Below, piece after piece: positions 1 through 46,390 of a stretch of DNA of 46,390 nt. A program made the position numbers and the translations under genes. The notes below the pieces were generated by a model. The model was not told the origin of the DNA and ran no database searches. It saw only the letters and a program-made list of their open reading frames with translations. The DNA comes from an uncultured Pseudomonadota bacterium (GTDB taxonomy: Bacteria; Pseudomonadota; Gammaproteobacteria; Methylococcales; Methylomonadaceae), in NCBI GenBank assembly GCA_903876445.1, contig CAIQZX010000179.1:1-46390 (forward strand), given 5' to 3'. Every line of letters starts with the position of its first letter. Positions within the stretch are counted from its first letter, which is position 1.

Positions 1-1860
1 ACACGAGTTTTATTTTCAAACGCTTCTTTTACCTTGCATAACGGACAAAAAATTGGTTTTACTGGCGCGAATGGCGCAGGAAAATCCAGTTTATTTGCGA
101 TGGTGAAAAATGAACTTCATGCAGATGAAGGTGATTTCACCATGCCGCCGAATTTAGCGGTCGCTCATGTCGCACAAGAAATGCCAGCGGTTGAATGCTC
201 TGCGCTGGATTATGTTATGGATGGCGACGTGGAATTACGCCAACTTCAAAAGCAATTAGACGTTGCTGAACGGATTCTCGATGGTTTAAAACAAGCTGAA
301 TTACACGCCGCGTTAGATGTGATTGGTGGTTACAGCGCGAATTCGCGGGCGGCTCGATTGCTTGATGGTTTGGGGTTTACCGCTCCGAAAATGGAAAACT
401 CTGTCAGTTCTTTTTCGGGCGGTTGGCGAATGCGGTTGAATTTAGCGCAAGCGTTAATGTGTCGTTCCGATGTTTTGTTGCTCGATGAACCCACGAATCA
501 TTTGGATTTAGATGCGGTTTTATGGTTGCAGGACTGGCTTGGACACTACACAGGAACGTTGCTGTTGATTTCGCATGACCGTGATTTTCTCGACACAATT
601 ACCGATCACATTGTTCATATTGAACAAGGTCAAGCCGAGATTTACACAGGCAACTATTCCGCATTTGAACGAATGCGAGCCGAAAAATTAGCACAACAAC
701 AATCTTCTTATCAAAAACAACAGCGTGAAATTGCTCATATTCAAAGTTTCGTAACACGCTTCAAAGCACAAGCCACGAAAGCCCGTCAGGCACAAAGTCG
801 AATTAAAGCGTTGGAACGAATGGAACTGATTTCGATGGCGCACGTTGATTCGCCGTTTAACTTCACTTTTCCCGCACCGAAAAAAATGCCGAATCCTTTA
901 TTGTCGCTCGATGATGTGACGATTGGTTATGACGAAAAAGTGATTTTACCGAACGTAACTTTAACGATTGCAGCGGGTGATAGAATTGGTTTATTAGGTT
1001 CAAATGGCGCGGGAAAATCCAGTTTATTAAAAACATTGGCAGGAACATTGCCGCTTTTATCAGGCAAACGTTTAGAAGCGGATGCACTGAATATGGGTTA
1101 TTTCGCTCAACACCAGCTTGAACAATTACATCTCGACGAAAGTCCACTTTGGCATTTTCAACAAATCGACAAACAAGCCACCGAAAAAGAATTGCGTAAT
1201 TTTTTAGGGGGCTTTGATTTTTGCGGTGATAAAGTTATTGAAAAAGTTCAACCGTTTTCAGGTGGTGAAAAAGCACGTTTGGTTTTGGCGTTAATTGTGT
1301 ATAAAAATCCGAATTTGTTATTACTCGACGAGCCGACAAACCATTTGGATTTAGATATGTGTCATGCGTTAAGCGTGGCGTTGCAGGATTTTCAAGGCGC
1401 AATGGTTGTTGTTTCGCATGACAGACATTTACTGCGTTCGGTAACAGATACGCTACTTTTAGTGGCAAACGAAAAAGTCGTGCCGTTCGATGGCGATTTG
1501 GATGATTACCGCGCATGGCTAACTGAACAAAAACGAAATAATGAAGCACAAAACCAACCTGAAAAAGCTGACAATGTTTCTCGTAAAGACCAACGCAAAC
1601 TCGATGCGGAACGTCGTCAAAAACAAAAACCGTTACTTGATGCGTTAAAAAAAGCCGAAGCGACAATGGAAAAATATCACGTTGAACAACGTGATTTAGA
1701 AGCGCAATTAGCCGATGAAAAAATTTATGCTGACAATGAAAAAGCACGTTTAAAGACGATTTTAGAACGAAAAACACAAATTGATAAATCATTAGAAGAG
1801 GCTGAAATGCTTTGGTTAGATTTACAAGAAAAAATTGAAGCCTTTGATGACGACAACTAA
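1..1860 (+). CDS. ABC-F family ATP-binding protein (YheS/Uup-like), 5' end truncated by window
   Basis: Two ABC cassettes with Walker A (GANGAGKSS, GSNGAGKSS), SGG signatures and LLLDEPTNHLD twice. The frame is open from base 1 (TRVLFSNASFTLHNGQ...), so the true start lies upstream. Confidence 0.93.
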   Translation, partial: TRVLFSNASFTLHNGQKIGFTGANGAGKSSLFAMVKNELHADEGDFTMPPNLAVAHVAQEMPAVECSALDYVMDGDVELRQLQKQLDVAERILDGLKQAELHAALDVIGGYSANSRAARLLDGLGFTAPKMENSVSSFSGGWRMRLNLAQALMCRSDVLLLDEPTNHLDLDAVLWLQDWLGHYTGTLLLISHDRDFLDTITDHIVHIEQGQAEIYTGNYSAFERMRAEKLAQQQSSYQKQQREIAHIQSFVTRFKAQATKARQAQSRIKALERMELISMAHVDSPFNFTFPAPKKMPNPLLSLDDVTIGYDEKVILPNVTLTIAAGDRIGLLGSNGAGKSSLLKTLAGTLPLLSGKRLEADALNMGYFAQHQLEQLHLDESPLWHFQQIDKQATEKELRNFLGGFDFCGDKVIEKVQPFSGGEKARLVLALIVYKNPNLLLLDEPTNHLDLDMCHALSVALQDFQGAMVVVSHDRHLLRSVTDTLLLVANEKVVPFDGDLDDYRAWLTEQKRNNEAQNQPEKADNVSRKDQRKLDAERRQKQKPLLDALKKAEATMEKYHVEQRDLEAQLADEKIYADNEKARLKTILERKTQIDKSLEEAEMLWLDLQEKIEAFDDDN

Positions 1861-1895
1861 GTTATAAAAACTAACGCATTTTGCGACGTTTTTTT

Positions 1896-3124
1896 ATGAA
1901 TCAGACTTCATCGTTATTGCGTCAATTTATTCCGATTTTGGGAGTGTTGATTTTATTGTGGCTCAGTTTCTTAGTCTTACGCGAATTTTTGCTTACTTTG
2001 GCGTGAACATTTATTGTCGCCTATTCACTTTTTCCGGCATATCGAAAATGCACTCGTTATTTCAAAGGCAATGTTGTTTTGAGTGCAAGCGTTATGATTG
2101 GTGCGATAACGACGGTAATTTTAACTTTAGCCTATATTTATTGCATTTGTTTCAATACGAAATGGCGCGATTGTATTCAATTTTAATGATGAATTTTAAT
2201 CATCAATTAACCATTAAATTACCGCCAATTATTCGTAACTCGCCCTACGCAGGTGAGTATTTACAAACTCACCTGAATCGTTTGTTAGAAGCTTTGACCC
2301 GTTTAGAAGATGGGAAACGCTTTACAGTCGCGACAGAACCTGCCGCCTCAAATTGGTTACACAATCTAACTATGATTGGTTTAGATTGCAAATAGGTTTG
2401 CTTTTCACAGTTTGTCAGCCTCTTGGTTTTCGATGACCAACAATGTAAGCGCACAGGAATTTTAGAGTATGAATAAGAAAATCAAAAGCCGCTTCGCGGA
2501 AGGAGTTCTATCCATCCTCACCCAAGCCTATCAGCTCTGGGTGGGGAATTTCGCACGGTTAGTTAAATTGGGTTTTGTATTAGTTACGCTCTTTTTTTGT
2601 TTTCGAGATGGTGAAAAATGGTCACAACAATTACAACTTACTACCAGTTATTTTCTAAATGATCCGCGCGGTGTTTATTTGCAAACTGCTGGAAATACAA
2701 GTCGTGCGGTGGTTTATGGTTTATTTTTAGCCGCCTTAGGGCAAGGAACCATTGCAGCAATTGGCTATGCGATTGCTGGCGTAAGTACGCCTATATTTTA
2801 TTGGGAACATTGACCGCTTTATTTGCATTGATTCCGATGGGTGCAACATTAATTTGGCTGCCCACAGCCTTAATGCTATTGGTTGATAATCAATTATGGC
2901 AAGGTTTAGGACTTTTAACATGGGGATTTTTAGCGATTAGCACCATCGATAATATCATCCGACCATTAGTGATTTGCGGAGCAAGCGAAACGCCTTTTCT
3001 ATTAGTTTTATTTGGTGTGTTTGGTGGTCTCACAGCATTTGGTGAAATTGGTTTATTTTTAGGACCTGTCATTTTAGCGGTACTTTTAGCAGTTTGGCGC
3101 GAAAATATGACTGTTTCAGTTTAA
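1896..3124 (+). pseudogene. AI-2E family transporter (PF01594-type), decayed: in-frame stop, frameshifts and a 269-bp insertion
   Basis: ATG at 1896 (MNQTSSLLRQFIPILGVLILLWLSFLVLREFLLTLA), then TGA at 2004-2006 where a conserved Trp is expected. Homology continues across frames (TFIVAYSLFPAYRK; GFVLVTLFFCFRDGEKW; IWLPTALMLLV...STIDNIIRPLVI...FGVFGGLTAFGEIGLFLGPVIL), and the inserted repeat lies at 2290-2558. Confidence 0.85.
2290..2558 (+). repeat. 269-bp dispersed repeat, copy 1 (candidate non-autonomous mobile element)
   Basis: Near-identical, in inverse orientation, to 11473-11741. Shared text includes GACAGAACCTGCCGCCTCAAATT, ATGATTGGTTTAGATTGCAAATAGGTTTGC, ATGAATAAGAAAATCAAAAGCCGCTTCGCGGAAGGAG and CACCCAAGCCTATCAGCTCTGGGTGGGGAATTTCGCACGG. 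Confidence 0.88.
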
Positions 3125-3189
3125 TCCCGAAATAGCTACACTATGCGCTATCTTTTATTCAAAATTTAAATTTAACAAAAGGAAAAATC

Positions 3190-4443
3190 ATGTTTAAAAA
3201 ATCGATGACGATTGCAGATTTCGACAGCGAATTACACCAAGCAATTCAAAATGAACACCAACGCCAAGAAGATCACATTGAATTGATTGCATCTGAAAAC
3301 TACGCCAGTCCGCGTGTTTTGGAAGCACAAGGTACACAACTTACCAATAAATACGCCGAAGGGTATCCCAGTAAACGCTATTACGGTGGCTGCGAATTTG
3401 TCGATAAAGTTGAACAATTAGCGATTGACCGTGCAAAAGAATTATTCGGTGCGGATTATGCTAATGTACAACCACATTCAGGCTCACAAGCGAATATGGC
3501 GGTTTTCATGGCGTTGTTACAACCGCACGATACGATTTTAGGTTTAAGTTTAGCGGATGGTGGACATTTAACACATGGCGCAAAACCAAATTTTTCTGGC
3601 AAAATTTACAATGCGATTCAATACGGTCTAAATGCAGAAACCGGCGAAATTGATTATGAACAAGTTGAACGTCTTGCTGTGGAACACAAACCAAAAGTGA
3701 TTGTCGCGGGTTTTTCTGCTTATTCACGCATTTGGGATTGGCAACGTTTCCGTGATATTGCCGACAAAGTGGGCGCGTATTTATTTGTTGATATGGCGCA
3801 TGTTGCCGGTTTAATTGCGGCGGGGTTATATCCAAATCCCGTACCGATTGCTGACGTAGTGACTAGCACGACGCATAAATCATTGCGTGGTCCTCGCGGT
3901 GGCATTATTTTGTGCAAAAGCAATCCCGAACTCGAAAAGAAATTCGATTCCAACATTTTTCCTGGTATTCAAGGTGGTCCTTTGATGCACGTTATCGCGG
4001 CGAAAGCGGTCGCGTTCAAAGAAGCATTAGAACCCGAATTCAAAATTTATCAGCAACAAGTTATCGATAATGCCCGCGCAATGGCAAAAGTGTTTATCGC
4101 GCGTGGTTTCGATGTGGTTTCGGGTGGCACGGACGATCATTTAATGTTGGTTTCGTTAATTGCAAAAGGTATTACGGGCAAAGCAGCGGATGCTGCGTTA
4201 GGCAAAGCGCACATTACCGTAAATAAAAACGCTGTTCCGAATGACCCACAATCCCCCTTTGTAACTAGCGGTATTCGTGTTGGTACACCAGCTCCGACAA
4301 CACGCGGTTTCAAAGAAGCCGAAGTCTCCGATGTGGCAAACTGGATGTGCGATGTAATGGAAAATATGGAAGATGAAGCCGTAATTACAGCCGTGCGAGA
4401 AAAAGTTTCTGCATTGTGTGCGCGTTTCCCGGTTTACAGCTAA
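3190..4443 (+). CDS. glyA: Serine hydroxymethyltransferase
   Basis: 417 aa; [37 protein letters not shown], and PLP-lysine motif [15 protein letters not shown]. Confidence 0.98.
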
Positions 4444-5472
4444 GTGATACTCGAAAACTTTAGCCTTCCAATTTGGGTTTACGCTTACGGTTCACCTTCC
4501 GGAAAAGGTGAAATTCGCACATTACCCGAAGATTTTATTGTCGAAGAAACGTTAGCGTTTGAACCTTCCGGTAACGGCGAACACGTTTTTTTGCAGATTC
4601 AAAAAACGGGCGAAAATACCGAATATGTGGCGCGACAATTAGCGCGTTTTGCAAATGTTCGCCAGCGCGATATTGGTTTTGCTGGCATGAAAGACCGGCA
4701 TGCTATCACAACGCAATGGTTTAGTGTTTGGTTACCAAAAGGTGATGAACCAAATTGGACGGAATTTGCCACAGAAAATATGATTGTTTTACACGTTACG
4801 CGCCACGCTCGAAAACTAAAACGAGGCGCGTTAGCGAATAACCGTTTTTCGTTAACGATTCGCAATTGGCAAGGTCACAAAACCAAAACCATTGAACAAT
4901 TAACCGAAATTAAAAATCACGGCGTAGCCAATTATTATGGTTCGCAACGTTTTGGTCATGGCGGGCAAAATGTAGCGAAAGCGTTGGCGATGTTTCAAGG
5001 CACAAAAGTCGGACGTGAACAACGCAGTTTATATTTATCAGCGGCACGTTCATTTTTGTTCAATCACATTTTAGCGACCCGAATTGAACAAAACTCTTGG
5101 CAAACTGGCTTGAACGGTGATGTGTTTATGTTGGATGGTTCACGCAGTTGTTTTGCTTGCGAAATCATCGACGAGGATATTCGAAATCGTTTAACTCAAA
5201 ACCTTTTACATGCAACCGGCGCGTTAGTTGGCAAAGGCGAAACGCGAGTGAGCGCATCGGCTTTTGAAATTGAACAAAAAATTATCGAAACTTATTCCGA
5301 ATTAAAAACCGGATTAGTGGCATTTGGCGTAGAAAGCGACCGCCGCGCATTGCGTGTTAACGTCGCAAACCTGATATGGGAATTTAGTAATGAAAACACA
5401 TTAAAATTGCATTTCAACTTGCCAGCTGGCAGTTATGCAACGGCTTTATTGCGTGAACTTATTTCACTTTAA
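4444..5472 (+). CDS. truD: tRNA pseudouridine(13) synthase TruD (GTG start directly after glyA stop)
   Basis: 342 aa; FIVEETLAFEPSGNGEHVFLQIQKTGENTEYVARQLAR, GFAGMKDRHAITTQWFSVW, NYYGSQRFGHGGQN. Confidence 0.96.
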   Translation: MILENFSLPIWVYAYGSPSGKGEIRTLPEDFIVEETLAFEPSGNGEHVFLQIQKTGENTEYVARQLARFANVRQRDIGFAGMKDRHAITTQWFSVWLPKGDEPNWTEFATENMIVLHVTRHARKLKRGALANNRFSLTIRNWQGHKTKTIEQLTEIKNHGVANYYGSQRFGHGGQNVAKALAMFQGTKVGREQRSLYLSAARSFLFNHILATRIEQNSWQTGLNGDVFMLDGSRSCFACEIIDEDIRNRLTQNLLHATGALVGKGETRVSASAFEIEQKIIETYSELKTGLVAFGVESDRRALRVNVANLIWEFSNENTLKLHFNLPAGSYATALLRELISL

Positions 5473-5505
5473 AACTCACTTTCTTTTACAAAAATTATTG
5501 ACAAC

Positions 5506-7083
5506 ATGAATAAAAAAATCTCTCGCGCTCTTGTTAGTGTTTCAGACAAAACTGGCATTGTTGAATTTTGCCGCACTTTAAATCAGCTTGGCATCGAAAT
5601 TTTATCGACGGGCGGCACATTTAAAACGTTAACAGAAAACCATATTGCCGCTATTGAAGTATCAGATTACACGGGTTTTCCAGAAATGATGGACGGACGA
5701 GTTAAAACATTACATCCAAAAGTTCACGGCGGCATTTTAGGACGACGCGGCATTGATGATGATGTAATGTTAGAAAATGGTATTCATGCCATTGATATGG
5801 TCGTTGTTAATCTTTATCCATTTGAAGCCACAATTACAAAACCCGATTGTGATTTTGAAACCGCCATTGAAAACATTGATATTGGTGGACCAACAATGAT
5901 TCGTGCTGCCGCGAAAAATCACGCGGATGTGGCAATTATTGTAAATCCAAATGATTACGCTGAAATTTTAACCGAACTTAATGAAACTCAAGGTACATTA
6001 TCTCGCGCAACACGTTTCTCGTTAGCACTGAAAAGTTTCGAGCATACAGCACGTTATGACACCGCAATTGCGACTTATTTGAGTAGTTTAAATAAAACAC
6101 AATTTCCAAAAACCTTGAATTTGCAATTTTATCAACAACAAACTTTGCGTTACGGTGAAAATCCACATCAAAAAGCGGCGTTTTACATTGAAAAAAATCC
6201 GACTATCGGCACAATTTCCAGTGCGAAACAATTGCAAGGTAAAGAATTATCTTACAACAACATCGCAGATGCCGATGCCGCTTTAGAATGCGTGAAAGAT
6301 TTCACTAACACACCAACGTGTGTGATTGTTAAACACGCCAATCCATGTGGTGTTGCACAATCAGATAATCTTTTGACGGCTTATGAATTAGCTTATGCGA
6401 CCGATCCAACTTCTGCATTTGGGGGAATTATTGCCTTTAATCATGAACTCGATGGTGAAACAGCAGAAGCTATTGTTAACCGTCAATTTGTCGAAGTGAT
6501 TATTGCACCAAGTGTTAGCGAAGCCGCGCAAAAAGTATTGGCAACAAAACAAAATGTGCGTGTATTAGTAACAGGAGATTGGAAAGAATCTTGTTCATTG
6601 AATGGTTCAAAACCGAACGGATTTGATTACAAACGTGTTGCGGGTGGATTGTTGGTTCAAGATAGAGATACCGGAATTATTTTACCTAGCGAAATGAAAG
6701 TGGTTTCTAAGCGTTCACCATCAAAACAAGAATGGTCTGATTTGTTATTTGCTTGGAAAGTGGCGAAATTTGTGAAATCGAACGCCATTGTTTATTGCAA
6801 AAATGGACAGTTAATTGGTGTTGGTGCAGGACAAATGAGCCGCATTTATTCAGCAAAAATTGCCGGAATTAAAGCTAATGATGCGAATTTAGAAGTGATT
6901 GGTTCGGCAATGGCTTCGGATGCGTTTTTTCCATTCCGTGACGGGATTGATTCAGCAGCAGAAGCAGGCATTACGGCTGTAATTCAGCCTGGTGGTTCAA
7001 TGCGTGATTCAGAAGTGATTGACGCGGCGGATGAATATGGAATTGCAATGTTATTCACTGGAATGCGTCATTTTAGACACTAA
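5506..7083 (+). CDS. purH: Bifunctional AICAR transformylase/IMP cyclohydrolase
   Basis: 525 aa; [53 protein letters not shown], and C-terminal [14 protein letters not shown]. Confidence 0.98.
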
Positions 7084-7099
7084 GTTATCTGTGCTGAAG

Positions 7100-7130
7100 C
7101 GTGGATTCAATGTTTTCATTTGAATCCACG
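7100..7130. terminator. Bidirectional hairpin between convergent purH and spoT/relA
   Basis: CGTGGATTCAA-tgttttcat-TTGAATCCACG inverted repeat followed by a T-run. Confidence 0.75.
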
Positions 7131-7143
7131 CGACTTTTTGAAA

Positions 7144-9318
7144 TTATCCTTTCACACGAGTAATTTTTAATACAATCGAAAGCTCTTTTAATCGTCGCAT
7201 AATTTTGGCTAAATGCACGCGATTTTGAGCTGTTAAAATGATTGAATCCACACACACTCGCGCATCTTGATCTACTACAGTAACGTTTTCTATATTGGAA
7301 TCTAATTCTGAAATCGTGGTGGCAACTGTCGCTAAAGAACCTCGTTGGTTTAAAATTTGTACTCGAATTTCAGTGGCAAAATCCCCTTTTGTCTCACTTT
7401 CCCATTCAACATCTAACCAGTTATTTTGTTTCTTTTTAACTAACGAATGGTTATGGCAATCATGTTGATGCACAACAATCCCTTTTCCAGGATTGAAAAA
7501 ACCAATAATCGAATCGCCGGGAATTGGACGACAACATTTCGCTAACGTAACAACCATTCCTTCTGTGCCTTTAATCATCAATGGATTATTTTCACGTTTG
7601 CTACCATCATCGAGTTTGACATGGGTATGAACGTTATCTTGAGTAAGTTGTTTTGCTACCAAAAATGGCATTTTATTTCCTAAACCAATATCTTCTAGCA
7701 ATTTTTTGAACGTTTTAATCCCCATTATTTTTAATAATGTTTTAATTTTTTCTTCGCTAATTTCGCTCAGATAGATATTCATCGCCAACAATTCATTTTC
7801 AAGTAAACGCTTACCTAAATTGAGAGCTTCTTCACCTTCAATATGTTTCAAACGATTCCGAATAGCAGTTCGCGCTCGAGCTGTTACAACATAATTAAGC
7901 CATAATGGATTTGGTCTCGCGTGTTCAGCCGTAATAATTTCGACCGTTACGCCACTTTCTAATTGCGTTTGTAAAGGAATCAGTTGCTTATCAATTCGTG
8001 CCGAAACACACGCATTTCCTAAATCGGTATGAACGGCATAAGCAAAATCAACAATTGTTGAGCCACGCGGTAATTTAATGATTGAGCCTTTCGGTGTGAA
8101 AACAAACACTTCTTGAGGAAATAAATCCACTTTCAAATTATCAATAAATTCCAGTGAATCCCCGGCACTTTTTTGGATTTCCAATAAATCTTTTAACCAT
8201 TCATTGGCTAACGCTTGAAAATTACGACTTTTATCTGCGTCGGTTTTATATAGCCAATGCGCCGCAATCCCTGATTCTGACATTCGGTGCATTTTTTGTG
8301 TTCTAATTTGAACTTCAATCGGCACACCATAAGGACCAATTAAAACGGAATGTAATGACTGATAGCCATTTTCTTTCGGTAAGGCAATATAATCTTTAAA
8401 CCGTCCGGGAATCGGTTTGTACAAGTTGTGCATCATACCTAAAAGGCGATAACACGCATCCACATCATCACAATAAATTCGAAACGCATAAACATCAAAA
8501 ACATCCGCTAAAGGGATTTTTTTCTTCGCCATTTTTTTATAAATGCTATAGATATTTTTTTCACGTCCAATTACATCACAAGGAAAATCGGCGGCTTGCA
8601 AACGTGCTTTAATGGTACTTTCGATGTTATCAATCATTTTCCGGCGATTACCACGCGCCTTTTTAATAGCTCGATTTAATACCGCAAATCGCCATGGATA
8701 CATCGCTTCAAAACTTAAACCTTCTAATTTATGGCGAATGGAATTCATGCCTAAACGATTCGCAATCGGCGCATAAATATCAAGTGTTTCACGCGCAATT
8801 CGTCGTTTTTTCGGCGGCAACATCACACCGAGCGTTTGCATGTTATGCAAACGGTCGGCAAGTTTCACAATAATTACCCGCAAATCTTTCGCCATCGCCA
8901 AAAACATTTTGCGAACATTTTCAGCTTGCGCTTCGGCGTGAGATTGATTTTCAATTTTTGATAATTTTGTGACACCATCAACTAATTCAGCCACTTCATT
9001 GTTAAATTTTGCGGCAAGTTGTTTTTTACTAATTCCCGTATCTTCAATGACATCATGCAAAATCGCGGCGGTAATTCCATCCGCATCCATTCGAATTTCA
9101 GCCAAACTAATCGCAACTGAAACAGGATGACAAATATAAGGTTCACCACTTTTGCGAAATTGTCCTTTATGTGCGAGTGCGCCAAATTCATAAGCTCGCA
9201 AACATTGCTCGACATGTTTCGCATCTAAATAACTTTCTAAGGTGCTAGACAAACGAGAGACTAGTTGTGATTCTAACAATTCGACGGGCAATATAATGTC
9301 AGTTTTAGATGCGATCAT
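7144..9318 (-). CDS. spoT: Bifunctional (p)ppGpp synthetase/hydrolase (RelA/SpoT family)
   Basis: 724 aa; HD domain (HPVSVA...LHDVIEDT), synthetase motif (KENGYQSLHSVLIGPYGVPIEVQIRT), TGS (FVFTPKGSIIKLPRGSTIVDFAYAVHTDLG) and C-terminal ACT domain. Directly followed upstream by rpoZ, as is typical. Confidence 0.95.
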   Translation of the reverse strand: MIASKTDIILPVELLESQLVSRLSSTLESYLDAKHVEQCLRAYEFGALAHKGQFRKSGEPYICHPVSVAISLAEIRMDADGITAAILHDVIEDTGISKKQLAAKFNNEVAELVDGVTKLSKIENQSHAEAQAENVRKMFLAMAKDLRVIIVKLADRLHNMQTLGVMLPPKKRRIARETLDIYAPIANRLGMNSIRHKLEGLSFEAMYPWRFAVLNRAIKKARGNRRKMIDNIESTIKARLQAADFPCDVIGREKNIYSIYKKMAKKKIPLADVFDVYAFRIYCDDVDACYRLLGMMHNLYKPIPGRFKDYIALPKENGYQSLHSVLIGPYGVPIEVQIRTQKMHRMSESGIAAHWLYKTDADKSRNFQALANEWLKDLLEIQKSAGDSLEFIDNLKVDLFPQEVFVFTPKGSIIKLPRGSTIVDFAYAVHTDLGNACVSARIDKQLIPLQTQLESGVTVEIITAEHARPNPLWLNYVVTARARTAIRNRLKHIEGEEALNLGKRLLENELLAMNIYLSEISEEKIKTLLKIMGIKTFKKLLEDIGLGNKMPFLVAKQLTQDNVHTHVKLDDGSKRENNPLMIKGTEGMVVTLAKCCRPIPGDSIIGFFNPGKGIVVHQHDCHNHSLVKKKQNNWLDVEWESETKGDFATEIRVQILNQRGSLATVATTISELDSNIENVTVVDQDARVCVDSIILTAQNRVHLAKIMRRLKELSIVLKITRVKG

Positions 9319-9337
9319 AAGCGTTTAAATGGAAAAA

Positions 9338-9589
9338 TTAAAATAACGGATTGATAGGTTGTTGATGCTCGTGAATATCGCCAACCCGATGCAAGGCTAA
9401 CACATTGGCTTCTGTCACATAACCACCTGCAATTTCACGCAATGCAACAACGGTGTCTTTGTTTTTACCACGTTTCACGAATTCCGTTGCGCCATGACTT
9501 AATTGGCGGGCGCGTGTACTTGCCAATAAAACTAATTTAAAACGGTTTTCGATGTTAGTTAAACAATCTTCAATTGTTACTCGTGCCAT
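9338..9589 (-). CDS. rpoZ: RNA polymerase omega subunit
   Basis: 83 aa; [30 protein letters not shown]...[16 protein letters not shown]. Located upstream of spoT. Confidence 0.96.
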
Positions 9590-9618
9590 TTGTATCTCCT
9601 AAAATTTAAAGGTAAAAA

Positions 9619-10785
9619 TTATTTTTTCAAAATTGTAACGGCTGGCAGTTCTTTTCCTTCCAGAAATTCTAAGAACGCGCCGCCACCTGTTGAGGTATAA
9701 GAAATTTGATCATTGATGCCATATTTATCAATTGCCGCAAGCGTATCACCACCGCCAGCAATCGAAAATGCGTCGCTACCAGCAATGGCGTAAGCCAATG
9801 TTTGAGTGCCGTGCGCGAATTGTTCAATTTCAAAAACACCAACTGGACCATTCCAAACGATGGTTTTTGCTGATTTTAAAATGTTTGCGTAATGCGCGGC
9901 AGTTTCAGGTCCAATATCCAAAATCATGTCATCGTCAGCAATATCAACAACGCTTTTAATTGTCGCTTCTGCCGTTTCCGAAAATTCTTTCGCACAAACT
10001 ACGTCAGTTGGAATAGGAATATCAGAACCCGCTGCTTTGGCTTGCGCGATTAAACGTTTTGCTTCATCGATTAAATCCATTTCCACCAGCGATTTCCCCA
10101 CTGAAAAACCCGCTGCGGCAATAAATGTATTTGCAATGCCACCACCAACAATCAATTGGTCTACTTTTTTAGAAAGTGATTCTAACACAGTTAATTTTGT
10201 TGAAACTTTTGAACCACCAACAATCGCAATCACTGGTTTTTCTGGCGTTTCCAAGGCTCTGCCGAGCGCGTCTAATTCACTTGCAAGCAAAGGACCTGCA
10301 CAAGAAATCGGTGCAAATTTCGCAATTGCGTGTGTTGAAGCCTGAGCGCGATGCGCTGTGCCAAAAGCATCCATCACAAAAACATCGCATAACACCGCCA
10401 TTTTTTTGCCGAGTTCGTCGTTATTTTTGCCTTCACCAACGTTAAAACGCACGTTTTCACACAATACGACCTCGCCTGCGTTAATTTCGATACCATCGAG
10501 CCAATCTTTTTCTAAGCGAACTGGTTTGTTTAATAACGCTGCCAAATGTTCTGCAACAGGCTGTAATGAGTATTCTGGATTGTATTCGCCTTCCGTTGGA
10601 CGACCGATATGAGACATCAACATCACTGCTGCGCCTGCATTTAAAGCAAATTCAATCGTGGGTAAGCTCGCCTGAATTCGTGCGTCGCTTGTCACTTTTC
10701 CATTTTTAACTGGCACATTTAAGTCTTCACGAATTAAAACTCGTTTGCCCGCTAAATCTAAATCAACCATGCGTAAAATTGTCAT
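9619..10785 (-). CDS. pgk: Phosphoglycerate kinase
   Basis: [62 protein letters not shown]. The ORF extends to 10806 but the conserved N-terminus begins at the internal ATG. Confidence 0.97.
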
Positions 10786-10787
10786 TT

Positions 10788-11348
10788 TTATACTCCTTCT
10801 TTCCATTTAATTGAACAGCCAATGCTACTGAATTGCTCTTTTGGACCGAGACCTGTTTCTGCAACCAATTTCATTGCTTCAAATAAATCGCGTGGGGTAT
10901 TGTCTGGCGTAATTTCACGGCGACTCGCATCTAAACGTCCGCGATATTGCAATTCCATTTTTGCATTAAATCCAAAAAAGTCTGGCGTACACACAGCATC
11001 ATAGGCTTTTGCAACGTCTTGTGTTTCATCTAACAAATATGGAAAACTAAAATTCAATTCATCAGACAACTTCTTCATATTTTCAAATGAATCCTCTGGA
11101 TAAGCGACAAAATTATTCGACATAATCGCCACACTGTTAATACCAAGTGTTTTAAGTTCAGCCGTATCACGCACAATACGTTCTTTTATGGCTTTCACAT
11201 ACGGGCAATGATTACAAATAAACATAACCAACAAGCCTTTTTCACCCATACAATCTTTTAGCGTCCATGTTTTGCCATCGACACCTGGCAATGAGAAATC
11301 AATAGGGAGTTTGCCAAAATCACAGGCAGGCGTTTCTAAAGTTACCAT
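10788..11348 (-). CDS. Thioredoxin-like/AhpC-TSA family protein
   Basis: 186 aa; [38 protein letters not shown], the peroxiredoxin-like thioredoxin fold with NHCPYVK. Confidence 0.88.
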
Positions 11349-11472
11349 TTGTTGAAACCTCGTTTGTTTAAAAATAAAGGATTGGCACGATTATATATTT
11401 TATTAGTTACCATGTGTGAAATTGCGTAAGCGGTAACATAATTTCTCAATAGCTACTGTCAAATTTAACTTG

Positions 11473-11741
11473 CCGTGCGAAATTCCCCACCCAGAGCTGA
11501 TAGGCTTGGGTGCCGATGGATAGCACTCCTTCCGCGAAGCGGCTTTTGATTTTCTTATTCATACTGTAAAGTTCCTATGCGCTTACATTGTTAGTCATCG
11601 AAAACCAGAGATTAACAATGTGTGAAAAAGCAAACCTATTTGCAATCTAAACCAATCATAGTTGGATTGTGCAACCAAATTTGAGGCGGCAGGTTCTGTC
11701 GTGACCGTAAAGCGTCCCCATCTTCTAAACGGGTCAAAGCT
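11473..11741 (-). repeat. 269-bp dispersed repeat, copy 2 (inverted relative to copy 1)
   Basis: Reverse complement aligns over its whole length with 2290-2558, with scattered substitutions and small indels. Confidence 0.88.
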
Positions 11742-11827
11742 CGTGGAGATGCGAAAGGTGCTGATATTCTCAATTCGGGTCAGTCGAAGCCACCACTAGA
11801 ACACGATAGCGTTTAATGGTTGGTATT

Positions 11828-13537
11828 TCACGAATTTAGTTCTGATGGAATCGGAAATAACAATTTAAACGCGGTACCATGTTTGAATTGACTTTGATGA
11901 GACTCAATTAAAATATGACCACCTGATTGATGTACCAGTCCACTCACCGCAGACAAACCTAATCCCGTTCCTTCACCTTGCGGTTTGGTCGTAAAAAATG
12001 GATCGAAAAGTCGTCTAATAATTTTGGGTTCAATGCCCGTACCGTTATCGGAAACGCTTAATTCAATAAAATCATCATCAATAATAGACGCACACGCCGC
12101 ACAATAATTTCTGACATTTGCTACCCTTTTTAGCGAAAAAGTAATAACGCCACCGCGTTCTTTCATCGCATCTCGCGCATTAACCGCTAAATTCGTCAGA
12201 ACTTGATGTAAATCAATGGCATCCATTTGAATGATGTCATCAATTTCCAATGATTGCTCTAATTTAATTCGACTGGTCAATGCTGGACGCAACATTGCCA
12301 ACACTTCGGCAATCACTTGCGTTGTTGGCTGAACATCTATTTTTTCTTTTGGCGTATGCTGGCGGCAATAACTCATCATTTTTGCAATCAATTCAGTCGC
12401 TCGCTGACCGGCAAAAGCAATTTGCTTGGTATTTTTTTCGAGTTCGTTTTTTAAACTTTCATCCATCAAATCATCGCTGATAAACGAATTCATGTCGTTA
12501 TAACCCAACATACACGCTAAAATGTTGTTGAAATCATGTGCAATACCAGAAGTTAATCGTCCGATACTTTCTAGTTTTTGCATGTGATTAACTTGAAGAC
12601 TCAAAATTTCATTTTCATCACGCGAAAGATTGAGTTCCGTCTCGCGTTTTTCTTTTTCCGTAATATCTTGCCATTCCGCTACCGACCCAATCCGCATCCC
12701 TTGCGTATTTATCATTGGACTGGCTTTGATGTTAATAATATGACCGCCCATCGGCACATTTGTTTCAAGTGTGGAGGTGAGATTTTTAAGTAAATCGCGC
12801 TGATGACTCGGATTTTTATGAAATAAATCGATGTTTGACCCAATTATATTTGAAACATTAAATCCCTTTATTTCGTTTCGGATTGCGAATTCTAAAGCAC
12901 TGAATAATCCAATTGCCGATGGATTTACATAAACGATTTTTCCATCGTTATCGGCAATAATTACGCCCGTACTGAGATTGTCTAAACCAACTTTAAATTG
13001 CAAAATTTCTTCATGTGCGCTGACTAGCGTTGCTTCACGTTTTTCTTTCTCGATATTTTCAATTTCCAGTTCTGCCGCGCGAGCTTCTTTTTCTATGCGC
13101 TCAATCATTCGTAATCGAAATAAATCAACAAATACTGAAACCTTACTACAAAGTATTTCCGGCAGTTCTAAACCGATAATGTAATCGACCGCGCCCAATT
13201 TATAACCATGAAGTTTCGCAAGATGTTCGACACGTTCAGCAGTCACGAAAATAATAGGCAAATGTTCAGAACAGGGTCGCTGTCTAATGATTTCTGCTGT
13301 TTCAAAACCATCCATTATTGGCATATTCACATCGAGTAGCACAACTGCAAAATCACGATTTAACAAGTGGCTTAACGCTTCTTTTCCAGAAGACGCTGTG
13401 ACAACTGTTACATCCATATTTTTTAGCATCGAGGTTAATGCCACCATTTTAGCGGGATTATCATCGACAACTAAAATGGGAATATCGATAATATATTTGC
13501 TATCTTTATTTTCAGAAATAGATGTCATATTTTTCAC
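11828..13537 (-). CDS. Response regulator receiver-PAS-histidine kinase
   Basis: 569 aa; REC (ILVVDDNPAKMVALTSML...VVLLDVNMPIMDGFE), PAS-like segment, HisKA (RLTSGIAHDFNNILACMLGY), HATPase ([30 protein letters not shown]). Confidence 0.93.
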   Translation of the reverse strand: MKNMTSISENKDSKYIIDIPILVVDDNPAKMVALTSMLKNMDVTVVTASSGKEALSHLLNRDFAVVLLDVNMPIMDGFETAEIIRQRPCSEHLPIIFVTAERVEHLAKLHGYKLGAVDYIIGLELPEILCSKVSVFVDLFRLRMIERIEKEARAAELEIENIEKEKREATLVSAHEEILQFKVGLDNLSTGVIIADNDGKIVYVNPSAIGLFSALEFAIRNEIKGFNVSNIIGSNIDLFHKNPSHQRDLLKNLTSTLETNVPMGGHIINIKASPMINTQGMRIGSVAEWQDITEKEKRETELNLSRDENEILSLQVNHMQKLESIGRLTSGIAHDFNNILACMLGYNDMNSFISDDLMDESLKNELEKNTKQIAFAGQRATELIAKMMSYCRQHTPKEKIDVQPTTQVIAEVLAMLRPALTSRIKLEQSLEIDDIIQMDAIDLHQVLTNLAVNARDAMKERGGVITFSLKRVANVRNYCAACASIIDDDFIELSVSDNGTGIEPKIIRRLFDPFFTTKPQGEGTGLGLSAVSGLVHQSGGHILIESHQSQFKHGTAFKLLFPIPSELNS

Positions 13538-16500
13538 CGAGAGAATAAAACCTGCATTAACAAAATAAGCTGTTCAAGATTTACAGGTTTACTTAAATAA
13601 TCTGACGCGCCTGATTGAATCGACTTTTCACGATCACCAGGCATGGCTTTTGCGGTTAAGGAAACGATAGGCAGCGTTTTAAATCCGGGCAAAGTACGAA
13701 TTTTTCGAGTCGTTTCGTAACCGTCCATTCCGGGCATCATGACATCCATTAAAATCAAATCGACCCCTTTCGTTTTTGTCAGCAAATTGATAGCAATAAC
13801 ACCGCTTTCTGCTGTTAATACTATGATTCCTTTGCGTTCCAATGCCGCTGTAAGTGCGAATAAGTTGCGTGGATCATCGTCAACAATCAACACGGTTTTA
13901 CCACGCAAATTACAAGCAGATTCGGCTAATCCTTCCAACATTTCACGTTTTTCTTCAGGAAGATTAGTAATAACGCTGTGTAAAAATAACGACGTTTGAT
14001 TAAGTAACTGAGAAGGCGCATCAACCGTTTTTATTAAATCTCTGATACCAGTAAGCTCGGCTAATGCGAGACGTTCCTCATCGGTAATTTCTTTACCAAT
14101 GTAGATAATCAATGGCAATCCATCCATTGTTCTATCTTTCGTCATTGTTGAAACAAATTCAACAGCACTCATATCTGGCATTTTGACTTCAAGCACCAAG
14201 CAATCAAAGAATTTTTTACGCATCAATGCTAATCCCGCCTTGCCTGATGTCGCTACTTGAATGTTGACCCCATCAACATCTAACAAAGATTTAATTTTAG
14301 CCAGTTCATCTTTGTCAGCAATTACTAACAACAAATTTTTAACTGATTTATCAATCAATTTTAGCGTTTCTACGAAGAGATTATTCAGAGCCTCAGATGT
14401 AACGGGTTTAACGAGGCACTTAAATGCGCCTTCTTTAAGACCCCAAGCGACATTATCAACGCCGCTGATTACGTCTATTGGAATGTGACGTAATTCAACG
14501 TCTTGTTTAAATATGTTTAAAATGTTCCAACCACTCATATCAGGAAGATCAACATCGAGTGTAATGGCTACGGGTTTAAATTGTCGCGCTAAAACGATGG
14601 CATCCTTCCCTTGATTAGCAATTATACCTTTTAAGCCTTTTGCACGCGCGACACCTAAGAGTATTCTTGCAAACGACATATCATCTTCAATAATTAACAA
14701 TGTGCGGTCACTCGACTGAATGATGTCGCGGTCATCCTCATTATTTTTTACACTCTGATCAACGCTACTTGAATGGGTTGGATAGTTTGAATGACTTGAA
14801 TGATCAGCATTGCTTGTATGAACGACATGACTTAAAGCCACTGGTGCAACAGGACGTTCTGCCGGCATCTGCGGCACATCAATCGCGGCACGCGGATAAT
14901 AATTTGATGTGGAATCTAATTCATCATAATTACTTTTTGGCACATACAACACGAACGTACTTCCGTCTGTGCTGCTCTGTTCTAATTTAAGCTCACCGCC
15001 CAATAATATGGCAATTTCACGACTGATTGATAATCCTAAGCCGGTACCACCAAATTTACGCGCTGTACTACCGTCGCCTTGTTGGAAGGCTTCAAAAATA
15101 ATGCGTTGTTTATCTTTAGCAATACCAATTCCGGTATCTTCGACACTAAAGCTAAATACTTGCTTCGCACGATTAAGGTTTTGATTGTCTTCACTCCAGC
15201 CTTTATAAGCGATAGATACATCAACCGTAACACTGCCTTTTTCTGTGAATTTAAAGGCGTTTGAAAGCAAGTTTTTCAAAACTTGTAGTAGTCGTTTTTC
15301 ATCCGTTACGATGTTTATAGGTAAATCACGGCTAAAACTCACATGAAAACCGAGTCCTTTTCTTTGCGCGAGATGACGAAAAGTGCGTTCAACCTGTTCC
15401 GCTATCGTATCAAATGGAACGGTTGCCATTTCTAAAGAAACAGTCCCAGATTCAATTTTAGACAAATCAAGAATTTCGTTAATGAGCGATAACAAATCTT
15501 CGCCTGCGCCACGAATCGTTTTCGCAAATTCGATTTCTTGATTATCAAGATGTCCTTGTGGATTTTCTGCTAGTTGTTGCGCGAGAATTAACAAACTATT
15601 CAACGGAGTCCGTAATTCATGCGACATATTAGATAAGAATTCGGATTTATATTTTGATGTGAGTGAAAGTTGCGCGGCTTTTTCTTCGACAGCGGTTTTT
15701 GCTTGTTCAATTTCACGGCTTTTCATTTCAACTGTCACTTTTTGCTCTTCGAGTAATCGCGCTTTGATTTCCAACTCTTCGTTGGTTTGGCGCAATTCTT
15801 CTTGTTGACCTTGTAATTCTTCTGCAAGTGATTGAGATTGTTTTAACAAATCCTCAGTTCGAGTATTTACTTCAACGGTGTTAATAACTACACCGATTGA
15901 TTCGGCGAGCTGATCAAGAAATGCTTGATGAATAACGGAATAACGTTCAAACGATGCTAATTCGATAACGGCTTTAACTTTTCCTTCAAATAAAACGGGC
16001 AATACGACGATATTTAACGGTGTCGCTTCACCTAACCCCGAAGTGATTTGAACATAATCATCAGGAACATTAGTTAATAAAATGCGTTGTTTTTCGTAGG
16101 CGCATTGTCCAACTAAACCTTCACCAATTTTCCATTCGGTGCTGAGATTTTTGCGTTCTTTGTAAGCGTAAGCGGCAATCATGTGAAGTCGCGCGACACT
16201 GTCTTGTGATTCAATAATGATATAGAACACACCATGATGAGCGTTCACAAGCGGCGCAAGTTCAGATAGCACCGATTTTGATACCGTAACTAAATCGCGT
16301 TGACCTTGTAATACACGAGTGAATTTAGTGAGGTTTGTTTTCAGCCAATCTTGTTCCGCATTTTGGCGCGTAGTTTCACGCAAATTACGAATCATCTCGT
16401 TTACATTGTCTTTCAGTTCTGATACTTCGCCACGAGCCTCAACCGAAACAGAGCGACTTAAATCGCCTTTTGTCACGGCTGTTGCTACCGCCGCAATAGC

Positions 16501-18768
16501 GCGTACTTGGGAGGTTAAATTCGCGGCGAGTTGATTTACGTTATCCGTTAAATCTAACCACGTTCCTGACGCGCCGGGGACGTTTGCTTGTCCGCCTAAA
16601 CGCCCTTCAACCCCTACTTCCCTCGCCACGGTAGTGACTTGATCAGCAAACAAACCGAGCGTTTCCGTCATTCCGTTGATGGTGTAAGCAAGTTCTGCGA
16701 TTTCGCCTTTAGCTTCTAAAGTTAAGCGTTGTTTCAAATCCCCGTTCGCTACCGCCGTCACAACTTTAGCGATACCTCGCACTTGGTTGGTCAAATTGGA
16801 AGCCATCATATTTACGTTGTCGGTCAAATCTTTCCATGTTCCCGACGCGCCGCGCACTTGCGCTTGACCACCTAATTTTCCGTCCGTTCCCACTTCTCGC
16901 GCTACCCGTGTTACCTCTGCCGCAAAACCATTGAGCTGATCCACCATCGTATTTACGGTGTTTTTCAATTCTAAAATTTCGCCTTTAACATCAACGGTAA
17001 CTTTTTTACCCAAATCACCGTTCGCCACCGCTGTCGTTACTAACGCGATATTTCGTACTTGCGAGGTTAAATTAGATGCCAACATATTCACCGATTCGGT
17101 TAAATCTTTCCACGTTCCCGAAACGCCGGTGACATACGCTTGACTACCTAAACGTCCTTCCATACCTACTTCACGCGCCACCCTTGTTACTTCTGAAGCG
17201 AACGCGCGGAGCTGATCTACCATGGTGTTAATGGTTTCTTTAAGTTGTAAGAATTCCCCACGAACATCGACCGTAATTTTGCGTGACAAATCCCCGTTCG
17301 CCACCGCTACCGTTACTTCTGCGATATTCCGAACTTGTCCTGTTAGGTTTGATGCCATAAGATTTACGTTGTCGGTCAGTTCTTTCCACGTTCCACCTAC
17401 GCCCGAAACGTCAGCTTGTCCGCCGAGTTTTCCTTCTGAACCTACCTCACGCGCCACCCTTGTTACTTCCGATGCAAACGTCGCGAGCTGATCAACCATA
17501 GTGTTGATGGTTTCTTTGAGTTGTAAAATTTCGCCTTGCGCTTCAACCGTGATTTTTTTGCCCAAATCACCACTCGCCACAGCGGTGGTCACTTGCGCGA
17601 TATTTCGCACCTGACCGGTTAAATTTGCCGCCATCGAATTTACGCTATTCGTTAAATCCTTCCACGTTCCCGCGACACCCGGTACAGCCGCTTGACCACC
17701 TAAAATTCCTTCTGTTCCTACTTCTCGCGCCACCCGCGTTACTTCAGATGCGAACGTTGAAAGCTGATCAACCATTATGTTGATCGTATTTTTCAACTCC
17801 AACATTTCGCCTTTAACTTCTATAGTGATTTGTTTGCTCAAATCCCCCTTCGCTACTGCCGTTGTAACTTGTGCGATGCTTCGAACTTGAACCGTAAGAT
17901 TCGCCGCAAGCGTGTTCACGTTATCGGTTAATTCTTTCCAAGTTCCTTCCACGCCTGGCACATTTCCTTGCCCGCCAAGTTTTCCTTCCGAACCTACTTC
18001 CCGTGCCACCCGTGTCACCTCCGATGCAAATATCGAAAGTTGATCTACCATAGTGTTAATGGTTTCTTTTAACTCTAAAATTTCACCTTGTGCGTCAACA
18101 ATAATTTTTTTACTTAAATCACCTTGCGCTACAGCGGTAGTTACTTGGGCGATATTTCGCACTTGACCGGTTAAGTTTGCCGCCATTGAATTTACGCTGT
18201 CGGTCAAGTCACGCCAAGTTCCCGTTGCACCGGGTACAACTGCTTGTCCGCCAAGTTTTCCTTCTGAACCTACTTCCCGCGCAACCCTTGTTACTTCTGA
18301 AGCAAATGTTCCTAAGCGATCAACGGTGGTATTAACTAAATTTGCATATTTAGCGAATTGCCCTTCGAGTTTTCGACCACCTACTTCTGTTGCCACACGC
18401 TGCGATAAATCACCGATTGAAATTGCACCGACTACACGCACAACTTCATCCATCGGCGCAAGTAAATCATCAATCAAACGATTCATCGCATCCGATTGAG
18501 CCATCCATGCACCCTGAAGATTCGTAGTCGTAAATCGAGAATCGATTTTTCCTTCTTTGCCAACTTGATGTGAAATGCGCTCAAAATCACGAGTATTGCG
18601 CTCATTCATATCCATGATTTGATTTACCATATCAGCAACTTTGCCAGATAAACCAACTAAATCATTTGGCATTCGCATCGAAAAGTCGCCGCGATGAAGT
18701 GCGGTTAGCACTACCAGTAAACTTTTTTGGTCTAGCATTTCATCGGTATTATTATGTGTTGCAGTCAT
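13534..18768 (-). CDS. Giant HAMP-array hybrid histidine kinase (tandem HAMPs-GAF-HisKA-HATPase-3x REC)
   Basis: 1744 aa; seven 92-aa repeats with [61 protein letters not shown]; GAF-like region; HisKA ([18 protein letters not shown]); HATPase ([15 protein letters not shown]); three REC domains ([35 protein letters not shown]). Confidence 0.94.
16400..18300 (-). repeat. Intragenic tandem repeat, about 276-bp period (7 units), encoding the HAMP array
   Basis: Counting residues from one REVG to the next gives 92 aa (276 bp). Seven REVG anchors were found in the ORF. Confidence 0.9.
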
Positions 18769-18881
18769 GGTTTTTTGGCTCCAAAGGCTATGAAATAAGT
18801 GTTATCAGCGAAAATAATAGGAATTTAGCGCAAGATTCAGGGCGAAATTAAAAAAGTGTCGCCCCAAAAATTTTTTTTGTT

Positions 18882-20546
18882 TTAAACCACCGCATTCAAC
18901 GCATGAACGGATAAACTTCCACGTCCGTCTTCGGTAATTTCGTCATCGCTGATTTTGAAATTATCCACTTTCATTGTGAGATATTTGTCGAAATAGGCTT
19001 TTAAATCTTTTTCAATAGATTTGTCGTAATCAGGTTTGACGATATGCGTCGTTCCCCATTTCGTGTGAACCACTTTGCCATCAATCACTACGACTTCGCC
19101 ATCTTTGAAAACATAATCCGGTTTTTCAAACATTTTTTGACGGTCAACATCATCGGTATAAACCGTAATATCCGCCCAATTTCCTGCACTCAAACCACCA
19201 CGATTTTGCAAACCAATCAATTTTGCTGCGCCCGCTCGCGTCATAATCGCAATTTCTTGCAACGTGTATTCACGTTCAATCGAGGCTAATGTTGTCATTT
19301 TTTGCGCTTCGGGATGAATCGTAGACAACACGTCATTTCTAAACGTTCTATCCATTAACAACCGAATCAAATGCGGATAACTGGTAAATGGCGCACCGTT
19401 CGGATGGTCAGTCGTTAAGAAAATTCGCCACGGATCATCAACGAGCAAAAACGTTTCCAACCCAATCGCCCACTGCAACGCATTCACAAAATTTTGGTCT
19501 TTGTATTTGAACGGCACCACGCCACAACCCGCGTCGCATTCAATATCCATCGTTACCCATTTTTGTGGGCTGGCGAATTTATTGTTAGCGTGTTGACGCA
19601 TATTGTCGCCCGATGCCGTCACGGTTTGACCGAACAAAATTTGCCCCACGTCAATAGTGATATTTTTATTTTTATTCACCGCTTCGGCAACTCGCGCTGC
19701 GCCTGACGAAAACTTAAAATCGCCTTCCGTTCCGTAACTGTGGAATTGAATATGCGTTAAGTGCATCGGCAAACCGCCAATGCCTTGAATGGTATCAAGC
19801 GTGGTTTCGATATTTCCTGGAACACCCAAATTACAACCGTGAACGTGTAACGGATGTGAAACACCAATTTCTTTCACCGCTGTTGCTAAAACTTGCAAAA
19901 TTTGACGCGGTGTCACGCCGTAATGCGAATTTTGTTCGTCCAAATCGAGTTTGCGTTGATTGAATTTAAACGCATTGATGCCGCCAGGATTCACGACTTT
20001 TACGCCAATCGCTTTTGCGGCATTCATTGTCCAGGCAACGTAATCGTTAATCGCTTTTTGGTCTTTTTTTGCCGTCAGCATTCGCAACAGAAAATCGTCA
20101 CTGCCCAACATGACATAACCGCCTTTGTCCAAAATAGGAATATCGCCCATTTCCATGTGTGCTTGGCGTGCATTTATTGGTAACAAAGCAGGTTCAAAAC
20201 CAGCGGTATAGCCCATTTCAGCGTAACGATAACCCGTAATAAACGTACTTGGTGCCGCGTGTCCACAACCTGAACGACAAATGTGTGTATGTGCAACAGG
20301 ATCGTTGCGGTGGTCTTCGGGTAAAAGTGTGCGAGCGATATTGCCTTTGCCGCCGCCGATGTGTGTGTGCATATCGATTGCACCGGACATCACGACTTTG
20401 CCTTTTAAATCGTATTCTTTATCGACTTGAAATTCACCAATCGGTTTATCGATGATTTTGCCACTTTGAACGTAAATATCTTGTTTAATACCATCAACAC
20501 CGCTTGCTGGGTCGTAGACAGTGCCACCTGTTAATCTGATTAACAT
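18882..20546 (-). CDS. fhcA: Formyltransferase/hydrolase complex subunit A (formylmethanofuran dehydrogenase subunit A-like)
   Basis: 554 aa amidohydrolase-type protein: GAIDMHTHIGGGKGNIAR, NPGGINAFKFN, HLTHIQFHSYGTEGDFKFSSGA, FLTTDHPNGAPFTSYPHLIRLLMDR. Confidence 0.93.
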   Translation of the reverse strand: MLIRLTGGTVYDPASGVDGIKQDIYVQSGKIIDKPIGEFQVDKEYDLKGKVVMSGAIDMHTHIGGGKGNIARTLLPEDHRNDPVAHTHICRSGCGHAAPSTFITGYRYAEMGYTAGFEPALLPINARQAHMEMGDIPILDKGGYVMLGSDDFLLRMLTAKKDQKAINDYVAWTMNAAKAIGVKVVNPGGINAFKFNQRKLDLDEQNSHYGVTPRQILQVLATAVKEIGVSHPLHVHGCNLGVPGNIETTLDTIQGIGGLPMHLTHIQFHSYGTEGDFKFSSGAARVAEAVNKNKNITIDVGQILFGQTVTASGDNMRQHANNKFASPQKWVTMDIECDAGCGVVPFKYKDQNFVNALQWAIGLETFLLVDDPWRIFLTTDHPNGAPFTSYPHLIRLLMDRTFRNDVLSTIHPEAQKMTTLASIEREYTLQEIAIMTRAGAAKLIGLQNRGGLSAGNWADITVYTDDVDRQKMFEKPDYVFKDGEVVVIDGKVVHTKWGTTHIVKPDYDKSIEKDLKAYFDKYLTMKVDNFKISDDEITEDGRGSLSVHALNAVV

Positions 20547-21814
20547 ACTGATTCCTCGCGTAAAACTTGCTCAATCGCGTTTAAAACTTCTGCTGTACTC
20601 GGCAAACCCGAATCGCGTAATTTTTTTAACCGAATTGCTACCACATTGTCTAAACGGTAAGCGTGTCCAGTATGGTCAATACCCGGTGTTCCAACAGGAA
20701 TAAACACGTCGGGTTCTTTTTCAAATGTCATCCCTGAACGCGCCACCACAATGGTTGGCAAACTGGTTTTTGGTGGCTTCGCGCCGGCGTTAAATGAATT
20801 CACCCAAATCAGCGCATCGGCTTCACCGTTGTTTAAAAGTTCGTTTGTTTCAAATAAAAACGGATCGTATTCGGGATAACCTTTTGCAAAACTGACTCGC
20901 GCTGCATAACCCGAAGTCCAACCACAAACTTGATTTGCGGTTTGGTCGCCTTCTTTTCCGCCTAATGGAAAACCTGAACAGCGTGTGGTTTCATTTAAAT
21001 TTTTAATCATTTCGGAAATTGTTTGCACAGTCAATTCAGCGTGCGAATAATTCAATGAGCCTGCTGCCCAAGTAATGACACCGTATTTAGCATTTTTTAA
21101 CTTTTCAGCAATTTCTTTCAAATTAGCAACCGGAATTCCGGCTACATTTTCAGCTTGTATTGGCTGACCCTTCACTAATGCGCGTAAAACTGTAACAACT
21201 TCGGGTAAATTTTCATTTGCACATTCAAAAATTTGCGCGGTTTTACCATTTGGTGACGTTGACGCAACGCCCGATGGTTTTGTGCCTAAATAAATAATGT
21301 CTCGGTTACTGGTGTTTTCTAAAAACATCGCTTCATTCCACAAATATTTTTCAAAAAAACGGGGCGCGAAACCTTCTAAATCTGTGCCAATAATTAACAA
21401 TACATCGCAACGATTTTTGACTTCGGCGAGTGTGGTGTTCATCCAGCCCGAATCTTGTAACGCTAAAATGTTTTTACGAGCATTGTTGAAATTCGCGTTA
21501 TCTACAACTGCGCCAACTCTATCCGCTAATGCTAATAAACCGCGCATTCCATTCACATCTGTCGCACAACCGCCGATTAAAGGAAAATTCGTATTTTTCA
21601 GCAAACTAGCCGCGTGTGAAATCGCTTCGTTTAATCCCACTTCTTTGCCGTTAATTCGTGCTTTCGTTTCGGTAATTTCGTGTTCAAACGCTGGCATATT
21701 TATCGCGCAACCATTTTCGATAACGCTAATTTTTAAACCATCAACTTTAATTGTTAAATCATCCGTACCAACACCACAAAACGGACTGGGAACTTCAAAA
21801 AATTCACTCATCAA
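20540..21814 (-). CDS. fhcB: Formyltransferase/hydrolase complex subunit B (formylmethanofuran dehydrogenase subunit B-like)
   Basis: 424 aa; PSPFCGVGTDDLTI, GGCATDVNGMRGLLALADRVGAVVDN, GFPLGGKEGDQTANQVCGWTSGYAARV. Overlaps fhcA by 7 nt. Confidence 0.92.
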   Translation of the reverse strand: MMSEFFEVPSPFCGVGTDDLTIKVDGLKISVIENGCAINMPAFEHEITETKARINGKEVGLNEAISHAASLLKNTNFPLIGGCATDVNGMRGLLALADRVGAVVDNANFNNARKNILALQDSGWMNTTLAEVKNRCDVLLIIGTDLEGFAPRFFEKYLWNEAMFLENTSNRDIIYLGTKPSGVASTSPNGKTAQIFECANENLPEVVTVLRALVKGQPIQAENVAGIPVANLKEIAEKLKNAKYGVITWAAGSLNYSHAELTVQTISEMIKNLNETTRCSGFPLGGKEGDQTANQVCGWTSGYAARVSFAKGYPEYDPFLFETNELLNNGEADALIWVNSFNAGAKPPKTSLPTIVVARSGMTFEKEPDVFIPVGTPGIDHTGHAYRLDNVVAIRLKKLRDSGLPSTAEVLNAIEQVLREESVC

Positions 21815-21823
21815 AACTGCCCT

Positions 21824-22207
21824 CTAGTCTTTTTTAATGTATTTAAAACGTGGATCTTCGGGTGTGCCTTCAAAAATGCCATCCGATTCTGTTGCTGCAT
21901 CCCACATGACAACATCTTCAATTTTCTTCGCTAACGCAAAATCTTTTTCAGTTACGCCTTTTGCGGCGTGTGTGACTAATTTCACAATTACAAACGCATA
22001 AGATACGTTTAAATCTGGATGATGCCACGCTTTTTCGGCTAAATGCCCAATCGTATTAACGACCATTAACGTCGATTTCCAGCCGCTGGTTTTAATTTTT
22101 CGGCGAATCCAGCCATTTTCATAATTCCAATTTGGCAATTCCGCTTCTAAGCGCGTTTGAATTTCAGATTCACTTAACGCGGGGTGGTGGGTTGTTTCTT
22201 CTACCAT
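21824..22207 (-). CDS. Pterin-4a-carbinolamine dehydratase-like protein with C-terminal extension
   Basis: MVEETTHHPALSESEIQTRLEAELPNWNYENGWIRRKIKTSGWKSTLMVVNTIGHLAEKAWHHPDLNVSYAFVIVKLVTHAAKGVTEKDFALAKKIE. The H-H-P-D motif is clear. Start trimmed to ATG at 22207. Confidence 0.92.
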   Translation of the reverse strand: MVEETTHHPALSESEIQTRLEAELPNWNYENGWIRRKIKTSGWKSTLMVVNTIGHLAEKAWHHPDLNVSYAFVIVKLVTHAAKGVTEKDFALAKKIEDVVMWDAATESDGIFEGTPEDPRFKYIKKD

Positions 22208-22481
22208 AAATTTCTCCACATTATTTTTGTGAGTGCATTTCATGCTTGCTTTTCGTAAATTTAAAACCGCTTTTATCCCCGACAAATACAAACAAAAGGG
22301 AATTCTACACACTGAAACTAAAAATCGAAAGCAGCTTTCATCAGAAAGAGTGCTATCCCACTCTATCGAAATCAGAGATTCTGGATGCAAAATTTCGCAC
22401 TGTAAGTTAAATCACAGTAAGTTAAAAACTTTAAATGATTTAAAATCATTTTTTACCACTCAATTAGATAAAAAAACCGTC

Positions 22482-23462
22482 ATGACTTTAAATTGGCAAA
22501 CCCAACTTAGCCACGCATTTACTGATGTTCAAACTTTATGCTTATATTTGAACCTTTCAATTGATAATTTAAATCTATCAACAGAGTCAATAAAAAAGTT
22601 TCCGTTGCTTGTTCCGTTGGCGTTTGCCGAACGAATTGAAAAAGGAAATCCGTCTGATCCTTTATTACGTCAAATTTTACCGATTGCTGACGAATTAAAA
22701 AATTACACTGGATTTAGCGATGATCCTGTTGGTGATTTAAATTCGGTAAAACAAACGGGGTTGCTGCATAAATACCACGGACGAGTTTTGCTGATTAACA
22801 CGGGTGCTTGCGCGATTCATTGCCGTTACTGTTTTCGGCGCAATTTTCCTTATGCGGATTTACAGCTTAATAAACAACAAGAAAATGACGTGCTTCAAAC
22901 TATTCAAAACGATGAAAGCATTCAAGAGGTAATTTTAAGCGGCGGTGATCCGCTGATTTTGAATGATGCACGTTTAGCCCGATTATTTGCAGGATTAGAA
23001 GCAATTCCAACATTGAAACGAATTCGAATTCATACTCGATTACCAATTGTGTTACCGGATAGAATAACGGATGAGTTTTTGATGTTAGTAAAAAATAGCA
23101 CAAAAAAAATCGTTATCGTGGTGCATTGTAATCATGCGAATGAAATTGATGATTACGTTGCGTTAGCGTGCGAACGATTAAAATCGGCGGGTGTTACTTT
23201 ACTAAACCAATCGGTATTACTTTTTGGTGTAAATGATAATCTGGAAGCCTTATCTGATTTGAGCAAACGATTATTTGAGATTGACGTGCTACCTTATTAT
23301 TTACATTTTTTGGATAAAGCAAATGGTACGGGGCATTTTCAAGTTTCAAAAGAAGAGGCGTTAGCACTATTGACTGCCTTACAGAATCGGTTATCAGGTT
23401 ATTTAGTACCTAAATTAGTAACAGAACAAGCCGGAGAATTGGCGAAACAACTTGTTTTTTAG
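22482..23462 (+). CDS. epmB: EF-P beta-lysylation protein EpmB (lysine 2,3-aminomutase-like radical SAM)
   Basis: KYHGRVLLINTGACAIHCRYCFRRNFPYAD (CxxxCxxC), EVILSGGDPLIL, RIRIHTRLPIVLPDRIT. The start at MTLNWQTQLSHAFTD fits the EpmB N-terminus better than the upstream ORF start. Confidence 0.93.
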   Translation: MTLNWQTQLSHAFTDVQTLCLYLNLSIDNLNLSTESIKKFPLLVPLAFAERIEKGNPSDPLLRQILPIADELKNYTGFSDDPVGDLNSVKQTGLLHKYHGRVLLINTGACAIHCRYCFRRNFPYADLQLNKQQENDVLQTIQNDESIQEVILSGGDPLILNDARLARLFAGLEAIPTLKRIRIHTRLPIVLPDRITDEFLMLVKNSTKKIVIVVHCNHANEIDDYVALACERLKSAGVTLLNQSVLLFGVNDNLEALSDLSKRLFEIDVLPYYLHFLDKANGTGHFQVSKEEALALLTALQNRLSGYLVPKLVTEQAGELAKQLVF

Positions 23463-23538
23463 CGATCTTAATCGACATATTTGAATAACAAAATGATGTT
23501 TATTATAAAAAAATTTTCTCCGTGTCGGCAAAACCGTG

Positions 23539-23557
23539 CTGTAATAATCCTGTCATT
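23539..23557 (+). promoter_or_regulatory. PhoB box upstream of pstS
   Basis: CTGTAATAATCCTGTCATT matches the consensus CTGTCATAWAWCTGTCAYW at 16 of 19 positions, with a -10-like CATAAT about 9 nt downstream (23567-23572). Confidence 0.82.
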
Positions 23558-23615
23558 TTAAATTCTCATAATAATTCCAAATAAAACTTTTACTTTTTAT
23601 ATTCGAGACTTAACC

Positions 23616-24596
23616 ATGAAAAACATTTTCAAAAACAAACTGTTAATCGCTGCTATGGGTTTATCAGCAAGTTTAGTCAGCGTAAGTGCAAACGCTGTAC
23701 AGACGGTTGATGCAACTATTCCTACTTACGAAAAAGCAAGCGGTGTGGCAGGAAATTTGTCTAGCGTAGGTTCTGATACCTTGGCAAATTTAATGACTCT
23801 ATGGGCGGAAGAATTTAATCGCGTTTATCCAAACGTTAACATTCAAATCCAAGCAGCGGGTTCTTCAACTGCGCCACCAGCCTTAACAGAAGGCACGTCA
23901 AATTTAGGACCAATGAGTCGTGAAATGAAAGACGACGAATTAGAAGCCTTTGAAAGTAAATATGGTTACAAACCTACCGCAATTCCTGTTGCTGTCGATG
24001 CTTTGGCGGTGATGGTTAATAAAGACAACCCAATTAAAGGTTTAACAATTGAACAAGTTGATGCCATTTTTTCTAGCACATTGAAATGTGGCGGCGCACA
24101 AGAAATTACTAATTGGGGTGAAGCCGGCGTTGCCGCTTGGGCAGCAAAACCGATTCAATTATATGGTCGTAACTCGGTTTCAGGTACTTACGGTTATTTC
24201 AAAGATCACGCACTTTGCAAAGGCGATTTTAAAAGTAACGTAAACGAACAACCTGGTTCTGCGTCAGTAGTTCAATCGGTAACATCATCGGTGAACGGCA
24301 TTGGTTACTCAGGCATGGGTTATACAACGTCTGGCGTAAAAATGGTTCCGTTGGCAAAAAAAGGTTCAACAACTTTTGTCGAAGCTACACCAGCTAATGC
24401 AGTTAATGGTACTTATCCTTTGACACGTTATTTGTATGTTTATGTAAACAAAAAACCAAATCAACCTTTAGCTCCATTAGAAAATGAATTCATGAAAATG
24501 GTTCTTTCTAAAACCGGTCAACAAGTTGTCATCAAAGATGGTTATATTCCATTGCCTGCAAAAGTTGTAGAAAAAGTTTTAACTACCTTAAAGTAG
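23616..24596 (+). CDS. pstS: Phosphate ABC transporter substrate-binding protein
   Basis: 326 aa with signal peptide; [73 protein letters not shown]. Confidence 0.95.
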
Positions 24597-24602
24597 TAAA
24601 TT

Positions 24603-24666
24603 AAGGCGCAACACTCGAAGGCGTGAGGAGCGACGAATTTTATAATTCGCCTGCACCTTGCGCCTT
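24603..24666 (+). terminator. Hairpin between pstS and pstC (possible attenuator or mRNA stabiliser)
   Basis: AAGGCGCAA ... TTGCGCCTT outer stem with an inner CGAATTTTATAATTCG hairpin. Confidence 0.6.
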
Positions 24667-24699
24667 TTAACTTGAACCTTCTTTAATTCAAAAGAATTT

Positions 24700-26976
24700 A
24701 TGTCTGAACTAAACAATTCGAAGTCGCAATCATCGCTCAATACAGCGACTACTTCGCATCACGAAAAATGGCGATTACTTAAAGATGCAATTATGCGTCG
24801 CGCCGTCACGGTGGGCGGGTTAAGTATCATTTTTGCGATTGTAGTCATTTTCTTTTATTTGCTCTACGTCGTGTATCCGATTTTTTTATCGGCGAGTGCA
24901 GAATCTGTTGCTCAATACCCCATTCCAGAAGAAAGCGCGGGGAAAACACTGTTTTTGAATATCGAAGAGCAAAATGAAATTGCTGCTCGCTTTACAGATA
25001 CAGGACAGGTTATTTTCTTCGAAGCAAAAACAGGAAAAACACTCGTTCAAAAAACGGTTGCATTACCTGAAGGAGCAACGATTACCAGTGTTGCTTTAGC
25101 CAGTCCCGTCAGCGAAGGAGCCGTGATTTACGGTTTATCAAACGGACAAGCCGTTATCGTAAAACAGCAATTCAAGGTTAGTTTTAATGGTAATAAACGT
25201 GAAATTATCGCATCAATCAAATATCCACTTGGCGAAACGCCTTTAGTTATTGATGATACAGGTGCCGCATTAGAAAAAATTGCTTTCAAAGTCGCTGACG
25301 GTGCTGCAACAATTGTGGCGAAAACAGCAAACAAAATTCGTTTAACCAGCATTGAGAAAGAACAATCTTTGTTTTCTGATGAAGCGAGTTTAACTCGCAC
25401 CGATTCATTTTTAGATATGCCGGGTGGCAATATCACTGATATTTTAGTTGATAAAGAAGACCGGAATTTATTTTTAGTTAGTGATGACGGTAGTTTAAGT
25501 TTTATCGACATTAGCAAAAAATCGGCTCCCGAAATTAAACAACATTTAAACGTGGTTGAAGCCGGTCAAAAAATTACCAGTTTGACATTTTTAAATGGTG
25601 ACTTATCAATCATGATTGGTGATTCAAGCGGTTTAGTGGCTCAATGGAGTTTAGTTAAAGACGCGCTAAACAAACCGGCATTTCAACGAATTCGTGCTTT
25701 CAAGGTATCCGATAAAGCAGTAATTGCGATTAACGCGGAACAGCGACGTAAAGGTTTTGTGACCGTTGATGCTGATGGAAAAATGGGTATTTATCATTCA
25801 ACAGCAGAACGTGAGTTAATTAAAGAAAAAATTAGCACTGCTGCACCACTAGCGACAATTTTATCGCCTCGCGCTAACGCACTTTTGTTTGAAAATGCAG
25901 ATGGAAAAATTCATTTTTGGAAAGTAGATAACGAACATCCTGAAGTATCGATTAAATCAATGTGGCAAAAAGTATGGTACGAAAGCTATCCCAAACCGGC
26001 TTATATTTGGCAATCTTCTTCAGCAAGTAATGATTTTGAACCCAAGTACAGCTTGACACCTTTAGTTTTTGGAACATTGAAAGCCGCTTTTTATGCGATG
26101 TTAGTTGCCGTTCCTTTATCATTGATGGGAGCGATTTATACCGCGTATTTTATGGCACCACAAATGCGAATTTACGTTAAACCTGCGATTGAAATTATGG
26201 GTGCGTTACCGACAGTAATTTTAGGATTTTTGGCCGGCTTATGGCTTGCGCCATTTATTGAAGAGCATTTAGCGGGATTGTTTGCAATGCTTATGATTAT
26301 GCCGGTTGGCGTGATGTTATTTGCATTTAGTTTGCAATTTTTACCTGAAAATGTGCGTCAAAAAATTCCTGATGGCTGGGATGCGGCAATGCTGATCCCG
26401 GTAATTTTAGTCACCGGTTGGTTTGCATTCTCGATTAGTGTCCCATTAGAAACGGCGATGTTTGGTGGAACCTTACGCGACTGGTTTAAAAATGAATTAG
26501 GCATTGGTTACGATCAACGAAATGCTTTAGTTGTTGGGATTGCAATGGGATTTGCTGTCGTACCAACCATTTTCTCAATCGCAGAAGATGCTATTTTCAG
26601 TGTGCCGAAACATTTAACAACAGGTTCATTAGCATTAGGCGCAACACCTTGGCAAACGATGGCACGAGTGGTTTTATTGACGGCCAGCCCAGGTATTTTC
26701 TCTGCCATGATGATTGGTTTTGGTCGTGCAGTCGGTGAAACGATGATTGTACTTATGGCAACAGGAAATACGCCCGTGATGGATTTGAGTGTTTTCCAAG
26801 GTTTGCGGACATTAGCGGCGAATATCGCAGTTGAAATGCCAGAATCTGAAGTTGATAGTACACATTATCGCGTATTATTTTTAGCGGCATTGGTGCTATT
26901 TTTGTTCACATTTGTGTTCAATACGTTGGCTGAAGTAGTACGTCAACGATTACGCGAAAAATATAGCTCGTTATAG
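24700..26976 (+). CDS. pstC: Phosphate ABC transporter permease PstC with large N-terminal periplasmic domain
   Basis: 758 aa; C-terminal permease (FGTLKAAFYAMLVAVPLSLMGAIYTAYFM, EIMGALPTVILGFLAGLWLAP, GRAVGETMIVLMATGNTP). N-terminal WD/propeller-like region of about 400 aa. Confidence 0.93.
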   Translation: MSELNNSKSQSSLNTATTSHHEKWRLLKDAIMRRAVTVGGLSIIFAIVVIFFYLLYVVYPIFLSASAESVAQYPIPEESAGKTLFLNIEEQNEIAARFTDTGQVIFFEAKTGKTLVQKTVALPEGATITSVALASPVSEGAVIYGLSNGQAVIVKQQFKVSFNGNKREIIASIKYPLGETPLVIDDTGAALEKIAFKVADGAATIVAKTANKIRLTSIEKEQSLFSDEASLTRTDSFLDMPGGNITDILVDKEDRNLFLVSDDGSLSFIDISKKSAPEIKQHLNVVEAGQKITSLTFLNGDLSIMIGDSSGLVAQWSLVKDALNKPAFQRIRAFKVSDKAVIAINAEQRRKGFVTVDADGKMGIYHSTAERELIKEKISTAAPLATILSPRANALLFENADGKIHFWKVDNEHPEVSIKSMWQKVWYESYPKPAYIWQSSSASNDFEPKYSLTPLVFGTLKAAFYAMLVAVPLSLMGAIYTAYFMAPQMRIYVKPAIEIMGALPTVILGFLAGLWLAPFIEEHLAGLFAMLMIMPVGVMLFAFSLQFLPENVRQKIPDGWDAAMLIPVILVTGWFAFSISVPLETAMFGGTLRDWFKNELGIGYDQRNALVVGIAMGFAVVPTIFSIAEDAIFSVPKHLTTGSLALGATPWQTMARVVLLTASPGIFSAMMIGFGRAVGETMIVLMATGNTPVMDLSVFQGLRTLAANIAVEMPESEVDSTHYRVLFLAALVLFLFTFVFNTLAEVVRQRLREKYSSL

Positions 26977-26979
26977 AAG

Positions 26980-28644
26980 GTGAACGAAATGATGAAAACT
27001 TGGTTTAAAAGCGGTAGTCCGTGGATTTGGTTAAATGCCGCCGCAGTGAGTACCTGTTTAATAATGGTAGTTGGTGTTCTAGGCTTAATTGTCGCACGAG
27101 GAGTTGGTCATTTTTGGGCATCCCCAATTGTGTCAATGAGTTATCAAGAAGACGATGGTCAAATTAAAACCATTATCGGTGAACACGTTGATACAACGGT
27201 TACACCAGCGGCGATGGCGAAATCGACCGGCTTTAAAATGGCAGCCAATGAAGATGTTTTGATTCAGTATTTAATTAAAACCGGGAATCGTGATTTAACC
27301 GGTTCAGATTTTCGCTGGATTCAAGAACGCAACGTCAAATCACAAGCAGAACCCGCTGATTTGATTGTTGTCGAACGTCGTGAATGGGGTAATTTTTACG
27401 GAAAACTGACGGCCGTTAAAGAAAATGACAAAGTCATTGCCGAAGGTGAAAAAGCATGGGATGTTTTGCAAGATCGTCTAAAAATAGCGTTGGATTTGCA
27501 TGAACAAATTGCCCATTTAGAGAAAAAAGAAATCGGTGCAATAAACTATGCGTTAGAACAATTACGTTTAGAACAACGTGGCTTGGAACTTAAAAATAAG
27601 TGGTCGGCTGAAACGGCAACAGAATTTGCAAACAGAAAAGCCGCTTATGATGTTAATTACAAAAAATATCAAACTGAACTGGCTGATTTGTATCAAAAAG
27701 TTCGCCGTGATAGTTTGATTGCCACAACAGAAAGTGGTGACGAACTCGCTATTCCATTATCAAAAGTCGTCGATATTTTTCAACCCAATAAAATGGGATT
27801 GTTTGCAAAAGTTGGACACTATGTTGAAAAGTTGAGCGAATTTTTAAGTGAAGACCCACGCGAAGCGAATACGGAAGGCGGTATTTTTCCTGCCATTTTC
27901 GGCACAATTATGATGGTAATCATGATGTCAATTATCGTGACACCATTTGGTGTGATTGCGGCAGTTTATTTGCGCGAATATGCTAAACAAGGTTTCACAA
28001 CCCGTTTAATTCGGATTGCGGTAAATAATTTGGCAGGTGTTCCATCGATTGTTTATGGCGTGTTTGGTTTAGGCTTTTTCGTTTATATTTTAGGTGGTAG
28101 CATTGATTCAATCTTTTTCCCTGAAGCCGCCCCCGCGCCAGTTTATGGCACACCAGGTTTGCTTTGGGCTTCGATTACACTTGCACTTTTGACCTTGCCG
28201 GTTGTGATTGTTTCGACAGAAGAAGGTTTAGCGCGTGTGCCAAAAGCGATTCGTGAAGGCAGTTTAGCGTTAGGCGCGACAAAAATTGAAACGCTTTGGA
28301 AAACCGTTTTGCCAATGGCAAGTCCTGCAATGATGACGGGTTTGATTTTAGCTGTTGCTAGAGCGGCTGGGGAAGTAGCTCCTTTAATGTTAGTCGGCGT
28401 GGTAAAACTTGCTCCAACATTACCGCTCGATGGCAATTACCCCTTTTTGCATTTAGACCGTAAATTTATGCACTTGGGTTTTCATATTTACGATGTTGGT
28501 TTTCAAAGTCCAAACGTTGAAGCCGCTCGTCCATTAGTTTACGCGACCTCATTATTATTAGTCTTGGTTATTATTGGCTTGAATTTAGCGGCTATTCTTA
28601 TTCGTAATCACTTGCGCGAAAAATACCGCGCGTTAGAAGGTTAA
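26980..28644 (+). CDS. pstA: Phosphate ABC transporter permease PstA (large)
   Basis: 554 aa; [99 protein letters not shown] start at 26980 or ATG at 26989. Confidence 0.94.
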
Positions 28645-28648
28645 AATT

Positions 28649-29482
28649 ATGTCAACATCAGAAACACGCTCGCACAGTTTTGACGCGAGTTCTATTTTAC
28701 GCAGTACCCACGATCATAACGTGCCAGTTGAACCGTGTTTGAGAGTTGAAAATCTCAATTTGTATTACGGCAAAAAACAAGCCTTGTTTGGCATTAACAT
28801 GGAAATGCCGAAGAAAAAAGTGACGGCTTTTATTGGTCCGTCAGGTTGTGGTAAATCAACGTTATTACGCTGCATTAACCGAATGAATGATTTAGTCGAT
28901 AATGTTACGATTGACGGGAAAATTTTATTACATGATGATAACATTTTCGATAAATCCGTGAATGTTGCTGCCTTACGTCGGCGTGTTGGAATGGTATTTC
29001 AAAAGCCAAATCCGTTTCCAAAATCGATTTTTGAAAACGTGACGTATGGATTGCGAATTCAAGGCATTAACGACAAACGTGTTTTAGAAGAAACGGTTGA
29101 AAACTCGTTACGCGGTGCGGCATTGTGGGATGAAGTAAAAGATCGTCTCAACGATAACGCCCTCGGTTTATCCGGTGGTCAACAACAACGCTTAGTGATT
29201 GCTCGCGCTATTGCAATTTCACCGGAAGTCTTGTTGCTCGACGAACCGGCTTCAGCGTTAGACCCTATTTCGACCTTAAAAATCGAAGAGTTAATTAACG
29301 AACTCAAAGAAAAATTTACCATTGTTATCGTTACGCATAATATGCAACAAGCGGCACGAGTTTCAGACTACACGGCATTTATGTATATGGGGGAATTGAT
29401 TGAGATTGGCGCAACTAGCCAACTTTTTACAAAACCATCAAAAAAACAAACCGAAGACTACATTACTGGTCGTTACGGCTAA
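28649..29482 (+). CDS. pstB: Phosphate ABC transporter ATP-binding protein
   Basis: 277 aa; [79 protein letters not shown]. Confidence 0.98.
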
Positions 29483-29500
29483 AAATCAGGAGAGACATTT

Positions 29501-29869
29501 ATGGATAATTTCCATTCGGAACATCACATTTCAAGCCGATTCGATAAAGACTTGGAATCTATTCACACAAAAATCATCGCAATGGGTGGTTTAGTTGAAC
29601 AACAACTTTCGCTTGCCATTAAAGCCTTTACAACGTGCAATATTGAAATGGCGGAACAAGTGTTAAGGCAAGACAATTTAATTGATGAATATGAATCAAT
29701 TATTGATACTGAATGTGTGAATACAATTGCTTTGCGTCAACCTACAGGCTCAGATTTAAGTTTGTTAATCGACATCATTAAAGTTACAAGTGAATTGGAA
29801 GGTATTGCTGCAAAAGCCGAAGGCATTGCCGATATTACGATTCAATTGAATCAGGCTAGACCTGTATAA
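29501..29869 (+). CDS. Half-length PhoU-like paralog
   Basis: 122 aa, colinear with the N-terminal half of the following phoU (HHISSRFDKDLESIHTKIIAMGGLVEQQLSLAIKAFTTCNIEMAEQVLRQDNLID). Stops before the second bundle. Confidence 0.85.
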   Translation: MDNFHSEHHISSRFDKDLESIHTKIIAMGGLVEQQLSLAIKAFTTCNIEMAEQVLRQDNLIDEYESIIDTECVNTIALRQPTGSDLSLLIDIIKVTSELEGIAAKAEGIADITIQLNQARPV

Positions 29870-29885
29870 ATCGAGGGTTGTAAAA

Positions 29886-30599
29886 ATGGACAACAGTAAA
29901 ATAGCACATCACATTTCAGAAAACTTCAACAAAGAGTTAGAAGATATTCGTAACAAAGTCTTAGCGATGGGCGGTTTAGTTGAAGAGCAAATCGAGTTAG
30001 CCATTAAAGCCCTAACAACCGGCGATATGGAGCTTGCAGAATCTGTCATTAAACAAGACAATGATGTTGATTATTTTGAAATGGAAATTGATGCAGAATG
30101 CACACAAATTATTGCATTGCGTCAACCCGCTGCATTTGATTTGCGTTTATTACTGACAGTTTTACGAATTATTAACGAATTAGAAAGAATTGGTGATTTA
30201 GCGGAACGCATTGCAAAAATGGCAATTTATCTTTCGAGTAAAGAAGGTAAATCCGACCATTATTTGGAATTGCAACACATGGCGGGTTTAGTTAAAGAAA
30301 TGCTAAACGGTGCGTTAGATAGTTTTGCCCGAATGTCAGTCGATGATATTACTGAAATTACCGGCAGCGACGCACAAGTTGATTACGAATACGCGAGCAT
30401 TATTCGTCAGTTGATTACGCAGATGATGGAAGACCCGCGCAATATCACTCGCTCAATGGATATGTTGTGGACAGTTCGGGCGTTAGAACGTATCGGCGAT
30501 CATTCTCGTTACATTTGTGAACATTTGATTTACATGGTTAAAGGCGAAGATGTCCGCCATTTAACGCAAGCAGAACTCGAAGAAAAAATGAAAAGCTAA
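29886..30599 (+). CDS. phoU: Phosphate signalling complex protein PhoU
   Basis: 237 aa; two three-helix halves with metal motifs NELERIGDLAERIA and VRALERIGDHSRYICEHLIYMVKG. Confidence 0.97.
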   Translation: MDNSKIAHHISENFNKELEDIRNKVLAMGGLVEEQIELAIKALTTGDMELAESVIKQDNDVDYFEMEIDAECTQIIALRQPAAFDLRLLLTVLRIINELERIGDLAERIAKMAIYLSSKEGKSDHYLELQHMAGLVKEMLNGALDSFARMSVDDITEITGSDAQVDYEYASIIRQLITQMMEDPRNITRSMDMLWTVRALERIGDHSRYICEHLIYMVKGEDVRHLTQAELEEKMKS

Positions 30600-30617
30600 A
30601 TACTTTTCTTTTGAACG

Positions 30618-30646
30618 AAAAAAGGCGCGAAATTTGCGCCTTTTTT
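30618..30646. terminator. Hairpin after phoU (convergent with 30654-31043)
   Basis: AAAAAAGGCGCGAAATTTGCGCCTTTTTT. Confidence 0.88.
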
Positions 30647-30653
30647 GTGAGAA

Positions 30654-31043
30654 TTATTTTTTGTCGAAATAATAATAACCGCCGAATTTACCTTTTAAAA
30701 TCATTTTAGTTTCGCTTTTTTCCACTAAGGAAAAGAAATCAAGGCGACTACTTCCAACTTGAGAAACTTTTAATTTCCCTTCTTCAACTTCGTAATTTAC
30801 GGGCGGTTGATCGTAGTATTTACCTTCGCGCGGAATATGCAGAATGGTTAATTTACCGTCTTTGAAAATCCAAGTATCTTCACGCGGAAGAGCTTCTTCT
30901 TTTTCGCTAGCCGTGTTTTTAGTCGATTGTAATTTCCAAGTGCCGACCACTTCTTCTTTTGTTTTTAACTCAATATCTGCAAAAACGGTGGTTGCTGAAA
31001 ATGCCAACGCTAACAACATAGCGGCTTGATTCAATTTTTTCAT
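30654..31043 (-). CDS. Small secreted lipocalin-like hypothetical protein
   Basis: 129 aa; signal peptide MKKLNQAAMLLALAFSATTVFA, then VGTWKLQST...DTWIFKDGKLTI...YEVEEGKLKV, a lipocalin-like strand pattern. Confidence 0.65.
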   Translation of the reverse strand: MKKLNQAAMLLALAFSATTVFADIELKTKEEVVGTWKLQSTKNTASEKEEALPREDTWIFKDGKLTILHIPREGKYYDQPPVNYEVEEGKLKVSQVGSSRLDFFSLVEKSETKMILKGKFGGYYYFDKK

Positions 31044-31158
31044 GCTTTTTCCATCAACGGTTAAACAATCAATTTGTCTAACATCGGCGTTGATTATGCG
31101 CTTCCGTAGTTTTATTCGCCATTAAAATTATAGGCGGAATCGCGTTATTTCAAATTTA

Positions 31159-32502
31159 CTAATAAACACGGGTTATCGCCTGCCATGCCACGTCAAACAT
31201 TAACGTTAATTCGTCGATGGCTATCACATAAGGCGGCATAAAATAAATCACGTTCCCAAGTGGACGCAATAACACACCTTTCGATAACGCATAACGATGA
31301 ATTTGCAAACCACGTCGTTCTTGCCAAGGATACGGTTCACGAGTAATTTTGTTTTTGACTAATTCAATCGCTAGAATCATTCCAGTTTGACGAACTTCAG
31401 CTACATTCGGATGCGTCAAAAAACGTTGTGACAACACCGCCATTTTTGCAGATAAAATATGATTTTTTTGAATAACATTTTGGGTTTCAAAAATGCTTAA
31501 TGTGGCTAATGCCGCACGACAGGCTAAAGCATTTCCCGTATAACTGTGTGAATGTAAAAACGCAGTGAGTTTTGAATAATCATCATAAAACGCGGTATAA
31601 ATATCATCTGTTGTTAAAACTGCTGAAAGTGGTAAATAACCGCCTGTTAAACCTTTTGATAAACATAAAAAATCGGGTGAAATTTCTGCTTGTTCGCACG
31701 CAAACAACGTTCCCGTGCGTCCGAAACCTACCGCGATTTCGTCAGCAATTAAATGGACATTAAATTTATCACAAGCCACTCGCAATAATTTTAGATAAAT
31801 TGCATCGTACATTCGCATTCCGCCCGCGCATTGCACTAACGGTTCGACAATCACCGCACATATTTCGTTAGCATTTTCCGCTAACATTTCTTCAAAATGC
31901 GCGAATTGGCGCGTCGAATAATCTTCCCAGGTTTCGCCGGATTCGCGAAAATAACAATCTGGACTGGGCGCGGTGATGACATCCATTAGCAATGGCGCGT
32001 AAGTTTTTTTGTATAACGCCACATCGCCAACCGCTAACGCGCCAAGTGTTTCACCATGATAACTATTTTGAAGCGTGACGAATTTCGTTTTTTGAGTTTG
32101 TCCTTGATTTTGCCAATAATGAAAACTCATTTTTAACGCCACTTCGACAGCCGCCGAACCATTATCGGCATAAAAACAACGCGATAATCCTGCAGGTGTA
32201 ACAGCAACTAATTTTTCAGCTAATTCAACTGCCGCTTCATGCGTAAAACCGGCAAAAATAACGTGTTCTAATGCGTCAACTTGCTGCTTTAATGCGGCGT
32301 TAATAATCGGATTAGAATGCCCAAATAAATTCACCCACCACGAACTGATTCCGTCTAAATAACGATTACCGTCAAAATCCTCAAGCCAAACGCCCTGCCC
32401 TGATTTAATTGGAATAATCGGAAAATTTTCATGGTCGTGCATTTGTGTGCAAGGGTGCCATAAAACGCGCGTGTCACGTTCCGATAAAATTGCGTTGTTC
32501 AT
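31159..32502 (-). CDS. bioA: Adenosylmethionine-8-amino-7-oxononanoate aminotransferase
   Basis: 447 aa; DTRVLWHPCTQMHDHENFPIIPI, DGISSWWVNLFGHSNPIIN, YADNGSAAVEVALKMSFHYWQNQG, LIADEIAVGFGRTGTLFACEQA. Confidence 0.97.
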   Translation of the reverse strand: MNNAILSERDTRVLWHPCTQMHDHENFPIIPIKSGQGVWLEDFDGNRYLDGISSWWVNLFGHSNPIINAALKQQVDALEHVIFAGFTHEAAVELAEKLVAVTPAGLSRCFYADNGSAAVEVALKMSFHYWQNQGQTQKTKFVTLQNSYHGETLGALAVGDVALYKKTYAPLLMDVITAPSPDCYFRESGETWEDYSTRQFAHFEEMLAENANEICAVIVEPLVQCAGGMRMYDAIYLKLLRVACDKFNVHLIADEIAVGFGRTGTLFACEQAEISPDFLCLSKGLTGGYLPLSAVLTTDDIYTAFYDDYSKLTAFLHSHSYTGNALACRAALATLSIFETQNVIQKNHILSAKMAVLSQRFLTHPNVAEVRQTGMILAIELVKNKITREPYPWQERRGLQIHRYALSKGVLLRPLGNVIYFMPPYVIAIDELTLMFDVAWQAITRVY

Positions 32503-32511
32503 CGCAAAAGC

Positions 32512-32758
32512 TCCGTGATACCCCGCCGTTTAAGGCGGGGAGGTAAGGAATGCTTTTGATTTTCGTTGTACATAAATAATTCCTCTTGTTGTACTCACGC
32601 CGTCTTTTAGATCTACCGCAGGGCTTGCGGGATGTTAAGCCTTTGGAGACGATGTAAGAAATGTTGGCTCAATACTACTATCCGATTATCAGTGAATTAG
32701 GAAGTTCTCAATAGCGATATTGTGAATCCCCGTACATTTAGGTCGGGGCGGATGTCAA
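32512..32758. repeat. IS200/IS605-family end-like remnant: two similarly oriented GC hairpins about 200 bp apart
   Basis: GTGATACCCCGCCGTTTAAGGCGGGGAGGT and GTGAATCCCCGTACATTTAGGTCGGGGCGGATGTCAA. The second has the form of an IS605-family right end (CCCCG...CGGGG + ATGTCAA). No transposase ORF between them. Confidence 0.7.
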
Positions 32759-32781
32759 TGAAAATCACAAGTTTTGTGTAT

Positions 32782-35019
32782 TTATTCGCCGCTTTCTAAG
32801 GCTTCCACACGTTGAAAACCGCGTGGTAAAAGTGTTCCACGTTTGGCGCGATTACTTGTATAAAGTTGTAAATCGCTGGGTTTTAACGTCAACGTGCGCT
32901 TCCCCGATATGACTGTCAAAGAATTTTCCGGTTTTAAAATTGTAAAAGCGACAATGAAATCTAAACTTTTTTCTAAATCATTGCTCGAAATTTGAATCAA
33001 TTTGTTGCCCTTCCCTTTTGGCAAAGTTGGAATTTCATTTAACGGGAAAAGTAACAACCGTCCCTGCGCGGTAACAATCGCTAATAAACTGGATTCTTCG
33101 GCGGTTAATAATGGCGATAATAATTTTTCACCGTTTGACAACGTTACAAGGGATTTTCCGGCTTTGTTTTTGCTGGCTAAATCATTCAATGGTGTTTTAA
33201 AACCATAGCCCCAAGAATTTACCAATATGACAAAATCATCTGAATTCCCCGCAATTAAATGTGTAAAAGTCGCATTTTCAGGTGGATTAAAACGTCCCGT
33301 TAAAGGCTCGCCTTGTGTTCGCGCCGACGGTAAATCATGTGTCGTTGAACTATAAACACGTCCAGTTGAATCCAATAAATAAATCGTGTGCGTCGAACGG
33401 GTTTTGACTGAATTTTGAAAACTATCCCCCGCCCGATAACTTAAATTTTGAACGTCTACATCGTGACCTTTTGCGGCACGAATCCACCCTTTCTCAGATA
33501 AAATAACCGTTAATGGCTCATTCGAAATTAACGCCGTATCATCTAAGGCTTGAGCGGCTTGGCGCGTCACAACGGGCGAACGTCTGTCATCACCATATTG
33601 TTGAGCATCTTGCTGTAATTCTTTTTTGACCAATTTTTTCAACGCAATTTCTGAACTTAACGTTTTTTCAAGTCCATCGCGTTCTTTTGCCAGTGAATTT
33701 TGTTCCGCACGAATTTTGGTTTCTTCGAGTTTAATCAAATGCCGTAATTTCAATTCTAAAATCGCTTCGGCTTGAATTTCACTTAATCCAAAACGTGAAA
33801 TCAAAACGGGTTTCGGCACATCTTCGTTACGAATAATTGCAATCACTTCGTCGATATTCAAATACGCAATCAACAAACCTTCCAAAATATGCAATCTCGC
33901 TAAAACTTTATTCAATCGATATTGCAAACGACGACGCACTGTTTCAATTCTGAATCGAAGCCATTCGCTCAAAATTTCGTGTAAGTTTTTGACTTGTGGA
34001 CGACCATTCAAGCCAATCATATTCATGTTAACGCGATAACTTTTTTCCAAATCCGTCGTTGCAAATAAATGCGACATGATTTCTTCGGCGTTAATACGTT
34101 TTGCTTTTGGAATAATCAATAAACGAGTCGGATTTTCATGATCGGATTCGTCACGCAAGTCTTCCAGCATAGGCAATTTTTTCGCCAACATTTGCGCTGC
34201 AATTTGTTCCATTAACTTTGAACCTGAAACTTGATGCGGCAAAGCGGTGATAATAATTACGCCATCTTCTAACGTGTAAGTCGCTCGCATTTTTACCGAG
34301 CCTCCACCTGTACGATAAATTTTTTGTAAATCTTCTCGATTACTAATAATTTCCGCTTCGGTTGGATAATCGGGTGCCTGAACAAAAGTCAAAAGTGTGT
34401 CTAAATTGGTTTCCGGTTCATCTAATAATTGCACGCACGCATTAACCACTTCACGCAAATTATGCGGCGGAATATCGGTTGCCATACCAACAGCAATACC
34501 CATTGTGCCGTTTAGCAAAATGTTCGGTAATCGCGCAGGCAAACATTCCGGTTCTTTAAGCGACGCATCAAAATTATCCGTCCATTCAACTGTTCCTTGT
34601 TCAATTTCACTCAACAACGTATTCGCATAAGGCGTTAAACGCGATTCGGTATAGCGCATTGCCGCAAACGATTTCGGATCATCCGACGAGCCCCAATTTC
34701 CTTGTCCATCCACTAAGGTGTAACGGTAAGAAAACGGCTGTGCCATTAAAACCATTGCTTCATAACACGCGGAATCACCGTGCGGATGATATAAACCTAA
34801 AACGCTTCCGACTGTACGAGCAGATTTTTTATATTTTGCCAGCGCGTTCAATCCTAATTCTGACATAGCGTAAATAATGCGCCGTTGCACAGGTTTTAAA
34901 CCATCCGAAAGATACGGTAAGGCTCTATCTAAAATGACATACATCGAATAATCGAGATAGGCTTTTTCAGCAAAATCTTTTAACTGCTGTTGTTCAAATG
35001 TATCGGCAAAACTAACCAT
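32782..35019 (-). CDS. parC: DNA topoisomerase IV subunit A
   Basis: 745 aa; [77 protein letters not shown]. Confidence 0.97.
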
Positions 35020-35085
35020 TTAATGTTTCCTTTGAGTTCTATTAGTTGAAAATCTAAATCCGCATTTAACACAACTATATAACGT

Positions 35086-35639
35086 TTAATCACGACGCTC
35101 GACAGATTTCACAACAGGGAATAACAATCTAAATGTCGTACCGTAATTTTTTTAGTCATAGTTGACTCAATCAGTATGTGTCCGCTTGATGAATGCACTA
35201 AACCACTCACCGCCGACAAACCTAATCCCGTGCCTTCGCCTTGTTCTTTAGTTGTAAAAAACGGATCGAAAAGCCGATGAATAATTTTATCTTCAATGCC
35301 TGTGCCGTTATCCGACACACTTAATTCAATAAGGTTTCCGTCAATAATCTTGGCACACGCATTCACAATGCGTGTCTCGCACCACAACTTTTTTCAACGA
35401 ATTGTAATAAATCCACCCTTTTCTCGCATTGCATCTCGCGCATTGATAGCCAAATTTGTGACAATTTGGTGCAAATCCCCTGAATCAATTTGAATCAGTG
35501 TTTCACAAAGATTTCGTGCGCCACAAGTGCTGCAATCTGCGTGATGGATATTACAATTATCTAAAAATTCAATTTTGATTTTACTGGTTAATGCGGGTCT
35601 TGTTCGTAAGGATTCATCCGCAATATCTTCGCTGTCCAT
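35086..35639 (-). pseudogene. Degraded histidine kinase C-terminal fragment (HATPase region)
   Basis: The two ORFs (35394-35639 and 35109-35387) share one frame, split by an in-frame TGA. IVTNLAINARDAMREKGGFITI then [57 protein letters not shown], then a frameshift into [20 protein letters not shown]. Confidence 0.85.
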
Positions 35640-35740
35640 TTTATCAGTCTACTTACAAAAGATAATAATTTTGGAATTTTGAATATGTTGTGAAAAAAAT
35701 TGTTAGAATTAAGACTTGAATTTTAGCGTAGGACTTGAAA

Positions 35741-37597
35741 ATGATAATAAAAAATAGTGGTACGCTTGTCGTTTTGGTTTTTTTATTTTGTAAAAATGTG
35801 AGTGGTGATGAACTCACGGAATTGGATCCCATCACCATTTACGACGGCAAAAGCGTAACGGAAGAAATCGCCAATCCTACAAAAATGGAAATCGAATTCG
35901 ATAGAGAAAAATTGCAAGCCATTCCCCGCGAAAATCTCAATAATGTTATCAAAAGCCAACCTGGTGTTATGGCGCATCAAGGCACAGGAGATACAATCTC
36001 AAATATCACCTTACGCGGCGCAGGCGGTTCCGGTCAAGGAATGTTCACGTTAGACGGCGTACCTTTATTTGGTAGCTTTGCAGGCTTTTTTTCTTTAGGT
36101 CAATATCCAATTGACGCGCTCGAAAATGTCATCATAACAAAAGGAATGGGCGGCGATAAACATGGCAGTCGAACACTTGGCGGCAGTTTTCATTTGCTAA
36201 CCCGACGTTTAAAAGATGATGAACATTTTTTACATTTTGAAGGCGGCAGTTATGACACATTAAGAGAAACCGCTGGCGCGGGTTTAGCCACGCAAATCGG
36301 TGACTTTTCAGTAGTTGCTGGACGCAGCGATGTTTTTACGGGCATCAGTCAAGCGCGAACCGGCTCGGAACGCGATAGTTTCGGCATGACGCACGCTTCT
36401 GGAAACTGGTTTAAACATTTTGATCGCGGCAGTTTAGATGCGTCGCTGTATTTAGTAAACACTGATGAAGATTTCGATGGTCCGGGTAGATTACCTAGTG
36501 GAAAAATCGCTTGGGTCGATGATAAAAAAGGGAAACTTTCCAGTGAAACTGTAGTTTCACAACTGCACGGCGAATATGATGTTGCGCCAAATTGGAACAG
36601 TTCATTGCAATTAGGATTTACCCAAAATCGGCAAGAAATGATTACGACGTTAATCAAGCCTTTTGCATTAACTAGCCAATTATTGATGGTGGATTGGAAA
36701 AATAAGCACCGCTTTGAACTCTATGATAAAAATCAACAAGCCACTGTAACGTGGGGAGTCAATACACAACATCAACGCACTCTGAATTTTCCTGCCGTGC
36801 ATCAAACTGTGATTAGTCCAAATGTGCGCGGTGAATTGTTATTAGGCAAATGGCAATGGAAAGCCGATGCACGTTTTGATCAAGGCGATGCTTATGGCAA
36901 TCACAATGTATTTTCAGTGGGTGTGAATCGAGAAATACTTAACAATTTAAATGTGTGGGCAAATGGCGGAACAGGTTATCGACAGCCAGGTGTCAGTGAA
37001 TTAAAGAATCCCGTTTATGGTAATCCGGATTTAAAAGGTGAAAGTAATACAGGCGGCGAAGTCGGTTTAACGCTGCATTTTAACGCTGACGACGAAATCA
37101 AAGTTAGTGGGTATTATCAAAATTATAAAAACATGATTTCGCTTCAATTTAATGCTGAGACGGGATTTATTGCAACCACAAACATTGTAGAAGCGGATGT
37201 GTGGGGAGCGGAAATGCAAGCGCAACACCGTTGGACGACAATATGGAAAACTGGTTTAGGTTATGGCTACATGGATGCGACGAATCCAATAACCCATTTA
37301 AAAGTGGCTATTCGTCCTGAACATCAAGGGGTTTTCTGGAATGAATTGCAATTATTGCAACCCTTAAAGTTTCGACTTGAACTCAATGTTCATGATGGTT
37401 ATTGGTTTGATACCGCAAATCAAAGCAGAGCAAACCAAGCGGCGCGTTTGAATACGTTGTTAAATTACCAAGTTACGCCTAAAACAGATTTATATGTTCG
37501 GGTTGAAAACATCAATAATGAACGCACCCCAGAAATCACGCCAGATTTTAATTTTACCGGAACGGCTTTTTATTTTGGCGTTCGCAGCCTTTTTTGA
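35741..37597 (+). CDS. TonB-dependent outer-membrane receptor
   Basis: About 618 aa; signal peptide, plug (NVIKSQPGVMAHQGTGDTISNITLRGAGGSGQGMFTLDGVPLFG), beta-barrel with C-terminal YFGVRSLF. Confidence 0.92.
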   Translation: MIIKNSGTLVVLVFLFCKNVSGDELTELDPITIYDGKSVTEEIANPTKMEIEFDREKLQAIPRENLNNVIKSQPGVMAHQGTGDTISNITLRGAGGSGQGMFTLDGVPLFGSFAGFFSLGQYPIDALENVIITKGMGGDKHGSRTLGGSFHLLTRRLKDDEHFLHFEGGSYDTLRETAGAGLATQIGDFSVVAGRSDVFTGISQARTGSERDSFGMTHASGNWFKHFDRGSLDASLYLVNTDEDFDGPGRLPSGKIAWVDDKKGKLSSETVVSQLHGEYDVAPNWNSSLQLGFTQNRQEMITTLIKPFALTSQLLMVDWKNKHRFELYDKNQQATVTWGVNTQHQRTLNFPAVHQTVISPNVRGELLLGKWQWKADARFDQGDAYGNHNVFSVGVNREILNNLNVWANGGTGYRQPGVSELKNPVYGNPDLKGESNTGGEVGLTLHFNADDEIKVSGYYQNYKNMISLQFNAETGFIATTNIVEADVWGAEMQAQHRWTTIWKTGLGYGYMDATNPITHLKVAIRPEHQGVFWNELQLLQPLKFRLELNVHDGYWFDTANQSRANQAARLNTLLNYQVTPKTDLYVRVENINNERTPEITPDFNFTGTAFYFGVRSLF

Positions 37598-37687
37598 ATT
37601 TCTCAAATTTTCTCTAACAAAAACTGAATGGAATTGTAGTAATGCGCGTTTAGAATAGCATTTCAACAATTTCAACGAAAGGAAACT

Positions 37688-38101
37688 ATGAACAATCCTG
37701 CACAAGATGAAGGCTTTAACTGGCTTGACGAATATAAAATTGGCGATTCTCTTATCGATCAGCAGCATGAACATTTATTTGAATTAGCGAATCGAATCAT
37801 TAGCCCTTATAACGACCAGCAAACCACATATCTCAATTCAATGGCACTGTATGATTACGTCGGTAAGCATTTTGCAGCTGAAGAATCATTGATGCAAAAA
37901 TACGACTACCCCGAATACGAGGCTCACAAGGAACTGCATAAATCGTTAGCGAAAAAACTCGATAGCATTAGCGAAGGCATTCTCAATGACGAAACAACGA
38001 AAGAAGACGTAACCAAATTCATGAAAAAATGGGTTCTTGTTCACATTCTTAATGAAGATATGCGTTTCGGTTCATTCTTAAAATCAGCAAAAAATACTTG
38101 A
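37688..38101 (+). CDS. Bacteriohemerythrin
   Basis: 137 aa; DEYKIGDSLIDQQHEHLFELAN, HFAAEESLMQKYDYPEYEAHKELHKSL, WVLVHILNEDMRF (His/Glu/Asp diiron ligands in order). Confidence 0.94.
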   Translation: MNNPAQDEGFNWLDEYKIGDSLIDQQHEHLFELANRIISPYNDQQTTYLNSMALYDYVGKHFAAEESLMQKYDYPEYEAHKELHKSLAKKLDSISEGILNDETTKEDVTKFMKKWVLVHILNEDMRFGSFLKSAKNT

Positions 38102-38111
38102 AACAGACTTA

Positions 38112-38161
38112 AAAAAACGAGCATCAGAAATTTCTTCGTAGTTATTCTGATGTTCGTTTTT
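38112..38161. terminator. Hairpin between convergent hemerythrin gene and kinase gene
   Basis: AAAAAAACGAGCATCAGAA...TTCTGATGTTCGTTTTTTG. Confidence 0.8.
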
Positions 38162-38163
38162 TG

Positions 38164-39495
38164 TTAGATTTTTGGCGCAATTTCAATCGTATTTTCCATC
38201 GGAAAAAGTAATTTAAAAGACGTTCCTTGATTAGGCTCATGTGTTCTGGAATCCACCAAAATATGTCCGTTCGAGTGATGCACCATTCCACTCACTGTCG
38301 ATAATCCCAATCCCGTTCCCTCACCGACCTGTTTGGTTGTAAAAAATGGCTGAAAAACCCTTTTCAGAACATCTGGCTCAATACCCGTGCCATAATCTTG
38401 CACACCCAACATTATGAATTCACCTGAAATTTTTTCGGAACAGGCGGCGCAATGACAATTTAGCGCATCCGATATTGTAATTGCTTTCAATGAAATCATA
38501 ATCAAACCGCCTTTTTTCATTGCGTCACGCGCATTTATCAATAAATTCGTCAAAATTTGATGTAAATCGATAGCGTCAATGTGGATATTCAAATCCGCTT
38601 CAGCATCTAAATCAATTTGAAATTTACAAGTTAAACCCGGACGAACCATCGCTAAAACTTCGTAAATTACATCTAATGTTGCTCTGAAAGAGTTATTGGA
38701 TTTAATGCTGTTTTGACGCGAATAAGCCATCATTTTTTTAATCAGCTCAACAGCACGAAAACCTGCTTTTTCAACATGAAGAGCGTTATTCAACATATCT
38801 GTTTTCAAATTTTCATCGACAATATCTTCGGCAGCAAATTTATTTAATTCGTTGTAACCTAAAATGCTAGTCAAGATATTATTGAAATCATGCGCGATGC
38901 CGAAAGTTAAACGACTGACACTTTCTATTTTTTGCATGTGAATAACTTGATGATTTAGCAATTCATTTTCATCATAAGAACGCGCGAGTTCTGCCGTACG
39001 TTTTTCTTTTTCGTTTGATTGAATTGCCAGTTCCAAATTCGCCAATTGCAATTCTTCCACAAGCTGTTCTTTTTCTTGATTTACAGCTTTCAGTTCAGCC
39101 GCGCGTTTTTCTTTTTCTATACAATGCAATTCAATTTGAGTACAAACACGCGCTTTAATAATTTCAGGACGAAATGGCTTACCAATATAATCCACCGCGC
39201 CTAATTCAAAACCATATACTTCGGATTCATCATTAGATTGTGCGGTAATAAAAATAACAGGAATATCTGCTGTGATTGGATTCGCTTTTAATCTTTTACA
39301 TACTTCGTAGCCGTCAATATTAGGCATAACAATATCTAACAGAATTAAATCTGGTTGTTCATGTAATGCTAATTCCAATGCTTTTTCACCATTGATGGCA
39401 AATAAAATGTTGTAGCTATCGAGAATATCTGCTAACAAATGAATGTTAAGCGGATTGTCATCAACAATGAGTAAACACGCGGTTTTCGAAACCAT
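38164..39495 (-). CDS. Receiver domain-histidine kinase
   Basis: 443 aa; REC (LLIVDDNPLNIHLLADIL...LILLDIVMPNIDGYEVCKRLK), HisKA (RLTFGIAHDFNNILTSILGYNELNKF), HATPase ([15 protein letters not shown]). Confidence 0.93.
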   Translation of the reverse strand: MVSKTACLLIVDDNPLNIHLLADILDSYNILFAINGEKALELALHEQPDLILLDIVMPNIDGYEVCKRLKANPITADIPVIFITAQSNDESEVYGFELGAVDYIGKPFRPEIIKARVCTQIELHCIEKEKRAAELKAVNQEKEQLVEELQLANLELAIQSNEKEKRTAELARSYDENELLNHQVIHMQKIESVSRLTFGIAHDFNNILTSILGYNELNKFAAEDIVDENLKTDMLNNALHVEKAGFRAVELIKKMMAYSRQNSIKSNNSFRATLDVIYEVLAMVRPGLTCKFQIDLDAEADLNIHIDAIDLHQILTNLLINARDAMKKGGLIMISLKAITISDALNCHCAACSEKISGEFIMLGVQDYGTGIEPDVLKRVFQPFFTTKQVGEGTGLGLSTVSGMVHHSNGHILVDSRTHEPNQGTSFKLLFPMENTIEIAPKI

Positions 39496-39577
39496 ATATT
39501 TTATGCTCCTAATTATAAGCGGGATAAAAAAGTGTAGTAGATTTTACACTCATGATTCTTGAGTGCAACTTTTGTAA

Positions 39578-41599
39578 CTAATCAGGTTGCGGAAACAAGA
39601 GTTTAAATGTTGTGCCTTGATTCGGGGGACTGGTTTTAGAATCTACAAAAATATGTCCTTTCGAATGATGAACCATGCCGCTAACAGTTGATAAACCTAA
39701 CCCCGTTCCTTCTCCAACTACTTTCGTTGTGAAAAAGGGATCAAAAATGCGATGAATAATTTCATCACTAATACCTGAACCATGATCCTGTACGCTTAAC
39801 ACAATAAATTTACCCGAAAGTGTTTTTGCACAAGAAGTACAAATATGATTTGGAAGTGCTTTCGCTTTCAATGAAACCGTAATTAAACCGCCTTGTTCTT
39901 TCATTGCATCGCGGGCATTAACCAATAAATTCGTTAGGATTTGATGCAAATCGATAGAATCAATTTTGATATTTAAATCTGTTTCAACTTCTAATTCAAG
40001 TTTGAATACGCTTGTTAAACCTGGACGAAGCATTGCTAACACTTCGTTGATAATTTCAATCGTCGGCTTGATAACAATATCTGTTTTGACGGTTCCTTGA
40101 CGAGAATAAGCCATCATTTTTTTGATTAAATCGACAGCGCGATAACCGGCTTTTTCAACTTGCGTCGCATTGTTAAAAATATCCGCTCTCAACTTTTCGT
40201 CTTGAATATCGTCAGAATAAAATTTATTTAATTCGTTATATCCTAACATTCCTGTCAAGATATTATTGAAATCATGGGCAATACCGGACGTTAAACGGCT
40301 GATAGTTTCTAGCTTTTGCATTTGATTCACTTGGGAATTTAATAATTTATTTTCATCGTAAGCGGCTAGCAGTTGCAGAGCCGTTTTTTGTTTTTCTTGG
40401 CTAATAATTTGATAACGGTCTATCAAAAGAAACGTAAATATAATAAGTTCTAACGCTGAACCAATTTGTGAACTATGAACGCTAAAAAAGTTTGTTGGTA
40501 TGACAGCAAATACTAACAGTGCATTTCCAATGACACCTATCGCCAACACAGAAAACGCAGTGAATAAAAAATAAGCGTTCCGTTTTTTTTCTCGCATTCC
40601 AATAACGCTCACAATTAAAACAAGCGATGCGGATGTTGCAAAAACAATGGGCATAAATTTGGCAAATTGAAATTCTAATAACAACACAACAGGAATAAAA
40701 AGTTGTAAACCAATAAAAAATTTTAAAATGTAATCTATTTTCGGTACTAAAATTGGTGTATCAAGCATTCGGCGGACAAAAAATAACTGTGACACTAAAG
40801 CGATAGAGCCAAAAGATAACGGGGCAATTTGGCTTAACCACGGTAAATCGTGCCATAAAAATTCGTGACCAAATCCTCTATTCCCAATGAATGCCAAGGC
40901 AACAAAAATAATCATGCACACATACAATAGATAATCGAATTCTTTTAAAACAACCGCGAAAATAAAATTCAACAATGCGATAGCAATGACAAGTCCAAAA
41001 TAAACAGCTTGAGAAGAATAATCGTTACGTTCTTTTATATAAAAATCATTGGGTTCCCATAAAAAAATGGGAAGAATCATAGCGTTGAGTGTGGAAATTC
41101 GTAAATAAATTGTGTGGTTGCTGTGTGCAGGTAAAACAAGTGGAAATGCAAAAATTCGACTTTGATAGGCGCGATTATTGAACGGGCGAACGTAACCAGT
41201 TTGAATCATTTGATAATTTTGGTTTTCAATTTGAAAGTAAAAATCGATGTACCCCAACAGCGGATGATTAACATCTAATATGCGTTCAATCGGTTTATCA
41301 CTGCTATTTTCTAATTCTAGTCGCAACCAATAAGCCGACGATGTATAGGACATATTCAAGGGTTTCTGACTAGATAAATTTGTTTGAAAACGTTGCGAAA
41401 TCGCTTCTTTTTGGACATCTTCTAATGTCAATGCACCCGTTGTATCTTCAAAAACGCCCAAATGTGAGCTTAATAAAATCGGTGACTTATTAAACGTACT
41501 AACATCCAGTGTGTTAGCTTTCGCAAAAGCCGAAGTCGCCATCAATTGTAAACCCAAAAATATTAAAACAATTAAGTAACATTCGATATTTTTTCTCAT
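39578..41599 (-). CDS. 7TMR-DISM sensor histidine kinase
   Basis: Signal peptide MRKNIECYLIVLIFLGLQLMATSAFA; DISMED2-like extracellular domain (MSYTSSAYWLRLELENSSDKPIERILDVNHPLLGYIDFYF); 7 TM; HisKA/HATPase. The ORF extends to 41686 but the signal peptide starts at 41599. Confidence 0.9.
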   Translation of the reverse strand: MRKNIECYLIVLIFLGLQLMATSAFAKANTLDVSTFNKSPILLSSHLGVFEDTTGALTLEDVQKEAISQRFQTNLSSQKPLNMSYTSSAYWLRLELENSSDKPIERILDVNHPLLGYIDFYFQIENQNYQMIQTGYVRPFNNRAYQSRIFAFPLVLPAHSNHTIYLRISTLNAMILPIFLWEPNDFYIKERNDYSSQAVYFGLVIAIALLNFIFAVVLKEFDYLLYVCMIIFVALAFIGNRGFGHEFLWHDLPWLSQIAPLSFGSIALVSQLFFVRRMLDTPILVPKIDYILKFFIGLQLFIPVVLLLEFQFAKFMPIVFATSASLVLIVSVIGMREKKRNAYFLFTAFSVLAIGVIGNALLVFAVIPTNFFSVHSSQIGSALELIIFTFLLIDRYQIISQEKQKTALQLLAAYDENKLLNSQVNQMQKLETISRLTSGIAHDFNNILTGMLGYNELNKFYSDDIQDEKLRADIFNNATQVEKAGYRAVDLIKKMMAYSRQGTVKTDIVIKPTIEIINEVLAMLRPGLTSVFKLELEVETDLNIKIDSIDLHQILTNLLVNARDAMKEQGGLITVSLKAKALPNHICTSCAKTLSGKFIVLSVQDHGSGISDEIIHRIFDPFFTTKVVGEGTGLGLSTVSGMVHHSKGHIFVDSKTSPPNQGTTFKLLFPQPD

Positions 41600-41722
41600 T
41601 GAAAATTTTTTCCTAAATAGCTTGGTATTTTTATGGTTTTCTAATTCCAAAATCGATATTAGCATAATGTATCGTTGATGAACCATTCTTTAAAATAATG
41701 AATTTCAAACCTTTTTACCAAT

Positions 41723-42907
41723 TTACAACGCCAACAGGAATGAAAATATCAGTAATTTTAACAACAAACATATTTGAGAAAAATAAATCGTAAAATTGTT
41801 TATCGGAATTATTCCGATTAGCAACGTGGCGTGTTCGATTATGCCTATCGATAATATCGAAAAAGCAGCAAATACAAAATAAGCGTGTCTTTGTTGCTTT
41901 AGAACTCCGATGATGCTGACAATCAACGATAAAATGGCAGACATGATAAAAATGATAATGATATATTTAGCAAACTGAAAGGTAAAAAGTAACAAAATTG
42001 CCGTAACGAAATGCAAGCTAATTAACAACTTAAAAGCCAAATCAATTTTTGGGGCAAGCGTTGGGACATCAAGAATTCGACGGATAAATAACAATTGAAA
42101 TATCACCGCAAACGAAGCAAAAAACATTGAGCCTATACACGTCAACCACGTTGAATTTAACCACAAAAGTTCACTACCAAATCCTCTGCCGAAGATAACA
42201 AGCAAAGCAAAAAACATCGTCATGCAGAAATATAAAAAATAGTTCAATTCTTTAAAAAAAACGGCAAAGAAAAAATTTAACATAGCGATTGCAATCACGA
42301 TAAAAATATAAATAGATTGAATAAAATCGTCGTTGTTATTTTTTAAATAAAAATCTGTCGATTCCCACAATGAAATCGGAATAATCATAGAATTAGGCGT
42401 TTCAACCCGAAAATAAATGACGTTGTTACTGTGTTCTGGCAAAAAAATCGGAAATGCAAAAGAGCGACTTTTATAGGCGCGATTTTCAAAAGGTTTTGAA
42501 TAGCCGGTATGAATCGGCGGATGATTTTGCTGTTCAGTTTGAAAATAGAAATCGAGATTTGCAAGCAGGGGATAATCGACATTTAACATTCGCGAAATGG
42601 GTTTATCGCCGCTATTTTTTAATTGCAATCGCAGCCAATAAGCGGATGAAGTATAAGACATTGTTAAGGGTTTTTCTGCGGGAAAATCCGTTTGAAAACG
42701 TGGTGCAATATCTTCTTTTTGAATATCATCCAATGTTAAAACACCCGTCGAATCTTCCAAAACAGAAAGATAGGAACTCAATAAAATGGGTGACTGATCA
42801 ATTAGGCTAACGTCCAAAGTGTTAGCTTTCGCAAAAGCCACGTTTGCTATCAATTGCAAACTCAAGAAAATTAAAACAATTAAATAACAAGCGATACTTT
42901 TTTTCAT
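41723..42907 (-). CDS. 7TMR-DISM protein lacking a kinase domain (paralog of the adjacent gene)
   Basis: 394 aa, colinear with the N-terminal part of the 39578-41599 product; ends after TM7 (LLKLLIFSFLLAL*). Confidence 0.88.
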   Translation of the reverse strand: MKKSIACYLIVLIFLSLQLIANVAFAKANTLDVSLIDQSPILLSSYLSVLEDSTGVLTLDDIQKEDIAPRFQTDFPAEKPLTMSYTSSAYWLRLQLKNSGDKPISRMLNVDYPLLANLDFYFQTEQQNHPPIHTGYSKPFENRAYKSRSFAFPIFLPEHSNNVIYFRVETPNSMIIPISLWESTDFYLKNNNDDFIQSIYIFIVIAIAMLNFFFAVFFKELNYFLYFCMTMFFALLVIFGRGFGSELLWLNSTWLTCIGSMFFASFAVIFQLLFIRRILDVPTLAPKIDLAFKLLISLHFVTAILLLFTFQFAKYIIIIFIMSAILSLIVSIIGVLKQQRHAYFVFAAFSILSIGIIEHATLLIGIIPINNFTIYFSQICLLLKLLIFSFLLAL

Positions 42908-43044
42908 AAGTGGGTGTTCTTTTTCCTAATTATTCGAATTGATTTACGGTTTTTTGATTTTTAAGGACATTCGAGCATTACCTTAAAAGTTACTGCAAGA
43001 AATGCAAGCTGCGACTGGATTGTATTTAGGCGGGTAATAAAAAA

Positions 43045-43067
43045 CCGCTAAGTCATATAACTTGCGG
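43045..43067 (-). terminator. Terminator of minus-strand ssrA copy
   Basis: AAAAAACCGCTAAGTcatataACTTGCGGG, giving a T-run on the minus strand. Confidence 0.7.
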
Positions 43068-43105
43068 GCTTTTAAATTTCTTTAGAGTTTTATTGAATCT
43101 ATAGT

Positions 43106-43479
43106 TGGTGGAGGCGGGGGGAATTGAACCCCCGTCCGCAAGCACTCCGCCACAAGGTCTACATACTTATCTCGTGCTTTGATTTAGCCGATGACATTCC
43201 GACGAGCCAAAAAGGTCATCAACGATTCTGTAGAGTTTTAGCGCATCCATTCCAGACAAACTTCAGCGCGATCTTATGTAGATGACCTCTGAGCGTTCCG
43301 GAGAACTCCACCCGCATAAGCACAGATGGTCAAAGGAATGGTGCTGTTATTAAGCAGCTAGAGCCATTGAGTAGTTTTCGTCATTTGCGAATACTTAAGT
43401 TTCAGTAGGATTTACGAGGTGTACTGTCCTCGGTATGCACTCTAGGTTTCGCTACCCACGTCGAAGCCATGTCGCCCCC
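43106..43479 (-). ncRNA. ssrA: tmRNA, copy A
   Basis: Minus strand: GGGGGCGACATGGCTTCGACG...GCAAATGACGAAAACTACTCAATGGCTCTAGCTGCTTAA (tag ANDENYSMALAA)...GGACGGGGGTTCAATTCCCCCCGCCTCCACCA, with an intact tRNA-Ala-like acceptor. Confidence 0.97.
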
Positions 43480-43864
43480 TGAGTAGATGGTTAGGATAAC
43501 AAGAATGTGACGTATTACCAATTCTTTTTTCAAACTAACCGATACTTTTTTCTTAACTTTCGTTAACTGCATCCCATAACAGTGTTATGAGTGGGTGTAT
43601 CTACCAATGCGAAGCTATAAAACCGCTCCGCTCTTTGTTTGCTAGCAAAGGGCTTGGTTTTCGCCAGAAGGAACAGTGCCAGCAAGTGCATTTTATACTG
43701 GATTTTCACTGAAAACAACGCATTGAGATTATTAACAAATATTAGAAAATATCAGCGTTTTGGATACTATGACGCAACCTTCTATTATCATCAAACTACA
43801 TTGTATTAGCTATAACCGAAGAAAAACATGAATTTGTGGCAATTTTGATTCGTGATAATAGCAA

Positions 43865-43893
43865 TTGGCATTATTAAAATTATCGTGTAACCT
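43865..43893 (+). promoter_or_regulatory. Sigma70-like promoter of plus-strand ssrA copy
   Basis: TTGGCA (43865-43870), 17-nt spacer, TAACCT (43888-43893), 14 nt before the mature 5' end. Confidence 0.6.
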
Positions 43894-43907
43894 ATGTGCT
43901 ACTTAAC

Positions 43908-44294
43908 GGGGGCGACTTGGCTTCGACGTGGGTAGCGAAACCTAGAGTGCATGCCGAGGACAGTACACCTCGTAAAATCTACTGAAATTTAAGTATTCGC
44001 AAATGACGAAAACTACTCAATGGCTTTAGCTGCTTAAACACAGCACCATTCCTTTGACCATCTGTGCTTATGCGGGTGGAGTTCAAATGCCTCGGCAAGA
44101 GAACGTTCAGAGGTCATTCACATAAGATCGCGCTGAAGTCTGTCCGGAATGGATGCGCTAAAACCCTACGGAATCGTTGGTGACTTTTTTGGCTCGTCGG
44201 AATGTCACTGACTAAATCTAAAGAACGAGATAAGCATGTAGACCTTGTGGCGGAGTGCTTACGGACGGGGGTTCAATTCCCCCCGCCTCCACCA
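43908..44294 (+). ncRNA. ssrA: tmRNA, copy B
   Basis: GGGGGCGACTTGGCTTCGACG...GCAAATGACGAAAACTACTCAATGGCTTTAGCTGCTTAA (tag ANDENYSMALAA)...GGACGGGGGTTCAATTCCCCCCGCCTCCACCA. Confidence 0.97.
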
Positions 44295-44301
44295 AATACC
44301 G

Positions 44302-44338
44302 AAAAACCCGCTAAGTTTTAAACTTAGCGGGTTTTTTA
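44302..44338 (+). terminator. Terminator of plus-strand ssrA copy
   Basis: AAAAACCCGCTAAGTTTTAAACTTAGCGGGTTTTTT. Confidence 0.92.
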
Positions 44339-44490
44339 TTGTCCAATTCAAAGTGATTTGGTTCCCACTTGCACCAAAAATAGTGGTATTGCTAAAGGCA
44401 GAATATTGATTGTAGACGTAAATTTTCAAAAATATACCCAGCAAAAAATGCTATGCTCACATTTAATTCGTTTTTAACTCTTAAAAAATC

Positions 44491-45624
44491 ATGCTCATAA
44501 ATATCACGACCCATTCGCCTTTTCCTCGTTATTTTTATTACGCGCTAACAGTTGCCATTGCGTTGAATTTAACGTCTTGCAGCACCACGCCCGAACGTGA
44601 AATCACGACGTTACCGGCAATTGAACAAGTCGCACCACCGATTTCAGTTGAACTGTCTACCCCGATTATTAAACCGATGTTGCCGGAAACAAATGTGCCA
44701 ATTTCGCCCACCACGCCACTTTCAATTAACCAAAATGTTAAAAATTTCGTGCGCCAAATGGTATCGAAACATCATTTCAATGAACTGGAATTAACGCAAT
44801 TATTGCAATCAGCGGTAATTAAAGAAAGTATTTTGAAAAGCATTTCATCGCCGTCGGAAGGTTTACCGTGGCATAAATACCGCAAAATTTTTCTCACCGA
44901 AGCGCGTATTGAGGGCGGTGTAAAATTTTGGCATGAAAATGCGGCAGCGTTAGAAAGCGTGTCACAACAAACGGGCGTTGCGCCCGAAATTATCGTGGCG
45001 ATTATCGGCGTGGAAACGGGTTACGGCAAAAACATGGGCAATCATCGCGTTCTCGATGCGTTGGCAACGCTTGCGTTTGCGTATCCGCCGCGAAGTTCGT
45101 TTTTTACTGGCGAACTCGAAAGTTTTTTATTGTTATGCCGCGAAGAAAACATGAATCCGCGTGAACCAATGGGTTCTTATGCCGGTGCAATGGGTTATCC
45201 GCAATTTATGCCGAGCAGTTTTCGCGCGTTAGCCAAAGATTTTGAACATGACGGACACCGCGATATTTGGCACAATCCGCGTGACGCAATTGCCAGTGTG
45301 GCGAATTATTTTGCGAAAAACGATTGGCAACACGGTCAAGGAATTGCCATTCGCGCCACGGCAATCGGAAATCAGTATAAATCCGCGTTGAATAAAGACT
45401 TAAAACCGAATTCAACCCTCGCCCAATTAAGCCGCCTCAACGTCAGCGCGACAGAAAATTTTCCCGCCAATATCAACGTGAAATTAGTAGCGTTGCAGCA
45501 GTTAGACGGCGACGAATTATGGCTGGGACTGCACAATTTTTATGTGATTACGCGCTACAATCACAGCCCGTTATATGCAATGGCGGCTTATCAATTGAGC
45601 CAAGAAATAAAGCAACGGCGATAA
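44491..45624 (+). CDS. mltB: Lytic murein transglycosylase B (lipoprotein)
   Basis: 377 aa; lipobox LTSC; IVAIIGVETGYGKNMGNHRVLDALATLAFAYPPRSSFF, GSYAGAMGYPQFMPSSFRALAKDFEHDGHRDIWHNPRDAIASVANYF. Confidence 0.95.
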   Translation: MLINITTHSPFPRYFYYALTVAIALNLTSCSTTPEREITTLPAIEQVAPPISVELSTPIIKPMLPETNVPISPTTPLSINQNVKNFVRQMVSKHHFNELELTQLLQSAVIKESILKSISSPSEGLPWHKYRKIFLTEARIEGGVKFWHENAAALESVSQQTGVAPEIIVAIIGVETGYGKNMGNHRVLDALATLAFAYPPRSSFFTGELESFLLLCREENMNPREPMGSYAGAMGYPQFMPSSFRALAKDFEHDGHRDIWHNPRDAIASVANYFAKNDWQHGQGIAIRATAIGNQYKSALNKDLKPNSTLAQLSRLNVSATENFPANINVKLVALQQLDGDELWLGLHNFYVITRYNHSPLYAMAAYQLSQEIKQRR

Positions 45625-45720
45625 CTTTCATTTTTTTGGTATCATAAGCAGTAATCGGCAAGCGGTTATTTTGTCGATGCTTTCATAACAATAATATTTT
45701 TAGACTCAGGAGCTTTTACA

Positions 45721-46161
45721 ATGAAAAAAATGACTACTCCGTTCGCAATGGCAATGAGCGCAGCGTTAATCTCAAGCGTTTCGGCAACTGCTGTAAATGC
45801 TGAAGCTAATCCGTTTGGCGCAACCGAATTATCATCGGGTTATATGCAACTTGCCGCCGCTGAAATGGCGTGTGGTGCGGGCATGAAAATGGAAAAACCG
45901 AAAACTGCTGAAGGCGCGTGCGCTGGCAAAAAATCCGCGTCTGGCGAAAAATCTCCCGAAGGAAAATGCGGCGATATGATGGACGGCGACAAAATGAAAG
46001 CGGGCATGGAAGCATCGTGCGGCGGCATGATGAAAGGCAAAGAAGGTTCGTGTGGCGAAATGCACGGCGCGATGTCAAAAGAAGGCGCGTGTGGTGCAGC
46101 AAAATCTGAAGGCAAACCCTTAGACAATTCGCCGTTATACGACGTGCATCCGCCTCAATAA
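45721..46161 (+). CDS. Secreted Cys/Met/Gly/Lys-rich low-complexity protein; candidate MNIO-modified (bufferin/HvfA-like) metallophore RiPP precursor
   Basis: 146 aa with signal peptide (MKKMTTPFAMAMSAALISSVSATAVNAEA), NPFGATELSSGYMQLA, then six Cys in xC[GA] contexts including EGKCG, EGSCG, EGACG. Confidence 0.75.
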   Translation: MKKMTTPFAMAMSAALISSVSATAVNAEANPFGATELSSGYMQLAAAEMACGAGMKMEKPKTAEGACAGKKSASGEKSPEGKCGDMMDGDKMKAGMEASCGGMMKGKEGSCGEMHGAMSKEGACGAAKSEGKPLDNSPLYDVHPPQ

Positions 46162-46174
46162 TTGAGCAATTCAC

Positions 46175-46390
46175 ATGAAAAAATTTTCAACATCTTTAGC
46201 GGTTGGTGCGGTGTTAATATCAGGCATTGCGAGCGCAGACGTAAATCCGTTCGGTGCAACTGAATTACCGTCGGCATATTTGCAACTTGCTGAAACAGAA
46301 ATGGCGTGCGGCGCGAACATGAAAATGGAAGCACCCAAAGACCAATCAAAAGAAGAGGCTGAAAAAGCAGCCAAAGAAAAAGCGGCTGCC
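46175..46390 (+). CDS. Second, paralogous secreted precursor-like protein, truncated by window end
   Basis: ATG at 46175: MKKFSTSLAVGAVLISGIASADVNPFGATELPSAYLQLAETEMACGANMKMEAPKDQSKEEAEKAAKEKAAA... It is open to the window edge, which is why it is missing from the supplied ORF list. Confidence 0.85.
   Translation, partial: MKKFSTSLAVGAVLISGIASADVNPFGATELPSAYLQLAETEMACGANMKMEAPKDQSKEEAEKAAKEKAAA

Follow-up and report, generated by a model that had tools for sequence, protein, structure and literature searches.

Tandem HvfA-like precursor genes located apart from the MNIO-HvfC genes in a genus of Methylococcales

The two tandem genes at the end of the analysed DNA (46,390 nucleotides from an uncultured member of the Methylomonadaceae, here called the window) encode secreted proteins, P1 and P2, which we consider, with a probability of about 0.8, to be HvfA/oxazolin-like (captophorin-type) precursors that are matured in trans by an HvfB-type MNIO together with HvfC and bind Cu(I). 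The direct basis of this reading is homology, the gene order in relatives, the presence of one MNIO per genome, the cysteine motif and the residues of the enzyme; from these we infer the modification, the export, the copper binding and the role of P2 as a substrate. The earlier note on this DNA regarded the host as a probable methanotroph, and this assignment is right since the genome that holds the window (G000) encodes pmoA. In methanotrophs with pMMO, copper plays a central part. The closest named relatives are uncultured Methylococcales MAGs (e.g., LJ-5-9m_bin-0986, STB_102 and UBA10906), judging from the record names lake or freshwater organisms, and 18 genomes of the genus form the comparison set. 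If the proposed reading is true, peptides of the captophorin type occur widely in the Methylococcales, with one freshwater genus in which the precursor is parted from its enzyme. Being unlinked, such precursors would be missed by searches that start from MNIO neighbours. The genus would then offer a naturally occurring trans arrangement in which to study how HvfC recognises the leader and whether a precursor with a single cysteine is a substrate. The features concerned are listed in Table 1.

Table 1. Coordinates of the precursor genes and associated features in the window.
Feature	Position	Strand	Remarks
mltB, lytic transglycosylase	44491..45624	+	upstream neighbour of P1, conserved in most of the genus
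P1, HvfA-like captophorin-type precursor	45721..46161	+	146 aa with six Cys; core rich in Met
P1 signal peptide, residues 1-27 ending ATAVNA	45721..45801	+	putative, by inspection
P1 leader block NPFGATELSSGYMQLA	45808..45855	+	conserved across the family; presumed recognition region
P1 core: EMACG, EGACA, EGKCG, EASCG, EGSCG, EGACG	45862..46095	+	
P1 C-terminal LDNSPLYDVHPPQ (DNSPLYDVHP tail, Cys-free)	46120..46158	+	kept in most P1 of the genus, missing from MNIO-adjacent relatives
P2, shorter paralogue	46175..46390	+	P1-type leader and a single Cys (EMACG); K/A/E-rich tail; truncated at the end of the contig
Near-identical stretch to G010:C37, probable chimeric join at 43778	43778..46390	.	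99.8% identity

The N-terminus of P1 shows on inspection lysines, a hydrophobic stretch and an A-x-A-like end as expected for a putative Sec signal peptide. An AGGAG sequence precedes the open reading frame at 45708-45712, and no sigma-70 promoter was recognized upstream by consensus. In the leader the residues N30, P31, F32, E36, L37, G40, Y41, M42 and Q43 are invariant in 18 aligned rows. Each of the six cysteines of P1 is directly followed by Gly or Ala and has Glu three residues before it (E-x-x-C-[G/A]), and the EGKCG, EGSCG and EGACG motifs mentioned in the earlier note are all found in the core. Methionine makes up approximately 11% of the sequence after the leader. In 14 P1 rows from the genus, including L072, for which the wrong open reading frame had been taken, 90 of 107 cysteines are found in the context [ED]xxC[GA] compared with a mean of 4.1 (maximum 9) in 200 composition-preserving shuffles. 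P1/P2-type precursors look disordered.

P2 follows P1 after a gap of 13 bp. Both open reading frames could be confirmed, as well as their common block of signal peptide, NPFGATEL and EMACGA, in which 35 of 61 residues are identical (57%, BLASTP E 5e-20). The complete P2 was taken from the 99.8%-identical contig G010:C37 (L040) and comprises 83 amino acids with one cysteine in total, which lies within E-x-x-C-[G/A]. In this contig P2 is followed by bamA and then by skp-, fabZ- and lpxA-like genes, the last three named by reading their translations. Thus, the proposal that a biosynthetic locus continues past the end of the window did not hold, as bamA comes next and no MNIO gene is present within the stretches examined. 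P2, or the P1-P2 pair, is present in 10 of the 18 genomes of the genus and was not found in the other 8. In all 11 P2 rows the core has one or two cysteines, with an additional one in the leader (G007) and in the signal peptide (C43), respectively. Of 15 cysteines counted, a number which leaves out the two P2 rows from C43 and G003, 14 are in the substrate context. The leader of P2 is strictly conserved, the tail poorly. In a phylogenetic tree all P1 and P2 of the genus fall on one side of a branch with support 98/87 versus 61 rows of the family, which fits P2 being the product of a duplication inside the genus lineage. This origin is only indicative because the resolution of the tree is poor: it has too few columns for fine detail and includes the wrong L072 frame.

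The assignment of P1 follows from its relatives. Outside the genus, 64 loci of Methylococcales (Methylobacter, Methylovulum, Methyloglobulus, Crenothrix and others) contain homologous precursors, and in 61 of them the precursor gene immediately precedes an MNIO (HvfB) gene, in 60 together with HvfC. Two of the three loci without MNIO end at contig ends. The homologous precursors show 50-71% identity, their leader is like that of P1, and 445 of the 529 cysteines in the precursors from outside the genus are in the [ED]xxC[GA] context compared with 21 after shuffling. This gene order supports the suggestion that P1 and P2 are HvfA-like MNIO substrates, as far as homology can indicate it. It is also the reason for classifying P1 as HvfA/oxazolin-like and not as DUF2282 bufferin; of the originally proposed "bufferin/HvfA-like" identity the second half stands by homology, and bufferin in the strict sense has to be dropped, as DUF2282 is not found. 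The suggested HMM search gave a divided answer. P1 of the window matches neither the curated HvfA models NF050188 and NF050137 nor other curated models, and the P1 paralogue on contig C43 reaches 21.6 bits with NF050188 (cut-off 95). Six relatives (L051, L052, L053, L054, L097 and L110), five of them MNIO-adjacent, pass the cut-off of the HvfA-domain model NF050137; L110 stands for Methylobacter tundripaludum, a methanotroph in culture in which the operon is present. Because the curated models are unmatched, P1 is called HvfA-like by homology and no formal NF050188 membership is claimed. Weak matches to Phr, AimP and UbiD models were judged to be effects of the signal peptide or of composition. 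One genome (G019) encodes a second, KCG-repeat precursor (L054 4102-4461, plus strand) with no MNIO within the 12 kb examined.

The maturation enzymes are encoded elsewhere. G000 has one MNIO (438 bits with the HvfB model NF003818, cut-off 360), related to the solved chains 3bww and 3dee, and its gene is overlapped by that of an HvfC (279 bits with NF050145, cut-off 142). Both genes are on the minus strand of L008, HvfB at 7906-8724 and HvfC at 7178-7909. Hence the expected pair of DUF692/MNIO and DUF2063-type partner exists in the genome, only not adjacent to P1 and P2. The motifs GLRR and ERDF occur in 61 of 61 MNIO sequences and fit Arg15/Arg16 and Asp249-Phe250 of FonB if the two are equated, which would place these enzymes in the Lys-Cys class (PMC13097082). 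Among the 18 genomes of the genus a P1-like gene and a full MNIO are each found in 17, always on separate contigs; in G002 the MNIO is a fragment at a contig end. It was assumed that the end of the window hides the MNIO gene, but the single MNIO of each genome lies on another contig. Contig breaks do not account for this separation because in G011 both genes are well inside long contigs. In the usual layout the precursors follow mltB, often before bamA, and the one MNIO is located elsewhere, mostly with HvfC. MNIO and HvfC themselves are split in three species, G005 (on longer contigs), G015 and G002 (on separate contigs). No [ED]xxC[GA]-rich precursor was detected near MNIO in 13 loci of the genus. 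In G015, not among these 13, the MNIO gene is overlapped by that of an HvfX-family protein (L159 1246-2487, minus strand; over the HvfX cut-off) with an N-terminal cyclase-like domain, and genes for an ECF sigma factor, its neighbouring anti-sigma factor and a canonical HvfA with KCG repeats are found upstream. Another stand-alone precursor of G015 (L161 3723-4127, minus strand) adjoins a nitrilase-like gene. In G001 a cluster of sigma factor, anti-sigma factor and HvfA-like genes has an HvfX homologue close by and the MNIO is elsewhere. DoxX gave one match in G000 (23.0 bits, cut-off 23.6), and DoxX/HvfX are unlinked to P1 and P2 in this genome. As P1 and P2 have no linked enzyme gene in the genus, the pairing of precursor and enzyme in trans is made by homology only.

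The maturation route probably follows that of HvfBC and FonBC, on which it is modelled (PMC13419390, PMC13097082). After translation the NPFGATEL...GYMQLA leader of P1 and P2 would be bound by the HvfC partner, and the cysteines of E-x-x-C-[G/A] would be oxidised to 5-thiooxazoles in the cytoplasm by the di-iron HvfB-type MNIO. The modified peptide would then be exported via Sec and bind Cu(I) in the periplasm, with copper buffering as its putative role in a pMMO methanotroph. For FonBC the residue that follows Cys must be Gly or Ala, whereas A, R or T are tolerated in front of it (PMC13097082); Gly or Ala follows 6 of 6 cysteines in P1 and 1 of 1 in P2. In evolutionary terms, the precursor genes of the genus probably left an ancestral hvfA-hvfB-hvfC operon and settled behind mltB, where duplication would have led to the long P1 and the short one- or two-cysteine P2.

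The lack of linkage between the genes for precursor and enzyme in the whole genus, and the methionine content of P1 after the leader, would also suit a Met/Cys-rich periplasmic metal binder whose MNIO modification was lost in this genus and which holds Cu(I) by thiol and thioether groups alone. We regard such an unmodified P1 as very unlikely: leader, Glu -3 and Gly/Ala +1 are still conserved as in the MNIO-adjacent relatives, and the genus keeps MNIO and HvfC with their specificity residues intact. For P2 the case is more balanced. Its role as a substrate was counted against because it has one cysteine and a one-repeat peptide was left unmodified by FonBC (PMC13097082). Quite possibly, albeit with less than even odds, P2 is no metallophore but competes by means of its leader for HvfC-MNIO, acts as a helper or is a copy in decay, as its few core cysteines, its poorly conserved tail and its patchy occurrence in the genus suggest. 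The strict conservation of the leader and the retained substrate context of the cysteines point in the opposite direction, as does locus L114, where a short two-Cys tandem precursor adjoins the MNIO operon (according to the tree this pair is independent of P1-P2). It is rather doubtful, but conceivable, that one MNIO-HvfC pair serves a scattered set of unlinked precursors, one to four in each genome, among them a P2 class with a job other than bulk chelation, e.g., delivering copper or tuning the maturase. If true, the genus shows a stepwise dispersal of a RiPP operon down to an MNIO parted from its partner.

The provenance of the genes has to be considered separately. The last 2.6 kb of the window (43778-46390) are 99.8% identical to a contig of another species of the genus (G010:C37), whereas 14001-43778 shows mostly 76-85% identity to G010 and the MNIO-HvfC genes of G000 and G010 share 77%. 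At the abrupt shift at 43778 two tmRNA genes (43106-43479, minus strand; 43908-44294, plus strand), 90% identical and with the common tag ANDENYSMALAA, stand face to face, a pair best explained by a chimeric join. A dispersed repeat (43439-43771) adjoins this position; many contigs of G000, G010 and G011 contain incomplete copies of it. Upstream, the window encodes neighbouring membrane sensor paralogues (41723-42907 and 39578-41686, both minus strand), the copy of 394 amino acids being without the histidine kinase part. Probably the contig is chimeric, and 43778-46390 derives from an organism other than that of 1-43778. G000's own precursor locus is then probably on contig C43, which has the same order mltB-P1-P2 (L009 3854-4486 and 4500-4793). 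Recent transfer from the G010 lineage into G000, giving two precursor loci (C43 and C179), is an unlikely explanation. The stretch is contiguous in the assembly and contains a tmRNA gene, and tmRNA genes are common integration sites. Against transfer speak the sudden jump in identity, the inverted tmRNA pair with the adjoining repeat and the fact that two mltB-P1 loci occur in no other genome of the genus among those examined. The gene identities of P1 and P2 are unaffected by the chimeric join.

Among known systems Buf1 bufferins (DUF2282) are comparable as secreted MNIO substrates with a copper-buffering role, both presumed for P1 and P2, but P1 has no DUF2282 match and differs in its cysteine pattern. 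Correspondingly, a DUF2282 bufferin was rejected (no Pfam match; the MNIO of G000 reaches 281.6 bits, BufB cut-off 310), as was methanobactin (46.8 bits with the MbnB-type model, cut-off 325). Closest are the HvfA/HvfB/HvfC oxazolin system and captophorins such as fontiphorin (PMC13097082, PMC13419390), which share the putative Sec-type signal peptide, the repeated E-x-x-C-G core and a genome with an HvfB-family MNIO (Lys-Cys class residues) and DUF2063 HvfC. In contrast with them, P1 and P2 are encoded outside the MNIO operon, a short tandem paralogue is present, P1 falls below the curated HvfA models and, in place of AEGKCGEGKCG, its core has mainly EGACG/EMACG motifs separated by spacers rich in Met. 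MNIO systems with unlinked precursors and with tandem precursors were already described (PMC12452194), so the novelty is modest; the layout is unusual. With the Buf_EGKCG/oxazolin family of that work P1 and P2 have stand-alone or tandem precursors in common; they differ by the relocation throughout a genus with mltB as frequent neighbour and by the split of MNIO and HvfC in three species. What is newly seen here is the short one- or two-cysteine P2 together with a scattered pathway.
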